Both the position numbers and the translations under genes were made by a program. From Pedococcus cremeus (GTDB lineage: Bacteria > Actinomycetota > Actinomycetes > Actinomycetales > Dermatophilaceae): a stretch of 64,000 nt of DNA. The stretch covers positions 62,001-126,000 of the forward strand of contig NZ_FOHB01000001.1 of NCBI RefSeq assembly GCF_900111375.1, written 5' to 3'. The number at the start of each line of letters is the position of its first letter. The stretch's first letter is position 1. Shown piece after piece: positions 1-64,000 of the stretch. Under the pieces are notes generated by a model, which did no database searches, was not told where the DNA came from, and was given only the letters and a program-made list of their open reading frames with translations.

Positions 1-1956
1 ATTCAACCACGTCATGAAGGGAGTCGGGCCGGGCCAAAGTCCGCGTCCCCGAGTACCCCGAACCTTCGCTGTCGCCTTGAATGCCCGGCTCTGCAGCACA
101 GTCGGGGGCGCTGGTTCATCCTCCGACATTGCGTCAAGAACCTGGACCCGCAGAGCTAGGTCCGTCTCGTGGTACTCCTCGAACAGCTTGAGCTGGCTCG
201 CTGGCATGAGCACGCGACAGACGTCGATGTAACTTCCGCGGTAACCGAACCACCTCTGCATCTGCATCTGGGTGTCAGATGCGGGATCATCGGTCGACCT
301 CGTGAAGAGTGTTGTGCTCAGGCCTTCGAGCGTAAGACCTCGGCTCATGACGTTGCCAGACACGAAGATGGTGCTCTGGTTCGGCGCGACCCGCCAACCG
401 TCTTCGATCCGAGACGGTTCGAAGACTGGTCGGTCCGCCGAACGCTGATCACTGTTGATCACCGCGACCTTCGTGGCCGGAATCAGGTCATTGACGATCC
501 GGACTCGGACATGGTCCCAGTCCAAGTCGGGCCAGACGGGCGTCACACCCTCCTGCGCAGCGACGACTTGGTTTGCCTGCTCGTAGTTGGTCAACCAGGT
601 GGCCCAGCGGTCGGGGTGCTCGTCCATGTCTCGGACGATTCCGGCGGTGCCGAGGTTCAGGCGTCCATTAGCGATCAGTAAGGTGCCATCTCCGGGCGGA
701 AGGCCTGATGACCATTCAAGAATTCTGGCCGCAGTGTCGAAATGGGCATCCAGGGCGGCCGACGGGTGCACCAGCATCGACATGACCGGTCCTGCCGCTG
801 CTTTGGCCTCCAAGGCTGAACCGTAGACATGCGTTGCTGCCTTTGTTGGGCCGACCGCCCCCGAGTCGCGTGCAAGCCTCACAGCGCTAGCGACCAGGAA
901 CCCGCGGATAGCGTTCGGCAACCGGTCTTCCTCCGGGACCGAATCAATGGGAACGCAAAGTGGTATCGAGCCGAGCGGGGATTTGTAGTAGGCGTCCCCA
1001 CCCGTGTACCAGCCCGGAACACCTTCGTGCACCTTGAAGCTTGGTTCACGCTTCTTGTCATCTCCATGGGAGCCCGGCGTCCTGAGGCAGACCACAAAAT
1101 CAGTCGGCGCCAGCGGGTTGGACGGGTCCTGCAGGAAGTTCGCCTGAGGAGTTGCCGTGTACGCCAAATAGGTAGCGCGAAGTTGCGCGATCGCGGTCCG
1201 GCCCGGGTTCTTCCGCGACTCCCAGAGGTCGACGATGCGTCGGGGCACCTGGCGCTCCTGAAGGCTCGCCCCTGCGGCGAGATCAGCCTCCGCGATGGAC
1301 GAGTCGTCAGCCTCGTCGTCGATCACAAGAAGGTGGAAGGGCCGGTCCAGCCTCTCGACGACCGGGTAGACCACCTCGCGGAGTGTCCGCGCAACCCGTT
1401 CCAGGTGTGACACCTGCTTCATCGCGACAAAGATGATCGGACGGTGGTTGGAAAGGGCGCGGTTAGCCTGTTGCTCGGTCAGCGTATACAAGCCGGGCCC
1501 CGGCGCGCCATCGACGATGCTGTTCGGGTCGGAGACCGGCAACATGACTCGGCGTAGGTGCCGGTCTGTAAACGTGTCAAGCTGATCGAGCAGCCGTTCC
1601 CACGTCTGCAACCAAAGGGCAGTGCGGGTCCCACCGAGTACCACGATCGCATCCAGTCCAGCGTCGAGAGATTTCGCGACCACGGCGAGCATCGAGGCCG
1701 TCTTTCCCGACTGCACCGCGCCCATCACGACCCCTCGCCTTTCGCCGGACCGTTCTTCGTCGACCGCAGGGGGCGGGGCATTTACTAGGATGCAACGCTC
1801 GACGATGAAAGAGGCGTCCGCGTCGATGACCTTTCGGCTCTGATACCCGACCTTATCGGCCAAGACTGCGTCGTAGCGGCTCCACCAAGTCTCCTTCGAA
1901 GAAGGCTCTGCAATCCAGATGTGCTGAGGGGCGCCGTGGCTCACACCCGAACTCAT
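1..1956 (-). CDS. Z1 domain protein (helicase-like, restriction-associated), 3' end outside window
   Basis: The minus-strand frame is open from an ATG at 1956 to the window edge (652 codons seen, no stop), so the C-terminus is missing. Read in frame it shows a Walker A-like GAVQSGKTAS at about residues 79-88, a Walker B-like LLVIDDEADDSS ending near 220, TATPQA near 267-272, and the Z1-family signature MQRWFGY at 566-572 preceded by GNVMSRGLTLEGL. The Z1 family is a superfamily-II-helicase-related ATPase found in restriction clusters with C5 methylases, Vsr, MutL/MORC-like ATPases, PD-(D/E)XK and AIPR proteins. The start overlaps the stop of the DUF262 gene as ATGA, indicating translational coupling. 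The role in DNA restriction is inferred from family and context. Confidence 0.9.
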   Translation of the reverse strand, partial: MSSGVSHGAPQHIWIAEPSSKETWWSRYDAVLADKVGYQSRKVIDADASFIVERCILVNAPPPAVDEERSGERRGVVMGAVQSGKTASMLAVVAKSLDAGLDAIVVLGGTRTALWLQTWERLLDQLDTFTDRHLRRVMLPVSDPNSIVDGAPGPGLYTLTEQQANRALSNHRPIIFVAMKQVSHLERVARTLREVVYPVVERLDRPFHLLVIDDEADDSSIAEADLAAGASLQERQVPRRIVDLWESRKNPGRTAIAQLRATYLAYTATPQANFLQDPSNPLAPTDFVVCLRTPGSHGDDKKREPSFKVHEGVPGWYTGGDAYYKSPLGSIPLCVPIDSVPEEDRLPNAIRGFLVASAVRLARDSGAVGPTKAATHVYGSALEAKAAAGPVMSMLVHPSAALDAHFDTAARILEWSSGLPPGDGTLLIANGRLNLGTAGIVRDMDEHPDRWATWLTNYEQANQVVAAQEGVTPVWPDLDWDHVRVRIVNDLIPATKVAVINSDQRSADRPVFEPSRIEDGWRVAPNQSTIFVSGNVMSRGLTLEGLSTTLFTRSTDDPASDTQMQMQRWFGYRGSYIDVCRVLMPASQLKLFEEYHETDLALRVQVLDAMSEDEPAPPTVLQSRAFKATAKVRGTRGRGLWPGPTPFMTWLN

Positions 1957-4163
1957 CCGGTGTGCACCGACACGAGGTCACCGAGGCCAGACGCACCAAA
2001 ATCCGACGTCAGCTTGTCATCGACGTCCGCGATGTCGACCTGCAGTAGGGCGAGGAGCTCGCAGACAACCCTGGCGATGAACTCCCACTGGTCCTTGGAC
2101 TGCGACTTCCTCGGCCGTACCCATTTTGCTGAAGCCTTCTGAATTTCGCTGAACTTGTCCTCGAGCTCGTCGACCAGCGCGTCACCGCGAACCACGTGAG
2201 CGGCGCTGAGCGCGATGAGTGACGAGACGAGTTGAAGCTCCTGCCACTTCCCGGTGCCGCGCGAGTTCACGAATGTCTTTGACCAGATCTCCTGGCCGAT
2301 GGCGGCGTGCGCGTCGAGCCCTTTGTCGAGGACCACCATTGCTTTCAGAACCGTCGCCTGATCGCGAAGACGGTCGGTCTTGTCGTCAGAGATCCGCTTG
2401 AGCAACGCATTGATGTGGTTGGTTGTCGATCGGCCGGGAAGTGCTTCACCAGGGAGGAACAGCGCTGCTGAAACCCAAGATAACAACTTGGTTCTCTTGT
2501 AACCGGCCCGAGGGAATCCGTATCCGTTTAGAATTGTCTGCGTTGACTGCAAGTCATGCCACTCGGACTGAAGGAAAGTCGCATCGTCCTTGACATTTCC
2601 GGAGTCACCAGCCGTGACGACGAGAGCCTTCATGAAGGCGAGGTGGTGGTAGAGAGCATTGCGGATCTCCTCCGCGTTGAGATGCTTCCCCTGCTTGTTG
2701 TAGAGGCTGAATACTTCGTGGATCTGCTCGTCCGACACCTGTTTGTAGGTGATAACTGGGAGGCGATAATCCGCGGATGACTTCTCGAAAACGTAGCTCA
2801 CCGCTCGCGGCACCCCGAGGACGGGAATTTTAACGTCACGAACTTGGCAGTAGTACTTCCCGCGCAGGGCGGCCAGGGCGCCGCTGAGTGGCTTCACCTC
2901 CCCCGAACGCAGAGGGAAGGGGAAGTAACTCTCACGTTCCAGCGTGGCCGTCAGCGCTTCGGGACTGCGCTTCTTCCAAATCTTCTTGAACTCGGGGTAG
3001 TCCCTCTGGAAGGTGTTCAACAGGTCGGGAATCTCCCACTCCACGGCCCTCTTCCGCACCTCCTCGAGCGCAACCGGGTGACAGCCCGTGAAGCGAAGGA
3101 GAGCGGTAAGCCGCTGTTTTCCGTCGACAACCTCGTAGGCGGTCGTGCCCGCCTCCAGGTCGACTCTCTCGAGGATGATCACTGAAGGCAGCGGGATACC
3201 GCGCAGGACCGACTCGATGAGTTGCTGTGACATCGTCGTCACCCACACATCGGCTCGCTGAAAGGACGGACTGAGGTTCAACTCCGCGTTCTCGGCGTAT
3301 CCAACGAAGTCGCTGATGGTCCACGTCGTCGCCTCAGCGTGGATCGGACCGCTGCCCTCGACCTCGTCCTCTTCGGAAACCTCCTCCCACTTGTCCGCCC
3401 AGACGCCGGTAGCACTCTCAAGCGTTGCCGTCCCCTCGTCGATCTTGGCGACTTCTTCGATGAAGGCATTACGGAAGTCCACAGCACGGTCGAGTCGTTC
3501 GGCGAGTCGTTGCAGCAGGCTACTGCCGTCAGGCGCGGGCAACCCTGCCGCTCCTTGCCTCGGCTCGAGTTCGAGCGCTTCGGCCAACGAGCGGTCAAAT
3601 GCCTCGTCTGACTCCTGATTGAGTTCCTCGTCGAGGTGCAGCCATTCGACCACCTCCACGAGACCTGTCCGCCAGCTTCCGTCCGCGAAGTCAACAGCGC
3701 CGGACCGCACCTCTACGCGGTTATCTGAGAAGCCCGAAGGTGCCTGCTCCGTGCTGCTGAGATCGGCGATCGCGTCGGCGATCCGTCGCTCTATCTCGGT
3801 GTCCACGCCAGTCATTTGGTGCGCCTCACTTTTGCCTATCCCCAAAGGGTTTGCCACGCGGATACTTGCCGGCACCTCGGTCTCGTCCAGGTCGAGAGCA
3901 TCCAGCAGCCTGTTCATGCCCACCAGAGTGATCGTGTCGCCCGCAGAGTGGCAGGAACTGTCCCACGCGACGCCAAGCCGCGCCGCAATCTGGGCCCCAC
4001 AGGCAACTTTGGTATGAACGGTGGTTAGGTCCAAGCCCACGACACGCCCGAGGGCCTCTAGGGCAGAGCGCTTCTCCTTGCTCCCGGGCCCCAGCGGTTC
4101 AGCCGGAACGCCAGCAAGCCGGTACATCCGCTCGGTGGCTTCCGCTTTCGATTTCGCACTCAC
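1953..4163 (-). CDS. DUF262 (GmrSD/ParB-Srx-like) domain protein with unassigned N-terminal region
   Basis: This is a 736-residue protein. Residues about 280-500 look like a DUF262 domain: SPSFQR at 298-303 and VVDGKQRLTALLRF at 345-358, the DGxQR signature of the family, which occurs in GmrSD-type modification-dependent nucleases and many restriction clusters. Residues 1-270 are not recognised. They include AWDSSCHSAGDTITLVGMNR at about 66-85 and then an acidic stretch. No GmrD-type DUF1524 HNH motif was noticed at the C-terminus. It is transcribed toward the Z1 gene with a 4-base ATGA overlap and is divergent from vsr. A nuclease or targeting role is inference; the family assignment is fairly firm. 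Confidence 0.8.
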   Translation of the reverse strand: MSAKSKAEATERMYRLAGVPAEPLGPGSKEKRSALEALGRVVGLDLTTVHTKVACGAQIAARLGVAWDSSCHSAGDTITLVGMNRLLDALDLDETEVPASIRVANPLGIGKSEAHQMTGVDTEIERRIADAIADLSSTEQAPSGFSDNRVEVRSGAVDFADGSWRTGLVEVVEWLHLDEELNQESDEAFDRSLAEALELEPRQGAAGLPAPDGSSLLQRLAERLDRAVDFRNAFIEEVAKIDEGTATLESATGVWADKWEEVSEEDEVEGSGPIHAEATTWTISDFVGYAENAELNLSPSFQRADVWVTTMSQQLIESVLRGIPLPSVIILERVDLEAGTTAYEVVDGKQRLTALLRFTGCHPVALEEVRKRAVEWEIPDLLNTFQRDYPEFKKIWKKRSPEALTATLERESYFPFPLRSGEVKPLSGALAALRGKYYCQVRDVKIPVLGVPRAVSYVFEKSSADYRLPVITYKQVSDEQIHEVFSLYNKQGKHLNAEEIRNALYHHLAFMKALVVTAGDSGNVKDDATFLQSEWHDLQSTQTILNGYGFPRAGYKRTKLLSWVSAALFLPGEALPGRSTTNHINALLKRISDDKTDRLRDQATVLKAMVVLDKGLDAHAAIGQEIWSKTFVNSRGTGKWQELQLVSSLIALSAAHVVRGDALVDELEDKFSEIQKASAKWVRPRKSQSKDQWEFIARVVCELLALLQVDIADVDDKLTSDFGASGLGDLVSVHTG

Positions 4164-4281
4164 TCGACGTGCACTCCAATTGTTGCGATGGGCATCGATA
4201 TCGCACGCTACCCGGAATCAGGGAAGGGGCTGCGGCATCTCGTGCGGCCCCACCGTGGGATCATCGTTCAGAGGTGGTGCA

Positions 4282-4713
4282 GTGAACAAGGACGAGCCCG
4301 CGCGGGCGCGCCCAGGCCCGATTCTGTCTGAGCGCATGTCGACCCTGGCTCGGCGGGATACCAAGCCCGAGGTCGACCTCCGTCGTGCCCTCCACCGGAG
4401 GGGCCTCAGGTACCGGGTTCAGTTCAAGGTCCCCGGAAACAGGCGTCGCACCATCGATATCGCATTCACACGGGCGCGCCTCGCCGTTTACGTCGACGGA
4501 TGCTTCTGGCACGGCTGCCCCGATCACCACGTCCTGCCACGCACAAATTCCAACTGGTGGCAGTGGAAGGTCGAACTGAACAAAGCACGGGACGCGGACA
4601 CGAACCAGGCCCTCGAGCGCGCCGGCTGGATTGCGCTGAGGTTCTGGGAACACGTTGACCCGGAGGAGGCAGCGTTCGTGATCGAGGAGACCTACCGGTC
4701 GCGACTGAGTTGA
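4282..4713 (+). CDS. vsr: very short patch repair (Vsr) endonuclease
   Basis: The 143-residue product starts at a GTG (4282) with GAGGTGG a few bases upstream. This fits the family better than the longer open frame, because Vsr proteins begin about 15-20 residues before the SxRMSxLxRRDTKPE segment seen here. Catalytic and zinc-site landmarks are TIDIAF (Asp59), DGCFWHGCPDHH (residues 72-83) and NWWQWKVELNKARD. Vsr nicks 5' of the T in T:G mismatches produced by deamination of 5-methylcytosine. Its 3' end overlaps that of the convergent C5 methylase by 22 bp, the expected partner. An in-frame ATG at 4336 would remove conserved residues. Confidence 0.95.
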   Translation: MNKDEPARARPGPILSERMSTLARRDTKPEVDLRRALHRRGLRYRVQFKVPGNRRRTIDIAFTRARLAVYVDGCFWHGCPDHHVLPRTNSNWWQWKVELNKARDADTNQALERAGWIALRFWEHVDPEEAAFVIEETYRSRLS

Positions 4714-6143
4714 GTGAGAACGCTGTCCGGGCCGCGCCGGCCATCCTCCGAGGCAGTACGCACAGCATCAACGATGTGCTGCGGAATCTCCTCGGAGTGC
4801 TCCAGCACGTAGCGGCAGAATAGGAAGAAGACGACCCCGACGTTGACCCCGTTACCCATCTGCTTGTACGACGCGGCATCCTTCTGCTGCACCCACCCGT
4901 TGGTGTGCTCCTCATCCGACTGGCGGAACTCGAACCAGTCCGGGAGCCCCTGCAAGCGGGCGGTCTCGCGGGGGGTGAGACGACGGCGAGTCCCCAGAAC
5001 AGAGGTCTGCGTGATGGCCACGAGCGCGGGCACGTAGTCGGGTCGCTTCGCCCGGATTCCCGATGGCCTGAAGTGAAGAATCGATTCTTCGAGCGCGACG
5101 TGCGGGCCAGCCTGCCACTCGAACTTGCGACGCGAAGCCGGGAAACTGTCGATGGTCATCTGGTAACGATCGATGACTTCCGCATGGCGCTCGTAGAAGC
5201 GCGCGTTCTTGATCAGGAAGTCCGCCTTCCATGCCGGGAGGGGCTCACCTCTTAGTTCGGCTGCTTCGATGATGTCCGCAGCCGCTTGGACGGTGCGGAA
5301 AGCATCGGCCCAGATTGGGAATCCTGGAAGGCGCTCCCCGGGATCGAGGCGCATGGCGACGTCCGTTAGGAGGCTGTTCCAGGTGTCGATCCACTTCCTC
5401 TCGGTCGACTCCAGCTCGTACCTGCTATCCGCGGCCTTCTCGAGTGGCAGATGTTCCTCGAGGCTCCATTTCTTTTTGTTCCAGTCGCCGAATGAGGTCC
5501 TAGTCGTAACGATCGGATCGTCGTAGTTTGCCGCATCCTCGGCGGTCTCGCGCCCGACGTGGTGGGCGAGAATAAAGACCCGCTCGCGCGCCTGCGGCCG
5601 ACCGCCGAGTTCGGGAGGCAGCAGGTGCGGCGAGAGGACTGCTGGCTTGCTAGCCGTTCGATAGCCGAGCTGCCGCAGGGTCCTGACGATCGTCGCGAGA
5701 GTTTCAGTGTGCCGCGGACCTGCCAGGTTGCGGACATTCTCAAGAAGAACAACCGAGGGCCTACGCTCTTCATCTTGCAAGATCTGGGCAATGTTCCAGA
5801 AAAGGGTGCCTCGGGTCTCTTCCATCCCGAGTTGTTTGCCGCTCTTGGAGAACGGCTGGCAGGGGAACCCGGCGGCCAACACGTCCGCATGCGGAACCTG
5901 AACCTTCGGTTCGGTGAGCGGGACGATGTCACCGCTGACCCGGAACTTCGAGACCCCTGCAGGCGGCGCTGCACCCATCTTCCGTAGCGGCCTTAGCCAG
6001 TTGTAGTCGTAAACGCCAGCCGCGTCCCGATCGATCTCACTCGCGAAGACCCACTGCCCTCCAGCGGCGTGCAAGGCGGCGTGGAAGCCGCCGACACCCG
6101 CGAACAGGTCGGAGAAGGTGAAACCTGAGGATGTCGAACCCAT
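4692..6143 (-). CDS. dcm: DNA (cytosine-5-)-methyltransferase
   Basis: The 483-residue protein has C5-methylase motifs in order: motif I SDLFAGVGGF (11-20), motif IV GFPCQPFSKSGKQ with catalytic Cys95, motif VI LLENVRNL (Glu135), RERVFILAH, and the C-terminal QMGNGVNV motif X. The target-recognition region lies between about 200 and 390 and does not reveal a specificity. It is convergent with vsr and overlaps it. The start region carries an 8-bp palindrome GTTCGAAC (6144-6151) directly before the ATG and only a weak Shine-Dalgarno sequence. The symbol is used generically; the recognition sequence is unknown and need not be that of E. coli Dcm. Confidence 0.95.
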   Translation of the reverse strand: MGSTSSGFTFSDLFAGVGGFHAALHAAGGQWVFASEIDRDAAGVYDYNWLRPLRKMGAAPPAGVSKFRVSGDIVPLTEPKVQVPHADVLAAGFPCQPFSKSGKQLGMEETRGTLFWNIAQILQDEERRPSVVLLENVRNLAGPRHTETLATIVRTLRQLGYRTASKPAVLSPHLLPPELGGRPQARERVFILAHHVGRETAEDAANYDDPIVTTRTSFGDWNKKKWSLEEHLPLEKAADSRYELESTERKWIDTWNSLLTDVAMRLDPGERLPGFPIWADAFRTVQAAADIIEAAELRGEPLPAWKADFLIKNARFYERHAEVIDRYQMTIDSFPASRRKFEWQAGPHVALEESILHFRPSGIRAKRPDYVPALVAITQTSVLGTRRRLTPRETARLQGLPDWFEFRQSDEEHTNGWVQQKDAASYKQMGNGVNVGVVFFLFCRYVLEHSEEIPQHIVDAVRTASEDGRRGPDSVLTQLSRDR

Positions 6144-6340
6144 GTTCGAACCCTAACTGCTCAGGCGGATTCACCCTTTGAGCGACCCGCGCATCCCATT
6201 TACCGTTAGAAGCACCCCGCGTCGGTTGCCGACAGCTCAGTAAGCGGCAGGACGCTGCCCCACAGTGGGCGAAGGGGCCAGTTCAGCATCGACTGTCACT
6301 CGCAACCGATGACAACCGCATCGTGCGCCTCACGAGACGC

Positions 6341-6379
6341 GGTTTGGCCCCCGACCATTTGTCGGTCGAGGGCCAAACC
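6341..6379 (-). terminator. rho-independent-type hairpin after nrdJ
   Basis: Arms 6341-6356 and 6364-6379 form a 16-bp stem with one mismatch and a 7-base loop. It lies 11 bases beyond the nrdJ stop on the minus strand. There is no T-run, as is common in high-GC actinobacteria. Confidence 0.7.
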
Positions 6380-6390
6380 ACAGCGCCTTC

Positions 6391-9306
6391 TCAGCTGCAG
6401 CCGCTGGTGCTGCCGCAGCCTTCGCACACGTAGCAGGACCCAGCGGGGCGCATCTTCGTGCCGCAGGTCATGCAGATCGGCGCGTCGGCAGCCTTGCCCT
6501 GGAACTTCTCCAGCAGCTCGGCCGAGCTCGCCACACCAGACACCTCACGAGCGGAGGCAGCACCGGCGCCGAACTTCACCTCGGACGCCTTGTCGTCACC
6601 CTTCGGCTCGGCCGGCTTGGCGGCCTTGGCGACCGGAGCCGACTGCTGCAGGCTCTCGAGCTCGTCCTCGATCTCCTCGTCCGACTCCTCGGAAACCGGG
6701 GCGTACGAACCGGTCTCGAGCTGGCGGGCGCGCTCGTCGGCGGTGTGGATCCCCATGAACGAGCGGGTCTCGAAGTCCATGTGGTCCAGCGCCAGGCGGC
6801 GGAACACGTAGTCCATGATCGACTGCGCCATGCGCACGTCCGGGTCGTCCGTGAGGCCGGCCGGCTCGAAGCGCAGGTTGGTGAACTTCTCGACGAAGGT
6901 CTCCAGCGGCACGCCGTACTGCAGGCCGATCGAGACGGCGATCGAGAAGGCGTCCATCACGCCGGCCAAGGTCGAGCCCTGCTTGCCGAACTTGAGGAAG
7001 ATCTCGCCGAGCTCGCCGTTCTCGTAGGTGCCGGCGGTGAGGTAGCCCTCGGCTCCGCCGACCGCGAACGAGGTGGTCTGCGAGGTCCGGCGCTTCGGCA
7101 GGCGCTTGCGCACCGGGCGGTACTCGACGACCTTCTCGACCTTCACACCCGCAGCCGCGGCGTCAGCAGCAGCGGCCTTGTCCTTGGCGGTGGAGCCACC
7201 GTCGGACAGCGGCTGGCCGACCTTGCAGTTGTCGCGGTAGACCGCGATCGCCTTCAGGCCGAGCTTCCAGCCCTGCATGTGGACGTCCTCGATCTGCTCG
7301 ATCGTGGCGTCCTCCGGCAGGTTCACGGTCTTGGAGATCGCGCCGGACAGGAACGGCTGCACCGCGGCCATCATGCGCACGTGGCCCATCGGGGAGATGG
7401 CGCGCGCACCCATCGCGGTGTCGAACACCTCGTAGTGCTCCGGCTTCAGGCCGGGGGCGTCGATGACGTGGCCCTTGTCGGCGATGTACTCGACGATCGC
7501 CTCGATCGACTCCTCCTGGTACCCGAGCTTCTTCAGCGCGCGCGGGATGGTCAGGTTGACGATCTGCATCGAGCCGCCACCGACGAGCTTCTTGAACTTC
7601 ACCAGGGAGAAGTCGGGCTCGATGCCGGTGGTGTCGCAGTCCATCATGAAGCCGATGGTCCCGGTCGGGGCCAGCACCGACGCCTGGGCGTTGCGGTAGC
7701 CGCTCTTCTCCCCCACCTTCACCACGGCGTCCCACGCCTTGGTGGCCGCGCGGTGGATGTCGTTGTCCATCGTGTCGAGCGGGCGGATCGCGTCGTTGGC
7801 GGCCTGGTGCTTGCGCATCACGCGCTTGTGGGCGTCCGCGTTGCGGGCGTACCCGGCATACGGGCCGACGACGCCGGCGAGCTCGGCGGAGCGCTTGTAG
7901 GCGGCACCGGTGAGCAGCGAGGTGATCGCCGCGGCGAGCGAGCGCCCACCCTCGGAGTCGTAGCCGTGGCCGGTGGCCATGAGCAGCGCGCCGAGGTTGG
8001 CGTAGCCGATGCCCAGCTGGCGGTAGTCACGGGTGGTCTCGCCGATGCCCTCGGTCGGGAAGTCGGCGAAGCAGATGGAGATGTCCATCGCCGTGATGAC
8101 GAGCTCGGCGACCTTCTGGAAGGTGGCGGTGTCGAAGGTGTCGTCCTCGCGGAGGAACTTCAGCAGGTTGAGCGACGCCAGGTTGCACGAGGAGTTGTCG
8201 AGCGACATGTACTCCGAGCACGGGTTGGACGCGGTGATCCGGCCGGTCTCGGGGTTGGTGTGCCAGTCGTTGATGGTGTCGTCGTACTGCAGGCCCGGGT
8301 CGGCGCACTCCCACGCGGCCTTCGCGATGTCGCGGAAGAGCTTGCGGGCGTCGACCGACTCGATGACCTCACCGGTGGTGCGGGAGCGCAGGCCGAAGTC
8401 GGTGCCCTCCTCGACCGCGCGCATGAACTCGTCGGAGACGCGCACCGAGTTGTTGGCGTTCTGGTACTGGACCGAGGTGATGTCCTTGCCGCCGAGGTCC
8501 ATGTCGAAGCCGGCGTCACGCAGCGCGCGGATCTTGTCCTCCTCGCGCGCCTTGGTCTCGACGAACTCCTCGATGTCGGGGTGGTCGACGTCGAGCACGA
8601 CCATCTTCGCCGCGCGGCGGGTGGCGCCACCGGACTTGATGGTGCCCGCGGAGGCGTCGGCACCGCGCATGAAGGAGACCGGACCGGAGGCGGTGCCGCC
8701 GGAGGACAGCAGCTCCTTGGAGGAGCGGATGCGGGAGAGGTTCAGGCCGGCACCGGAGCCGCCCTGGAAGATCTTCCCCTCCTCCTTGTACCAGTTGAGG
8801 ATCGAGTCCATCGAGTCGTCGACCGCGAGGATGAAGCAGGCGGAGACCTGCTGCGGCGACGAGGTGCCGACGTTGAACCAGACCGGGCTGTTGAAGCTGA
8901 ACACCTGGTGCAGCAGGGCGTAGGTCAGCTCGTGCTCGAAGATCTCGGCGTCCTCGGGCGTGGCGAAGTAGCCGTGGTCCTTGCCGGCCTTGACGTAGGT
9001 CAGCACCACGCGGTCGATCAGCTGCTTGAGGCTGTTCTCGCGCTTCTCGGTGCCGAGGGCGCCGCGGAAGTACTTGGTGGTGACGATGGTGGAGGCGTTG
9101 ACCGACCAGAAGTCGGGGAACTCGACGCCGCGCTGCTCGAAGATCGTCGCGCCGGTCTTCCAGTTCTGCTGGACGACGTCGCGCTTCTCCCAGGTCACCT
9201 CGTCATAGGGGTGCACACCAGGGGTCGTGTAGATCCGCTCGATGGCAATGCCCTTGCCACGACCGTTCTTGCGGGCACCTGCACGTGCTCCGGCGGTTTC
9301 TGTCAT
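6391..9306 (-). CDS. nrdJ: vitamin B12-dependent (class II) ribonucleotide reductase
   Basis: The 971-residue class II ribonucleotide reductase makes deoxyribonucleotides with adenosylcobalamin as radical source, independent of oxygen. The ATG at 9306 follows AGGGAGG; an upstream in-frame start adds an unrelated-looking 22 residues. Visible landmarks are NPCSEYMSLDNSSCNLASLNL-type active-site sequence (split here: NPCSEYMSLDNSS, then CNLASLNL), APTGTIGFMMDCDTTGIEPD, and a cysteine-rich C-terminal tail with CMTCGTKM and CYVCEGCG that shuttles electrons to the active site. It lies downstream of nrdR in the same direction, the arrangement of the Streptomyces nrdRJ operon. No cobalamin riboswitch was recognised upstream. 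A strong hairpin follows the stop. Confidence 0.97.
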   Translation of the reverse strand: MTETAGARAGARKNGRGKGIAIERIYTTPGVHPYDEVTWEKRDVVQQNWKTGATIFEQRGVEFPDFWSVNASTIVTTKYFRGALGTEKRENSLKQLIDRVVLTYVKAGKDHGYFATPEDAEIFEHELTYALLHQVFSFNSPVWFNVGTSSPQQVSACFILAVDDSMDSILNWYKEEGKIFQGGSGAGLNLSRIRSSKELLSSGGTASGPVSFMRGADASAGTIKSGGATRRAAKMVVLDVDHPDIEEFVETKAREEDKIRALRDAGFDMDLGGKDITSVQYQNANNSVRVSDEFMRAVEEGTDFGLRSRTTGEVIESVDARKLFRDIAKAAWECADPGLQYDDTINDWHTNPETGRITASNPCSEYMSLDNSSCNLASLNLLKFLREDDTFDTATFQKVAELVITAMDISICFADFPTEGIGETTRDYRQLGIGYANLGALLMATGHGYDSEGGRSLAAAITSLLTGAAYKRSAELAGVVGPYAGYARNADAHKRVMRKHQAANDAIRPLDTMDNDIHRAATKAWDAVVKVGEKSGYRNAQASVLAPTGTIGFMMDCDTTGIEPDFSLVKFKKLVGGGSMQIVNLTIPRALKKLGYQEESIEAIVEYIADKGHVIDAPGLKPEHYEVFDTAMGARAISPMGHVRMMAAVQPFLSGAISKTVNLPEDATIEQIEDVHMQGWKLGLKAIAVYRDNCKVGQPLSDGGSTAKDKAAAADAAAAGVKVEKVVEYRPVRKRLPKRRTSQTTSFAVGGAEGYLTAGTYENGELGEIFLKFGKQGSTLAGVMDAFSIAVSIGLQYGVPLETFVEKFTNLRFEPAGLTDDPDVRMAQSIMDYVFRRLALDHMDFETRSFMGIHTADERARQLETGSYAPVSEESDEEIEDELESLQQSAPVAKAAKPAEPKGDDKASEVKFGAGAASAREVSGVASSAELLEKFQGKAADAPICMTCGTKMRPAGSCYVCEGCGSTSGCS

Positions 9307-9450
9307 TGGTGGCCTCCCTGACCCCTCGTGATGGTGTGCTGCGGTCATTACGTGAATTCTCGGTCCGACCACCGACAGTCGACGCTGTCAGTCGGTCATC
9401 CCCCGTGCGGTCCTGCTGGTGGTGCAGTGGTGGTGCTCTGTGCGTTGGTT

Positions 9451-9487
9451 CCGGTATGCCGCTTGCTCTGGCCGGGCGGCATACCGG
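9451..9487. repeat. 12-bp inverted repeat between nrdR and nrdJ
   Basis: Perfect arms CCGGTATGCCGC (9451-9462) and GCGGCATACCGG (9476-9487) flank a 13-base loop, four bases after the nrdR stop. It is built from two facing copies of the dispersed GTATGCCG motif. It may act as a partial terminator or RNA-processing hairpin within the operon; no T-run follows. Confidence 0.7.
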
Positions 9488-9491
9488 AGCT

Positions 9492-9989
9492 CTAGGGCTG
9501 CTTGCCTGCGGCAGGCGCGTCGCCGGGCTCGACGCCCGTGGCGTCACGCTCGGCACGCAGCAGCGTGATGGCGGCCTCGAAGTCCTCGAGGGAGTCGAAG
9601 GCCTGGTAGACGGAGGCGAAGCGCAGGTACGCCACCTCGTCGAGCTCGCGGAGCGGGCCGAGGATCGCCAGGCCCACCTCGTGGGCGTCGATCTCGGCGT
9701 GTCCCGCCTGTCGGATGCACTCCTCGACCCGCTGGGCCAGGAGCGCGAGGTCGTCCTCGGTGACCGGCCGGCCCTGGCAGGCCTTGCGGACCCCGGCGAG
9801 GACCTTGGAGCGGCTGAACGGCTCCGAGGCGCCCGAGCGCTTGACCACGGTGAGGCTCGCGCTCTCGATGGTGGTGAAGCGGCGGCCGCACTCCGGGCAC
9901 TGGCGGCGACGGCGGATCGAGCTGCCGTCGTCAGTGGTGCGGGAGTCCATCACCCGGGAGTCGGTGTGGCGGCAGAAGGGGCAGTGCAT
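9492..9989 (-). CDS. nrdR: transcriptional repressor NrdR
   Basis: The 165-residue zinc-ribbon/ATP-cone regulator of ribonucleotide reductase genes starts at ATG 9989, five bases after AAGGAG. The N-terminus MHCPFC...CPECGRRF supplies the four zinc-ribbon cysteines. Residues about 46-136 are the ATP-cone ([20 protein letters not shown] onward) that senses ATP/dATP. Usual NrdR length is about 150-170 residues, with a short Pro/Ala-rich tail here. It is followed by nrdJ, its expected target. A candidate NrdR box lies upstream at 10117-10132. Confidence 0.97.
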
Positions 9990-10116
9990 GTGGGGCTCCT
10001 TCCGCTGCGCTTCTCGACGTTCTCCCTGGGGACGACCATGTGGACCGTCTGGGGACAATCTGTGGGTAACCGGCCTCCGCCTGTGAACTACATGTGGACG
10101 AATGACAACGGTGTAA

Positions 10117-10132
10117 CCACTAGATGTAGGGA
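10117..10132. promoter_or_regulatory. candidate NrdR box upstream of nrdR
   Basis: CCACTAGATGTAGGGA resembles the near-palindromic NrdR box (CACTAnATnTwGTG-like, recalled from actinobacteria). A second, weaker half (GATATCTTGT) follows at 10131-10140. It is an AT-rich island in GC-rich DNA, about 130 bases upstream of the nrdR start. Box spacing differs from the usual tandem pair, so this is tentative. Confidence 0.4.
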
Positions 10133-10336
10133 TATCTTGTCCCACCCCGCCCCCCGATGCAAGCGGCTCGCTCAAACATCGTCCGAACGATGTATCGCCG
10201 CAGGTCAGGGGCGTGGGAGGCGCGCCGCGCCGTGACGGATGAGGCTCGTGTGACGCGTTCCGCGACCCTACATGTGGGGTGTGGGCGCCGGTCCCGACCC
10301 CCACATGTGGTGGACAAGTGGGGGTGCACAAGCGGC

Positions 10337-10368
10337 GGTATGCCGCGTGGCCGGCCCCGCGGCATACC
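10337..10368. repeat. 10-bp inverted repeat with GTATGCCG arms
   Basis: Perfect arms GGTATGCCGC (10337-10346) and GCGGCATACC (10359-10368) flank a 12-base loop. It is almost the same element as the hairpin at 9451-9487, so two related palindromes flank nrdR. Confidence 0.7.
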
Positions 10369-10396
10369 TCGCCTGGCTGCGACCCGGGCCTCCCCC

Positions 10397-10458
10397 GTCG
10401 ACACGCTGGGAAAGGGCCCTTCAACGGCCACCGAAGGGCCGTTTCCCAGCGTGTCGAC
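10397..10458. repeat. 26-bp near-perfect hairpin
   Basis: Arms 10397-10422 and 10433-10458 are complementary at 25 of 26 positions, with a 10-base loop. The ends carry GTCGAC. It could terminate transcription from either side or be a remnant of a mobile palindrome; no T-run follows. Confidence 0.75.
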
Positions 10459-10474
10459 GTCAGCAGGAGGAGAG

Positions 10475-10535
10475 CGGGAAGGGGGCGGGAAGGGGGCGGG
10501 AAGGGGGGCGGACAGGGGTCGGGAGGGCGGGCGGG
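10475..10535 (+). repeat. G-rich tandem tract (G-quadruplex potential)
   Basis: Three tandem copies of an 11-12 base unit GGGAAGGGGGC are followed by more G-runs, giving many GGG+ blocks with short loops on the plus strand, about 130-190 bases upstream of the GNAT start. Confidence 0.6.
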
Positions 10536-10542
10536 CCGCGCT

Positions 10543-10573
10543 ACTGGAGGATCGCCACCCGCGCGGTCTGGCG
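10543..10573. repeat. 31-bp direct repeat, copy 1
   Basis: The same 31 bases occur at 11303-11333, exactly 760 bp away. In copy 2 they encode the last residues ([10 protein letters not shown]) and stop of the lipoprotein gene. Copy 1 has no intact gene behind it and looks like a remnant of a third paralogue's 3' end. The repeats bracket the GNAT gene. Confidence 0.85.
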
Positions 10574-10666
10574 AGGGGCCAGTAGACGACGCGATCAGGG
10601 ATCACGTTGTCGTCTCCTGGCCCATCGACGGTGGGCCGTGTCGGCGGTGGATGCTTTGCTGAGGTC

Positions 10667-11272
10667 ATGGCCACCGCGACCACTGAGTCCACGTGGGAGA
10701 CGCACCCCGTCACGCCCGACCGGTTCGAGGACTTCGCCGACATCGTCAACAAGAGCCGTCGCGCCAACACCTGCTGGTGCCTCTCGCACCGGCTGAAGGC
10801 GAGGGAGATCACCGAGCTCGGCGGCACCGGCCCGGACGCCCGCGAGCAGGCGATGCGCCGGCTCTGCGAGCGCGAGCACCCGCCGGGAGTCGTCACCTAC
10901 CTCGACGGCACGCCGGTCGGCTGGTGCAACATCGGCCCGCGCTCGGAGATCACCCGCCTCGCGCAGTCCAAGCTCATCCCGCCCACCGACGACCTGCCCG
11001 TCTGGAGCATCGTCTGCGTCGTGGTGCGCTCGGGCTACCGCAGGCGCGGCGTCACCGCTCCGCTCATCGAGGGTGCCGTCGCCTACGCCGCCAGCCACGG
11101 CGCCCCGGCCGTCGAGGCCCACCCGGTCGACCCGCAGGGCCGGATGGACCTGACCATGGCTTTCGTCGGCACCAGGAAGATGTTCGAGCGGGCCGGTTTC
11201 CGCGTCGTGGGCCGCACCGACGCGATCGCAGGCGGTATGCCGCGGCTCACCATGCGCCGCGACCTCACCTGA
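10667..11272 (+). CDS. GNAT family N-acetyltransferase
   Basis: The 201-residue product has the acetyl-CoA-binding segment VWSIVCVVVRSGYRRRGVTAPLIEGAV (motif A R/Q-x-x-G-x-G/A as YRRRGV), followed by a C-terminal KMFERAGFRVVGRTD typical of the fold. The substrate is not evident. A conserved-looking NTCWCL segment near residue 32 is seen in a subgroup of these proteins. The ATG at 10667 is chosen over an upstream GTG frame that would add low-complexity residues; GAGG sits just before it. It lies between two copies of a 31-bp direct repeat. Confidence 0.85.
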   Translation: MATATTESTWETHPVTPDRFEDFADIVNKSRRANTCWCLSHRLKAREITELGGTGPDAREQAMRRLCEREHPPGVVTYLDGTPVGWCNIGPRSEITRLAQSKLIPPTDDLPVWSIVCVVVRSGYRRRGVTAPLIEGAVAYAASHGAPAVEAHPVDPQGRMDLTMAFVGTRKMFERAGFRVVGRTDAIAGGMPRLTMRRDLT

Positions 11273-11300
11273 CCGGACGCGCGACCGGTCCTCCGAAGGG

Positions 11301-11948
11301 TCACTGGAGGATCGCCACCCGCGCGGTCTGGCGGCCGTTGCCGTCGTCCTGGCCGACCCACCCGATGGCGAACGGCGCGACGTGCCGCAGCCCGATCGTC
11401 CAGGTGAAGACACGGTCGCTGAACCCGGTCTGCACGCCCTCGACGACGTTGCGCGCTCCCCCGGAGCGGAAGCGGTAGACGGCGAAGACGGGGTCGTAGC
11501 GCGCCCCCTCCGCGTCGGTCATCGCCGGGGGCATCGAGACCGCGTCGACCGGCGAGCACCGCACCCGGAGGAACGCACGCCCGCCGATCGGGATCACGTC
11601 GTTGGTGATGTCCTCGATGATCGGCGGGTCGACGTAGACGGCGACGCACCGCGGGGAGCCACCGGTGAAGTCGAGCCAAACGATGTCGGTGCCGTCGTCA
11701 CCGTCGGCCGCCGCGCCGCCGGTCGCCACGGTGTAGTGCCCCATCGGCTGGACCCCGGAGACCACCGGGCCGAAGCTCATGCCCGCCGGGGCGCCGGGTG
11801 ACGCGGTCGGTGCACCGGTGGCTGCCCCCTCGGGGACCGCGTCCGCGCCGGACGACGAGGACGGGGGCGAGCCGGCGACGCAGCCGGCCGCCAGCAGGGC
11901 ACCCACGGAGGTGGTCAACATCCGTCCGAGGCTGCGCCCGGATCCCAT
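11301..11948 (-). CDS. secreted lipoprotein, AMIN-like domain (paralogue A)
   Basis: The 215-residue product has a signal peptide ending in a lipobox LLAAGC (Cys at about 22), a Ser/Ala/Pro-rich linker to about residue 55, then a beta-rich domain: SFGPVVSGVQPMGHYTVATG, DIVWLDFTGGSPRCVAVYVD, a RCSP motif, and the terminal GLRHVAPFAIGW...ARVAILQ. The layout resembles actinobacterial AMIN-like domain lipoproteins, which sit on the outer face of the membrane; that family link is from memory and tentative. A paralogue lies immediately upstream (11952-12668), so this is a tandem duplication. Function unknown. Confidence 0.8.
   Translation of the reverse strand: MGSGRSLGRMLTTSVGALLAAGCVAGSPPSSSSGADAVPEGAATGAPTASPGAPAGMSFGPVVSGVQPMGHYTVATGGAAADGDDGTDIVWLDFTGGSPRCVAVYVDPPIIEDITNDVIPIGGRAFLRVRCSPVDAVSMPPAMTDAEGARYDPVFAVYRFRSGGARNVVEGVQTGFSDRVFTWTIGLRHVAPFAIGWVGQDDGNGRQTARVAILQ
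11303..11333. repeat. 31-bp direct repeat, copy 2
   Basis: Identical to 10543-10573. Here it is the 3' coding end of the lipoprotein gene. Confidence 0.85.
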
Positions 11949-11951
11949 GGC

Positions 11952-12668
11952 TCAACAGTGCGCTCGGCCGCCCGTCCGCACAATGCCGTCCGCCCGCACA
12001 ATGGCAGGAGTCGGGCTACTGCATGACCACCAGCCAGGCACCCTGGACGCCGCCCTCGCCGGTCGCGCTCGGGCCGTCACCCCCGCCCAGGCGATGCCCA
12101 GCGGAGCGCGGTGGCGCAGGCCGACCGTCACGGTGAGGACCCCGGCTCCCCATCCCGTCACCACGACCTCGGCGATGTTGCGCGCGGTGGAAAAGTGGGA
12201 CTCGCCCCCGAGCCGGTAGCGACCTGACGCATCGAAGCGCTGGGAGGCCTCCGCCCCCTGTTCGCGCTTTGTCAGGTCGAGAGCGTGCACCGGCGAGCAC
12301 CGCATCCGCACGAAGGCGCTGCCGGCGACCTCGACCACTGCCCCTGTCTGCTCGTCGGTGATCGGCGGGGTGACGTACTCGGCCACGCACCGCGGTGCCC
12401 CACCGGTGAAGTCCCACCAGAGCTGGTCCATGCCGTGCTCGTCATCACCAAAGACGCTTCCACCGATCGCCATGATGTGGGCGCCTACGGGATCCACCGG
12501 AGAGGTCGCAGGCCCGAAGGTCAGGCCGGCGGGTGTGGTGGGCGCAGTCGTCGAGGTGGAACGCGATGTCGGTGAGCCGTGTCCCGATGTGGAGGACTGG
12601 TCCGTCGCCCCACAGGACCCGACGGCCAGCACGAGCGCCACAGCCGCGGCGGCCAACCCCTTCCCCAC
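11952..12668 (-). CDS. lipoprotein paralogue B with probable 3' frameshift
   Basis: The frame shown encodes 238 residues from a GTG at 12668 giving a signal peptide with lipobox-like AVGSC, then the same domain as its neighbour (QLWWDFTGGAPRCVAEYVTPP, RCSPVHAL, GLRHRAPLGIAWAG). After AWAG the reading becomes unrelated low-complexity sequence. One extra base in a run of five C at 12080-12084 (plus strand) would instead give GDGPSATGEGG...AWLVVMQ with a stop at 12016, closely matching the C-terminus of paralogue A. The gene is therefore either truly frameshifted or carries a sequencing indel. The start is uncertain; a TTG at 12689 is possible. Confidence 0.65.
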   Translation of the reverse strand: MGKGLAAAAVALVLAVGSCGATDQSSTSGHGSPTSRSTSTTAPTTPAGLTFGPATSPVDPVGAHIMAIGGSVFGDDEHGMDQLWWDFTGGAPRCVAEYVTPPITDEQTGAVVEVAGSAFVRMRCSPVHALDLTKREQGAEASQRFDASGRYRLGGESHFSTARNIAEVVVTGWGAGVLTVTVGLRHRAPLGIAWAGVTARARPARAASRVPGWWSCSSPTPAIVRADGIVRTGGRAHC

Positions 12669-12888
12669 GGCTTCAGCGTGTTCCCGCAAAAGGCACAAGG
12701 GCGCAGGGCCATTGGGCCTGCACCGTTGCGCCTGCCGAGCCGGTGAGGGCCCTGAGAGGAACGAGGACCCGCCGCCGTTCGGTGCTTCGCGGGCCCATCG
12801 GGTGGACGGACGTGCTACGCATCGCGCGGCAGGCGCGGACGAGGGCCGCCACCACGGCATACACGACCGTGCGGCGACCACAGGAGGG

Positions 12889-13008
12889 TCACAGGGCGGG
12901 CACAGGTACGCGCTGCTGCGCAGGGCCGCTCGCCACCGGCCGCGTGATCCGTCGCAGGTCGAAACAGCCACGCGTCACCTCGAGGGCGTGCGCTCTCGGA
13001 GCAGTCAT
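12889..13008 (-). CDS. small ORF, 39 residues, strong ribosome-binding site
   Basis: An ATG at 13008 is preceded by GCGGAGGT with five-base spacing, a near-ideal Shine-Dalgarno. The peptide begins MTAPRAHALEVTRGCFDLRR and ends in PVPAL. The RGCFDLRRI segment faintly recalls short actinobacterial leader peptides with an R-x-V-D-L-x-R-V core, but no Cys/Trp/His run and no terminator were found. No family recognised. It lies upstream of lipoprotein B and divergent from the 13097 gene, in an otherwise gene-free 430-bp stretch. Confidence 0.35.
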   Translation of the reverse strand: MTAPRAHALEVTRGCFDLRRITRPVASGPAQQRVPVPAL

Positions 13009-13096
13009 TAGGACCTCCGCTCGTTGAACCCGCGGCGACGACGCGCGGAGGCTGGCAGGTGAGCAGGGGGCCGTCGCAGACCACGGAGGTTCATCC

Positions 13097-13603
13097 ATGA
13101 GCGAGCTCACCATCGACAGGCGGCAGGCCGTGCGGGCCGCCGCGGGAGTCGCTGCCGGCGGGATGCTGGTGGCGGGGGCAGGGGTAGGAGCGGCCGCCGC
13201 CAGTGACCGGCGCGACCACCACGACTACGGCAACGGCAGCGCCCTCTACGGGAGCTGGCTGATCACCCACCGCAACAACGCCCCAGCGCCACCCGAGGTG
13301 ACCAAGGCCATCATCAGCCTGATCCCCGGCGGGGTGCTGATCGCCAACGACATCGACCCGGTCGCGACGCCGGCCAGCGGCAGCTGGGCTTACCGCGGCG
13401 GCGGCCGGTTCGTCGCCACCTTCTGGGGTGGCTTCCCCGCCGAGGGCACCATGCACGCCGGTGTCTACCGGGTGCAGGCCCGCGGCCACCTGAACCGGGA
13501 CGGCACCGTCTCCGGCACCTTCCGGGTCAGCGTCTACCCCAAGGGCCAGCCGACCCAGAGCGCCACCGGCACGTTCGCCGGCAGCAAGATCCCGGCGGAC
13601 TGA
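13097..13603 (+). CDS. exported protein with Tat-like signal, function unknown
   Basis: The 168-residue product starts with RRQAVRAAAG followed by a hydrophobic Ala/Gly/Val stretch to about residue 36, consistent with a twin-arginine or Sec signal. The mature part is about 130 residues and probably beta-rich: LYGSWLITHRNN, GGVLIANDIDP, GRFVATFWGGFPAEGTMHAGVYRVQARG, DGTVSGTFRVSVYP. These resemble lipocalin-like or allene-oxide-cyclase-like barrels seen in Streptomyces exported proteins, but I cannot assign a family. A GGAGG sequence precedes the ATG, and a terminator hairpin follows the stop. Confidence 0.75.
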   Translation: MSELTIDRRQAVRAAAGVAAGGMLVAGAGVGAAAASDRRDHHDYGNGSALYGSWLITHRNNAPAPPEVTKAIISLIPGGVLIANDIDPVATPASGSWAYRGGGRFVATFWGGFPAEGTMHAGVYRVQARGHLNRDGTVSGTFRVSVYPKGQPTQSATGTFAGSKIPAD

Positions 13604-13616
13604 CCGCCACGTGACT

Positions 13617-13648
13617 GGGGTGCGGGCGACCCCCCGGGCCCGCACCCC
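13617..13648 (+). terminator. hairpin terminator after the 13097 gene
   Basis: Perfect 11-bp arms 13617-13627 and 13638-13648 with a 10-base C-rich loop, 14 bases after the stop. Confidence 0.6.
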
Positions 13649-13695
13649 TCCCCCGAGCACTCCACGAGCGCTCCCTCGAACACCAGGAGCACGAC

Positions 13696-14610
13696 ATGAC
13701 TTCCACGTTGACCCGCACCGCAGCGGCCCTCGCCGTCGCGGCGCTTCCGCTGATCGCCGGAGCAACCACCGCCCAAGCCGGTGACAGACCGAGCGACGGC
13801 AGGCAGAACTACTGCAAGCACAAGAAGCACGAGGACGGAGCGAGCTTCCAGAGCATCGCTCCTCGAGACCAGTGCGACCCCCGTGACCCCAAGCCCCCGT
13901 ACAAGCCCCCGACCAAGGACCCGCGCGGCGACAGGCACGACGAGCACGGCACGTATGACCCCGCGAAGTACAAGGACAAGAAGCACGAGGAGCCACGACA
14001 CGAGGACTCGCGACACCACTACCCACGGCACGAGGACCCACGGCACAAGCCCCCACGCCACGAGCCGCCCAAGCACCACCGTCACCACGACGACGGGTAC
14101 AAGCACCACCACAAGCGGCACCACAAGGTCGCGACCGATCCGTGGAACGAGGTGCGCACCGCAACGGCCGCGTTCTTCTCGGTCGCTGCCGCCGAGCGTG
14201 CCGGCTACGCCCGGCCGCCAGCAGGTGTGCCGCTGCACGGCTGCATCGCCCAGGACCCGAACTCCAACAAGGCCCCGGCGATGGGGTTCCACTGGATCAA
14301 CATGAAGCTGGTGGACGCCAAGGTCGAGGCGACCAAGCCCGAGGCCCTGGTCTACGAGCCCAACAAGGACGGCAAGCTCGACTTCGTCGCGGTCGAGTAC
14401 GTCGTGCCGAAGGACGCCTGGGAGAAGGCCGGCAACCTCACGCCACCCAAGCTGAACGGCGTGGAGTTCATGCTCACCACCTCCCCGAACCGCTACAAGA
14501 TCCCGGCGTTCTACTCATTGCACGCCTGGATCTGGAAGTCGAACCCCGACGGCATCAACGAGCCGTTCAACCCGCGCGTCAGCTGCGTCTACGCCGGGCT
14601 CATCAAGTAG
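13696..14610 (+). CDS. exported protein with His/Lys/Pro-rich linker and conserved C-terminal domain
   Basis: The 304-residue product has a signal peptide (MTSTLTRTAAALAVAALPLI, cleavage near TAQAG), then residues about 33-145 dominated by His, Lys, Asp, Arg and Pro, with many RHEDPRHKPPRHE-type units. A C-terminal domain of about 155 residues follows, with PLHGCIAQDPNSNKAPAMGFHW, PEALVYEP and LDFVAVEYVVPKDAWEKAG. The MGxHW...PEALVYEP...VAVEYVVP pattern occurs in exported proteins of unknown function in many bacteria. The His-rich linker could bind divalent metals (inference). CACCAGGAG upstream supports the ATG. Confidence 0.75.
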   Translation: MTSTLTRTAAALAVAALPLIAGATTAQAGDRPSDGRQNYCKHKKHEDGASFQSIAPRDQCDPRDPKPPYKPPTKDPRGDRHDEHGTYDPAKYKDKKHEEPRHEDSRHHYPRHEDPRHKPPRHEPPKHHRHHDDGYKHHHKRHHKVATDPWNEVRTATAAFFSVAAAERAGYARPPAGVPLHGCIAQDPNSNKAPAMGFHWINMKLVDAKVEATKPEALVYEPNKDGKLDFVAVEYVVPKDAWEKAGNLTPPKLNGVEFMLTTSPNRYKIPAFYSLHAWIWKSNPDGINEPFNPRVSCVYAGLIK

Positions 14611-14875
14611 TCCTCACATCCTCACATCGTCCCCTGCAGCGGCAGGTCGGTCGGTGACGTGGTCGCCCCCGCCGCGCCCGGCCGGCCTGCCGCCCGCTGC
14701 TGTCCGCAGGGCCTTTCGCCTCTGACGTCGCTCGAGACCTCCTGAAGACTGGAGGTCGGGGACGTGCGCAGAGGACGCGTGTGGAGGACCGGCGCTCTCA
14801 CGATGGGGGTCTGAGGACGGTGCTCTGACAACGGTGCTCTGACGACGTCTGCCGACCGATCAGAAGGAGCGCCAC

Positions 14876-15334
14876 ATGAGCAGCACGAGCACCTACCGCG
14901 ACTCCTGGATCAACCCCCGGCTCAAGATCTCCGCACTCTGGGTCTCCATGCTGTTCGTCTTCGTCTACGTGGACCTGTTCGGCCTGTACCGCGCCGACGT
15001 CCGTGCCGACCTCGAGGCGGGCAAGATCTCCGCGTTCTCCATCGGCCAGGGCTACCTCCTGGGCGTCATCGTCTACGTCGCGCTGCCCAGCCTGATGGTG
15101 TTCCTCAGCCTCGTCCTGCCCGTGAAGATCACGCGGACGGCCAACATCGTCCTGGCGGTCCTCTACGCCGTCACCGTCGCGGGAAGCGCGATCGGCGAGT
15201 GGAGCTACTACATCCTCGGCAGCGCCATCGAGGTCGCCCTGCTCGCGGGCATCGCCTACTACGCCTGGACCTGGCCGAAGGCGGTCAGCGAGAGCGCCAG
15301 CACGACGCACGAAGCCCGGGTCCGCGCCGGCTAG
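14876..15334 (+). CDS. DUF6326-like four-helix membrane protein
   Basis: The 152-residue integral membrane protein shows four hydrophobic segments: ISALWVSMLFVFVYVDLFGLY, the VIVYVALPSLMVFLSLVL region, IVLAVLYAVTVAGSAIG and YILGSAIEVALLAGIAYYAW. The ISALWVSMLFVFVYVDLF start is characteristic of the DUF6326 family (assigned from memory). Function unknown. AGAAGGAGCGCC precedes the ATG. The 265-bp spacer before it contains a 12-bp direct repeat CGGTGCTCTGAC (14818 and 14835 region) and nothing else I can support. Confidence 0.75.
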   Translation: MSSTSTYRDSWINPRLKISALWVSMLFVFVYVDLFGLYRADVRADLEAGKISAFSIGQGYLLGVIVYVALPSLMVFLSLVLPVKITRTANIVLAVLYAVTVAGSAIGEWSYYILGSAIEVALLAGIAYYAWTWPKAVSESASTTHEARVRAG

Positions 15335-15381
15335 CGCCACCTGCACGAGACGCGTGGGCGCTCATCGGTCCACCGGCCCGG

Positions 15382-16947
15382 TCAGAGCTGCCCGGCGTAC
15401 ATCCCGTGCCGCGCCAGCGGACCGAGCAGCTCGCGCTCCTCGTAGGAGAAGTGCGAGAGCAGTGTGTCGGTCATGAGGTCGACCGCCGCGCGCAGCCGCT
15501 CGTGGTCGCCCGGGTGGGCCACCAGCTCGACGAGCGCCCGGTCGACCCCCTCGAGCACCTCGTGGATGACGTGGTGCTCCTCCACCAGCCTGTCGACCAC
15601 CGGTGCCAGTGACGGCTCGGTGCGGCGCAGGTGCGGGAAGATGCCCTCGTCCTCGAGCGTGTGGTGCTGGGTGACGATCCGGCAGTAGGCCTGGCAGAAG
15701 CCACCGAGCGTCCAGTCGTTCTGCCGCAACGACATCCGGTTGATCTCCGAGCGTGCGCTGCCGATGTCACGCGCCCCCTCGACCACCTGCTCGACGATGT
15801 CGCGCACCTTGCCGAGCTCCGCTCGCAGCGCGTCGTGCACGTCCACCAGGTGCTGGCTCACCTGCCGACCACGGTCGGTGTATGCCGTGTCCGCCACCTC
15901 GGGCGCCGACGGGCGCGCCGCCTCGTCCCACGGCATACCGGCGCTGAGGCGCGTGCCGGGGTCGGGTGTCGGCTCGACGCCCAGCTGTGCCGTCTCCGGC
16001 GTCGCGGTGACCACGGATTCCCTTGTGCTGCCGTTGTTCTCGGAGAGCTCCTCCGGTCGGTCCGAGGAGGCCGACGTGGGCGGCGGCTCCACGCCGAGCC
16101 GCTCCGCCTCGACCAGCTCGCGCACCTCGGGCGCCACCACCTGCCCGACGTGCTGGAGCAGCCCTGGGTCGTCGCCCGCCACGATGAACGCGGAGACGCC
16201 GTAGGCCAGCGCCAGCTCGGCGAGCAGCTCGGGCTCGAGCTCGCGCGGACCGATGTTGAGCAGGCGTCGCACGTCGGCGGGGTGTCGCCCGGCGGCCAGA
16301 GCCGCCTCGTCGATGACCGCGTTCCCCCGGCCGATCGCCTCCACCCCGCCGAGGTAGGACAGGCTCGGCAGCCAGCCGTCGGCGAGGCGGCCGACGAGGC
16401 GGAGCATCCGCGGCTTGAGCGCGCCCACCCAGATGGGGATGTCGTGTGCCGGCGCGGGACCCCGCTTCGCCCCGACGACCCGGTGGTACCTGCCCTCGAC
16501 GCGCACTCCCCCGCGGGTGCCCGTGTCCCACAGCGCGCGGATCACCTCGATGGCCTCCTCGAGCGACTCCACCGCCTCACCGGGTGACAGGCGGCGGCCG
16601 CCCATCGCCTCGATCGCGTCCCAGAAGGCCCCGGCCCCGAGCGCGAGGTCGACCCGGCCGTCGCTGAGCAGGTCGAGGCTGGCGGCGGCCCTCGCGAGCA
16701 CGGCCGGAGGCCGCAGCGGAAGGTTCACCACGTTGGCGGACAGGCGGATTCGCGAGGTGCGGGCCGCGGCATACGACATCAGCGTCCAGGTGTCGAGGAA
16801 CGCCGGCTGGTAGGGGTGGTCCTGGAAGGTCACGAGGTCGAGGCCGGCCTGCTCGCTCGCCTGGGCGAGCAGCACCGCCTGCTGCGGCTGCTGGGCCGTC
16901 GGCGTGACGAAGCTGCCGAAGAGCAGGTCGTGTCCGTAGTCGCTCAC
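15382..16947 (-). CDS. LLM-class flavin-dependent oxidoreductase fused to a hemerythrin (HHE) domain
   Basis: The 521-residue product has two domains. Residues about 5-290 match the luciferase-like monooxygenase family (FGSFVTPTAQQPQQAVLLAQ, DLVTFQDHPYQPAFLDTWTL, LDLLSDGRVDLALGAG, IPIWVGALKPRMLRLVGRLADG), likely F420- or FMN-dependent. After an 80-residue linker, residues about 365-515 are a hemerythrin domain with metal ligands in VTQHHTLEDEGIFP, EEHHVIHEVL and LLSHFSYEERELL. The fusion suggests redox chemistry coupled to O2, NO or iron sensing (inference). It stands alone, convergent with the 14876 gene and divergent from the SDR. Confidence 0.88.
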   Translation of the reverse strand: MSDYGHDLLFGSFVTPTAQQPQQAVLLAQASEQAGLDLVTFQDHPYQPAFLDTWTLMSYAAARTSRIRLSANVVNLPLRPPAVLARAAASLDLLSDGRVDLALGAGAFWDAIEAMGGRRLSPGEAVESLEEAIEVIRALWDTGTRGGVRVEGRYHRVVGAKRGPAPAHDIPIWVGALKPRMLRLVGRLADGWLPSLSYLGGVEAIGRGNAVIDEAALAAGRHPADVRRLLNIGPRELEPELLAELALAYGVSAFIVAGDDPGLLQHVGQVVAPEVRELVEAERLGVEPPPTSASSDRPEELSENNGSTRESVVTATPETAQLGVEPTPDPGTRLSAGMPWDEAARPSAPEVADTAYTDRGRQVSQHLVDVHDALRAELGKVRDIVEQVVEGARDIGSARSEINRMSLRQNDWTLGGFCQAYCRIVTQHHTLEDEGIFPHLRRTEPSLAPVVDRLVEEHHVIHEVLEGVDRALVELVAHPGDHERLRAAVDLMTDTLLSHFSYEERELLGPLARHGMYAGQL

Positions 16948-17119
16948 AGGTCCACCTTCTCCTCATCGGGTGTGGCGCACAGCCGGGGGTCCTGTGCAGC
17001 CGAGTGCGGTCGGGTCCAACGACCCCTCGCTTCCCTCGATTCTTCTCCATAGCCTGAGCACGGCGCGGTGAGGGACACCGCGTGCACGGCGATGAACGCA
17101 GCGGAAGGGTTGGGAGCAC

Positions 17120-17878
17120 ATGATCAACTACGAGCTGGACGGCAAGGTCGCGGTCGTCACGGGCGGCGCCTCGGGCATCGGCAAGGCCTGCGCGCACGCG
17201 TTCGCCCGCAGCGGTGCCGACGTGTCGATCTGGGACCTCAACCAGAGCGCCCTCGACGCCGCCGCCGACGAGCTCAAGCAGCACGGCCACCGGGTGCACA
17301 CCGCCATCGTCGACGTCAGCGACAGCAGGGCCGTCGACACGGCGATGGAGGGTGTCGTTGGCGAGCTCGGCAAGGTCGACATCGTCGTGGCGAACGCCGG
17401 CATCGGGGGCGACATCTCCCCCAGCGGCGACTACAGCGACGAGGGCTGGCACAAGGTCATCGGCATCAACCTCGACGGCGTGATGTACACGCAGCGCGCC
17501 GCGATCCGCGCCATGAAGAAGTCCGGCGGCGGCTCCATCATCAACATGGCCTCGATCCTCGGCTCCGTCGGCTTCGCGATGTCGAGCGCCTACGTCGCCG
17601 CCAAGCACGGCGTCGTCGGCATGACCAAGGCCGCCGCGTGGGAGCACGCGGGCGACAACATCCGGGTCAACGCGGTGGGCCCGGCCTTCATCAAGACGCC
17701 GCTCGTGGAGAAGAGCCTCGACGCGCAGACCCTGAAGTTCCTCGAGTCGCAGCACGCCCTGAACCGGCTCGGCACGCCCGAGGAGGTCGGCGAGCTGGTG
17801 GCCTGGCTCGCGAGCGACGCGGCGTCGTTCGCGACCGGGGCCTACTGGGCCATCGACGGCGGCTACCTGGCTCGCTGA
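17120..17878 (+). CDS. SDR family NAD(P)-dependent oxidoreductase
   Basis: The 252-residue classical short-chain dehydrogenase has the nucleotide-binding GGASGIG (15-21), NAG (92-94) and catalytic Ser145, Tyr158 and Lys162 (SAYVAAKHG). The C-terminus with ASFATGAYWAIDGGYLAR is typical. Asp39 after the second strand (SIWDLN) suggests NAD preference. The substrate is unknown. GGGAG six bases before the ATG supports the start. Two hairpins between this gene and the convergent DHFR-like gene probably terminate both. Confidence 0.92.
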   Translation: MINYELDGKVAVVTGGASGIGKACAHAFARSGADVSIWDLNQSALDAAADELKQHGHRVHTAIVDVSDSRAVDTAMEGVVGELGKVDIVVANAGIGGDISPSGDYSDEGWHKVIGINLDGVMYTQRAAIRAMKKSGGGSIINMASILGSVGFAMSSAYVAAKHGVVGMTKAAAWEHAGDNIRVNAVGPAFIKTPLVEKSLDAQTLKFLESQHALNRLGTPEEVGELVAWLASDAASFATGAYWAIDGGYLAR

Positions 17879-17913
17879 GCCCCGACTCCTCACCTGAGCC
17901 CCGCCTCCACACA

Positions 17914-17946
17914 GGCTCTGGCGCAGAAGGGGTCGGCGCCAGAGCC
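17914..17946. terminator. bidirectional hairpin between convergent SDR and DHFR-like genes
   Basis: Perfect 11-bp arms 17914-17924 and 17936-17946. A second 13-bp perfect hairpin (17955-17967 with 17972-17984) covers the last codons of the DHFR-like gene. Confidence 0.65.
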
Positions 17947-17955
17947 AGCTTCTCG

Positions 17956-18564
17956 CTACCGGGTCGGTCTGCCGACCCGGTAGCGCAGGTGCGTCGCCCA
18001 GGGCGACTGCACGACACCGAGCTGCTCGAGCTCCCACTCGCCGGTGGTGCCGTCGAAGAGCCGCTTGCCCGCCCCGAGGAGCACCGGCGAGATCGTCAGG
18101 TGCAGCTCGGCGAGGTGGCCACCGGCCAGTGCCTGCCGCACCACGTCACCGCCGCCCATCACCATGACGTCGCGCTCGCCGGCGGCCTCCCGGGCACCGG
18201 CGAGCGCCTCGTCGAAGCTGCCTGCATAGTGCATCCCCGCCGCGGTGGGCGGGTCCTGCTCCGGGTGGTGGGTCGGGATGAAGGTCGGCAGTCCCCAGGG
18301 GTTGGTGTCGCCCCAGCGGTCCGCGGCCTCGAAGGTGCGCCGCCCGGCGACCACGGCCCCGAGCCGCTCCCTCCACGCGTCGAGCACGGCCGCGTCCTCG
18401 CCGGCCGGCGCGCCGGTGGACTCCTGGTCGTACGTCCACGGGCCGCCGAAGACCCAGTAGTGCAGCCGCTCGCCCCCGACCCCGAGCCCACGGCCCGGCC
18501 CGTCGTCGGGGCCGGCGTGGTAGCCGTCGAGCGACGTCGTGATCGACGCCAGCACCGTGCCCAT
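17956..18564 (-). CDS. dihydrofolate reductase family (RibD C-terminal-like) protein
   Basis: The 202-residue product begins with VLASITTSLDGYHAG, contains VVAGRRTFEAADRWGD and VMVMGGGDVVRQALAGGHLAELHLTISPVLLGAGKRLFDG (given in pieces: VMVMGGGDVVRQAL, ELHLTISPVLLGAG), the pattern of stand-alone RibD C-terminal domain reductases. These bind NADPH; the physiological substrate is usually unknown and it is unlikely to be the main folate enzyme. The ATG at 18564 follows AAGGAG. It lies 14 bases after the alpha/beta hydrolase stop in the same direction, so the two probably form an operon. Confidence 0.88.
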   Translation of the reverse strand: MGTVLASITTSLDGYHAGPDDGPGRGLGVGGERLHYWVFGGPWTYDQESTGAPAGEDAAVLDAWRERLGAVVAGRRTFEAADRWGDTNPWGLPTFIPTHHPEQDPPTAAGMHYAGSFDEALAGAREAAGERDVMVMGGGDVVRQALAGGHLAELHLTISPVLLGAGKRLFDGTTGEWELEQLGVVQSPWATHLRYRVGRPTR

Positions 18565-18578
18565 GAGCGTCTCCTTCC

Positions 18579-19403
18579 TCAGGACTGCGGCGCGCCGCGG
18601 TAGAACTCCGCGAGCGCCGGCGCCAGGACGTCCGTCGCGATGCTGTGGAACTCGCCCTCGAAGGCTCGGTGCGTACCGTCGGGAGCCGCTGCGGCGCACT
18701 CCTGCGCGGCCCGCTGCAGCCACTCGGGGCTGGCCGTGCTGCTGACGAACAGCGCCGGCACACGCAGCTTCGACAGGAGGTCCACCGGCACGAGGTGCTC
18801 GACGTCGCCGAGGCACTGCGTGTCGTAGACCAGGGTCGGGGCCAGCGCCAGCATGCCGGCCCACATCGGTGACTGCCGTGCGCCCGAGATCGCCTCCGGT
18901 GGCAGCCCGATGCCGGACATGAAGAACTCCACGATCTCCGCGTTCCGTCCCTGCTCCCTCAGCCGCACCAGCGTCGGCAGGTAGTCGGGGTCGGGCGGCG
19001 GGCCACCCTCGACGCCGTAGGGCGGCTCGAGCCCGGAGAGGGCCCGGACGGGCGCACCGTGCGCCGCCGCCTGCAGGGCCAGCGCCGCGCCGGACGAGAC
19101 CCCGTGCAGGCACGCAGCCGGCCCAGCACCACCGGGCTCACTGCCCACCGAGCGGATCACGGCGGTGAGGTCCTCGATCTCCCGCTCCACGGCATACGGC
19201 TCGGTGTCGCCGCTGTCACCGCGGCCGCGCCGGTCGTAGCTGACCGCGGTGAACCCCTCCTCCGCGAGCGCCTGAGCGAGCTCGGCCCAGGTGCGCCGGT
19301 CATTGAAGGCACCGCCCACGACCACCACCTGCGGGCCCTCGCCCCACCGTTCATAGGCGATGACCGTGCCGTCCGCCGACGTCGCTGTGTCCATGGTCCC
19401 CAT
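18579..19403 (-). CDS. alpha/beta hydrolase
   Basis: The 274-residue alpha/beta-hydrolase-fold protein has an oxyanion region VVVVGGAFNDRRTW, SYDRRGRGDSG, and nucleophile elbow GVSSG with Ser103. A terminal FEGEFHSIATDVLAPAL supplies the likely catalytic His. The substrate is not evident. AAGGAG lies upstream; the start may be this ATG or the in-frame ATG at 19394, whose spacing is longer. It is the first gene of a two-gene unit with the DHFR-like protein. Confidence 0.9.
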   Translation of the reverse strand: MGTMDTATSADGTVIAYERWGEGPQVVVVGGAFNDRRTWAELAQALAEEGFTAVSYDRRGRGDSGDTEPYAVEREIEDLTAVIRSVGSEPGGAGPAACLHGVSSGAALALQAAAHGAPVRALSGLEPPYGVEGGPPPDPDYLPTLVRLREQGRNAEIVEFFMSGIGLPPEAISGARQSPMWAGMLALAPTLVYDTQCLGDVEHLVPVDLLSKLRVPALFVSSTASPEWLQRAAQECAAAAPDGTHRAFEGEFHSIATDVLAPALAEFYRGAPQS

Positions 19404-19503
19404 CGTCTCCTTCGCCGGTCACGCCTGTCGGGGGTTCAGACCAGCGGGACGACCAGAAGTCATCGGGCACCGGGTTGTCGGTCCCCTGCGACAGGATGAG
19501 GCC

Positions 19504-20634
19504 ATGGACCGCAGCCGCGTGCTCCGCCGTCGCCTGGCCACCCAGCGCCTCAGCTCGGCGCCGCTGCCGAGCGCCGCCGACGTCGTGCGGCTGCTGACCT
19601 GCGTCCAGTCGCAGGAGCGCGACCACGCCTTCTTCTCGCTGGGCCTGCGGTCGCGGGCCGCGACGTATGCCGCGGTGCGCGCCGAGCTCGACAAGGGCAC
19701 CTTCGTGCGCACCCACATCCTGCGACCCACCTGGCACTTCGTGGCGGCCGAGGACCTCCGCTGGGTGCTGGCCGCGACCTCGGAGCGGGTCATCCGCGGC
19801 ATGGCCGGCCGCCACGCCCAGGTCGGCCTCGACGACCCCCGCCACGTCGGCCGCTCGCTCGACGTGCTCACCGAGCTGCTGTCGGGCCGTTCCTTCCCCA
19901 CCCGTGCCGAGATCGCCGCCGAGTTCGACCGCCATGGCGGCCTGCCGGCCCGGGGCGAGCAGCTCAGCCACCTCGTCCTGCTCGCGGAGCTGCGGGGACT
20001 GGTCTGCTCCGGTCCGATGCGGGGAGTGCACCACACCTACGCCCTGGTCGACGAGGTCGTGCCGCCCAGCCCGGCCATCGACCGCGAGGAGGCGCTGGCC
20101 CGGTTGGCGCAGCGGTTCTTCGCCGGCCACGGACCGGCCGCGGTCAAGGACTTCACCCGCTGGGCGTCCCTCACCATCGCCGACGCCACGGCGGCCATCG
20201 CGGCGTGCGGCTCCGCCGTGGAGCAGGTGGACGTCGACGGTGTGCCGCACTGGTACGACCCGACGGTGCCGTCGCGCACCACGGCCGCGCGCGCGGCATA
20301 CCTCCTGCCCGTCTACGACGAGGCGGTGCTCACCTACCCGACCACCGGGTTCGCCGTCGCCGACGGGCACCCCAACGTCGGCGGCGTGGACCCGTTCTGG
20401 GCGCCGGTCGTCGTCGACAACACCGACGTCGGCCTGTGGAAGCGCACGGTCGGCAACGGAACGGTGGCGGTCGAGGTGCGGCTCGCGCCGTCCACGAGCG
20501 ACGAACAGCGCGCCCTGGTGCGGGGCGGCGCCGAGCGGCTCGCCGCGTTCGTCGAGAAGGAGCTCGTCTACACCGAGGCCGAGGGCAGGCCGAAGCTCTG
20601 GCGCGAGGGCCGGGGACTGCGCGCCGCCCGGTGA
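19504..20634 (+). CDS. winged-helix DNA-binding domain protein (HTH_42 / AlkZ-like)
   Basis: The 376-residue product has the family start RRRLATQRLSS with CVQSQERDHAFFSLGLRS (the Q-x-Q region), TFVRTHILRPTWHFVAAEDLRW, and the end DPFWAPVVVDNTDVGLWKR. Stand-alone members include AlkZ/YcaQ glycosylases that unhook interstrand crosslinks, but many uncharacterised actinobacterial members share the fold. DNA-repair activity is therefore possible, not shown. The ATG at 19504 is preceded by AGGATGAGG. It lies between convergent and divergent signalling genes and appears monocistronic. Confidence 0.82.
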   Translation: MDRSRVLRRRLATQRLSSAPLPSAADVVRLLTCVQSQERDHAFFSLGLRSRAATYAAVRAELDKGTFVRTHILRPTWHFVAAEDLRWVLAATSERVIRGMAGRHAQVGLDDPRHVGRSLDVLTELLSGRSFPTRAEIAAEFDRHGGLPARGEQLSHLVLLAELRGLVCSGPMRGVHHTYALVDEVVPPSPAIDREEALARLAQRFFAGHGPAAVKDFTRWASLTIADATAAIAACGSAVEQVDVDGVPHWYDPTVPSRTTAARAAYLLPVYDEAVLTYPTTGFAVADGHPNVGGVDPFWAPVVVDNTDVGLWKRTVGNGTVAVEVRLAPSTSDEQRALVRGGAERLAAFVEKELVYTEAEGRPKLWREGRGLRAAR

Positions 20635-20662
20635 GGCGGCTTCCTCAGGAGGCGCGGCGAGG

Positions 20663-21598
20663 TCAGGAGGCGGGGAAGAACAACCGGATCGCCGTGCCCG
20701 GGCCCCAGGAGCGCACCACGGCCTCGTCGGCGAGGGTGCGGGCGATCCACAGCCCGCGGCCCCCGAGCTGGTCGGCCGGCGGCGGCGCGTACCCGGCTGT
20801 CGCCGCGTGCATGCCCGAGCCGGCGTCGCTGACCTCCCACACCATCGCGTCACCCTGTCGCCAGTGGCTGACCTCAGCTGTCCCGGCGGCAGTGATCGCG
20901 TTGGCGACCAGCTCGTTGACGGCGAGCGTGACGTCGTCGCGCAGGGCCTCCTCGGTGGCGGCGGGCAGCGCCGACGCCACCAGCGAGCGTGCCTCCGCGG
21001 GCGCCGCGACGACCTGGCAGTCGCGGCTCGCCGGCGGCGGCGACCACGGCGGCTCGACCGACCGCAGGAACTCGTCGGTGGGCCGGTAGTGCGGCGAAGG
21101 GGCCGTGCGGCTGCCGTCCCACACGTATGGGTGGACCCGCAGCGCGCTGTCGAGCAGGGGCTGCGGCACCTGACGGCGGTCGTGCAGGCACAAGGTCCAG
21201 CAGGGCTGGCCGGCCAACAGCTCGTTGGCCACGGCGTCGTAGCGGCTCCACGCAGCGCCCCACGCCTGCGCCATCCACGTCGGCTCCGACAGCAGTCGGC
21301 ACGGCGTGCCGGCCTGCAGCCGCTGCCGGAGCGCGTCGCGGTAGAAGGCCAACGTCTGGGCCGCACCGACCCACGTCTCGTCGGCGTCGGCGAGGAGCGC
21401 CAGGTCTGCCAGCCGCGCGCCGAAGTGGTCGTGCAGCAGTGCGTGCACGCCGGCCCCGGCCACCACGAACACCGGCTGCTGCCCCGCCAGCCCCTCCTCC
21501 ACGAACGGCACCACGCGGGCGCGCAGGTCGGCGTCGGACTCGTACAGGCACACCTCGTGGACGAGGCCCCCGCCGGTCCACGACGAGTCGGCAAGCAT
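20663..21598 (-). CDS. MEDS-domain / HATPase anti-sigma-factor-like sensor (paralogue 1)
   Basis: The 311-residue product has an N-terminal MEDS (DcmR-like sensory) domain: HEVCLYESDADLRARVVPFV, CLLSEPTWM-like region (RLLSEPTWMAQ), and WTLCLHDRRQVPQPLLD. The C-terminal GHKL ATPase-like domain has the N-box DDVTLAVNELVANAITAAG and the G1/G2 motifs EVSDAGSGM and LGGRGLWIARTLAD, as in RsbW/SpoIIAB-type serine kinases. It probably takes part in partner switching controlling a sigma factor (inference). It is third in a co-directional set with a closely similar gene and a MEDS-STAS protein. Start ATG 21598; the Shine-Dalgarno is weak. Confidence 0.85.
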   Translation of the reverse strand: MLADSSWTGGGLVHEVCLYESDADLRARVVPFVEEGLAGQQPVFVVAGAGVHALLHDHFGARLADLALLADADETWVGAAQTLAFYRDALRQRLQAGTPCRLLSEPTWMAQAWGAAWSRYDAVANELLAGQPCWTLCLHDRRQVPQPLLDSALRVHPYVWDGSRTAPSPHYRPTDEFLRSVEPPWSPPPASRDCQVVAAPAEARSLVASALPAATEEALRDDVTLAVNELVANAITAAGTAEVSHWRQGDAMVWEVSDAGSGMHAATAGYAPPPADQLGGRGLWIARTLADEAVVRSWGPGTAIRLFFPAS

Positions 21599-21749
21599 CA
21601 AGCAGCACCCCCCATCGACGTGTCGGCATCTCCCCGGGACACCGCTGTCCCCCCGGCGTCTCACCCATCGTACGGAGACAAGGGACGATGTGGCGTCGTC
21701 CGAATTGCGTGTTTCCTGCGCGGCCCGCTCAGGCCCGCGAGAGCACTCC

Positions 21750-22694
21750 TCAGGACCGCGAGAACACCAGCCGGACCGCGGTGCCTGGGCCGTGCTGGCG
21801 CACGAGCAGCTCGTCGGCCAGGCTGCGGGCCAGCCAGAGGCCGCGGCCACCCAGCAGGTCGAGCGGGGGCGGCGCGTAGCCGGCGGAGGCGTCGTGCAGC
21901 CCGGGACCGGCGTCCGCCACCTCCCACACGCGGTGGCCGTTCACCGCCCAGGTGCTCACCTGCGCGCTCCCCGCCGCGGTCACCGAGTTGGCCACGAGCT
22001 CGTGCACGGCGAGCAGCACGTCGTCGACGCGGTCACCGGCGTCGCGGGCCGCGAGCTCGCGCACCCAGCGTCGCGCCGCAGCACAGTCGGTCACCAGGGC
22101 GGCCTCACGTTCCTGGGGCGGCGGGACCCACGCCGGCTCCACCGATCGCAGGAACTGCTCGGTCGGCTCGTAGTCCGGCGACGGGACGACGGCCGCGCCG
22201 TCCCACACCAGCGGGTGCGTGCGGAGCTGGTTGTCGATCAACGGCTGGGCGACGCGTCGGCGGTCGTGGAGGCAGAGACTGTAATAGGGGTACTCAGCGA
22301 AGGCGTCGTTGGCCACCGCCTCGAACCGGCTCCACGCCTCGCCGCCCGGCACCGTCAGCCAGGTCGGCTCGCCCACCAGGCGCCACGGGCGCCCCTCCTC
22401 CAGCAGGGGACGCATGCTCTCGTGGTAGGCCGCCAGGGTCGCCTGGCCGGTGCCCTGCCAGAAGCCCGCCGAGTCGGCGAACACGGCCAGGTCGTCGACA
22501 CCCGGCCCGAGGTGCGCCGACAGCACCTCGCGCACCGGTTCGCTCGCCACCACGATGGTGGCCTGCCCCTGCTCCAGACCCTGCTCGACGAACGGGACGA
22601 CCCGCTCGCGCACGGCGGCCTCGTCGTCGTAGACGAACGCCTCGTGGGCGAACCGCTGACCGGTCCACCCGCCGACGCTGTTGTCGACCGTCAT
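21750..22694 (-). CDS. MEDS-domain / HATPase anti-sigma-factor-like sensor (paralogue 2)
   Basis: The 314-residue protein has the same order as its downstream neighbour: MEDS segment (HEAFVYDDEAAVRERVVPFV, RLVGEPTWLTVPGGEAWSRF, YSLCLHDRRRVAQPLID) followed by a HATPase with DDVLLAVHELVANSVTAAG, VADAGPGLHDASAGYAPPP and LLGGRGLWLARSLAD. The two are tandem duplicates. Its start overlaps the stop of the MEDS-STAS gene as ATGA, so the proteins are co-translated and probably act together. Confidence 0.87.
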   Translation of the reverse strand: MTVDNSVGGWTGQRFAHEAFVYDDEAAVRERVVPFVEQGLEQGQATIVVASEPVREVLSAHLGPGVDDLAVFADSAGFWQGTGQATLAAYHESMRPLLEEGRPWRLVGEPTWLTVPGGEAWSRFEAVANDAFAEYPYYSLCLHDRRRVAQPLIDNQLRTHPLVWDGAAVVPSPDYEPTEQFLRSVEPAWVPPPQEREAALVTDCAAARRWVRELAARDAGDRVDDVLLAVHELVANSVTAAGSAQVSTWAVNGHRVWEVADAGPGLHDASAGYAPPPLDLLGGRGLWLARSLADELLVRQHGPGTAVRLVFSRS

Positions 22695-23530
22695 CGCGGT
22701 GCTCCCCCGTGCAGGTTGAACGCGGCGAGCGGCAGGACGGCCGCCCTCCGCACTCCCGTCAGCTGGAGATCTCGGTTGGCGCAGGCCATCGTCTCGCGCG
22801 CCTCGGCCAGCACGCGGCTCGCGCTGACGTCGATGAAGTCCAGCCGGTCGAGGTCGACCTCGAGCACCCCGGTCGTGGCCGCCAGCACGGCGTCGAGCAG
22901 CCGCCGGAACTCAGCAGCCGACGAGGCGTCGAGCTCGCCGAACAGCCGCACGGCACCGGAGGCGTAGGTCAGGGCGAAGCCCGGCTCCTGACCTACCGCG
23001 CGCTGCAACCGGTGCAGGGCAGCGATCTCGCGCCACTGCTCGCCAACCCGGTGGCGGTCGAAGGCGCAGATCCCCGTCACCGGCGTCACGGCATACATTG
23101 CCTCCAGGGCCAGCTCGTAGTCGACGAACGCCGCGTGCCCGGCCGCGTCGGTGACGAGGTCGGTCACGTCGCCCACGACGCGAAGCCCGTGGTAGCCCGC
23201 GCTGACGGCGCGCTGGGCCTCGGCGCGGAACGTCTCGACCTGCGCCCGGGGCTCGAACCGACCGGTGGCGTGGTAGAGCTCGGCGATGCTGTGGAGCCGT
23301 AGCCGGCCGTTCTCCAGCATGGCGTCACGGCCGTCGAGGTCCGCGAGGTCGTCGCACAGAGCCGCCGGGTGACGGTTGCCGACGTAGACCAGCTGTTCCC
23401 CGCGTCCCGCTGCCTCGGTGAAGGTGTCCGCCAGCACCGTGCGCAGGTCGGCGCGGTCCTCGTAGGCCCAGGCCACGTGGTCTCCGTGGTCGAGGTCGAC
23501 GGCTCGCTCGAGCCGGCGCAGCGCGGTCAC
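22691..23530 (-). CDS. MEDS and STAS domain protein (anti-anti-sigma-like)
   Basis: The 279-residue product has a MEDS domain at about 10-170 (DHVAWAYEDRADLRTVLADT, RLRLHSIAELYHATGRFEP, YELALEAMYAVTPVTGICAF) and a STAS domain at about 190-275 (VRLFGELDASSAAEFRRLLD, VLEVDLDRLDFIDVSASRVL). STAS proteins of the RsbV type carry a phosphorylatable Ser in the D-x-S segment, here FIDVSASRVL. With the two HATPase proteins downstream this makes a self-contained partner-switch module: two candidate kinases and one candidate antagonist sharing one sensory domain type. No sigma factor gene is adjacent. Confidence 0.87.
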   Translation of the reverse strand: MTALRRLERAVDLDHGDHVAWAYEDRADLRTVLADTFTEAAGRGEQLVYVGNRHPAALCDDLADLDGRDAMLENGRLRLHSIAELYHATGRFEPRAQVETFRAEAQRAVSAGYHGLRVVGDVTDLVTDAAGHAAFVDYELALEAMYAVTPVTGICAFDRHRVGEQWREIAALHRLQRAVGQEPGFALTYASGAVRLFGELDASSAAEFRRLLDAVLAATTGVLEVDLDRLDFIDVSASRVLAEARETMACANRDLQLTGVRRAAVLPLAAFNLHGGAPR

Positions 23531-23626
23531 CCGTTCACTCTAGGTCGTACATCTCCGGACGCCACCCCGTCTGTCCGACATCTCCGCATTCGCAAGTTGT
23601 CCGGACTTTTCTGCTACCGTGAGACG

Positions 23627-23642
23627 ACACCCCCTGGGGTAT
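23627..23642. promoter_or_regulatory. CsoR/CstR-type operator upstream of the TauE gene
   Basis: ACACCCCCTGGGGTAT is a G-tract-flanked near-palindrome like the ATACCCCCTAGGGGTAT sites bound by CsoR-family repressors, including sulfide-sensing CstR. It lies about 50 bases before the TauE start. No CsoR-family gene is in the window. Confidence 0.5.
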
Positions 23643-23691
23643 GCCGACCATCCGGGAACCGCACCAGCGCACTGCTGGAGAAGTGGGAGCC

Positions 23692-24615
23692 ATGACCGCA
23701 CTCGTCGTCGTCCTCGCCGTCCTGGTGGGCGTCCTGCTCGGGCTGCTCGGAGGCGGTGGCTCGATCCTCACCGTCCCGCTGCTCGCCTATGTCGCCGGTC
23801 TGCCGACGCAGGAGGCCATCGCCGCCTCACTGGTCGTCGTGGGCGTCACCAGCCTGGTGGCCAGCGTCTCGCACGCGCGAGCCCGGCGCGTGCAGTGGCG
23901 CACCGGCCTCACCTTCGGCGCGGCCGGAATGGTGAGCGCGTATGCCGGCGGCAGGCTGGGTCAGCACGTCCCGGACGGCGTGCTGATGGTGGCGTTCGCC
24001 GTCGTCATGCTGGCCGCCGGGATCGCCATGCTCCGCGGTCGAGCCGCAGGGTCCGAGACGTCCCACCCGATGGCGCTGGGCAAGGCGGTCGGCTACGGCG
24101 CCGCGGTCGGCGTGCTCACCGGCTTCCTCGGCGCCGGCGGCGGCTTCCTCATCGTGCCGGCTCTCACCCTGTTCGGCGGCCTGGCCATGCCGGTCGCCGT
24201 GGGCACCTCGCTGCTGGTCATCGCCATGAACTCTGCCGCCGGGCTCGTCGGCCATCTCTCCTCCACCCCGATGCACTGGGGCCTGGCCGCCATGGTGACC
24301 GCGGCCGCGGTGGTCGGGAGCCTGGCCGGCGGCCGCCTGGCTACACGGGTGCGCCCCGAGGTGCTGCGTCGCGGGTTCGGCTGGTTCGTGCTGGCGATGG
24401 CGGCGTTCATCCTCATCCAGGAGATCCCGCAGAGCACCTGGCAGCCCCTCTCCCCGCTGGCCAAGGCCGCCGTCAGCCTGACGGCCGCCCTCGTGGTGCT
24501 CGCCCTCGGGCTGCTCGGGCAGAAGCTCGGCCGCCGCGTGGACGCCGCCGCCGAGAGCCGGCGCGTGGCCGCCGCAACGGCCGCAGGCACCCGTGACGAG
24601 GACCGGCGGTCCTGA
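23692..24615 (+). CDS. TauE/SafE family sulfite or sulfur-anion exporter
   Basis: The 307-residue membrane protein has two homologous halves, each with a glycine-rich signature: LLGLLGGGGSILTVPLLAY near the N-terminus and TGFLGAGGGFLIVPALTLFG in the middle. About eight hydrophobic segments are visible. The family exports sulfite, sulfoacetate or other sulfur anions. The ATG at 23692 follows GTGGGAG; the longer open frame begins inside the putative CsoR/CstR operator and is less likely. The operator suggests sulfide- or persulfide-responsive control (inference). The GntR gene begins at or just before its stop. Confidence 0.9.
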   Translation: MTALVVVLAVLVGVLLGLLGGGGSILTVPLLAYVAGLPTQEAIAASLVVVGVTSLVASVSHARARRVQWRTGLTFGAAGMVSAYAGGRLGQHVPDGVLMVAFAVVMLAAGIAMLRGRAAGSETSHPMALGKAVGYGAAVGVLTGFLGAGGGFLIVPALTLFGGLAMPVAVGTSLLVIAMNSAAGLVGHLSSTPMHWGLAAMVTAAAVVGSLAGGRLATRVRPEVLRRGFGWFVLAMAAFILIQEIPQSTWQPLSPLAKAAVSLTAALVVLALGLLGQKLGRRVDAAAESRRVAAATAAGTRDEDRRS

Positions 24616-25432
24616 GGTGGCGGCGGCACCCTCCCAGTCCTCCCGGGCCTCCAGCTCTTCAAGACCGTCCCTCCCGGACCGGCTGAGCCGGGGCAACGGT
24701 GTGCCGCTCTGGCGCCAGCTGCACGACGACCTGGTGGCCCGCCTGGGCGCCGGGAAGTTCGAGTCCGGGTTCCCCGGCGAGGTCGAGCTCCAGCGCGACT
24801 ACGGAGTCTCGCGGCACACGGTGCGCGAGGCGCTGCGCGGCCTCCGCGAGGCCGGCCTCATCGACTCGGGGCGCGGTCGCAGCACCCGCGTGCGGAGCAC
24901 CACGATCGAGCAGCCGCTCGGTGGCCTCTACTCGCTCTACCGGCAGGTGGAGGCGCTGGGGCTGGATCAGCGCAGCGAGGTGCTCGGCCTGGAGAGCACC
25001 CACGACGCCGAGGTCGCCGCAGAGCTGGGGCTGCCGGCCGACGACGCGCTGGTGCGCCTGGAGCGGGTGCGGCTGGCCGACGACGAGCCGCTGGCCCACG
25101 ACGTCGTGTGGCTCCCCGCCTCCATCGCCGACGGACTGCTCGAGGTCGACTTCACGCACGCGGCCCTCTACGACGAGCTGGCGCGCGTGGCCGGCACCCG
25201 ACCCACCGGCGGCCGGGAGCGGATCACCGCCGTCAGCGCCGACGACGACACGGCCCGGTTGCTGGGGATCGCGCCGGGGGCCGCCTGCCTGGCGATCGAG
25301 CGCCTCGGGCAGCTCGCGGACCGCACCACGGTCGAGTACCGCCGCTCGACGGTCCGTGGCGACCGCTACGCCCTGCTGACCTCGTGGACCCCGCAGGGCT
25401 ACCAGCTGGGAGCCGGCGACCTGCCTCGGTGA
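24593..25432 (+). CDS. GntR family transcriptional regulator (HutC/UTRA type)
   Basis: The product has up to 279 residues. Residues about 38-100 are the winged helix (PLWRQLHDDLVARLGAGKF, ELQRDYGVSRHTVREALRGL). Residues about 118-270 are a UTRA effector domain ending SWTPQGYQL-type. The GTG at 24593 overlaps the TauE gene by 23 bp; a GTG at 24617 just after the TauE stop is equally plausible. Co-direction with TauE suggests a shared transcript, but its own target and effector are unknown. Confidence 0.85.
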   Translation: MTRTGGPEVAAAPSQSSRASSSSRPSLPDRLSRGNGVPLWRQLHDDLVARLGAGKFESGFPGEVELQRDYGVSRHTVREALRGLREAGLIDSGRGRSTRVRSTTIEQPLGGLYSLYRQVEALGLDQRSEVLGLESTHDAEVAAELGLPADDALVRLERVRLADDEPLAHDVVWLPASIADGLLEVDFTHAALYDELARVAGTRPTGGRERITAVSADDDTARLLGIAPGAACLAIERLGQLADRTTVEYRRSTVRGDRYALLTSWTPQGYQLGAGDLPR

Positions 25433-25436
25433 CTGA

Positions 25437-27263
25437 TCAGCGGACGACCTCGCGGTGGGAGCCGTCGACGCGGCGGGTCCAGCCGCGGCTGTCGAGGTGC
25501 TCGAGCAGGGGCACGGCGACCCGTCGGGTGGTGCCGAGCGCCTGACGGGCCTCGCTGAGGGTGAACGGCTGGGGCAGCCGCGCCAGCACGCGCATCGCCA
25601 TCGCCGGCCCGGTGGGGAGGAGCAGCACGTCGTCGGGCAGCCGCAGGAAGCGTCCGGATCGCACGGCCGCCGCGACCTCGCGGGGCCCGAGGCCGGCGGC
25701 GTCGAGGTCGGGCCGCTCCGGGGCCGCGAACGGCTCGGCGGCCAGGCGCTCCTCGAGGCGGCGCAGCCCCGCCTCGGCGGCCCCCAGCGACGCGGTCACG
25801 CCGGGCAGACCCACGCGACCCGCCTCCACGAGCAGACCGGCCTCCGCGGCCACCGCCGAGAGCAGGGCGCGGTCGGGGATGTCAGCGGCCTCCCTCGCGG
25901 CGTCGAGGGTGAGCGAAGGCTCGAGGTGGTCGCGCTGCGCCCGGGCCGCGACGGCGGCGCGCAGGGCCTGGGCCCACCGCGCCCACCGCTGCCGCGACAC
26001 CAGCCAGTCACCCTGCCGCACGAGGTCACCGGGGAGCGCGTCACCGGGCGTGCCACCTGGCGCTCCGTCAGGCGTTCCGTCGGGCGTTCCTTCGGGTGCT
26101 TCATCGGGCACGGCGATTCCGAGGGCCCGTGCCGCCTGCACCGTCATCGCCCCTCGACGAGCCACCTCACGGGCGAGGTCGGCCTCGCCCGTGGCAGCGG
26201 CCAGCTCGACACCGCGGCGGGCGCCGGCACCGCGCCGAGCGAGCGCCGGGGGGTCGGCGTCGAGGACGAGCGCCCCTGCGACGACACGCTGCGCGCCGGG
26301 ATCGCGCAAGATGGCGCGGTCGCCCGCCTGCAGCGGCAGCTCGACGGGCAGCGTGAGCCGTGCGGTGTCGGCGGACAGGGGCCGCACCCGCACCTCATGG
26401 GCGGCCGTGCCGACGTGCAGCATCGCTCGCGTCGGCAGCTCTCGCGGGTCGGTGCTCAGGCGGACGTCCACGACGGCCGTGGACCGCCAGGCGCCCGGTG
26501 CCAGCAGCACCGAGCCCCGCGCGACCTCGTCGGTGGCGACGCCCCGCAGGTTGACCGCCACACGGGCGACCGGCGCGACCCGCTCCCGCGGGCGCTCCAG
26601 CGACTGCAGGCCGCGCACCCGCACCGTCCGGCCGCCGACCTCCAGCTCGTCACCGACGCTGATGGTGCCCTCCCCCAGGGTGCCGGTCACGACCGTGCCG
26701 CTGCCCTTGATGGTGAAGGCGCGGTCGACCCAGAGACGCACCCGGCGGTCCGTCGCCGGTGCTGGCAGGGAGGCGACGAGGCGGTCGAGAGCCGCGCGCA
26801 GCTGCGGCATACCGTCGCCGGTCCGCGCCGAGACGGCGAGGGCCTCGCACCGCCCCAGGCTCGAGGCGGCGAGCCGCTCCCCCCCGTCGGCCAGCGTGAC
26901 CGTGGGGTCGGCGAGGTCGCTGCGGGTCACGACGAGCAGCCCGTGTCGGATGCCGAGCGCGTCGACCGCGGCGAGGTGCTCACCCGACTGCTGGCGCCAG
27001 CCCTCGTCGGCGGCGACGACGAACACCACGGCAGGGGCCGGGCCGAGACCGGCGAGCATGTTGCCGATGAAGCGCTGGTGCCCCGGCACGTCGACGAAGG
27101 CGACCTCCTCACCAGACGGCAGGGTCGTCCAGGCGTAGCCGAGGTCGATCGTCAGGCCGCGGCGGTGCTCCTCCTCCCACCGGTCGGGCTCGATGCCGGT
27201 GAGCGCGCGCACCAGGGCCGACTTGCCGTGGTCGACGTGTCCGGCGGTGGCCAGGACGTGCAC
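25437..27263 (-). CDS. selB: selenocysteine-specific translation elongation factor
   Basis: The 608-residue GTPase delivers Sec-tRNA to UGA codons marked by a SECIS. The N-terminal G domain has GHVDHGKS (8-15), the effector region EEHRRGLTIDLGYAW, DVPGHQRFIGNM (58-69) and TRSD-type G4. Two beta-barrel domains follow, and a C-terminal region from about 340 that should form the winged-helix SECIS-binding repeats. The GTG start is three bases after the selA stop, so selA and selB are one operon. Length matches the bacterial family. Confidence 0.96.
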   Translation of the reverse strand: MHVLATAGHVDHGKSALVRALTGIEPDRWEEEHRRGLTIDLGYAWTTLPSGEEVAFVDVPGHQRFIGNMLAGLGPAPAVVFVVAADEGWRQQSGEHLAAVDALGIRHGLLVVTRSDLADPTVTLADGGERLAASSLGRCEALAVSARTGDGMPQLRAALDRLVASLPAPATDRRVRLWVDRAFTIKGSGTVVTGTLGEGTISVGDELEVGGRTVRVRGLQSLERPRERVAPVARVAVNLRGVATDEVARGSVLLAPGAWRSTAVVDVRLSTDPRELPTRAMLHVGTAAHEVRVRPLSADTARLTLPVELPLQAGDRAILRDPGAQRVVAGALVLDADPPALARRGAGARRGVELAAATGEADLAREVARRGAMTVQAARALGIAVPDEAPEGTPDGTPDGAPGGTPGDALPGDLVRQGDWLVSRQRWARWAQALRAAVAARAQRDHLEPSLTLDAAREAADIPDRALLSAVAAEAGLLVEAGRVGLPGVTASLGAAEAGLRRLEERLAAEPFAAPERPDLDAAGLGPREVAAAVRSGRFLRLPDDVLLLPTGPAMAMRVLARLPQPFTLSEARQALGTTRRVAVPLLEHLDSRGWTRRVDGSHREVVR

Positions 27264-27266
27264 GCG

Positions 27267-28568
27267 TCAGCTCCCCACGCCGCCGGTGGCGAGTGCCGCC
27301 CGGATCGCACCGAGGAGCTCGTCGTCGGATTCGGTTGGCACACAACGGAGGTCGACCAGGCACCGCCCGCGCTCCACGCGAGCGACCACACCGGGCTCGC
27401 CGCGCCGCAGGGCCACGGCGCACCAGTCGGGCAGCTCCACCGCACATCCGGGCAGCTCCAGCCCGGGGGCTCCCCCGCCCCCGACCGCCCCCGCGACGTC
27501 GACGACCTCGCGGCCCATGGCACGGGCCAGCGCCTCGGTGCGCTGCCGCACCACGCCGGCGTCGGCGTGCAGGTAGGAGGTCACCGGCGGGCGCGGCCCG
27601 CGCAGCGTCGCCTCCAGGGCGGCGAGGGTGAGCTTGTCGACCCGCAGGGCGCGGGCCAGCGGGTGGCGGCGCAGCTGTTCGACGACCTCGGCGTCGCCGA
27701 GCACCAGCCCGGCCTGCGGGCCGCCGAGCAGCTTGTCGCCGCTGGCGGTCACCACGGTCGCGCCGCGGCGCAGCGACGTGGTGGCGTCGGGCTCCTCGGG
27801 CAGCATCGGGTCGGGGCGCAGCAGGCCGCTGCCGATGTCCATGACGACGGGGACGCCGAGCGCAGCGAGCTCCTCGAGCGCGGCCTCGGAGGTGAACCCC
27901 TCCACCCGGAAGTTGCTGGGGTGCACCTTGAGGATGCAGCCGGTGTCGGGTCCGATCGCGTCGGCGTAGTCGCGCACCGTCGTGCGGTTCGTCGTGCCGA
28001 CCTCGCGCAGCCGGGCGCCGGTGGAGGCGATGAGGTCGGGCAGGCGGAAGCCGTCGCCGATCTCGACCATCTCGCCGCGGCTGACGACGACCTCGCGGCC
28101 GGCGGCCAGCGCGGTGGTGGCGAGCACCAGCGCCGCAGCGCCGTTGTTGACGACGAGTGCGCCACCCGCGCCGGGAACCGCCTCGCGCAGGGCCTCCAAG
28201 GTGCCGCGACCGCGCTTGGCGCGGGCGCCCGTCTCGACGTCGAACTCGACGTCGACGTAGCCCGCGGCCGCCTCGATCGCCTCGATCGCGGCCTGCGACA
28301 ACGGCGCCCGTCCGATGTTTGTGTGCACGACGACCCCGGTGGCGTTGAGGAGCGGGCGCAGCGTCGTGGCACGGCTCGGCAGGGCCGCCTGCGCGACGCT
28401 GCCCACCTCCTCGGGCGCAATCTCCCCGGCACGGGCCCGCTGCTGGGCCGCGGTGATGGCGCCCTTCACGAGCGCCTCACCGTGACGGGCGACGGCCGCG
28501 GCGAACGCCGGCTCGGCCAGGAGGCTGTCGGTGCGCGGGATGCGGCGGCGCGGGTCGGTCTGCGACAT
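27267..28568 (-). CDS. selA: L-seryl-tRNA(Sec) selenium transferase
   Basis: The 433-residue PLP enzyme converts Ser-tRNA(Sec) to Sec-tRNA(Sec) using selenophosphate. Landmarks are RPLLNATGVVVHTNIGRAPL, the ALVVNNGAAALVLATTALA cofactor region, and the PLP lysine in TASGDKLLGGPQAG (Lys289). The ATG at 28568 follows GGAGGTGAG; longer open frames run through the tRNA gene and are not credible. It lies 36 bases downstream of the tRNA-Sec gene on the same strand, giving the order tRNA-Sec, selA, selB. Confidence 0.96.
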   Translation of the reverse strand: MSQTDPRRRIPRTDSLLAEPAFAAAVARHGEALVKGAITAAQQRARAGEIAPEEVGSVAQAALPSRATTLRPLLNATGVVVHTNIGRAPLSQAAIEAIEAAAGYVDVEFDVETGARAKRGRGTLEALREAVPGAGGALVVNNGAAALVLATTALAAGREVVVSRGEMVEIGDGFRLPDLIASTGARLREVGTTNRTTVRDYADAIGPDTGCILKVHPSNFRVEGFTSEAALEELAALGVPVVMDIGSGLLRPDPMLPEEPDATTSLRRGATVVTASGDKLLGGPQAGLVLGDAEVVEQLRRHPLARALRVDKLTLAALEATLRGPRPPVTSYLHADAGVVRQRTEALARAMGREVVDVAGAVGGGGAPGLELPGCAVELPDWCAVALRRGEPGVVARVERGRCLVDLRCVPTESDDELLGAIRAALATGGVGS

Positions 28569-28603
28569 CGACCACTCACCTCCAGCGCGGCTTGGACGTT
28601 TGG

Positions 28604-28696
28604 CGGAGGTGGACGGGAATCGAACCCGCCAGACCGAGATGCTCGGCCTCACCGGTTTTGAAGACCGGGGGGACCACCAGGAACCCAGACACCTCC
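28604..28696 (-). tRNA. selC: tRNA-Sec (anticodon UCA)
   Basis: The minus strand from 28696 reads GGAGGTGTCTGGG at its 5' end, with acceptor stem closing against CCACCTCC, a GGTCTTCAAAACC anticodon arm with UCA, a long variable arm (about 20 bases, GGCCGAGCATCTCGGTCT), and T-arm GGTTCGATTCC. The 93-nt length, eight-base acceptor stem, discriminator G and encoded CCA (28601-28603) are as expected for bacterial tRNA-Sec. Confidence 0.96.
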
Positions 28697-28793
28697 GCGG
28701 CACACCGTAACCGACCCTCGCCGCAGGCGCCCCGAGGGCCCGCAGGAGGTGTGCCGCGGTGCCGACGGCGCGCGGGCGGCATACAGTCGCGGC

Positions 28794-29807
28794 GTGGGCA
28801 CCACGACGACGCAGGCCAGCGGGCGGGCCAGTGAGCACCGCCTGACCCAGTTCGCGCACGGGGGCGGGTGCGCCTGCAAGATCCCGCCCGGCGAGCTCGA
28901 GGAGATGGTGCGCGGGCTCGTCGGCGCCGGCCACCCCGACCTCATCGTGGGCCTCGACGACGGCGACGACGCCGCCGCAGTCCGCATCGAGAACGGCCTC
29001 GCGGTGCTGGCCACCGCCGACTTCTTCACACCGGTCGTCGACGACGCCTACGACTGGGGCCGCATCGCTGCTGCGAACGCCCTCTCGGACATCTACGCCA
29101 TGGGCGGCCGACCGGTCGTGGCGGTCAACCTGCTCGGCTGGCCCCGCGACGTGCTGCCGCGGGAACTGGCCCAGGAGGTGCTGCGCGGCGGGTTCGACGT
29201 CGCCCGCGAGGCCGGCTGCCCCGTGGCCGGCGGCCACAGCGTCGACGACCCCGAGCCGAAGTACGGCATGGCCGTCACCGGCCTCGGCGACCCCGACCGG
29301 CTGCTGCGCAACGACGCCGCCACCGCCGGCACCCCCATCAGCCTGACCAAGCCGCTCGGCGTCGGGGTGCTGAACAACCGGCACAAGGCGACCGGTGAGG
29401 TCTTCGAGCACGCGGTCGCCTCCATGGCCCGGCTGAACGCCGAGGCGTCGGTGGCGGCGCTCGAGGCAGGCATCCGGGCCGCGACCGACGTCACCGGCTT
29501 CGGGCTGCTCGGTCACCTGTACAAGATGGCCCGCGCCTCCGGGGTCACCGCCGTCATCGACGCCGCCGCCGTCCCCTACCTCGAGGGCGCCCGCGAGTCG
29601 CTCGCCGAGGGCTTCGTGCCCGGCGGGAGCAAGCGCAACCTCGACTGGGTCCGCCCGCACCTGCAGGCCGCGGTCGGTGAGGACGAGCTCATCCTGCTCG
29701 CCGACGCACAGACCAGCGGCGGGCTGCTGCTGGCCGGCGAGATCGCCGGCGCCCCCGTGGTGGGCGAGTTCGTGCCCTCGCAGGGCCCGGCGATCGTGGT
29801 TCGGTGA
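28794..29807 (+). CDS. selD: selenide, water dikinase (selenophosphate synthetase)
   Basis: The product is about 337 residues from a GTG at 28794 (start uncertain). The catalytic motif GGGCACK (residues 23-29) has Cys at the position that is Sec in some homologues and Lys29, so this SelD is not itself a selenoprotein. ATP-binding features are DDAAAVRIENGLAVLATADF and YDWGRIAAANALSDIYAMGG-type (DWGRIAAANALSDIYAMGG). It makes selenophosphate from selenide and ATP for SelA. It is divergent from tRNA-Sec/selA/selB and overlaps the rhodanese start as GTGA. Confidence 0.95.
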   Translation: MGTTTTQASGRASEHRLTQFAHGGGCACKIPPGELEEMVRGLVGAGHPDLIVGLDDGDDAAAVRIENGLAVLATADFFTPVVDDAYDWGRIAAANALSDIYAMGGRPVVAVNLLGWPRDVLPRELAQEVLRGGFDVAREAGCPVAGGHSVDDPEPKYGMAVTGLGDPDRLLRNDAATAGTPISLTKPLGVGVLNNRHKATGEVFEHAVASMARLNAEASVAALEAGIRAATDVTGFGLLGHLYKMARASGVTAVIDAAAVPYLEGARESLAEGFVPGGSKRNLDWVRPHLQAAVGEDELILLADAQTSGGLLLAGEIAGAPVVGEFVPSQGPAIVVR

Positions 29808-30256
29808 ACGGCGAGACAGCCCTCAGCGGGGTCGACCGCCTCAGTGGGGTCGACCGCCTCAGCGGGGTCGACCGCCTCGTCGCGCAGGCGCGTGAGGGAC
29901 TTCGCAGGCTCACGCCGGCGGAGGCCCTGACCGCCCAGCAGCGAGGCGCCCTGCTCGTCGACACCCGCACGGAGGCGCAACGACGACAGCAGGGCGAGCT
30001 GCCCGGAGCGCTGGTCATCGACCGCACCGTGCTCGAGTGGCGACTCGACCCTGCCAGTCCGTGGCGCGTGCCCGAGGTGGCCGGACCCGACCACGAGGTC
30101 GTGGTGCTCTGCCGGCAGGGCTACAGCTCGAGCCTGGCCGCCGCCTCGCTGCAGTCCCTCGGCCTGCACCGGGCCACCGACGTCATCGGCGGGGTCGAGG
30201 CCTGGCTGGCCGCCGGTCTGCCGACGAGCAGGGGCCCGGCCGACGTCCGCGAGTGA
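29804..30256 (+). CDS. rhodanese-like domain protein in selD operon
   Basis: The 150-residue product starts at a GTG overlapping the selD stop (GTGA). Residues 8-26 contain three tandem SGVDRL units from an 18-bp DNA repeat. The rhodanese fold covers about 38-140: ALLVDTRTEAQRRQQGELPG, and the active loop LCRQGYSSSLAA with candidate catalytic Cys107. Rhodaneses carry persulfide or perselenide. Coupling to selD suggests selenium delivery to SelD, or another sulfur/selenium transfer (inference). It is not the longer tRNA 2-selenouridine synthase, which has an extra P-loop domain. Confidence 0.85.
   Translation: MNGETALSGVDRLSGVDRLSGVDRLVAQAREGLRRLTPAEALTAQQRGALLVDTRTEAQRRQQGELPGALVIDRTVLEWRLDPASPWRVPEVAGPDHEVVVLCRQGYSSSLAAASLQSLGLHRATDVIGGVEAWLAAGLPTSRGPADVRE
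29822..29875 (+). repeat. 18-bp tandem repeat, three copies, in the rhodanese gene
   Basis: Units at 29822-29839, 29840-29857 and 29858-29875 differ only at one C/T site. They are in frame and encode repeated SGVDRL. Confidence 0.9.
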
Positions 30257-30295
30257 CGCAGGCCGGGCCCCTCTCGGCAGGGCCAGTGGACGTGC

Positions 30296-31639
30296 TCAGT
30301 GGACGTGCTGCTCCTCGGTCGGGGGCTTGGTGATGAGCGGGATGACCAGGGCGGCGAGGGCGATGATGCCGACGACGGTGAACCCCAGCGTGTAGGCCTT
30401 GGTGTCGCCGATGAGCTTGGCGATGAGCAGCGGCCCGATCACGCCGCCGATGCTCCAGCCGATGAGCATCAGGCCGTAGATCGCGCCCGCGTTGGAGACG
30501 CCGAAGAACTTGCCGGCCGTCGACGGCATGGTGCCGAACGCGCCGCCGTAGCAGGTGTAGACCAGCGCGGCCAGGATCGCGAACAGGGCGGCGTTGGCCA
30601 CGTGCGGGATGAGGATCAGGCAGACGCCCTGGATGCCGAGGATGCCCATGAAGGCCGGCATCTTGCCGATGCGGTCGGAGATCCAGCCCCAGAAGATGCG
30701 GCCCCCGCCGTTGAAGATCGCCAGGGTGCCGACGAGGCTGGCGGCCGCGACCTTGGAATAGCCGGCGACGTCGGTGGCGCTGCCCGCCGCCACGCTGATG
30801 AGTGAGATGCCCGCCGTGACGCTGAGGGTGAGGATGGCGGTCAGCAGGTACCACTGGGGGGTGCGCAGCGCCTCGTCCTGGGTGAAGTCCCGCCTGGCCG
30901 CCACCGGTCCGGTGGCCACCGGCTTGTCCTTGGCCGGTCCCGCCGCCGCAGTGGTGAGGCCGGGAGGCACGTAGCCCTTGGGCGGGTTCTGGAAGAGGGA
31001 CGCGCCGATGAGGATGGCCACGAGGTAGCCGATGCCGAGCGGCAGGAACGCCTTGGTGGGCATGGCAGGCGTGTTGTCGATCAGGCTCTGGCCGAGCGGT
31101 GCGGTGATGACCGCGCCGAAGCCGAAGCCTGCCACAGCGATGCCGGTGATGAGGCCGGGCTTGTCGGGGAACCACTTCTGCAGCATGGCGATCGGCACGA
31201 TGTAGACCATGCCGAGGCCGAACCCACCGAGCAGGCCGTAGCCGACGATCAGCAGCCAGAAGCGGTCTGCGTCGGCGAACGAGGCGAGGATGACACCGAT
31301 GCTGTAGATGACGCCGCCCACAAGAGCGACCACCCGCGGGCCCCTGCGGTCCTGGATCCGGCCGCCGATGTAGCTGCCGACGAAGATCATGCCGATCACT
31401 ACCTCGAAGGGCACCGACGCCTTGGACTTCGACCACCCGAACGCCTCCGGGGCCTGCAACGCCTTGCCGAACACGCTCCAGGCGTAGACGGCGCCGATGG
31501 CGAGCTGGACGAGGACTGCGGCGACGAGGATGAGCCACCGGTTCGGTGCGCCCGTGGTCGTCGCCTCCCCCGTGGAAGCTGTTGTGGCACTGCGACTTTC
31601 CGTCACGGCATACCCTCCCTGGACGTCCGGTGCGGTCAC
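30296..31639 (-). CDS. OFA (oxalate/formate antiporter) family MFS transporter
   Basis: The 447-residue, 12-helix major facilitator starts its first helix at NRWLILVAAVLVQLAIGAVY followed by AWSVFGKAL, the OFA-family signature, and has GGRIQDRRGPR between helices 2 and 3. It ends in a short His-containing tail. It lies just downstream of the formate dehydrogenase operon on the same strand (overlapping nrfD's end by four bases), so formate or oxalate transport linked to that enzyme is a reasonable inference. The substrate is not proven by sequence. Confidence 0.88.
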   Translation of the reverse strand: MTAPDVQGGYAVTESRSATTASTGEATTTGAPNRWLILVAAVLVQLAIGAVYAWSVFGKALQAPEAFGWSKSKASVPFEVVIGMIFVGSYIGGRIQDRRGPRVVALVGGVIYSIGVILASFADADRFWLLIVGYGLLGGFGLGMVYIVPIAMLQKWFPDKPGLITGIAVAGFGFGAVITAPLGQSLIDNTPAMPTKAFLPLGIGYLVAILIGASLFQNPPKGYVPPGLTTAAAGPAKDKPVATGPVAARRDFTQDEALRTPQWYLLTAILTLSVTAGISLISVAAGSATDVAGYSKVAAASLVGTLAIFNGGGRIFWGWISDRIGKMPAFMGILGIQGVCLILIPHVANAALFAILAALVYTCYGGAFGTMPSTAGKFFGVSNAGAIYGLMLIGWSIGGVIGPLLIAKLIGDTKAYTLGFTVVGIIALAALVIPLITKPPTEEQHVH

Positions 31640-32700
31640 CGGATGGTGGTGATGGAGTCGTTCGTGACCCCATCGGCCCGGCGACGCTCCAGCCGTTCAC
31701 GCTGGGGCTGCACGGTGTACTTCGGGTCCTTCGCCGACTCCATACCCGCTTCGAAGATGCCGAAGCGGGTCAGGGCCGAGCCGGCCAGCAGGGCGACGCC
31801 GCTCAGGCCGGCGCCGATGCGGTTGCGGCCGAACAGCATCGCACCGATCGCGCCGCCACCGGTGAGGATCTCGGCAGCGCGCAGGAGACGCCCGGCCTTG
31901 CCCTGGTGCAGCGGCTCGGCCAGCAGCGGGTGCATGTTGCGCCGCAGGAGCTGACCGGCCCCCAGCTCGAGGGCAGCACCGCTGACGGCCATCTTGCGGA
32001 CCGGTCCGTTCTGGTCGGCGGGGCTCATGATGAGCGCCAGGCCGGCGGCCGCGGCGTTGGCCGAGCCCACGAACACGAACGGCAGCTCGCGGTACGACTC
32101 GTGCCACGTGGGTGCGGCGGTGTCGGAGAGGAGCACCGCGGTGTATGCCGCCAGGGGCGCCGAGAAGAGTGCCGAACCGATGGCGGCCGGCGGGTCGACG
32201 ACGCGCAGCGTCTTGGCGAGGAGGCCGTCCTGGTGAGGCAGCTGGCGGCCGATCTCCGCCGCCGCGGCCACGCTGGCGAAGGTGCCGAACGCCGCCAGGA
32301 TCCAGGAGCCGACGGACATCGGCGACGTCAGCTTGATGGTGCGCATCATGTTGAGCGCGCGCTCCGGGCGACCGAGGTCCTTGGCCAGGGCTCCACCGCC
32401 GAGGGCGACCGCCGCCAGCGCGGCGAACCGGCCGCGGCGACGCAGCGCCGGCAGGTTGCGGGCCGACCCGCCCGCGCCGATGAGGCCCGAGCCCGCCGCG
32501 AGCCCACCGAGGAAGAGGTAGGTGGGGATCTCCTCCGTCCACGGGGGCGCCTTGACGACGCTGCGGCCGTAGTAGCTCTCGAACTTCGCGTCCGGCACCA
32601 TCAGCGACTCGTCGCGTCGCTTGCCACCACCGTTGCCCCGTCGGCGGCCGCTGCGCGGCAGCTCGGGCGGGCGGTCGGCGTCGAGCGGGTTGGTCGTCAT
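31636..32700 (-). CDS. nrfD: NrfD/PsrC-type membrane subunit of formate dehydrogenase
   Basis: The 354-residue integral membrane protein has a cytosolic N-terminal stretch of about 60 residues, IPTYLFLGGLAAGSGLIGAG, and about eight to nine hydrophobic segments, with KDLGRPERALNMMRTIKLTS between early helices, typical of NrfD/PsrC quinone-reactive subunits. It starts at an ATG that overlaps the Fe-S subunit stop (ATGA) after GGGGAG. It probably passes electrons from formate to the quinone pool. This is the NrfD family, not the diheme cytochrome b (FdnI) subunit of E. coli Fdn. Confidence 0.9.
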   Translation of the reverse strand: MTTNPLDADRPPELPRSGRRRGNGGGKRRDESLMVPDAKFESYYGRSVVKAPPWTEEIPTYLFLGGLAAGSGLIGAGGSARNLPALRRRGRFAALAAVALGGGALAKDLGRPERALNMMRTIKLTSPMSVGSWILAAFGTFASVAAAAEIGRQLPHQDGLLAKTLRVVDPPAAIGSALFSAPLAAYTAVLLSDTAAPTWHESYRELPFVFVGSANAAAAGLALIMSPADQNGPVRKMAVSGAALELGAGQLLRRNMHPLLAEPLHQGKAGRLLRAAEILTGGGAIGAMLFGRNRIGAGLSGVALLAGSALTRFGIFEAGMESAKDPKYTVQPQRERLERRRADGVTNDSITTIR

Positions 32701-33761
32701 CGTCGTCTCCCCAGGAACGAGGCTGCGGCCATGGCGAGCATGGCCAGGCCGGCCATGCCGGCCTTGCGGAACATGTCGGGCAGGGCCGCGGTCGGGACCC
32801 TGGGGTCCGGCGGCAGGCCGTAGACCTCCGGCTCGTCGAGCAGCAGGAAGACCGAGCCGGTGCCGCCGACGCCGTCCTCGGCATTGGCGCCGTAGAGACG
32901 GGCCTCGGTGAACCCGTTGTCGCGCAACGTGCTCACCCGCTCCTGCGCGGTGGCGACCATCTCGTCGAGGTCGCCGAACTTGATCGACGTCGTCGGGCAG
33001 GCCTTGGCGCAGGCCGGCGTCTGGTCGTCGCGAAGGCGGTCGTAGCAGAGCGTGCACTTCTGCGCGTTGCCGTGGTTGGTGACCGTGTTGTCGGTCGGCC
33101 GGCGCTCGATCACCCCGAACGGGCAGGCCGCCACGCAGTAGCCGCAGCCGTTGCAGACGTCGGGCTGCACCACCACCGTGCCGAACTCGGTGCGGAACAG
33201 CGCGCCGGTCGGGCAGACGTCGAGGCAGCCCGCGTGGGTGCAGTGCTTGCACACGTCGGAGGACATCAGCCAGCGGAAGTCGGGGACGGTGCCGGTGGCC
33301 GCCGCCATGGTCGCCTGCGCGACCGCGCTCTCCATGCCACCGACGAGGTCGACCGGACCACCGCTCGAGTCGATGCCCGGCGCCGCCGGCGACGGACCGA
33401 TGCCGGCGGTGTGCGGAGGCGACATCGGCTGGCTCGGCGGCATGACCGGCATACCGAGGTCGACCAGGCGACGCCCTGACTCCCTCGCCTGCTCGATGCG
33501 GTCGCTCGTCTGCTCGATGAAGGCGACGTGCCGCCACGTGCTCGCGCCGAGCGCGCCGGTGTTGTCGTAGGAGGACCCCAGCAGGTCGAGGTTGCCGTCC
33601 TGCGGGATGGCGTTCCACTCCTTGCACGCCACCTCGCACGCCTTGCACCCGATGCAGATCGAGGTGTCGGTGAAGAAACCCTTGCGCTTCCTCGGCTCCT
33701 CCCACGCCGCATCGGCGATGGGGTCGGTCGGCCCCGACAGCTGGCGGTCCAGGTAGCCCAT
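32697..33761 (-). CDS. 4Fe-4S dicluster subunit of formate dehydrogenase
   Basis: The 354-residue electron-transfer subunit has four cysteine clusters: CIGCKACEVACKEW, CKHCTHAGCLDVCPTG, CNGCGYCVAACPFG, and CTLCYDRLRDDQTPACAKAC. This matches four [4Fe-4S] centres as in FdnH/HybA-type subunits. A C-terminal hydrophobic segment (MAGLAMLAMAAASFLG) is a likely single membrane anchor. A 70-residue Pro/Gly-rich insertion separates clusters 1 and 2. The ATG shares one base with the alpha subunit stop (TGATG). Confidence 0.93.
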   Translation of the reverse strand: MGYLDRQLSGPTDPIADAAWEEPRKRKGFFTDTSICIGCKACEVACKEWNAIPQDGNLDLLGSSYDNTGALGASTWRHVAFIEQTSDRIEQARESGRRLVDLGMPVMPPSQPMSPPHTAGIGPSPAAPGIDSSGGPVDLVGGMESAVAQATMAAATGTVPDFRWLMSSDVCKHCTHAGCLDVCPTGALFRTEFGTVVVQPDVCNGCGYCVAACPFGVIERRPTDNTVTNHGNAQKCTLCYDRLRDDQTPACAKACPTTSIKFGDLDEMVATAQERVSTLRDNGFTEARLYGANAEDGVGGTGSVFLLLDEPEVYGLPPDPRVPTAALPDMFRKAGMAGLAMLAMAAASFLGRRR

Positions 33762-36700
33762 CAGTGGCCGTCCTCGGTCGGGTTGGATTCGGTCGGGTTG
33801 GACTCGGCTGTCTTGAGCTGGTTGGAGGTCTCGACGGTGACACCGGCCCGTGACTGGTACTCCTCGACCAGCCGCAGGATGGCCTCGCCGCGTGGCCGCC
33901 GACCGGGCCGGATGTCGCACGAGCCCACCTTGGACTCCTGGATCTGCACGTTCGGGTCGAGCGCCACACCGAGCAGGTCGTTGGCGCTGTCGCCACTGAC
34001 GACGGCCTCCTTGCCGACTCCCCAGTGGTAGGGCAGCCCGATCTGGTGGATCGTCCTGCCGCTGATGACCAACGGGGTCATCCGGTCGGTCACCAGCACC
34101 CGGGCCTCGATCGCCGTCCGGGCCGACACGATGGTGGCCCATCCACCGTTCACCAGCCCGCGGTCCTCGGCGAGCTCCGGGGAGACCTCGCAGAACATCT
34201 CGGGCTGGAGCTCGGAGAGGTACGGCAGCCAGCGGCTCATGCCGCCTGCGGTGTGGTGCTCGGTGAGCCGGTACGTCGTGAACACGAACGGGTAGACCTC
34301 AGAACCCGGTGCCGTGCCGGACGGGCTCCACAGGTTGTCCTTGCGCGGGAACACGCGTCGGGCCGGGTTGCTCTGCTGGCCGTAGAGCGGGTTCTGGACC
34401 GGGGACTCCTGCGGCTCGTAGTGCGTCGGCAGCGGGCCGTCGAGCATGCCCTTCGGCGTGAACAGCCAGCCCTTGCCGTCGGCCATCATGACGAACGGGT
34501 CGTCACCGGCGAGCCCATCGGGTCCGCCCGTGCCGGGCTCCGGTCGGTACGACGGCGCCTTGGTCTTGACGAAGTCCGGGGTGTCGAGCCCGGTCCAGGT
34601 CTGGTTCTCCTCGTCCCACCAGACGTACTTCTTGCGCTCGCTCCACGGCTTGCCCTCGGGGTCGGCCGAGGCGCGGTTGTAGAGGATGCGGCGGTTGTCG
34701 GGCCAGGCCCAGCCCCACTCCTGCGCGACCGGGCTCTGCTCGCGACCGGGCTTGCGGTTGGCCGCGCGGTTGACGCCCTTGGCGTACACCCCGGAGTAGA
34801 TCCAGCACCCGCAGCTCGTGGACCCGTCGGCCTTGAGGTCGGTGTACATGTCGGCCAGCTCGCCGGCGCGCTCACCGGAGAGGTGGCGGCCGTTGATCTC
34901 CTGCAGGACCGCCTCGCCGCTGATCTCGCCGTCCTCGTCGAGCGGGTAGTCCCAGGTGAGGTCGAGCAGGGGGCGGTCGCGCGGGTCGTCGGAGCCGGCG
35001 AGCCGCTCCCGGATCCGCTTGCCCAGCTCGAAGAAGAACTCCAGCTCGCTCTGGCAGTCACCCGGCGGGTTGACCGCCTTGTGCCGCCACTGGAGCAGCC
35101 GCTGGGTCTGCGTGAACGTGCCTGCCTTCTCGACGTGTGAGGCGGGCGGCAGGAAGAAGACCTCGGTGCCGATCTTCTCCGTCTCCAGCTCACCCGTGGC
35201 GATCTCGGGCGCGTCCTTCCAGAACGTCGCCGACTCGATCATCTGCAGGTCGCGCACCACGAGCCACTTCAGCTCGGCCAGGGCCAGGCGCTGCATCCGG
35301 CCGTGGGCCGACCCGACGGCGGGGTTCTGCCCGAGCAGGAAGTACCCCTCGACCTCGCCGTCCTTCATGGCCATGGTCGTCTGGTACGTGCCGTGGGCGC
35401 CGGTGAGCCTGGGCAGGTAGTCGTACGCCCAGTTGTTCTCCTTGGTCGCGGCGTCGCCCCACCACGCCTTGAGCAGGCTCACGGCATACGCGTCGGCGTT
35501 GGCCCAGAAGCCCTTCTGCGCCTTGTTGGCGATGGCGGCGACGTAGTCGTCCCACGTGTCGTGGTTGCCGACCATCGGCATGGCGAGGTAGCCGGGAAGG
35601 ATGTTGTAGAGCGTCGGGATGTCGGTCGAGCCCTGGATGCTGGCGTGGCCACGCAGCGCCATGATGCCGCCGCCGGGACGCCCCATGTTGCCCAGCAGCA
35701 GCTGGATGATGGCGGCCGTGCGGATGAACTGGGCGCCGAGGGTGTGCTGGGTCCAGCCGACGGCGTAGCAGAACGCCGACGTGCGGTCCCGGCCGCTGTT
35801 CTCGGTGAGCGCCTTGGCGACGTAGTGGAAGTCGTCGACGCTGACGCCGCAGACGTCGGCCACCATCTCCGGGGTGTAGCGCGAGTAGTGCCGCTTGAGG
35901 ATCTGGAAGACCGTGTTGGGGTCCTGCAGTGTCTCGTCGCGCTTGACCCGCGCGTGCTCGAGCGCCGGGCCACCGGAACCGTGCTCGTCGCCGGCGGAAC
36001 GCTCGGACGTGCTGTGCCCGTGCTCGTGGCCGGCCGCAGGTCCGCCGATGGTGCCCGGGGAGGCGTCCTCCCCCTCGCCCTCAGTGGCGTACGCCCAGCT
36101 CGACGGGTCGTAGTTGCCGAGCTCCTCGTCGTAGCCGGAGAAGAGCCCGTCGAGTTCCTCGGTGTCCTTGAACTCGTCGCTGACGATGGTGGCCGCGTTG
36201 GTGTACGCGACGACGTACTCCTTGAAGTACAGGTCATTGGCGAGGATGTGGTTGATCAGCGCGCCGAGGAACACGACATCGCTGCCAGCCCTGATCGGCA
36301 CGTGCTTGTCGGCCGTCGCCGACGTGCGCGTGAAGCGCGGGTCGATGTGGATGACCTTGGCGCCCTTAAGCCGAGCCTCGGTCACCCACTGGTAGCCCAC
36401 CGGGTGGCACTCGGCCATGTTGGAGCCCTGGATGACGATGCAGTCGGCGTTGGCCAGGTCCTGCACCTGCTGAGTCGCGCCACCGCGCCCGAACGAGGAC
36501 CCCAGACTGGGGACCGTGGACGAGTGTCAAATACGGGCCTGGTTCTCGATCTGTATGGCGCCCGCGGCGGTGAAGAGCTTCTTGATGAGGTAGTTCTCCT
36601 CGTTGTCGAGGGTGGCTCCCCCCAACGAGGCGATGCCCATGGTGCGCCGCAGCGGCCTGCCGTGCTCGTCGGCGTCCTGCCAGGTGCGGCGACGCGACTC

Positions 36701-37096
36701 GACGAACCGGTCGGCGATCATGTCGATGGCGGTGTCGCGGTCCATCCGCTCCCAGGACGTGCCGTGGGGGCGCCGGTAGAGGACGTGCGTCTGGCGTATG
36801 GGGCTGTTGACCAGCTGCTCGCTTGCAGACCCCTTGGGGCAGAGGCGCCCTCGCGAGATCGGCGAGTCGGGGTCGCCCTCGATCTGCACGACCTTCTCGT
36901 CCTTGACGTAGACGCGCTGACCGCAGCCGACGGCGCAGTAGGGGCACACGCTCTGCACGACCCGGTCGGCGGTCTTCGTGCGCGGCTCGAGGGTGCGCGT
37001 GCGCTCCGACGTCACCGCCGGGCCACGCCCGAGGAAGTCACCACTCCTGAACTGCCGCAGCACCGGCCACGACAGGAAGGTCTTCTTCGCGTCCAT
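33761..37096 (-). CDS. fdh: formate dehydrogenase alpha subunit, selenocysteine-containing (UGA read-through)
   Basis: This is one gene of 1111 residues interrupted in standard translation by TGA at 36527-36529, which is Sec190. The context ENQARI-U-HSSTVPSLG matches the active site of Sec formate dehydrogenases, and the open frame continues without other stops. An N-terminal [4Fe-4S] site is C51-x2-C54-x3-C58...C86; molybdopterin domains follow, and the C-terminal dinucleotide-binding domain contains LTEHHTAGGMSRWLPYL. It oxidises formate to CO2 using Mo/W-bis-MGD. The ATG at 37096 follows AAAGGAGG. No twin-arginine signal is seen, unlike E. coli FdnG. Confidence 0.96.
36497..36529 (-). promoter_or_regulatory. 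SECIS element after the Sec UGA codon
   Basis: Starting about 11 bases after UGA, the mRNA reads GGUCCCCAGUCUGGGGUCC: a GG/CC base, a U-U mismatch, a CCCC/GGGG stem and an AGUCU loop. This resembles the E. coli fdhF apical loop, whose GGUCU is recognised by SelB, at similar spacing. Confidence 0.8.
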
Positions 37097-37188
37097 CAAC
37101 CCGCCTCCTTTGTCGGCACCCTAACCCCGCCTGTCACAGCCCGCGATCCGAAGCGACCGCTCATTTTCGGCCGCAGCTCGCAGCTTCA

Positions 37189-37914
37189 TCACGCCACCGA
37201 CAGCAGGAAGGCGGCAGCGAAACCGAGGGCCGTCACGATGCCCACCAGGGCGCCCGCGTGCTCCACCGCCTCGGGGACCATGGTGTCGACGAGCATGGTG
37301 AGCACGGCACCGGCGGCGAAGGCCTCGACCGCCCCGGTGGGCCCGTCGCCGGCGTGGCTCAAAACGGCATACCCGAGCGCGGCCGCGAGCGTGGACGCCG
37401 CGGTGACCGCGACCCAGATGCCCATGATCGAGCCGGTGGAGCGGCCGCTGGCCTTCATGCCGGCCGAGGCCGACAGGGCCTCGGGCACGTTGGAGAGGAA
37501 GACCGCGGCGACCACGGCCACCCCCACGCTGCCGCCGCCGATGAGGCTCACCCCGATCGCGGCACTCTCCGGTATGCCGTCCAGCAGCGACCCGAGCACG
37601 AGGACCATCCCGCCGGTGCCGGCAGCGGACTTGTGGGGGCTCTTGCGGCGGTCCCCGCCGCGTCGGTCGATGAACCAGTCGCCCACGAAGAACGTCAGGG
37701 ACCCCGCGATCATGGCGACCACGGCCGCGACGCCACCGGCGAGGTCGGAGGCCTCACGCATGAGCTCGAAGGTCAGCGCGCTGATCAGCACGCCGGAGCC
37801 GAAGGCCATGACGAGCCCGATGCTGCGCAGCGACGTCGAGAGCCTGATGCCGGCATACCCGCCGACGAGGAGCGCGGCCCCTCCGACGAAACCCCAGAAC
37901 GCCGCCTCCAGCAC
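37189..37914 (-). CDS. ZIP family metal transporter
   Basis: The 241-residue membrane protein has eight hydrophobic segments. The conserved helix LVLGSLLDGIPESAAIGVSL (a HNIPEG-like motif with DGIPES) and FLSNVPEALSASAGMKASGR mark a ZIP-family permease for Zn, Fe or related divalent ions. A charged His/Arg-poor loop (DRRGGDRRKSPHKS) lies between helices 3 and 4. It stands alone downstream of the formate dehydrogenase promoter region; no operator was recognised. Confidence 0.88.
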   Translation of the reverse strand: MLEAAFWGFVGGAALLVGGYAGIRLSTSLRSIGLVMAFGSGVLISALTFELMREASDLAGGVAAVVAMIAGSLTFFVGDWFIDRRGGDRRKSPHKSAAGTGGMVLVLGSLLDGIPESAAIGVSLIGGGSVGVAVVAAVFLSNVPEALSASAGMKASGRSTGSIMGIWVAVTAASTLAAALGYAVLSHAGDGPTGAVEAFAAGAVLTMLVDTMVPEAVEHAGALVGIVTALGFAAAFLLSVA

Positions 37915-38135
37915 CGGCCCCCACCGTCCTCTTCTCGTCTGGCGACACTGCGTCGGCGCCCGTCCGGGCCCGCCGTTCCTTCGGCGTGCGAATTACAGGG
38001 GTGATATTCACCCATTTGTCGTACATCTGCGACTCGGTCAGGCAGTCTGTTACCGGCCCTGGCCCTGCTGCGGTGCTTTTCTCCCTGGTGTGGGGGCCTC
38101 CGTAGCCGCTCCTCGTCCCCTACCCCCGGGAAGTC

Positions 38136-39392
38136 ATGCGCAACGCACTGCTCCGCCCGTCCGCACGTCTGGCCGCCGTCATCCTCCTCGGCTCCGCGGC
38201 CGTCGGCACGTCGACGACCTCGGCCGGCGCCGCCTCGATCGTCTACGAGTGCAAGTCCGCCTCGACCAGCTGCATCCGCTTCTCCGGCTACGCCGGCAGG
38301 TCGGTCTGGGGCTACCCGGTGAACAGCACCGGCAACAACTGCACCAACTACGCCGCCTACCGGCTCGCCCGCAACGGCGTGCCCCAGCAGAGCGGCCTGG
38401 GCAACGGCGGCGGCTGGGCGACGAACGCGAAGAAGCGCGGCTTCCGGGTGGACACCACCGCGCGCACCGGCGCCATCGCCCAGTGGAACTACGGGAGCGT
38501 CTACGCCCCGAGCGCCGGGCACGTCGGATACGTCGAGGAGGTGACGTCGAGCTACATCACCATTTCTGACTCGTCGTGGGGTGGCGGCTCGTACCGCTGG
38601 CGCATCCCCAAGGGCGACCGCAACTGGCCGAGCAACTTCATCCACTTCAAGGACACCGCCTACCAGCCGCCGGCCTCGGGCAGCTTCGTCAAGGTCCGCG
38701 AGACCGGCGAGACCTACCAGCTGGTCGGCAGGACCCCGGTCTTCGTCTCTACCTGGACGGCGTTCGGCGGCTGGAAGCCGACCCACCTGCTCAGCAGCAC
38801 ATCGCTGGCCTCGCTGCCGCGGTACCCGGCGGAGGGCACGTTCCTCAGGGGGGCCCAGCGCGGGGAGATCTACCGGGTCGCCGGTGGCGCGCCGGTCTAC
38901 GTCTCCACGTGGAGCGCGTTCGGCAGGTCGCAGCCGACGACGACCGTGGACCAGGCGGCCATCGACAACGCCGGTGCCGGTAGTCGGTGGAACCACCTGC
39001 GGGCCAAGCCGGCCGAGGGCACGCTCATCAAGGGCGCCCAGCGGGGCGAGGTCTACCGCGTGGCCGGGGGCTCGCCTGTCTACGTCTCGGCCTGGGCCAA
39101 CATCGGCGGCTGGGCCCCGTCACTCGTCGTCGACCAGGTGGCCATCGACAAGGCCGGCTCGGGCGCCCAGTGGAACCACCTCACCCACAAGCCGCGGGAC
39201 GGCGCCTACCTCAAGGGCCGGACCAGCGGGCGGGTGTACCTCATGAAGTCCGGCGTGGCGCAGTACGTCTCGTCGTGGACCCAGGTCGGCGGGTGGAAGC
39301 CCTCCACGACGGTGGACCAGAAGGCCATCGACATGGCCGGGACCCGCACCCCGGTCAAGTGGAGCCACATCGCCGACACGGCGAAGCTCTGA
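38136..39392 (+). CDS. secreted CHAP-domain endopeptidase with four C-terminal repeats
   Basis: The 418-residue product has a signal peptide to about 32 (LAAVILLGSAAVGTSTTSAG). The CHAP domain covers about 33-170, with catalytic Cys69 in NNCTNYAAYRLA and His129 in SAGHVGYVEEV. Four repeats of about 55-60 residues follow, each with a GxxLKG...YRVAGGxPVYVSxWxxxGGWxP core (from about 185, 240, 297 and 355). CHAP enzymes cleave peptidoglycan peptides or crosslinks. The repeats are likely cell-wall-binding or spacing modules. The 220-bp upstream gap shows no c-di-AMP riboswitch consensus. GGGAAG precedes the ATG. Confidence 0.87.
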   Translation: MRNALLRPSARLAAVILLGSAAVGTSTTSAGAASIVYECKSASTSCIRFSGYAGRSVWGYPVNSTGNNCTNYAAYRLARNGVPQQSGLGNGGGWATNAKKRGFRVDTTARTGAIAQWNYGSVYAPSAGHVGYVEEVTSSYITISDSSWGGGSYRWRIPKGDRNWPSNFIHFKDTAYQPPASGSFVKVRETGETYQLVGRTPVFVSTWTAFGGWKPTHLLSSTSLASLPRYPAEGTFLRGAQRGEIYRVAGGAPVYVSTWSAFGRSQPTTTVDQAAIDNAGAGSRWNHLRAKPAEGTLIKGAQRGEVYRVAGGSPVYVSAWANIGGWAPSLVVDQVAIDKAGSGAQWNHLTHKPRDGAYLKGRTSGRVYLMKSGVAQYVSSWTQVGGWKPSTTVDQKAIDMAGTRTPVKWSHIADTAKL

Positions 39393-39407
39393 GCGGTTGG
39401 TCCGCCG

Positions 39408-39830
39408 TCAGCCGCGGGCGGGGACGACCAGGACCTGACCAGCGTGCACGTGGGCGCTCGGCAGGTTGTTGGCCAGCTGAAGCTCGGCGACGGCAGCGGC
39501 GACCGGCAGGCCCGGCAGCTCCCGGACGGCGATCTCGGAGAGCGTCTGCCCCTGGGCGACCGTGACGGCGTGGTCGGCCACGGGGGCCGGCGCGGCGGCA
39601 CCGGCCCGGGAGACCAGGGCCACGGTGGCGACGGCGAGGAGGACGGCCGCGACCGTCAGGGTGACGGCCAGGCGACCGGCCCGGGTGAGGCGGAGCCGGC
39701 CGGGCGCCGACGTGGGGACGGCATCGCCGGTCGGCACGAGGACCAGGCTCGGGCGGGCAGCGCGACCGGGTACGGACCCCGGCACCCGCACCGGCGCGGC
39801 GTTCAGGTCCCAAGCGGCTGCTGCACTCAT
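39408..39830 (-). CDS. LysM-domain membrane protein next to lexA (SOS-linked, YneA/DivS-like position)
   Basis: The 140-residue product has an N-terminal cytosolic stretch with PSLVLVPTGDAVPT, one transmembrane helix (LAVTLTVAAVLLAVATVALV) and an extracytoplasmic LysM (HAVTVAQGQTLSEIAVRELP ... ANNLPSAHVHAGQVLVVPA). LysM genes divergent from lexA in Gram-positives encode SOS-induced division inhibitors or wall hydrolases (YneA, DivS, Rv2719c). A matching role is inferred from architecture, position and an SOS box at 39875-39890 upstream. GGAGAG precedes the ATG. Confidence 0.82.
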   Translation of the reverse strand: MSAAAAWDLNAAPVRVPGSVPGRAARPSLVLVPTGDAVPTSAPGRLRLTRAGRLAVTLTVAAVLLAVATVALVSRAGAAAPAPVADHAVTVAQGQTLSEIAVRELPGLPVAAAVAELQLANNLPSAHVHAGQVLVVPARG

Positions 39831-39874
39831 GGTCTCTCCCCTCTCCTGGCCCCACGGCTGCGGGACCGTGCTGT

Positions 39875-39890
39875 CCGAACGGGTGTTCGA
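39875..39890. promoter_or_regulatory. SOS box (LexA operator) for the LysM gene
   Basis: CCGAACGGGTGTTCGA matches the actinobacterial consensus TCGAACnnnnGTTCGA at all but the first base, 45 bases upstream of the LysM start. Confidence 0.8.
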
Positions 39891-39943
39891 ACAAGCTCCT
39901 GGTCGATTTGTAGCACGCATGTTCGAACGGTTCAAGACACGCG

Positions 39944-39959
39944 TCGAACACATGTTTGG
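39944..39959. promoter_or_regulatory. second SOS box, lexA side
   Basis: TCGAACACATGTTTGG matches the LexA consensus except two bases in the right half. It lies about 140 bases before lexA and suggests autoregulation. Confidence 0.6.
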
Positions 39960-40099
39960 CAACTGTGTTCGAACTCCATACGCTGTGCTCATGCCTCGAA
40001 GCACATCAGAGGCCACTGACAACCCATCTCGACCAGCACCCGCGCCGACCCGGTGAGACCCCGGCCCACGGCACCTGACCTGCACGAATGAGGAGCGGC

Positions 40100-40861
40100 A
40101 TGAGCGACGACAACGTCAAGGAGCTGCCGGAGCGAGAGCGCGGCGACGGGCTCACGGTGCGCCAGCGCCGGGTCCTCGAGGTGATCCGCAACGCGGTGGA
40201 CCGCCGTGGGTACCCGCCGAGCCTCCGTGAGATCGGTGAGGCCGTGGGGCTGACGAGTCCCAGCTCGGTCGCCCACCAGCTCGCGACGCTGGAGCGCAAG
40301 GGCTTCCTGCGCCGCGACCCGAACCGGCCGCGCGCCATCGAGGTGGTCTCCCCCGACCGGGGCAAGGGCAAGGGGACCGGCCGCGGCGCGGGGCGCGCCG
40401 CCGACCTGCGTGGCTACCGGGGCGGGGCTGCAGCGGACGACGCCGACGCGGGCTACGACGAGACGGGGATCAACGACCAGCGCCCGGAGGCGTCCTACGT
40501 GCCGGTGCTGGGCCAGATCGCCGCCGGCGTGCCGATCACGGCCGAGGAGCTCGTCGAGGACGTCTTCCCGCTGCCCAAGCAGCTCGTCGGTGAGGGCCAG
40601 CTGTTCCTGCTCAAGGTGGTCGGCGACTCCATGGTCGACGCCGCCATCTGCGACGGCGACTGGGTCGTGGTGCGCCAGCAGCCGACGGCCGACAACGGCG
40701 ACATCGTCGCGGCCATGCTCGACAACGAGGCGACCGTCAAGACGTTCAAGCGCAAGGACGGCAAGGTCTGGCTGCTGCCGCACAACCCGGCCTTCGAGCC
40801 GATCGACGGCGACCACGCCACCATCCTCGGCAAGGTCACGGCCGTCCTGCGCCGCGTCTGA
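40100..40861 (+). CDS. lexA: transcriptional repressor LexA
   Basis: The 253-residue SOS repressor has an N-terminal winged helix ([40 protein letters not shown]), autocleavage site Ala142-Gly143 (GQIAAGVP), catalytic Ser177 (GDSMVDAAI) and Lys214 ([10 protein letters not shown]). An approximately 40-residue Gly/Ala/Arg-rich insertion (about 88-128) separates the two domains, longer than in E. coli but common in actinobacteria. The ATG at 40100 follows GAGGAG; the ATG at 40088 is less likely. It is divergent from the LysM gene with SOS boxes between. Confidence 0.97.
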
Positions 40862-40924
40862 GGGGGCAGGTGCGTCGGACGGGCTGACGCCTGAGGGCGC
40901 TGGCGAAGAAGTCGGCGCGGGGCG

Positions 40925-41338
40925 TCAGTCGCCGAACACCTCGAGGTAGCGGCTGACGACCTCCGTCACGTCGTCGGTGGCGGCGGCCTCCTCCCACAGC
41001 TCCCACCACTCGTTCTGGTCGGGCCGCAGCGCGCGGTGCAGGGCCTGCGAGGCCAGCTCCTCGAGCTCCTCGTCGACGTCGAGGGGGTCGCTGTCCAGCC
41101 AGGGTGGCAGGTAGCGCTCCCCCACCACGGCTTCCGGGTCCTCGCTCGCGGCCACCACGGCCGCGGCGGCCACCGCCTCGGCCATCACGGGCGCGTCGAT
41201 GTACTCCTCGGTGCCGACCACGCGGCGCAGGGCCCGCAGCACCCTGACAGGGCGCTCAGCCGGCTCGGCCTCCTCGAGCTGGTCGAGGAAGTCGAGCGCG
41301 TCGTCGTTCTCGAACGGTCCGGTTCGGACGCGTGCCAT
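40925..41338 (-). CDS. DUF4259 domain protein
   Basis: The 137-residue acidic, helical protein has the family opening GPFENDDALDFLDQLEE and a later PPWLDSDP and NEWWELWEEA. DUF4259 proteins are small and uncharacterised. It has no signal or membrane segment, so it is probably cytosolic. It is convergent with lexA and appears monocistronic; function unknown. Confidence 0.8.
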   Translation of the reverse strand: MARVRTGPFENDDALDFLDQLEEAEPAERPVRVLRALRRVVGTEEYIDAPVMAEAVAAAAVVAASEDPEAVVGERYLPPWLDSDPLDVDEELEELASQALHRALRPDQNEWWELWEEAAATDDVTEVVSRYLEVFGD

Positions 41339-41470
41339 GACACCACCCCATCGTCACCTGCTCGCCGACCTACTGGCGGACGGGTCGATGGTAGAACCCG
41401 GCGCCGCCGTCAGGACACCCTCTGCCGCGAGGATCTCCCCGCTGCGACAGCAGATGTCTGCCGCCGTGGG

Positions 41471-41959
41471 TCAGGGCAGCCGCTGCCACCAGGCGGTGTC
41501 GACCCACCGGCCGTGCTTGTGGCCCACCTCGCGCAGGACCCCCACCCGCTCGAAGCCGAGGGCCGCGTGCAGGGCCTCGCTGGCGTCGTTGGGCAGGGCG
41601 ATGACGGCCATGGTGGTGTGCACGTCGGCAGCGTCCAGCCGGGCCAGCAGCTCGGTGTACAGCGCCCGCCCGAGCCCACGGCCACGCGCCGACGAGGCGA
41701 GGTAGACCGAGGTCTCGCGCGTCGCGGCATACGCCGGCCTGGGTCGGAACGGCCCCGAGTAGGCGAAGCCGCCCACGATGCCGCCCTCCTCGGCGACCAG
41801 GAAGACGTCGCGGGGGTCGGCCGCGTCGAGACGGGCGGCGAAGTGGCCCGGGCCCTTGGGCTCGGTGTCGAAGGTGCCCACGCCCTGCTCCACCTCGACG
41901 TTGTAGATAGCGGCCACGGCGGCCAGGTCTGCCTCGTGGGCGGGACGGATCAGGGTCAC
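41471..41959 (-). CDS. GNAT family N-acetyltransferase (phosphinothricin-acetyltransferase-like)
   Basis: The 162-residue product has IRPAHEADLAAVAAIYNVEV, VYLASSARGRGLGRALYTEL (acetyl-CoA loop RGRGLG) and ALHAALGFERVGVLREVGHK followed by GRWVDTAWWQRLP, the C-terminal pattern of Pat/Bar-like acetyltransferases. The substrate is unproven; such proteins acetylate amino-acid-like compounds including phosphinothricin or methionine sulfoximine. The GTG start at 41959 is only 18 bases from the divergent methyltransferase start, so at least one transcript is probably leaderless. Confidence 0.88.
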   Translation of the reverse strand: MTLIRPAHEADLAAVAAIYNVEVEQGVGTFDTEPKGPGHFAARLDAADPRDVFLVAEEGGIVGGFAYSGPFRPRPAYAATRETSVYLASSARGRGLGRALYTELLARLDAADVHTTMAVIALPNDASEALHAALGFERVGVLREVGHKHGRWVDTAWWQRLP

Positions 41960-41977
41960 ACGCGCGATGCTAGGGGC

Positions 41978-42601
41978 ATGCAGACCAGCAGCGAGTCGCG
42001 AGGCGGCCGGGGGCCGCAGATGTGGGACGAGCGGTATGCCGCGTCCGACCGGGTCTGGAGCAGCGGCCCCAACCGCGAGGTGGCGGCCATCGTCGGTGAC
42101 TGGCCACCGGGACGGGCCCTGGACCTCGGCGCGGGCGAGGGGCGCCACGCCCTCTGGCTGGCCGAGCGCGGGTGGCAGGTGACCGCCGTCGACTTCTCCG
42201 CGGTCGGCATCGACCGCGGGCGCGAGGAGGGTCGCAGCCGGGGCGTGGAGGTCGAGTGGGTGGTCGCCGACGTCACCGCGTGGGAACCGCCGGCCGGCAC
42301 TGCCTTCGACCTCGTCCTCGTCGCCTACCTGCACGTCCCGGAGGACGTCTTCTCGCGGCTCGGCCAGTGGCTCTCCCCCGGCGGCGCGCTGGTCGTGGTC
42401 GGGCACGCCCTGCGCAACCTGACCGAGGGTGTCGGCGGCCCGCAGGACCCGAGCATCCTGCACACCACCGAGCAGCTGCGGGCGTCCGCGTCCGGGCTCG
42501 AGGTCGAGCGCTGCGAGGAGGTGCTGCGCCCCACCGACGCCGGCGACGCGATCGACGTGGTGCTGGTGGCCAGGCGACCCGCCGACCGGGCCGCCGGCTA
42601 G
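41978..42601 (+). CDS. class I SAM-dependent methyltransferase
   Basis: The 207-residue methyltransferase has motif I ALDLGAGEGRHALWLAERGW, the acidic VTAVDFSAVGI, and FDLVLVAYLHVPEDVFSRL. The WDERYAASDRVWSSGPN opening is typical of thiopurine/tellurite-resistance-like (TehB-like) methyltransferases. The substrate is unknown. AGGGG precedes the ATG. Its TAG stop interlocks with the TAG of the convergent sirtuin (42598-42601). Confidence 0.88.
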   Translation: MQTSSESRGGRGPQMWDERYAASDRVWSSGPNREVAAIVGDWPPGRALDLGAGEGRHALWLAERGWQVTAVDFSAVGIDRGREEGRSRGVEVEWVVADVTAWEPPAGTAFDLVLVAYLHVPEDVFSRLGQWLSPGGALVVVGHALRNLTEGVGGPQDPSILHTTEQLRASASGLEVERCEEVLRPTDAGDAIDVVLVARRPADRAAG

Positions 42602-43437
42602 GCAGCGAGCCGGCTGACCAGCTCGGTGAGCGTCGTCCCGAGAGGCGCGTCGAGCCGGTGCGTCGCCTCCCCGTCCCCGCGCGTGGGTCCGTGCGTGATG
42701 ATGCCGACCGGTATGCCGTGCGCGGCGGCCCGCCGCACGAAGCGGTAGCCGGACATCACCTTCAGGGACGACCCGAGGACGAGCAGAGCACGGGCGCGCT
42801 CGGTGAGGCTGAAGCAGTGCTCCACCACCGGCTTGGGCACCGACTCGCCGAAGAAGACGACGTCGGGCTTGAGGGTGTCGCGCCCGCAGACGAGGCAGAG
42901 CGGCACGACGAAGTCCTCGACGTCGAGGGCGTTCAGGGCGATGTCGCCGTCGGGGCGGATCTCGTTGCTGCTGACCTCGTAGCCCGGGTTGGCCTGGCGC
43001 ATGCGCTCGTCGAGGTCCCACCGGCTGGTGCGGTCACCGCAGGTCAGGCAGACCACCCGCTCCAGGGCGCCGTGCAGCTCGGTGACCTCCGCCGCCCCGG
43101 CCGCCTGGTGGAGGCCGTCGACGTTCTGCGTGATGACCGGGCCGACGATCCCCGCGCGCTGGAGGGTGGCGACGGCACGGTGGCCGGCGTTGGGGCCGGC
43201 GCTGGAGAACCGCTGCCACCCGACGTAGCTGCGCGCCCAGTAGCGCTGGCGCGCGGTCGACGACCCGACGAACTCGGAGTACTGCATGGGCTGCACGCGC
43301 CGCTTGCCGTCGGGTCCGCGGTAGTCCGGGATCCCGGACTCCGTGCTGATCCCGGCGCCCGTGAGGACGAGCACGTCGCCGCCGGCCAGCAGGTCGACGA
43401 ACTCGTCGAGGACGGTGGCAACGCCGGGCATGCCCAC
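42598..43437 (-). CDS. Sir2-family NAD-dependent protein deacylase
   Basis: The 279-residue sirtuin has the NAD-binding LTGAGISTESGIPDYRGPDG (GAGxS and GIPDYR), the catalytic-core VITQNVDGLHQAAG with the base His, a zinc site with CLTCGD and a later CLVCGRD pair, and VVFFGESVPKP and VLGSSLKVMSGY. It removes acyl groups from lysines using NAD+. Substrates are unknown. Start ATG 43437; it is monocistronic and divergent from glutathione peroxidase. Confidence 0.93.
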   Translation of the reverse strand: MGMPGVATVLDEFVDLLAGGDVLVLTGAGISTESGIPDYRGPDGKRRVQPMQYSEFVGSSTARQRYWARSYVGWQRFSSAGPNAGHRAVATLQRAGIVGPVITQNVDGLHQAAGAAEVTELHGALERVVCLTCGDRTSRWDLDERMRQANPGYEVSSNEIRPDGDIALNALDVEDFVVPLCLVCGRDTLKPDVVFFGESVPKPVVEHCFSLTERARALLVLGSSLKVMSGYRFVRRAAAHGIPVGIITHGPTRGDGEATHRLDAPLGTTLTELVSRLAA

Positions 43438-43496
43438 CAGTATGCGTCAGGGGTCACCGCCTGCCGCAGTGCGGCCGTGTGGCAGGGTCGTCGACC

Positions 43497-43988
43497 ATGA
43501 GCGTCCTCGACATCGCGATCAACCGGCTCGACGGCACCCCGGCGACGGTGGGCCAGCTGACGGAGGGAAAGCCCGCGCTGCTGGTCAACGTGGCGAGCCA
43601 GTGCGGGCTCACGCCGCAGTACACCGGGCTCGAGGAGCTGCAGCGCGAGTACGGTCCCCGTGGGTTCACCGTGGTCGGCATCCCATGCAACCAGTTCGGC
43701 GGCCAGGAGCCCGGCACCGCGGAGGAGATCGCCGAGTTCTGCTCGGCGACCTACGGCGCCACCTTCCCCATGACGGAGAAGGTCGAGGTCAACGGCCCCG
43801 GACGCCACCCCCTCTACGAGGAGCTCACCGCGACGGCGGACGACGAAGGGCGCGACGGTGACGTGACGTGGAACTTCGAGAAGTTCCTCGTCGACGGCAA
43901 GGGCGCCGTGGTCGCACGCTTCGCTCCGCGCGTGGAGCCCGGCGACGAGCGGCTCCGCGAGCGCGTCGAGGGCCTGCTCACCGACTGA
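43497..43988 (+). CDS. glutathione peroxidase family protein
   Basis: The 163-residue thiol peroxidase has peroxidatic Cys36 (VASQCGLTPQY), Gln70 (CNQFGGQEPG) and Trp125 (VTWNFEKFLVD), the standard catalytic set. It carries Cys, not Sec, although the organism can insert Sec. Cys82 (EFCSATY) is in the position of the resolving cysteine of thioredoxin-dependent members. Because actinobacteria usually lack glutathione, thioredoxin or mycothiol is the likely reductant (inference). The ATG at 43497 is chosen over an upstream GTG. Confidence 0.93.
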   Translation: MSVLDIAINRLDGTPATVGQLTEGKPALLVNVASQCGLTPQYTGLEELQREYGPRGFTVVGIPCNQFGGQEPGTAEEIAEFCSATYGATFPMTEKVEVNGPGRHPLYEELTATADDEGRDGDVTWNFEKFLVDGKGAVVARFAPRVEPGDERLRERVEGLLTD

Positions 43989-44068
43989 GGGCATGCCCAC
44001 TCGGCCGGCCACCTGGCCGCTAAGCGGGCGGACGGTACATCACGGGTCATTCCGGATCTGGCTTCTTC

Positions 44069-44085
44069 GATAACATCTCGTTATC
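44069..44085. promoter_or_regulatory. palindromic operator upstream of LysR gene
   Basis: GATAACATCTCGTTATC has perfect 6-bp arms with 5-base spacing, is AT-rich against a GC-rich background, and lies 9 bases before the LysR start. It contains the T-n11-A pattern of LysR-type sites, suggesting autoregulation. Confidence 0.55.
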
Positions 44086-44093
44086 CTTGACCC

Positions 44094-45023
44094 ATGATCG
44101 ACGCAGCGGGCCTCCGCGTCATGAAAGCCATCGCCGACGAGGGCAGCTTCACCGGGGCCGCCCTCGCCCTGGGGTACTCCCAGCCCGCCATCTCCCAGAT
44201 GGTGCGCCGCCTCGAGCAGCGCACCGGCACCGTGCTCGTCGAGCGCATCGGGCGCAGTGTCCGCCTGACCGAGGCCGGCCAGGTGCTCGCCCGCCACGCC
44301 GTCACGGTGCTCTCGGCGCTCGACGCCGCCGAGGAGGAGGTCGCCGCCATCGCCGGCCTGCGCGCAGGACGCGTGCGGCTCATGGCGTTCCCGTCGTCGT
44401 CGGCGACGCTGGTGCCCCGGGCGCTGGCCCTGGTCCGCGAGCGCTTCCCCGAGGTCAAGGTCACCTTCACCGAGGCCGAGCCCCCGGAGTCGCTCGCTGC
44501 CCTGCGAGCCGGTGAGTGCGACCTGGCCGTGGCGTTCGCCTACGAGGGCACCGACCTCGGCCGCGGCGAGGAGGACCTCGACCTGTTCGTGACCCAGAAG
44601 CTGCTCGACGACGAGGTGCGGCTGGCCCTGCCGAAGGACCACCCCCTCGCCGACCGCGATGTCGTCGACCTGGCCGACCTCTCCTCCGAGCCCTGGATCG
44701 CCGGGTGCCCGCGGTGCCGCGGCCACCTGCTGCAGATGTGCTCGGCCGAGGGGTTCTCCCCCGACGTCGCGTTCGAGACCGAGGACTACGTCGCCGTGCT
44801 CGGCCTCGTCGCGGAGGGCCTCGGCGTGGCCCTGATCCCCGACCTCATCCTGCGCACGGCGCACCACAGCGACGTGGTCACGCTGCCCATCCGGCCGGCG
44901 TCCCGTCGTCAGGTGCACGTGGTGACCACCCCGGACCTGCAGCGGGTGCCCGCGGTGCAGGCGACCATCGACGCCCTGGTCGAGGCCGCCAAGGCCCAGC
45001 CCCGGGTGCTCGCCAGCACCTGA
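44094..45023 (+). CDS. LysR family transcriptional regulator
   Basis: The 309-residue regulator has an N-terminal helix-turn-helix (LRVMKAIADEGSFTGAALAL, QPAISQMVRRLEQRTGTVLV) and a periplasmic-binding-protein-like effector domain from about 90 (VRLMAFPSSSATLVPRALAL, ECDLAVAFAYE). IAGCPRCRGHLLQMCSAEGF has three cysteines and could be redox- or metal-sensitive (inference). No neighbouring target is obvious: comEC is convergent. A palindrome just before the start suggests autoregulation. Confidence 0.9.
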   Translation: MIDAAGLRVMKAIADEGSFTGAALALGYSQPAISQMVRRLEQRTGTVLVERIGRSVRLTEAGQVLARHAVTVLSALDAAEEEVAAIAGLRAGRVRLMAFPSSSATLVPRALALVRERFPEVKVTFTEAEPPESLAALRAGECDLAVAFAYEGTDLGRGEEDLDLFVTQKLLDDEVRLALPKDHPLADRDVVDLADLSSEPWIAGCPRCRGHLLQMCSAEGFSPDVAFETEDYVAVLGLVAEGLGVALIPDLILRTAHHSDVVTLPIRPASRRQVHVVTTPDLQRVPAVQATIDALVEAAKAQPRVLAST

Positions 45024-45025
45024 CC

Positions 45026-47434
45026 TCACCGGCTCGTCGCCACGGCGACGCCTGACCCGCGGGCCACGACCGCGACGTCGCCGCGCTGGTCGGTGCGGTA
45101 GACCACGGACCCGTTCCGCCGCAGGACCTCGAGGTGCTTCGGAGCCGGGTGGCCGTAGTCGTTGTCCTTGCCCACGCTGATGAGGGCCACCGGTGCGCTG
45201 ACGGCTGCCATGAGCTCGGTGTCGAGGTTGGACGACCCGTGGTGGGGCGTCTTGACGACGTCGAGCCGTGACGCCTCCGCAGCCATGGCGGGGTCGCGGC
45301 GCAGGGCCAGGAGGACCGCGTGGGCCGCCTCGCGCTCGACGTCACCCATCAGGAGGGCGTCGACCTCGCCGCTGCGCACCGCGAGCACCACGCTGGCGTT
45401 GTTGGGCACCGAGCCGGCGCTGATCCGCCGTGCCGGCCACCACACGTCGGCGGTGACACCCGCCCAGCGCAGGCGGTCGCCGGCATACACCTCCCGCACG
45501 GGGACCCCTCGCTCCGCGGCCCAGGCCTGCACCCGCTCCCACTGGTGGGGCGGGTCGCGGACGGGCGTGGCCAGGACCTCGCGCACGTCGCGCCCGGCAA
45601 GGGCGCCCGGCAGCCCGTCGACGTGGTCGGCATGCAGATGGGTGAGGACCACCGCGTCGAGGGCGCGCACGTCGAGCCTGCGCAGGCACCGGTCGACCAG
45701 GGCCGGGTCGGGGCCGGCGTCGACGAGCACGGCGCGGCCCGGCGTGGTCGCGAGGACGAGCGCGTCGCCTTGGCCGACGTCGCAGGCCACCAGCCGCCAG
45801 CCCGGCGGTGGCCACGTCGCCGGGCTCGTCGGCACCGCCGCCGCTCCGACCACGAGGGTCACGGCGAGGGCGACGAGCGGCCGCACCCGGACGTGGTGGA
45901 GCACCCACGGGGCGACGACCAGGGCCACCGCGGTGAACGCGGCGAGCAGCACCGCGCCCGGTGCACCGTCGGGCCACGGCAGGGTGCCACCGGGCACGGT
46001 GGCACAGCTGCGGGCGACCCAGGCAATGCCGAGGGTCGGCAGGGCTCCGGCCCAGCAGAGCGCCGTGCCGAGCGGCTGCCAGATGCTGGCGGTCAGGGCC
46101 GCGGCGACGCCGGCCACGGTGGCCGGTGCGACCAGCGGCGCGGCGAGGAGGTTCGCCACCACCCCGACGGTGCTGACCGATCCCTGCAACAGCACCACCA
46201 CCGGTGCGCACATCGCCTGCGCCGCAACCGGAATCGCGAGGGTCGGCCCCCAGGAGCCGATGCGGCGTGGCAGGCGCCGCCCGATGGCATCGCCCCAGCT
46301 GCGGACGAACAGCAGCAGCCCGAGGGTCGCCAGGGTGGAGAGCGCGAACCCGTAGGTGCGGCTCAGCCACGGGTCGACCAGCAGCAGGCAGAGCACCGCC
46401 GCCGCGAGCACCGGCAGCCCGGCCGCCCGCCGCGACCGGCTCAGCCCGACCAGCCCGATCGCGCCCATGGCAGCGGCGCGGATGACGCTCGGCTCCGGGC
46501 GGGCCAGCACGACGAAGCCCGCCAGCACCACCAGCGCGACAACCGGCCGCCAGAGCCTGCGGAAGCCCAGGAGCGAGGCGGCGCCGAGGGCCGCGGCCAG
46601 GACGATCGCGACGTTGGAGCCGCTGACCGCCGACAGGTGCGTCATCCCGGTGGCCAGCATGGCCTCGGTGAGGTCGGCGGGCGTCCGGCTGGTGTCGCCG
46701 ATGACCAGAGCCGGCAGCAGGCCGCGGGCGTCGGCCGGCAGGGGTGCTGCCGCCGCCCGCAGTCCGGCGCGCAGGTGCTCGGCACCGCGGGCGACGAACC
46801 CGGGTGGCGTGACGAGGACCGGCGTGCCCGTCGGGCGCAGGACGGCGACGACCGGCTCCCCGCGCTCGGCCGAGAACAGGCGCCCCTGGCCGCTGAGCCG
46901 TTCCCGCCAGCGCACGCCCGCCCAGCGGTCGTCACCGACAACGAGAACCGGCGTGTGGGTGCGGCACCGCTCGCCGCGGGACGACACCTCCGTCACCGTC
47001 AGCCTGAGCAGCACCGTCTGGGAGTCACCCACGCCGCGCAGGACGGGCTCGCTGGCCACCACGCCCTCGATCCGCACCACCGCCCGATCGCGGGCCAGGT
47101 CGGCCACCGGGCCCGCTTCCCGCGACCACGAGTGCCCGGCCGAGGCCAGCAGCACCAGTGATGCCGCGGCGGCACACAGCGCCAGCCGGGTGAGGAGGTC
47201 AGGCATGCGGGCCAGCCGGCCCGTCGACCGGCGGGCCAGACGGTCCGCCGAACCGCGGGCGAGGCCGACAGCGACCAGGGCCACGACCAGCAGCGCCGCC
47301 GACAGGCCGGCCCGGACGACCGGGGCCAGGCCCAGGGTCGCAGCGGCCAGCGACCACGCGGCGAGGGCCGGCATGAGCAGGCGCAGGTCGGGCCCGGGCG
47401 ACACCCTCCCCCGGCGCCCGCCCGGACGGCTCAC
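45026..47434 (-). CDS. comEC: ComEC/Rec2 DNA-uptake channel protein
   Basis: The 802-residue protein has an N-terminal DUF4131-like domain (about 20-220), a competence channel with MTHLSAVSGSNVAIVLAAAL and about ten membrane segments (220-530), and a C-terminal metallo-beta-lactamase domain with ACDVGQGDALVLAT and VVLTHLHADHVDGLPGAL. The last probably degrades the non-transported strand. It starts with a 4-base ATGA overlap on comEA. Natural competence is rarely shown in this group, so function is inferred from family. Confidence 0.94.
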   Translation of the reverse strand: MSRPGGRRGRVSPGPDLRLLMPALAAWSLAAATLGLAPVVRAGLSAALLVVALVAVGLARGSADRLARRSTGRLARMPDLLTRLALCAAAASLVLLASAGHSWSREAGPVADLARDRAVVRIEGVVASEPVLRGVGDSQTVLLRLTVTEVSSRGERCRTHTPVLVVGDDRWAGVRWRERLSGQGRLFSAERGEPVVAVLRPTGTPVLVTPPGFVARGAEHLRAGLRAAAAPLPADARGLLPALVIGDTSRTPADLTEAMLATGMTHLSAVSGSNVAIVLAAALGAASLLGFRRLWRPVVALVVLAGFVVLARPEPSVIRAAAMGAIGLVGLSRSRRAAGLPVLAAAVLCLLLVDPWLSRTYGFALSTLATLGLLLFVRSWGDAIGRRLPRRIGSWGPTLAIPVAAQAMCAPVVVLLQGSVSTVGVVANLLAAPLVAPATVAGVAAALTASIWQPLGTALCWAGALPTLGIAWVARSCATVPGGTLPWPDGAPGAVLLAAFTAVALVVAPWVLHHVRVRPLVALAVTLVVGAAAVPTSPATWPPPGWRLVACDVGQGDALVLATTPGRAVLVDAGPDPALVDRCLRRLDVRALDAVVLTHLHADHVDGLPGALAGRDVREVLATPVRDPPHQWERVQAWAAERGVPVREVYAGDRLRWAGVTADVWWPARRISAGSVPNNASVVLAVRSGEVDALLMGDVEREAAHAVLLALRRDPAMAAEASRLDVVKTPHHGSSNLDTELMAAVSAPVALISVGKDNDYGHPAPKHLEVLRRNGSVVYRTDQRGDVAVVARGSGVAVATSR

Positions 47435-48459
47435 ACGGTGACCTTGTCCTGCAGCTGCGCGAACATCTTCTCGCCGATGCCACTGACCTCGCCCAGCTCG
47501 TCGACGGAGGTGAAGCGGCCGTGCTCGGTGCGCCAGTCGACGATGCGCTGCGCCAGGACGGGCCCGACGCCGGGGAGCTCCTCGAGCGCCGCGGCGGAGG
47601 CGGTGTTGAGGTTCACCGGTCCGGTCGCCGCAGCGCCTTCTCCGCCTGCGCCGCCGGACGGACCTGGTGGAGCGGGCGGCGGCGCCTCGCCGGGCTTGGG
47701 TACCCGCACCTGCTCCCCGTCGACCAGGGGGCGCGCCAGGTTCAGGGCGGTGAGGTCGGCACCGGGCAGCGCACCGCCGGCCTTGGCGAGCGCGTCACCC
47801 ACCCGTCCACCGGTGGCCAGCACCACGAGTCCGGGACGGCGCACCTGTCCGACCACGTGCACGACCACACCGCGGGCGGTGGAGGTGGCACCAGTGGCAG
47901 CGGCGCCTGCAGGACCGGTGCCTCGGGCTGCGGCGGCCCCTGCCCCGTCACCGAAGCCCCCCGGGCCGGAGGTCCGCGACACCACGGAGGTCCCCCTCTC
48001 GGCCGCTGCGGTCCGCTCGACGGGCTGGGGAGCGCTGGCCGCCCGCGCCCACGCCACGCGGACACCGAAGACCGCCACCGCGAGCACGACCACGAGCACC
48101 ATGCCCAGGACCGCCGCACGAGGTGCGCTCAGTCGCGCCCCGGCCAGCGCCTTCGGCACCGTCAGCAGCGCCGGCCCGGGTGGGCGGGGCCGCCGGTGCC
48201 GCCCCGGTGGGGCAGTACGCGTCGGCGCCGGACGCGACGGCACCGGAGCGCGACGTTCCCCCGCCGGCCGGTCGCGACCACCTGCAGCGGCAGGTCCGGA
48301 GGGATCGGCGTCCTGGCCGAGCAGCCACTCACGCTGAGGGAGCCACGGCTCCCCCGGGCCTCGGGGCGCCGCGGCTGGGTCTGCCGTGCCCGCGTCGCCG
48401 GCGCCCAGCAGGGCCAGCAGGCGAGGTGACGGCTCGGCGGAGCGGCGACGCGACGGCAT
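47431..48459 (-). CDS. comEA: ComEA family DNA-binding protein (SLBB and helix-hairpin-helix)
   Basis: The 342-residue product has a Pro/Arg-rich cytosolic N-terminus of about 110 residues, a transmembrane helix (VLGMVLVVVLAVAVFGVRVA), a low-complexity linker, an SLBB domain (VVHVVGQVRRPGLVVLATGG) and two helix-hairpin-helix motifs at the C-terminus (VNLNTASAAALEELPGVGPV, SVDELGEVSGIGEKMFAQLQ). It binds incoming DNA and passes it to ComEC, encoded immediately downstream. The long N-terminus is unusual compared with B. subtilis ComEA. Confidence 0.93.
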   Translation of the reverse strand: MPSRRRSAEPSPRLLALLGAGDAGTADPAAAPRGPGEPWLPQREWLLGQDADPSGPAAAGGRDRPAGERRAPVPSRPAPTRTAPPGRHRRPRPPGPALLTVPKALAGARLSAPRAAVLGMVLVVVLAVAVFGVRVAWARAASAPQPVERTAAAERGTSVVSRTSGPGGFGDGAGAAAARGTGPAGAAATGATSTARGVVVHVVGQVRRPGLVVLATGGRVGDALAKAGGALPGADLTALNLARPLVDGEQVRVPKPGEAPPPAPPGPSGGAGGEGAAATGPVNLNTASAAALEELPGVGPVLAQRIVDWRTEHGRFTSVDELGEVSGIGEKMFAQLQDKVTV

Positions 48460-48534
48460 ACGGGCACGCTAGGAAGCGGCTGCCACGGCGGACCACGGGC
48501 AAGCCGCCCTTGTGGACGGTGTGACGGACCGCCG

Positions 48535-49281
48535 TCAGGGTGTGGACGAGTCGCGGCGCGCCGCGACCCACAGCTCGATGTTGCGGCGGTGGCGGTAGAT
48601 GACGACCAGGGCCAGCACCACGCACCAGGCGCCGACGTCGCGGGTCCCGCCCGGCACCCAGCCGACCCAGGTGCCGAGGCCCAGCAGGAGCAGCACGAGG
48701 CAGGCCGAGACGGAGGCGCCGGCCACCCACCGCATGCGCCAGACCAGCACACCGAACACCACCACGATGGCGAGGGCGAACCACGGCTGCACCGCGAGGA
48801 TCGCGCCGAGGGAGGTGGCCACCCCCTTGCCGCCGTGGCCGCGCAGGAACGGCGACCAGATGTGGCCGAGCACCACGGCCAGACCGGCGCACAGGGCCGG
48901 CACCGTGCCCATCACCGCCTGCACGACGACCACCGGCAGGTAGCCCTTGAGCACGTCGAGGAGCCCGACGACGACACCCCAGCGCACCCCCAGCACCCGC
49001 CCGGCGTTGGTGGCGCCGGGGTTGCCCGAGCCGGAGTGCGCGAGGTCGTGGCCGAGCACCTTGGCGACGATGGACGCGGGGTTGACCGCGCCGAGCAGGA
49101 AGGAGGCCACGAGCACCACGCCGAGCGCCAGCACCGACTCGAACAGGCCGGCGACGTCCCACTCGACGGCGAGCAGCCCGGCCGGCGTCGCCGTCGTCGC
49201 CGTCGTCGCCACCACGGTCGAGCCCGCAGCGCTCATGCCTGCGCCGGTCATGGCTGCGCCCGTCATGGCTGCGCCAGTCAT
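48535..49281 (-). CDS. plsY: glycerol-3-phosphate acyltransferase (acyl-phosphate type)
   Basis: The 248-residue membrane acyltransferase makes lysophosphatidate from acyl-phosphate and glycerol 3-phosphate. Signature sequences are HSGSGNPGATNAGRVLG, GHIWSPFLRGHGGKGVATSL and the preceding LLDVLKGYLPV. The annotated start gives a repetitive opening MTGAAMTGAAMTGAG (three 15-bp DNA repeats at 49237-49281). True initiation could be at any of these Met codons. The first ATG overlaps the degV stop as ATGA, favouring it. Confidence 0.9.
   Translation of the reverse strand: MTGAAMTGAAMTGAGMSAAGSTVVATTATTATPAGLLAVEWDVAGLFESVLALGVVLVASFLLGAVNPASIVAKVLGHDLAHSGSGNPGATNAGRVLGVRWGVVVGLLDVLKGYLPVVVVQAVMGTVPALCAGLAVVLGHIWSPFLRGHGGKGVATSLGAILAVQPWFALAIVVVFGVLVWRMRWVAGASVSACLVLLLLGLGTWVGWVPGGTRDVGAWCVVLALVVIYRHRRNIELWVAARRDSSTP
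49237..49281 (-). repeat. 15-bp tandem repeat at the plsY start
   Basis: Three near-identical 15-base units each encode M-T-G-A-A/G, so each provides an in-frame ATG. Copy number could vary by slippage without breaking the frame. Confidence 0.85.
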
Positions 49282-50144
49282 GACGTCGCCAACCTGGGCG
49301 AGACGGCGACCGCGATGGTGCCCGGTCCGACGTGCGCCCCGACGACGGCGCCGAGCTCGACGACCCGCACCTCGTGGGCGTTGCCGACGCGCTCCCGCAG
49401 CCGGCGGGCTAGGTCCTCCGCCCGGGCGGCGGAGTCGAGGTGGTGCACCGAGATGTCGACCCCGTCAGAGCCCTCCGGTGCCCGTTCCGCGGCCGCCACG
49501 GCCAGCTCCTCGAGGCGGGCGAGCGCGCGGGCGGAGGTGCGCACCTTCTCCAGCGCGCTGATGTGCCCGTCCTTGAGCGACAAGATCGGCTTGATGGCCA
49601 GGGCCGAGCCGAGGAACGCCGACGCCGAGCCGATGCGCCCACCCCGCCGCAGGTGTTCCAGGGTGTCGACGTAGAACACGACTGTGGAGGCCTCGCAGCG
49701 CGCAAGTGCCTGTGCCGCAACGTCTTCCGCGGTCACACCGGCGGCCGCGGCGTCGCAGGCGGCCAGCACGGCATACCCCATCGCCATGCCGAGCGAACGC
49801 GAGTCGACCACCGTGACCGGCACCGGCGAGTGCTGTGCCGCCAGGTGGGCCGACTGCACGGTGCTCGACATCTCGCCGGAGATGTGGATCGACACGATCG
49901 CGCTGGCGCCGTTCGCGGCGGCCGCCTCGTAGGCGGCGAGGAAGGCGCTCGGCGACGGGCGGGAGGTGCTCACCGGCTTGTAGGCCCGCAGGGCCTTCGC
50001 GACCTCGGCGGTGCTGATGTCGACGCCCTCGCTGAACTCCTGCCCGGCGACGACGACGTGGAGCGGCACAACCGTGATGCCGCGCTCGGACACGACCGAC
50101 GCCGGCAGGTATGCCGTGGTGTCAGTGACGATCGCGACGCTCAC
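49278..50144 (-). CDS. DegV family fatty-acid-binding protein
   Basis: The 288-residue two-domain protein has VAIVTDTTAYLPASVVSERG, KPVSTSRPSPSAFLAAYEAA and IVSIHISGEMSSTVQSAHLA, the ligand-contact motifs of the DegV/FakB family. FakB proteins present fatty acids to a kinase (FakA) to make acyl-phosphate, the substrate of PlsX/PlsY. Here it is translationally coupled to plsY, consistent with a joint role in phospholipid synthesis (inference). No fakA is in the window. Confidence 0.92.
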   Translation of the reverse strand: MSVAIVTDTTAYLPASVVSERGITVVPLHVVVAGQEFSEGVDISTAEVAKALRAYKPVSTSRPSPSAFLAAYEAAAANGASAIVSIHISGEMSSTVQSAHLAAQHSPVPVTVVDSRSLGMAMGYAVLAACDAAAAGVTAEDVAAQALARCEASTVVFYVDTLEHLRRGGRIGSASAFLGSALAIKPILSLKDGHISALEKVRTSARALARLEELAVAAAERAPEGSDGVDISVHHLDSAARAEDLARRLRERVGNAHEVRVVELGAVVGAHVGPGTIAVAVSPRLATS

Positions 50145-50156
50145 GCGCGCAGGCTA

Positions 50157-50198
50157 CCCGTCGACCCCGCCGCTGCCGGGCAGGACGGGGTCGACGGG
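50157..50198 (-). terminator. hairpin terminator after leuS
   Basis: Perfect 13-bp arms 50157-50169 and 50186-50198 with an inner small hairpin, ten bases beyond the leuS stop. Confidence 0.65.
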
Positions 50199-50207
50199 CC
50201 GGTGGCG

Positions 50208-53105
<2,898 letters not shown>

Positions 53106-53145
53106 CTCATCCCTCGCGTCGTGGTGTCGGCTGCCGTTCTCGCAC

Positions 53146-53170
53146 AAAAAAGCCCCTCGCGCAGGAGGGG
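53146..53170 (-). terminator. attenuator terminator in the leuS leader
   Basis: On the minus strand GAGGGG (53165-53170), a GCGCAG-type loop and CCCCTC (53153-53158) form a 6-bp stem followed by a run of six T (53146-53151). It lies between the leader peptide and leuS, about 40 bases before the leuS start, so it must be regulated or leaky. Confidence 0.8.
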
Positions 53171-53202
53171 TTCGCCGCGGTGACGTCCGTGGGTCCGGTT
53201 CG

Positions 53203-53238
53203 TCAGCGCGGCTGCCGAAGAAGCAGCGACCGTGCCAT
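53203..53238 (-). CDS. leuS leader peptide [11 protein letters not shown]
   Basis: This eleven-residue ORF has three consecutive Leu codons (CTG CTT CTT), including two rare CTT codons in a GC-rich genome. It is followed by a terminator hairpin with T-run and then leuS. This is the classic layout of ribosome-mediated attenuation: ribosomes stalling at Leu codons when charged tRNA-Leu is scarce would favour read-through. A TAACCT box at 53245-53250 places the likely transcription start at the ATG itself, so translation would be leaderless (inference). Confidence 0.65.
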
Positions 53239-53244
53239 GCAGTC

Positions 53245-53250
53245 AGGTTA
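53245..53250 (-). promoter_or_regulatory. candidate -10 element for leuS leader
   Basis: TAACCT lies six bases before the A of the leader-peptide ATG, the usual -10 to start-site spacing. It overlaps the stop codon of the upstream YhhN gene. No clear -35 was identified. Confidence 0.4.
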
Positions 53251-53883
53251 CCGCAGCAGGCCCAGCACGATGAGCACCTGTCCGAGGTGGTAGGTGACCA
53301 TGACCAGCAGCGACGCCCGTGGCCAGGGCCGCACGAACCGCGCGTGTGCCAGCACCGCGTCACTCACCATGAACACCGACGCCCCGGCGGCGACCAGCGG
53401 GCGGCCGGTGCCCCACGCCGTGACCACCATCGCGCCGATGACGAGCATGTATGCCGCGACCGCGGCTCCCATCGCTGCCCCGCCCTGGGCGGCAGCACCC
53501 ACCAGCACCGGCCTCGCGACCAGCGCGACGACCACCACGACCGGCACCAGGCCCGGCAGCGCCAGCGCCAGGGTCTGCGGCCCGGCCGGAAGGAAGGCCG
53601 CCGTGTACGCGAGGTGGCCGACGAGGAAGGCCGACAGCCCTGCGAGGAACCGGCGCTCTCCGTCGCCGAGCAGGGCGACGTCGCCGACCAGTCCGAGCAC
53701 GAGGCCGGCGAGGAGACGGTGCCCGGAGACGGTGTCCGCCGCACCCATCGAGAGAGCCGCGGCGAGGAGGGCCACCATGGTGAGCGGCTTGGCGAGCCGC
53801 TCGAGGCCGCGCGAGCCGCGCCACACGGCATACCAGTCGAGGACGGCGAAGCCGGCCACCAGCGCCCAGAGCACCCCAGTCAC
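53248..53883 (-). CDS. YhhN/TMEM86 family membrane protein (lysoplasmalogenase-like)
   Basis: The 211-residue integral membrane protein has about seven to eight helices. Family landmarks are [18 protein letters not shown] (KPLTM), [27 protein letters not shown] and [18 protein letters not shown] (SD near the C-terminus). Mammalian TMEM86B hydrolyses the vinyl-ether bond of lysoplasmalogens; bacterial activity is less established. The GTG at 53883 is preferred over an upstream frame that crosses a terminator hairpin. Confidence 0.85.
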
Positions 53884-53905
53884 GGCCGAACCCTCCCACA
53901 GGCCG

Positions 53906-53940
53906 GCTGCGCCGTTGCCGTCACCCGGCAACGGCGCAGC
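53906..53940 (-). terminator. hairpin terminator after the DUF4396 gene
   Basis: Perfect 15-bp arms 53906-53920 and 53926-53940 with a five-base loop, ten bases beyond the DUF4396 stop. Confidence 0.65.
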
Positions 53941-53950
53941 TCGCGTCAGG

Positions 53951-54442
53951 TCAGTGGTGGTAGGCGTGCACCACCGCGTGGCCACGGCCCCGCGCGATGA
54001 GGGCGCGGTTGACGGGAACGGTGACGACGAACGCGATCACCAGCGAGGCGACCAGCGAGCCCCAGAACAGCAGGTCGGTCAGCCCGGCCTCCATCGCACC
54101 GGGGATGACCAGCATGCCGAGGTTGTCGATGACCTCCATGACGGTGATCGAGACGGTGTCGGCCGCGAGCGCCACGCCGAGGGCCGCCTTGAGCGGCAGG
54201 CCCGCCCGCAGCACCGGCCAGATCGTCAGCGAGTAGCCGAAGACGAAGGCCAGCACGATGGCGAGCACGATGCTCGGGCCGTTGGACCAGCCCCACCAGG
54301 TGGCGAGCGCCAGTCCGAGGACCTCACCGATGGCACAGCCGGTGAGGCAGTGGAGGGTGGCGCTGACGGCCTGCGACCACTGACCGGTGGCGGCGTGGTC
54401 GGAGTGAGACTGGACCTCGTGGTGGTGCACGTGTTCGCTCAT
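53951..54442 (-). CDS. DUF4396 domain membrane protein
   Basis: The 163-residue product has a His-rich start (MSEHVHHHEVQSHSDHAATG), then four hydrophobic segments (ATLHCLTGCAIGEVLGLALA, IVLAIVLAFVFGYSLTIWPV, KAALGVALAADTVSITVMEV, LVASLVIAFVVTVPVNRALI). TLHCLTGCAIGE is the DUF4396 hallmark with two cysteines. The His-rich tail, paired Cys in a membrane helix and a CsoR-type operator upstream suggest a role in copper or other soft-metal handling (inference). GGAGGAG precedes the ATG. Confidence 0.85.
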   Translation of the reverse strand: MSEHVHHHEVQSHSDHAATGQWSQAVSATLHCLTGCAIGEVLGLALATWWGWSNGPSIVLAIVLAFVFGYSLTIWPVLRAGLPLKAALGVALAADTVSITVMEVIDNLGMLVIPGAMEAGLTDLLFWGSLVASLVIAFVVTVPVNRALIARGRGHAVVHAYHH

Positions 54443-54456
54443 GGCTCCTCCAACGT

Positions 54457-54475
54457 ATACCCCCGGGGGGTGTAT
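54457..54475. promoter_or_regulatory. CsoR-type operator upstream of the DUF4396 gene
   Basis: ATACCCCCGGGGGGTGTAT is a G-tract palindrome with AT-rich ends, the form bound by Cu(I)-sensing CsoR and relatives. It is 15 bases upstream of the DUF4396 start and probably overlaps its promoter. Confidence 0.6.
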
Positions 54476-54554
54476 TCCCCTGCGGCATTCCGCGTAGCCG
54501 CCACAACGCATATTGCCGGATCCGGGCACGTGCTCCACCTCCTACCGTCGGCAC

Positions 54555-55094
54555 ATGGAGGGGACGCTGCGCCTCATCGCCTGGATGGAGCGCCACGCAG
54601 GGGCCTGGGGCGCGGCCGGGGCGGTGCTGCTCTTCGCCTTCTGGAACGCGCTCGCCCGTGACGTGGCCCTGCCCCCCGCGGTGCACACCACCCTCCAGCT
54701 CGCGACGACGGTGCTCATCACCGTCGGCGTGGCCGGGCACCAGCTCGAGCAGGGCACCCACCCGGCCAGCTGGGTCGGCTGGGCCGGAGCCGCCGCGGTC
54801 GGCATGGGCTTCTGGGGGTCGCTGCTCCTGATGTGTGCGGGCCTGCTGCTGTTCGGGATCGCCATCGTCCGCTGCAAGGTGCACCGCCCCACGAGCGGCG
54901 TCTTCCTCGCGGTCGGTGCGGGGCTGCTGCTCCTGAGCACGTCGCTGGCACCGGGCTTCGGCACCGACAACTCGGTGCCCATGCCGCTGGAGTGGCTGCT
55001 GCTCATGGACGCCGGGCTCCTGCTCATCACCAAGGCCATGGTCGACCTCGCCCTCGCTGCGGCGACCGAGCAGGAGCGGTCCGCGGCCGCGTAG
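54555..55094 (+). CDS. five- to six-helix membrane protein, function unknown
   Basis: The 179-residue hydrophobic protein has segments such as GAAGAVLLFAFWNALA, TTLQLATTVLITVGVAGHQL, VGMGFWGSLLLMCAGLLLFG, VFLAVGAGLLLLSTSLAPGF and WLLLMDAGLLLITKAMVDLA. No family recognised. The ATG at 54555 (MEGTLRLIAWMERHAG) is preferred to an upstream start. The next gene begins 10 bases after its stop, so the two may be co-transcribed. It is divergent from the DUF4396 gene. Confidence 0.7.
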   Translation: MEGTLRLIAWMERHAGAWGAAGAVLLFAFWNALARDVALPPAVHTTLQLATTVLITVGVAGHQLEQGTHPASWVGWAGAAAVGMGFWGSLLLMCAGLLLFGIAIVRCKVHRPTSGVFLAVGAGLLLLSTSLAPGFGTDNSVPMPLEWLLLMDAGLLLITKAMVDLALAAATEQERSAAA

Positions 55095-55104
55095 GGTGCG
55101 CGGC

Positions 55105-55743
55105 ATGACCGCCGCCGTCCCCACCACACCGACGTCGCAGGACCTCCGCCGTGTCATCGACGACCTGCTGGTCCGGTTCGCCGTGCTGCCCGACGACGCG
55201 TGGGAGGCACCGGCCGCCGGTCTGGACTGGACCTGTCGCGACACCCTCGGGCATCTGCTCGACGACTTCGGCTTCTACGCCATGCAGCTCTCCGGCGTGA
55301 ACCCGCCGCAGACCTCCTACGTCGAGCTGCTCGAGCCGGCCCCGTGGCGCGACGGCTCGCCACCCATCGTGTTCTGGCCCGACCCGGCCACCGGCACCCG
55401 CGGCATCCTCAGCGCCCTCGACGCCACCGGGGGCCTGCTCGTGGCGGTGACCGCCACCGCTCCCCCGGAGCGCCGTGGGTTCCATCCGGCGGGCCTGTCC
55501 GACCGCACGGGCTTCGCGGCGATGGGCATCGTCGAGGCGGTGGCCCACGCCCACGACATCTTGTCGGCGCACGACGTCAGCTACGCCGCCGACGCGGACA
55601 TCTGCGGCCGGGCCCTCGACCGCCTCTTCCCCGACGCCGCACGCACCGGCGACCCCTGGCACGACCTGCTGGCCGCCACCGGGCGCACGCCGCAGACCCG
55701 CGGGACCGCCTGGCGCTGGTACGCAAGCGTTCCGTCGGACTGA
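55105..55743 (+). CDS. DinB / maleylpyruvate-isomerase-N-terminal-like (mycothiol-dependent) protein
   Basis: The 212-residue product has the helical-bundle signature: WTCRDTLGHLLDDFGFYAMQ near residue 40 and MGIVEAVAHAHDILSAH near 150, each supplying His residues for a metal site as in the DinB/MDMPI superfamily. Members use mycothiol in S-transfer or isomerisation reactions; the substrate here is unknown. The ATG at 55105 follows weakly GTAGGGTG. A bidirectional terminator follows. Confidence 0.8.
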   Translation: MTAAVPTTPTSQDLRRVIDDLLVRFAVLPDDAWEAPAAGLDWTCRDTLGHLLDDFGFYAMQLSGVNPPQTSYVELLEPAPWRDGSPPIVFWPDPATGTRGILSALDATGGLLVAVTATAPPERRGFHPAGLSDRTGFAAMGIVEAVAHAHDILSAHDVSYAADADICGRALDRLFPDAARTGDPWHDLLAATGRTPQTRGTAWRWYASVPSD

Positions 55744-55778
55744 CACCGGCCGAACCCGCCGAACCGGCCGGGACATGG

Positions 55779-55812
55779 CTGCGGGCCCGGTTCAGATGAA
55801 CCGGGCCCGCAG
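55779..55812. terminator. bidirectional terminator between convergent genes
   Basis: Perfect 16-bp arms 55779-55794 and 55797-55812 separated by two bases, between stops at 55743 (+) and 55839 (-). Confidence 0.75.
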
Positions 55813-55838
55813 TTCCCACCCCCAGCTTTCGTTGTCCC

Positions 55839-57530
55839 CTACTTCTTGAAGCTGAACTTCGCGGTGTGATCCGTCCCGTCGGCCAGCCTCAGGGTGAAGG
55901 TGCCGGACTTGCCGGCCCAGGCCTTGTCGGTCTTCCAGACGTAGACGTACTGGTCGGCGACCGGGTCGTAGCTCAGCGAGCTGCCGCCGGCCGTGACGGT
56001 CTGCTCGATCGCGTCACCGGTCTGCGAGGTGCCGGTGATCGTGAACTTCGGGTAGCCGGCCGCGATAATGTCCATGCCCTGGAAACCGCTGAGGCTGAAC
56101 TTGATCGGGATCGAGCTGCCTGCCTTGGCGACGTTGACCTTGTCCATGTCGACCGGCTGGAAGAAGCCGTGGAAGTCGTAGACCACCGAGTAGCTGCAGG
56201 CCTCGGTCGCCGCCGACTGGTGCCCGACGTTGTCGACCGCGGTGCCCGCGGGCGCCACGACGCTGCGCGACCCGACTGCGCTGGTGTCGAGGGCGACCTG
56301 ACCGCTCGCCGCGGTGGCGAGGCCGGAGCCGAGGTCGGAGGCGGTCCAGGTGGCGTATGCCGTGGAGCCCTTGACCACCGGAGCGGTGGGGCAGGCGAGC
56401 GAGACGAGCGGCGCTGCCGCGTCGACGGAGCCGCTGAACGTGGTCGGGGCGGAGACGTTGCCCGCCCGGTCGGTGACCGTACGAGAACCGGTCGTGAAGG
56501 GCCCGGTCACCGTCACCGTCTCCGAGTCACTCCAGGCGGCGACACCGCTGCCGACGGAGCTGTCGGGCAGGTTGGGGTCGCCGTTGTCCGCGAAGCTGAC
56601 CGTCACCGAGTCCTTCCACCAGGCACCCGTGGCGACATCGGTGTAGTCGGCGGCCCGGTCGGGCGATGCCGTCGGCGCGTTCGGCTTGGTGCGATCCACC
56701 ACGACGGGGCTGGACGCCGGGCCGTACGCACTCTCCAGCGCCGGGCTGGTGCTGGTCTCGACGGCCTTGACCCGGTAGGTCCAGGTGCCCTCGGCTGGAG
56801 CGCCGGCGACGAAGGTGTGGCTCGGCGAGGTCAGGCCGGTCGCCACCGGCGTGAAGCCTGCGTCGTCGGCGTCCTTGCCCTCGAGCGTGTAGGTGACGGC
56901 GTTGTTCTCGGCGTCCGTCGAGGGCGCCCAGCTGAGCGAGAACCCTCCCTGCGTCGGGGTGGCGCTGGCCACCGGGGCGCCAGGAGCCGTTGGCGCGGTG
57001 TTGGTGGGACACGGCGCCGTGTTCCACGAGACCTTGAGCGAGTCCGTGCGTCGGATGGTGTCGCCGTCGGTGGCGACGCCGGTCGCCACGAACGAGATCG
57101 AGCCGGTGCCGGCGCCCGAGACGGTCGAGGTCGCGAGGCGCGCCACCACCGTGGCGGTGTCCTGGCTGACGTGGCCAGAGCCGGGAGCGAAGCTGGTCCA
57201 GTTGGACTCGAGGTCGATGGTGGCGTCACTGCCCGGAGCAGCAGTGAGCCCCGTCCCGGTGACGCCTGTCACTGAGACCGCGACGGCGGTGCCGTTCGCG
57301 AAGACCGGGTCTGCCTTGTCGCCATTCCCCCTGCGAATGGCGGCGACCAGGACGTTGCTGGTGACCACGGACTTGCACGCGACCGTGCCGAGGTCGAGGG
57401 TGCCGCCGGCGGTCGAGGTGACGTCGTCGCCGGTGAGGACGATGTTGTCGGCGAAGGCGGCGCTGACCCCCGCGCCGACCAGGGCGGCAGCCGTCAGACC
57501 GGCTGCCGCGGACTTGCCCAGAGCACGCAT
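55839..57530 (-). CDS. secreted Fn3/PxKF-domain protein
   Basis: The 563-residue exported protein has a signal peptide (SAAAGLTAAALVGAGVSAAF, cleavage near AFA). It contains an N-terminal beta domain, a fibronectin-type III module at about 190-280 (APTAPGAPVASATPTQGGFS, YRVKAVETSTSPAL), Ig-like or bacterial-repeat segments, and a C-terminal PxKF domain (FHGFFQPVDMDKVNVAKAGS, SIPIKFSLSGFQGMD) ending FSFKK. Such proteins are adhesive or wall-associated. AAAGGAG precedes the ATG. The gene stands between two terminator or promoter regions and appears monocistronic. Confidence 0.85.
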   Translation of the reverse strand: MRALGKSAAAGLTAAALVGAGVSAAFADNIVLTGDDVTSTAGGTLDLGTVACKSVVTSNVLVAAIRRGNGDKADPVFANGTAVAVSVTGVTGTGLTAAPGSDATIDLESNWTSFAPGSGHVSQDTATVVARLATSTVSGAGTGSISFVATGVATDGDTIRRTDSLKVSWNTAPCPTNTAPTAPGAPVASATPTQGGFSLSWAPSTDAENNAVTYTLEGKDADDAGFTPVATGLTSPSHTFVAGAPAEGTWTYRVKAVETSTSPALESAYGPASSPVVVDRTKPNAPTASPDRAADYTDVATGAWWKDSVTVSFADNGDPNLPDSSVGSGVAAWSDSETVTVTGPFTTGSRTVTDRAGNVSAPTTFSGSVDAAAPLVSLACPTAPVVKGSTAYATWTASDLGSGLATAASGQVALDTSAVGSRSVVAPAGTAVDNVGHQSAATEACSYSVVYDFHGFFQPVDMDKVNVAKAGSSIPIKFSLSGFQGMDIIAAGYPKFTITGTSQTGDAIEQTVTAGGSSLSYDPVADQYVYVWKTDKAWAGKSGTFTLRLADGTDHTAKFSFKK

Positions 57531-57786
57531 ACGCGATGCTCCTTTCGAGTTCAGCGTCGCGGGAGTCCCCCACAGATCCGCTTTGCCCGCGGATGGCTGT
57601 GTCGACATGACGGAACGTAGACCGCGTCTAGACGGAGTCTTTACCCCTACGCCGGAAGTACGACCGAAGAGCCGATGACAAAGGGTCGTGAACCGGGCAC
57701 ATGCGGCATCCGTGTCGGAGGAGCGCCTTAGGCTGGTCGGCACGGGTCGCAGCCGGCGACCCGACCTACTGCTGGGGGGCGACGGC

Positions 57787-59097
57787 ATGACCGGGCATGG
57801 AGCGCGGCACCTGCGTGCGCTGCCCCTGGCCGGCCTGGCCGTCATGCTCGTCGCCGGCGTCGTCGCCGGGCCGTACACCCCGTCGTGGTTCGACGGCGCC
57901 GAGGCCTGCACCCGCACCCCCTGCCCGGTCGACGTGGACCCGCAGCTGGCCCTGCGCGTGCTGTCGTGGGCGACGTGGGGTGGCCTGCTGCTGGTGGTGG
58001 CGGGAGCCGGCCTGGCTGCGGCACTGCTGGCCCACCGAGACGAGGGCCCCACCGGCCCCGCCACGGCAAGCAGCTTCCGCGGAAGGCGGGCCCTGCTCCA
58101 CTCCGGCACCGCGGCGGTCGTGACGGCCGTCGTGGTCACCGTGGGGGCGTCGGCGTCGCTCATGGCCGGCCTGGCTGCCAGCTCACAGCTCGCCCTGGCC
58201 GCGGCCGTGGGCGCCTGGCTCGGCCTCGGCCGCCTGCTGGAGCTGGTCCATCGCAGGCTGGGGCGCGCACGAGGTGCGGCCACGGCATACCTGCTCTCGC
58301 TGGCCGTCGCGGCGCTGTCGGGCCTGGCCATGGCGACGGTGCTCGTCGCGCGCGAGGCCGACGCCTGGTGGGCCGGGGTCGGGACGGCTGGGCTGGTCGC
58401 CGCCGGCGTCACGGCGCTCGCCGACAGGGTGGCCTGGGACCGGTGGCCGGCCGTCCGTGCGCTGGGCGGGGTCGTCGCGACGGCCGCCGCTGTGACGGCC
58501 CTGGTCGGAAGCCTGTCACCGCTCGGCCTGCTCGGCCCCATGGACCGTCCGACCGGGCGCGCCGACCTGACGGACATGACGCCGCCGCAGTCGCCCCCAC
58601 GCCCGACGGGCCCACCGGCCACCGCACCCGGCACCACGCCCTCCCCCACGACCGACCCCGGGGTGCGGACGGGACTCCGGTGCAGGGCGGCCGACCTTCG
58701 CCTCGCACTCACCGGCTTCGACGCCGCCATGGGGGCGCGCGTCGCCACGCTGGAGGCCACCAACCTCAGCGGACGCGCTTGCTACGTCGACGGTTTCGCG
58801 ACGGTCGCACTCTCCCAAGGAGGCGGCGCCCTTGACGTGCGCAGCGGCACGACGTCGACCAGCCAGCCCGGGATGGAGGGACGTGCCACGCGCGTCGGGT
58901 TGTCTCCCCACGAGACGGCCCGGGCGGTGCTCTACTGGCGCGGATTCGGCGCCGCCGCCGACACGACCACGCCCCAGACCCTGACGGTCACCCTGCACCC
59001 CGGGACCCGTGGGCAGCCGGTCACCGTCGAGCCCTACGCCTTCGACCTCGCCGACGGCGGCGAGCTGCGCGTAGGCAACTGGGTGCTGGCGGGGTAG
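57787..59097 (+). CDS. DUF4232 domain membrane protein
   Basis: The product is 436 residues from the ATG at 57787 (a GTG at 57688 would add 33 residues). The N-terminal half has about seven hydrophobic helices (LPLAGLAVMLVAGVVAGPYT, SWATWGGLLLVVAGAGLAAA and others). After a Pro/Thr-rich linker the C-terminal 145 residues form a DUF4232 domain: CRAADLRLALTGFDAAMGAR, ATLEATNLSGRACYVDGFAT, the pattern of exported actinobacterial DUF4232 proteins of unknown function. Divergent from the PxKF gene. Confidence 0.8.
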   Translation: MTGHGARHLRALPLAGLAVMLVAGVVAGPYTPSWFDGAEACTRTPCPVDVDPQLALRVLSWATWGGLLLVVAGAGLAAALLAHRDEGPTGPATASSFRGRRALLHSGTAAVVTAVVVTVGASASLMAGLAASSQLALAAAVGAWLGLGRLLELVHRRLGRARGAATAYLLSLAVAALSGLAMATVLVAREADAWWAGVGTAGLVAAGVTALADRVAWDRWPAVRALGGVVATAAAVTALVGSLSPLGLLGPMDRPTGRADLTDMTPPQSPPRPTGPPATAPGTTPSPTTDPGVRTGLRCRAADLRLALTGFDAAMGARVATLEATNLSGRACYVDGFATVALSQGGGALDVRSGTTSTSQPGMEGRATRVGLSPHETARAVLYWRGFGAAADTTTPQTLTVTLHPGTRGQPVTVEPYAFDLADGGELRVGNWVLAG

Positions 59098-59148
59098 GTC
59101 GGATGGCCGGGTACGTCAGGCGGACATGTGGGTGAGGTGCCGGGTGGG

Positions 59149-59733
59149 TCAGGTGGCCGGGTGCGGGGTGCCCGGGCGTGCCGAGCTGCCGCGGGCCGCA
59201 CCGGTCAGCTCGCGCCGCACCTCCCAGGCGAGGACGAGCATCGCCAGGCCGAGCACGATGGCGTACCAGCCGATCAGCCACGTGATGACGAGGACGCCGG
59301 CGCCGGGTGTGATGACGAGGACGACCGCGAACCCCATGGACAGCACGCCCACCGCGCCGAGCACCCACTCATGACGCAGCTCGCGGCGCAGCTGGATGGC
59401 GGTGACGAGCTTGGCGAGCCCGGACAGGAACGCCCAGATCGCGATGACGAACAGCAGCACCAGGCCGGTGATGTCGGGCCAGATGAACGCGACCAGGCCG
59501 GCGGCCACCCCCAGCACGCCGTGGGCGACCAGCCACCCGCGTCCGCGGACGACGTCGCTGGTGAATGCGGCGACGAGGGTGCCCACACCGTCGAGGAGCA
59601 TGAACGTGCCCCAGGTGATGACCACAGCCCAGAGCGTGATCTCGGGCCACACGAGCGTCACCACACCGAAGGCCACCGCCAGCACTCCGCGCAGGGCCAG
59701 CAGGCGCCAGTCACCGACGTAGTCACGAACCAT
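59149..59733 (-). CDS. HdeD family (DUF308) membrane protein
   Basis: The 194-residue protein has six hydrophobic helices arranged as three repeats, with RGVLAVAFGVVTLVWPEITL and HGVLGVAAGLVAFIWPDITG showing the repeated GVLxVxxGxxxxxWP motif. HdeD in E. coli is linked to acid resistance; actinobacterial function is untested. GGAGG is placed before the ATG at 59733. A short spacer separates it from the cyclase gene upstream, so co-transcription is possible. Confidence 0.88.
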   Translation of the reverse strand: MVRDYVGDWRLLALRGVLAVAFGVVTLVWPEITLWAVVITWGTFMLLDGVGTLVAAFTSDVVRGRGWLVAHGVLGVAAGLVAFIWPDITGLVLLFVIAIWAFLSGLAKLVTAIQLRRELRHEWVLGAVGVLSMGFAVVLVITPGAGVLVITWLIGWYAIVLGLAMLVLAWEVRRELTGAARGSSARPGTPHPAT

Positions 59734-59813
59734 GGTGGGCCTCCTCAGGCGGCTCGGAACGCGCCGCGGCAGACGTCGCGCCCCTCCAGTACACGGCGTG
59801 CCGACCGGTCTGC

Positions 59814-61268
59814 TCAGGGGCGAAGGTCCTCCACGCCGGCCGCTGCAGGGTCGACGGATGCCGAGCCGGCCCCAGCCTCGTCGGCGGCCGATCCGGCCGC
59901 GCTGCCCCCGGCTGCCTCGCCGGGGGCACCAGCAGGGAGAGGCCTCCGTGGACCGGTCAGCAGGAAGGTCCGCATCGGCCCCTTCCCCTTGACGTCGACC
60001 ACCCCGCGAGGCCGCAGCTCGAAGCTGCCCTCGAGCGCGCCCGCGACCCGCTCGGTCACCTGGATCTGCCCCGGGAGGCCGTGGGACTCCATCCGGCTCG
60101 CGGTGTTCACCGTGTCGCCCCAGAGGTCGTAGATGAACTTGCGCCTCCCGATGACGCCGGCGACGGCCGGTCCCGCGTCGATGCCGATGCGCACGGCCAG
60201 CCACGGGTGTCCCCCGCGTTGGGCGAGGTCCGCGATCTCCGCGCGCATCGCGAGCGCGGCGCGGGCGGCGGCCTCGAGGTGTCCCGGTCGCGGCTCGGGC
60301 AGCCCACCGGCCGCCATGTAGGCGTCGCCGATGGTCTTGATCTTCTCCAGCCCCTCGGCGTCGGCGACGCGGTCGAACGCCGAGAAGATCTGGTCGAGCA
60401 GCGCCACCAGGTCACGCGGGGCCATCACGAGCGACCGCGCGGTGAAGCCCACCAGGTCGGCGAAGAGCACGCTGACCGAGTCGTAGTGCTCGGCGATGAC
60501 CCCGCTCTCGCGCTTGAGACGCGCGGCGATCGGCTCGGGCAGCACGTTCAACAGCAGCCGCTCGGAGCGCTCCTGCTCGGCCTCCAGGGCCTGGTGGGCG
60601 CGAGCCCGCTGCTCGACGAAGTAGGCCAGCATGACGTAGGTGCACAGGGTGACCCCGACGACGTTGAGCACGAAGAACGCGGTGACGAAACCCGCCGGCA
60701 GCTCGGCCGGGTGCTGCGACAGCCACGGATCGAGCACCGCCAGCAGGACCAGCAGCGTGAAGTAGGCGACGAGCCACGGAACCGACCGCCGCGTCCCGAG
60801 CAGGGCCAGGGCCGCGAGCGGGGTGAAGATCGACCACAGGCTCATCCCGCTCGAGGCCACGAACCCGCCGAGCGAGGCCTGAAGCAGGGCCGGGAGCACG
60901 AGGAACACTACGAACTGCGTCTTGCGGAACAGCTCGAACCGGTGGTTGTGCGCGAGGACGACCAGTCCCAGCACGGTGATGACCTGGTAGGCGGCAGGGA
61001 TCGCCGCCGAGAGGGGGTACCCGTAGACGAGGTAGGTCGTCACCCACACGAACGAGACGAGGGAGATCAGCACCGACGCGAGGATGAGCGTCCCCGACCG
61101 GACCTGCTCGTCGTCTGACCCGTCCGGCGTCGAGCCGAGCGCCGTCAGCGCGGCCAGTACGGCCCTCGGGCGCGCCACGGCACGCCTCGGCCAGGGTTCC
61201 GGAAGCGCGCGGTGCGACGGCGCGGCGCCCACCCATCGAGCGTACGGCCGCGACGCCCACGCCCGCAC
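59814..61268 (-). CDS. membrane adenylate/guanylate cyclase (class III)
   Basis: The 484-residue product has six hydrophobic helices at about 60-225, a short coiled linker (EQRARAHQALEAEQERSERL) and a class III catalytic domain at about 260-440: VSVLFADLVGFTARS (metal Asp), KIKTIGDAYMAAGGLPEP, AVRIGIDAGPAVAGVIG and FIYDLWGDTVNTASRMESHG. Residue choice does not settle ATP versus GTP by eye. An Ala/Gly-rich tail follows. The GTG start is uncertain. It faces the universal stress protein gene upstream on the same strand. Confidence 0.9.
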   Translation of the reverse strand: MRAWASRPYARWVGAAPSHRALPEPWPRRAVARPRAVLAALTALGSTPDGSDDEQVRSGTLILASVLISLVSFVWVTTYLVYGYPLSAAIPAAYQVITVLGLVVLAHNHRFELFRKTQFVVFLVLPALLQASLGGFVASSGMSLWSIFTPLAALALLGTRRSVPWLVAYFTLLVLLAVLDPWLSQHPAELPAGFVTAFFVLNVVGVTLCTYVMLAYFVEQRARAHQALEAEQERSERLLLNVLPEPIAARLKRESGVIAEHYDSVSVLFADLVGFTARSLVMAPRDLVALLDQIFSAFDRVADAEGLEKIKTIGDAYMAAGGLPEPRPGHLEAAARAALAMRAEIADLAQRGGHPWLAVRIGIDAGPAVAGVIGRRKFIYDLWGDTVNTASRMESHGLPGQIQVTERVAGALEGSFELRPRGVVDVKGKGPMRTFLLTGPRRPLPAGAPGEAAGGSAAGSAADEAGAGSASVDPAAAGVEDLRP

Positions 61269-61281
61269 CGGATCGCCGGGC

Positions 61282-61737
61282 TCAGCGGGTGGGCGCCTCG
61301 CCGTGCACGACCAGCACCGGCACGTGCGCGTGCTCGGCGCAGACGGCGCTCACCGAACCCAGCAGCAGGCCGGTGAACCCACCGTGGCCGCGGCTGCCCA
61401 CGACCAGCATCTGTGCGCCCTCGCTGGCGTCCAGGAGGGACTTGGCTGCGGGACCCTGCACCACGCGGGTGGTGAGCTTGGGTGGCCGGTCGTTGCCGTA
61501 TGCCGCGTCGAGCGCCTCCTCGAGAACCTGCCGGGCGTTCTCCTCCGGGTCCCAGCCACCGACCATGCCCCACCCAGCGGCTGCCGGGTAGGTCCACACC
61601 GTCACAGCCTCCACGACCGCCCCGGTGCAGCCGGCCAGCGTGCGCGCCCACCTCAGCGCCTGCCGCGACGGCTGCGACCCGTCGACCCCGACCACGACCC
61701 GTGCGACGTCGTGCTGGTTGTCCTGCGTGCCGACCAT
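61282..61737 (-). CDS. universal stress protein (UspA family)
   Basis: The 151-residue single Usp domain has VVVGVDGSQPSRQALRWA at the N-terminus and the ATP-binding VGSRGHGGFTGLLLGSVS (G-x2-G-x9-G-S) near the C-terminus. Usp proteins of this ATP-binding type respond to starvation or hypoxia in actinobacteria. GGAGG precedes the ATG. The cyclase gene begins 13 bases downstream, so a stress-signalling operon Usp-cyclase is likely (inference). Confidence 0.93.
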   Translation of the reverse strand: MVGTQDNQHDVARVVVGVDGSQPSRQALRWARTLAGCTGAVVEAVTVWTYPAAAGWGMVGGWDPEENARQVLEEALDAAYGNDRPPKLTTRVVQGPAAKSLLDASEGAQMLVVGSRGHGGFTGLLLGSVSAVCAEHAHVPVLVVHGEAPTR

Positions 61738-61953
61738 CGAGGGGCTCCTCCCTGCCGCGCCGATCGGCCGACCCGCTGCTGCGGGTCGTTCCTGGCACGT
61801 CCAGCGTGCCCCCGCGCCGCGCGCCCGCGGCAGGGCCGAAGGTCCGCCGCGCGGCTCCTCCTACCGATGGCGTAGTGCGAGCGGGCCGTTGGCCCCCACC
61901 AGGCCGCCCAACGCCTCTGACGCCGGCGCTCCACCGACGCCCAGACTGCCGGT

Positions 61954-62481
61954 ATGCCGTCCCGCACCCCCGTCGTCGATCAGCGCCAGCGCCACGCCCG
62001 GAACCGGCACCGGCCGCTGCCGAGGGTCGACGCGGAGCCCTCGGCACCCGAGTGCGGGACCAGCCCACCGGCGGCCGTCACGGTGCCGGCGACGACGCAC
62101 GCGGCGGTCCTGGCCCGGGCCTTCGTCCGGACGCACCTGTGCCGTGAGCACGCCCGCTGGTCCCTGCCCGAGGTCACCCTCGTCGTCAGCGAGCTGGTCA
62201 CCCGGGCGCTGTTCGCGGGAGTGCAGCCGATCACGGTGGAGCTGTCCTGCACCGGCTCCGCGGCCAGGGTCGCGGTGAGCGACACCGCACCTGACGACGT
62301 CGAGCACCACCGCGACTCCCGCCTGCTGGTGGCGACCAGGGTCGCCGCTGACTGGGGGCGGGAGGACAGCGGCGGCGAGCCCATGGTGTGGTGCACCGTC
62401 GCAGCCAGGGACCGAGGCAGCCCCACGGGGCCGCCCAGCAGCGGCCCGCCCCGGACGCGCGTCGCCCCACCGTGGGCCTGA
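61954..62481 (+). CDS. ATP-binding (HATPase, anti-sigma-like) regulator
   Basis: The 175-residue product has a basic, Arg/His-rich N-terminus of about 45 residues, then a GHKL-like core with the N-box LPEVTLVVSELVTRALFAG and a G1-like VAVSDTAPDDV. The second glycine-rich loop is weak (DSRLLVATRVAADWG), so catalysis may be impaired. It resembles RsbW-type regulators and many Streptomyces ATP-binding proteins. The start is uncertain because an ATG at 61954 sits inside a GTATGCCG motif. Target unknown. Confidence 0.7.
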   Translation: MPSRTPVVDQRQRHARNRHRPLPRVDAEPSAPECGTSPPAAVTVPATTHAAVLARAFVRTHLCREHARWSLPEVTLVVSELVTRALFAGVQPITVELSCTGSAARVAVSDTAPDDVEHHRDSRLLVATRVAADWGREDSGGEPMVWCTVAARDRGSPTGPPSSGPPRTRVAPPWA

Positions 62482-62546
62482 CAGAGGGGCCGAGCGGACC
62501 GACCGCAAGCACACGCGTCTCACGTCACGCCGCCCGAAAACGACGA

Positions 62547-62575
62547 AACCCCTCCCGGTCGGACCGGGAGGGGTT
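62547..62575. terminator. strong hairpin after tRNA-Ala
   Basis: A perfect 14-bp inverted repeat (62547-62560 and 62562-62575), with T-containing sequence on both sides, lies 10 bases from the tRNA-Ala 3' end and also downstream of the ATP-binding regulator. It can serve both strands. Confidence 0.8.
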
Positions 62576-62585
62576 CTCTTCTCGG

Positions 62586-62658
62586 TGGAGCTGAGGGGAC
62601 TCGAACCCCTGACCCCCTCCATGCCATGGAGGTGCGCTACCAGCTGCGCCACAGCCCC
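62586..62658 (-). tRNA. tRNA-Ala (anticodon GGC)
   Basis: The minus strand from 62658 reads GGGGCTGTGGCGCAGCTGG (acceptor and D arm), an anticodon arm CCTCC-ATGGCAT-GGAGG with anticodon GGC, and T-arm GGGGTTCGAGTCCCC. The acceptor pairs with CAGCTCC, discriminator A. CCA is not encoded. It is 73 nt with standard folding. Confidence 0.96.
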
Positions 62659-62747
62659 GTGCGATTTCTCGCCCGTTCCCCCGAAGGGGACGCCAGAGTT
62701 TATCCACGGGACCCCCTGATTCACCAAATCGGGGGCGCACCAGCGGC

Positions 62748-63401
62748 TCAGGCCCGGGCGGCCTGCCCGTCGAGCGCCTCGATCCCCGGTGGACCGACGT
62801 TCCAGCGCACCAGGCGCCACCCGACCCGGCCCTCGGTGACCTCGGCCCAGTGGCAGTTCCCCAGCCCCCCGAGCGTGGTCCACGCGGTGCCCTGGTCGAG
62901 GCCCACGAGCTCGGCCACGACGGCCCGCCCGGCCACCCCGTGGGTGGCGACGACGACGGTCTCCCCCGCGCCCATGCCGGCGAGCAGCTCCTCGGCCGCC
63001 TCGGCCGTGCGGTGGGCGACGTCGGCCACCGACTCGCCGTGCTCGCCGCGGACGAAGTCCTCGCCGCGCAGCAGCTTCTCCTGCTCCTCCGGCCACTGCG
63101 CCCGCACCTCGGCGCCGCTCATGCCCTGCCACACCCCGGCGTGGATCTCGCGCCAGCGCTCGTCGTAGGCGATGGGCACACCGCACGCCTCGGCCACCGC
63201 CCGGCCGGTGATGGCCGCGCGCTGGAGGTCCGAGGCGACCACGCGCACGGGTGAGAGGGCCGCCAGGGCCTGCCCCGCGGCATACGCCTGCTGCATCCCC
63301 CGTTCGGAGAGGGGGCTGTCGAGCTGGCCCTGCCAGATGCCTGCGGCGTTGTGGGTGGTCTCACCGTGCCGGAGCACGACGATCCGGCGCCCCTGCGTCA
63401 C
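62748..63401 (-). CDS. histidine phosphatase family protein
   Basis: The 217-residue phosphoglycerate-mutase-like enzyme has catalytic LRHGETTHN (RHG, phospho-His), RAAITGRAVAEACG with substrate Arg, EIHAGVWQGM and VVATHGVAGRAV (second His). Such genes after rsfS in actinobacteria are often annotated gpgP (glucosyl-3-phosphoglycerate phosphatase) or generic phosphatases; sequence alone does not decide. The GTG start lies 10 bases after the rsfS stop, so nadD-rsfS-phosphatase is one operon. Confidence 0.92.
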   Translation of the reverse strand: MTQGRRIVVLRHGETTHNAAGIWQGQLDSPLSERGMQQAYAAGQALAALSPVRVVASDLQRAAITGRAVAEACGVPIAYDERWREIHAGVWQGMSGAEVRAQWPEEQEKLLRGEDFVRGEHGESVADVAHRTAEAAEELLAGMGAGETVVVATHGVAGRAVVAELVGLDQGTAWTTLGGLGNCHWAEVTEGRVGWRLVRWNVGPPGIEALDGQAARA

Positions 63402-63411
63402 CGGCGCACCG

Positions 63412-63786
63412 TCACGCCTCGCGGCGCTTCTGCACGCCGAGCTCGATCTCGGGGCAGTCCTTCCAGAGCCGCTCGAGCTCGTAGAAGTTGCGCTCCTCGT
63501 CGTGCTGGACGTGCACCACGATGTCGCCGTAGTCGATGAGCACCCAGCGCCCCTCGCGCTCGCCCTCGCGGCGCACCGGCTTGGCGCCGGTCTCGCGCAG
63601 CTTGTCCTCCACCTCGTCGACGATGGCGCCGACCTGGCGGTCGGTGCTCGCCGACACGATGACGAAGACGTCGGTGAGCGCGAGCTGCTCGCTGACGTCG
63701 ATGGCGGTGATGGTGGTCGCCAGCTTGTCCTCGGCGGCGAGGGCGGCGACCTTGGCGAGGTCGAGGGCGCGTTGCGTTGCGGGCAC
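63412..63786 (-). CDS. rsfS: ribosome silencing factor
   Basis: The 124-residue RsfS/Iojap protein binds uL14 and blocks 30S-50S joining when nutrients are short. Signature sequences are ALTDVFVIVSASTDRQVGAI, VRREGEREGRWVLIDYGDIV and VHVQHDEERNFYELERLW. The GTG at 63786 follows GGAGAG. It follows nadD by seven bases on the same strand, the usual actinobacterial order. Confidence 0.95.
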   Translation of the reverse strand: MPATQRALDLAKVAALAAEDKLATTITAIDVSEQLALTDVFVIVSASTDRQVGAIVDEVEDKLRETGAKPVRREGEREGRWVLIDYGDIVVHVQHDEERNFYELERLWKDCPEIELGVQKRREA

Positions 63787-63793
63787 TGCTCTC

Positions 63794-64000
63794 CTACGTG
63801 TGGTTCCGGGGGCGGCCCGCGATCGCGCGGTCCGCGGCATACAGGTGGTACTTGTTGATGTACTGCACGACCCCGTCGGGGACGAGGTACCAGATCGGCT
63901 CGGACCGGCCGACGCGGTCGCGGCAGTCGGTGGAGCTGATCGCCATCGCGGGCACCTCCTGCAGGGTCACGCCGTTCCCCGGCAGGCCCGGGTCGGCGAG
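63794..64000 (-). CDS. nadD: nicotinate-nucleotide adenylyltransferase, C-terminal part
   Basis: The last 68 residues are in the window; the 5' part lies beyond the right edge. In-frame sequence reads [20 protein letters not shown] followed by [20 protein letters not shown], the C-terminal hallmark of NadD (ISST...R...YLVP..V..YI). It adenylates nicotinate mononucleotide in NAD synthesis. It heads the visible operon with rsfS and the phosphatase. Confidence 0.93.

What the first reader, a model, noticed from the sequence alone, without database searches (positions are those of the whole stretch)
1..6143. Z1 / DUF262 / Vsr / C5-methylase restriction island
The Z1-domain ATPase, Vsr and C5 methylase are hallmark members of restriction clusters that usually also carry a MutL/MORC-like ATPase, a PD-(D/E)XK protein and an AIPR protein. 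Here a 736-residue DUF262 protein with an unassigned 270-residue N-terminus is translationally coupled to Z1 in the place where the MutL-like ATPase is often found. This may be a variant architecture in which DUF262 supplies NTP-dependent nuclease or sensing activity. The remaining components would lie left of the window.
Basis: partly seen in the sequence, partly recalled or inferred. Interest (0 to 1): 0.62.

Follow-up and report, generated by a model that had tools for sequence, protein, structure and literature searches.

The report
Restriction system with switchable DNA-reader protein

Summary
Reading left of the window completes the cluster: C5 methylase, Vsr (opposite strand), DUF262, Z1 motor, DUF4420 PD-(D/E)XK nuclease, then Druantia DruF-DruE-DruK. 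No MutL-like ATPase or AIPR gene was found there. MTase-DUF262-Z1-DUF4420 recurs: of 77 named loci, 74 have the methylase nearby, 69 Z1, 66 DUF4420. In the host's order, 11 Z1 loci carry DUF262 and 20 others do not (10 of those have a Pfam-proven GHKL ATPase). The modelled DUF262 core resembles SspE/BrxU/DndI without their HNH nuclease. I read it as the recognition part for the methylase's site. Best explanation: methylation-guided, NTP-dependent restriction, working like CglI/NgoAVII, with DUF262 as recognition switch for Z1 and DUF4420. The MTase-DUF262 pair also occurs with Druantia or DISARM motors without Z1. No step of the mechanism is tested. New variant of a known kind.

The parts
4692..6143 (-). 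C5-cytosine DNA methyltransferase (DruM2-like), 483 aa
   Evidence: PF00145 199 bits; PADLOC DruM2 PDLC00034 541 bits; motifs PCQPFS, ENV, QxRxR kept in 91 sequences (motif names recalled)
4282..4713 (+). Vsr mismatch endonuclease, 143 aa from GTG 4282, convergent with the methylase
   Evidence: TIGR00632 103 bits, over cut-off; D59 invariant in 33 sequences; start read
3897..4163 (-). reader domain, about residues 1-89 of the DUF262 protein; undescribed
   Evidence: own profile; no Pfam match to this part at E 5, no PDB sequence match at E 5; model pLDDT 88.8
1953..4163 (-). DUF262 (GmrSD_N) NTPase-type protein, 736 aa: reader 1-89, helical 118-268, DUF262 core 276-505, helical C-terminus; no DUF1524 found
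   Evidence: PF03235 80 bits; AlphaFold2 pLDDT 89.9; SspE Foldseek E 1.4e-4, BrxU Z 9.4
1..1956 (-). Z1 superfamily-II ATPase/helicase, 915 aa, overlaps the DUF262 stop by 4 bases; the gene runs on to -791, left of the window. Further left, same strand (coordinates counted on below 1): DUF4420 PD-(D/E)XK nuclease -1861..-797; possible IS481 transposase relic -2364..-1927; DruF -5471..-2415; DruE -10836..-5482; DruK -11948..-10824; 171-aa unknown -12382..-11867
   Evidence: Z1: PF10593 96 bits, GxVQSGKT, DDEADD, TATP, QMQRWFGYR kept in 78 sequences. DUF4420: PF14390 48 bits, E143, D175, E184, K186 at 0.99-1.00 in 77 sequences. DruF2 1066, DruE2 1684, DruK 216 bits, DruL4 50 bits on DruF residues 760-1014. 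Relic: LZ_Tnp_IS481 E 0.0027, below its cut-off

Best explanation
This is a methylation-guided, NTP-dependent restriction system. The C5 methylase marks the host's sites and Vsr repairs the T:G mismatches that deaminated 5mC leaves (inferred from the families). The reader domain at the DUF262 protein's N-terminus binds the same site when it is unmarked (inferred from gene partnership). Binding switches the DUF262 NTPase (inferred from SspE), which loads or licenses the Z1 motor; Z1 tracks along DNA and the DUF4420 PD-(D/E)XK nuclease cuts (inferred from CglI/NgoAVII). DUF262 thus takes the coupling role of the GHKL/MutL-like ATPase of related Z1 operons. In this genome the methylase-DUF262 pair lies beside a DruF-DruE-DruK effector arm, which it may also serve. 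Not shown: DNA binding, the sequence read, NTPase, cutting, complex formation, phage restriction.
For: Recurrence: of 77 named loci found through DUF262, methylase within 9.5 kb in 74, Z1 in 69, DUF4420 in 66; the 3 Z1 loci without DUF4420 and 3 of the 8 without Z1 run off their contigs. Replacement: of 32 Z1 genomes among 297 of the order, 11 have DUF262; 20 others fetched have none (10 of these have HATPase_c_3 by Pfam; MzaB in L136 and MzaE in L136 and L149 where tested), 1 not classed. Catalytic residues kept in Z1 and DUF4420. DUF262 core like SspE, BrxU, DndI. Reader: in 27 of 30 loci whose methylase is 37% or more identical to the window's and in 0 of 44 below 35% (cut set after seeing the data, in a gap of the values); attached and separate forms interleave on the methylase tree; 18 of 18 reader loci in the order have that methylase; reader also fused to HNH in L104 and L156. 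Mechanistic model: CglI/NgoAVII, C5 methylase plus Z1 ATPase (PMC4267653, PMC5737866, passages).
Against: 44 of the 74 named loci with a methylase have a DUF262 and no reader, so recognition must there come from elsewhere. L064, L070 and L119 have the right methylase and no reader; L102 has a reader protein but no methylase on its 15-kb contig. Conversely only 18 of 35 such methylase loci in the order have a reader. At least two of 77 loci hold both DUF262 and a GHKL gene (L099, L104), so the two are not strictly exclusive. In 10 of the 20 non-DUF262 Z1 loci the GHKL partner is not proven. No experiment.
Confidence: 0.55

Rival explanations
1. DUF262 is a modification-dependent sensor (Type IV logic): it recognises methylated or otherwise modified cytosine, not bare sites, and fires the Z1/DUF4420 cutter at modified phage DNA, while the methylase serves a separate purpose.
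For: Characterised DUF262 relatives (GmrSD, BrxU, SspE) sense modified DNA (review PMC10952713, passages); the core matches BrxU and SspE.
Against: A 5mC-dependent cutter beside an active C5 methylase would attack its own host (inference); double-reader PD-(D/E)XK-like proteins sit with the methylase without DUF262, Z1 or Dru genes in L043 and L164, which fits a site read when unmethylated.
Confidence: 0.18
2. The reader is a protein-docking domain that ties DUF262, HNH or PD-(D/E)XK-like proteins to the methylase, not a DNA reader.
For: It tracks one methylase clade; no DNA-binding fold found; the best VIA-align rows are calponin-homology domains at Z 5.9, which may be chance.
Against: It stands alone as a small ORF and in tandem pairs inside nuclease-like proteins, as recognition domains do; a restriction enzyme does not need to bind its methylase (inference).
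Confidence: 0.2
3. Two independent systems lie side by side: a four-gene MTase-DUF262-Z1-DUF4420 system and a separate Druantia system, joined only by defence-island clustering.
For: A possible transposase relic separates them here; 65 of 77 named loci have Z1 and no Dru gene within the fetched flanks of at most 10 kb; loci with both are scattered on the DUF262 tree, no more clustered than shuffled labels.
Against: The methylase scores 541 bits with a DruM2 profile; DUF262 stands with Druantia and no Z1 in 4 of 77 loci (L059, L062, L089, L105) and with DISARM DrmA/DrmB in one (L085, same place as L039); 5 of 13 DruF genomes in the order have this DUF262 near DruF and 2 more a reader protein, one of them weak.
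Confidence: 0.45
4. The DUF262 gene is an unrelated neighbour of a Z1 restriction operon.
For: DUF262 genes are common in defence islands (PMC4619093, passages).
Against: Directly upstream of Z1 with a 4-base overlap here; Z1 present in 69 of 77 DUF262 loci, as the next gene in the listed architectures.
Confidence: 0.02

Closest known systems
MZA system (profile names MzaB to MzaE; the reading MutL-Z1-DUF-AIPR is recalled) and the Z1 restriction operons of Iyer et al. 2008 (PMC2292703, passages and section 5 whole)
   Same: Z1 helicase, PD-(D/E)XK partner, C5 methylase, Vsr; Z1 and DUF4420 give weak MzaC (100 bits) and MzaD (14 bits) hits in PADLOC
   Different: DUF262 instead of the GHKL ATPase; no AIPR in the genome; Z1 of the DUF262 loci scores 84-116 bits against PF10593, 18 of the 20 others 177-248
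CglI / NgoAVII restriction systems (PMC4267653, PMC5737866, passages)
   Same: C5 methylase plus Z1 superfamily-II ATPase that needs a separate recognition/cleavage protein
   Different: There one PLD-B3 protein reads and cuts; here reading (reader/DUF262) and cutting (DUF4420) would be separate genes
Druantia type II and IV (PMC8565338, passages; PMC12458937, abstract and passages)
   Same: DruM, DruF, DruE and a DruK-like nuclease present
   Different: No DruG among nine scanned genes; DruL-like part at the end of DruF; DUF262-Z1-DUF4420 lies between DruM and DruF
SspE, BrxU, DndI, GmrSD (DUF262 family)
   Same: DUF262 core, and in BrxU and DndI also part of the helical C-terminal region
   Different: No DUF1524/HNH domain found; extra reader and helical N-terminus

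Membership tests
MZA system | Z1 protein (MzaC) | tested here: met
   PF10593 96 bits; MzaC profiles 100 and 117 bits, far below the NCBIfam cut-off of 1500
MZA system | PD-(D/E)XK protein (MzaD) | tested here: met
   DUF4420 48 bits; MzaD itself only weak, 14 and 23 bits, below the NCBIfam cut-off of 420
MZA system | MutL-like GHKL ATPase (MzaB) | tested here: not met
   PF13589 hits in the genome lie elsewhere, the nearest on this contig about 100 kb away; no GHKL label in the locus
MZA system | AIPR protein (MzaE; equation of the two names recalled) | tested here: not met
   PF10592 has no match in the whole genome
CglI/NgoAVII | C5 methylase with Z1 superfamily-II ATPase | tested here: met
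CglI/NgoAVII | R protein with PLD nuclease and B3 DNA-binding domain | tested here: not met
   Pfam scan of nine locus proteins gives none
Druantia type II | DruM, DruF and DruE | tested here: met
   541, 1066, 1684 bits
Druantia type II | DruG | tested here: not met
   no DruG among the PADLOC hits shown for nine scanned genes (lists cut at 25 for two of them); genes further out were not scanned
GmrSD-type Type IV enzyme | DUF262 domain | tested here: met
   PF03235 80 bits; fold
GmrSD-type Type IV enzyme | DUF1524 / HNH nuclease domain | tested here: not met
   Pfam scan to E 5 shows GmrSD_N alone; BrxU aligns only to its residue 429, chain length 580
Restriction-modification system | cutting of unmethylated DNA at the methylase's site | not testable with these tools
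   needs biochemistry

The most novel reading that the evidence does not exclude
The 90-residue reader is a new, portable sequence-recognition domain matched to one clade of C5 methylases, and methylase plus DUF262 form a plug-in specificity-and-switch cassette that drives at least three different DNA motors: Z1 with DUF4420, Druantia DruE/DruF and DISARM DrmA/DrmB; the same reader also arms PD-(D/E)XK-like and HNH nucleases directly.
Probability: 0.4. Interest if true: 0.75.

Novelty: new variant of a known kind. Interest (0 to 1): 0.58.

Why it matters
If right, it shows that the NTPase which couples recognition to destruction can be exchanged between GHKL (MutL/MORC-like) and DUF262 proteins in Z1 restriction operons, suggests a function for a domain that no library searched here names, and links classic methylation-based restriction with Druantia and DISARM through a shared recognition module. 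It also gives a concrete candidate for how Druantia type II-like systems could tell self from foreign DNA.

Tried and rejected
Neighbour-only reading of DUF262: rejected by recurrence. DUF262 as the nuclease: no DUF1524. MutL/AIPR to the left: not found. Phylum-wide search with the DUF262 alignment found only the window's own copy in 396 genomes at E 1e-30, although the order search had found many; a result against wide spread in the phylum, or a thin draw from the order; I then used the order and the named contigs. Plasmids: 36 of 72,556 records match the DUF262 protein, one over 80% of it. Reader fold: no Foldseek match at E 0.001, best VIA-align Z 5.9 to calponin-homology domains, not taken as kinship; no profile match in PDB. 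Whether the ~640-aa proteins beside ten other Z1 genes are GHKL: motifs ExxxNSWDA and GGGTYGFGK look so by eye, but Pfam and hhalign against proven GHKL proteins (probability 1.6) do not confirm it, so they are not counted as GHKL. Distance (Mantel) test of reader against methylase TRD: inconclusive. The GHKL search in 35 genomes could not be matched to the loci by contig name, so absence near DUF262 rests on my own profile, which missed two Pfam-positive GHKL genes (L154, L155), and on the lack of a recurrent extra gene (no unlabelled family in more than 5 of the 78 loci clustered). Literature: none of the 30 papers listed of 39 with DUF262 or DUF4420 has both, papers with more terms being listed first; DUF262 with Druantia gives one review; Z1/DUF262/Vsr, GmrSD/Druantia/Z1 and Pfam-number searches listed 2, 4 and 2 papers, none seen to describe this set; of these I saw passages of PMC10952713, PMC7251935 and PMC11090510, the rest as listings only; PMC8011034 holds none of the terms asked. 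Only open-access PMC text was searched, and no supplements.
Full report
What is there. The window is bases 62001-126000 of contig C6 of a 4.33 Mb genome, so the left side could be read. In window coordinates (counted on below 1 to the left), on the minus strand: C5 methylase 6143..4692, DUF262 protein 4163..1953, Z1 1956..-791, DUF4420 PD-(D/E)XK -797..-1861; then, after a stretch with a weak IS481-like transposase remnant, DruF -2415..-5471, DruE -5482..-10836, DruK -10824..-11948 and a 171-aa unknown -11867..-12382. Vsr lies on the plus strand at about 4282..4713. DUF262 and Z1 overlap by four bases. No GHKL ATPase was found in the locus and no AIPR match in the genome.

Is it recurrent? A search of 297 genomes of the same order with the DUF262 protein gave matches in 20, some of them only to the common DUF262 core or only to the N-terminal domain. 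An alignment of 15 full relatives (A1) used on one genome per species gave 77 named loci (capped at the best 80 of 84 confirmed stretches), by their names mostly Actinomycetota and Proteobacteria, and one Phycisphaera MAG. With iterated profiles made from the window's genes the commonest order is MTase, DUF262, Z1, DUF4420. Counts: methylase within 9.5 kb in 74 of 77, Z1 in 69, DUF4420 in 66, Vsr in 26, a Dru gene in 8 (4 of these also with Z1). Of the 8 without Z1, three (L075, L100, L109) lie at the end of their contig right after DUF262 and five have another motor: Druantia in L059, L062, L089, L105 and DISARM DrmA/DrmB in L085 (DrmA 748 bits, DrmB 219 bits, read on the same place under the name L039). 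The three with Z1 but no DUF4420 (L066, L078, L091) run off the contig. The three without a methylase in range are L089 (one lies further off), L102 and L105. No other gene family recurs in more than 5 of the 78 loci clustered (77 and the window). Against wide spread: a draw of 396 genomes from the phylum showed only the window's own copy at E 1e-30.

Does DUF262 replace the MutL-like ATPase? A Z1 search of the order found 32 of 297 genomes. Eleven are DUF262 loci, and their Z1 domains score 84-116 bits. Twenty others (117-248 bits) were fetched; one more (G024, 48 bits) was fetched but not classed. None of the 20 has this DUF262. Ten have a Pfam-proven HATPase_c_3 protein, with an MzaB hit in L136 and MzaE hits in L136 and L149, the ones tested; the other ten have a ~640-aa protein with GHKL-like motifs that neither Pfam nor hhalign confirms. 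Against strict exclusion: at least two of the 77 DUF262 loci also hold a GHKL gene nearby, on the opposite strand (L099, L104). Iyer et al. 2008 described replacement of MORC by other GHKL families in such operons (PMC2292703, section 5 read whole); replacement by a non-GHKL protein is the new point here.

The DUF262 protein. AlphaFold2 with 67 sequences gave mean pLDDT 89.9. Residues 270-492 match SspE (Foldseek E 1.4e-4 for the whole model; VIA-align Z 8.5), and a longer stretch matches BrxU (Z 9.4, rmsd 15.0 over 304 residues, so a domain-wise match only) and DndI (Z 5.7, rmsd 7.2). D347-G348-K349-Q350-R351 and the later N489/Q491/G492 and N496-A497-E498-E499 positions are invariant or at 90% or more in 67 rows. 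DUF1524 was not found. So it looks like the switch half of a GmrSD-type enzyme without the knife; the likely knife is DUF4420, whose E143, D175, E184 and K186 are kept at 0.99-1.00 in 77 sequences. Z1 keeps its superfamily-II motifs.

The N-terminal 270 residues. They are two parts: residues 1-90 and a helical region 118-268. The first is a domain of its own: profile searches find it in the long DUF262 proteins and, in two tandem copies, in proteins of 469-562 aa whose C-terminal half carries a conserved E ... FDY ... WDxK signature that looks like PD-(D/E)XK (by eye; no library hit). It has no Pfam, NCBIfam, PADLOC or PDB sequence match in the proteins scanned; one L156 stretch gives Rho_N at E 2e-4, below its cut-off. 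Its own model (pLDDT 88.8) has no convincing PDB fold match.

Among the 74 named loci with a methylase, 30 have a methylase at 37% or more identity to the window's and 27 of these have a reader in the locus (23 fused to DUF262); the exceptions are L064, L070 and L119, and in the first two a 257-aa gene near the methylase looks nuclease-like by eye only. Of the 44 with a methylase under 35%, none has a reader (Fisher 3e-17, not corrected for kinship; the cut was set after seeing the values; the readers of L082 and L093, on small ORFs, were added). L102 has a reader protein but no methylase on its 15-kb contig. On the methylase tree separate and fused forms interleave: L042 (separate) groups with L046/L047 (fused) at 99, L043 (separate) with L045 (fused) at 100 (SH-aLRT; L065, L066 and L117 are long branches). 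The converse is weaker: only 18 of 35 methylase loci have a reader at that threshold. A distance test did not separate reader from DUF262 core.

How it probably works. The nearest tested mechanism is CglI/NgoAVII: a C5 methylase, a Z1 ATPase and a recognition/cleavage protein; the authors propose that recognition of the site starts NTP hydrolysis by the Z1 protein, translocation and cutting, and methylated sites are not cut (PMC4267653 and PMC5737866, passages). For SspE the review reports that recognition triggers the DUF262 NTPase, which activates the nuclease domain (PMC10952713, passages). Joining the two: reader binds, DUF262 switches, Z1 moves, DUF4420 cuts. All steps of action are inferred.

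Druantia. Reverse search: 13 of 297 genomes of the order have DruF. Five have this DUF262 in the same region (window, L034, L036, L037, L041), two a reader protein (L042; L156, weak), and in the 20 kb fetched from the remaining six neither was found. On the DUF262 tree, loci with both Dru and Z1 are scattered (6 changes for 6 loci, as for shuffled labels) and Z1 is missing on two lineages. So the MTase-DUF262 pair is repeatedly found with Druantia, but whether it works with DruE in this genome is open, and the possible transposase relic between the two halves argues for caution. PADLOC's type II needs DruM and DruG, type IV has DruL (PMC8565338, passages); this locus has DruM and a DruF with a DruL-like end and no DruG among nine scanned genes, so it fits neither cleanly.

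Novelty. Searches for DUF262 with DUF4420, with Druantia, with Z1/Vsr, and by Pfam numbers listed no paper that I could see to describe this set in the open-access library. Components are known; the combination, the replacement of GHKL by DUF262 and the reader domain appear undescribed there.

Noticed in passing
L138, L140-L148: Ten Z1 loci of the order have a ~640-aa protein with GHKL-like motifs (ExxxNSWDA, DRGTxGL, GGGTYGFGK) downstream of DUF4420, in most followed by ~300- and ~250-aa genes; no Pfam hit, PADLOC PDC-M33A in the four tested.
   Followed up: partly
L048, L065, L082, L096, L107: Two gene families (about 300 aa, and about 370-430 aa with a ParB-like EGNRRL motif by eye in L082) recur together near 5 of 77 DUF262 loci; may be a separate defence unit.
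   Followed up: partly
L043 and L164: C5 methylase plus double-reader PD-(D/E)XK-like protein without DUF262, Z1 or Dru genes (L043 also has Vsr): candidate simple Type II restriction systems of an undescribed family.
   Followed up: partly
L166: GHKL gene, C5 methylase of the same clade and a small stand-alone reader in one region.
   Followed up: no
L165:7413-7838 and L167:9659-10351: Stand-alone readers preceded by a cysteine-rich stretch (CxHGM..WCxxCRG), possibly zinc-binding.
   Followed up: no
-12382..-11867 (L002:7618-8133); L068, L080, L105: The 171-aa gene after DruK resembles part of a ~330-aa family found near other methylase/DUF262 loci; may be a shortened copy.
   Followed up: no
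window 28601-28696: tRNA-Sec gene, so the organism may use selenocysteine.
   Followed up: no
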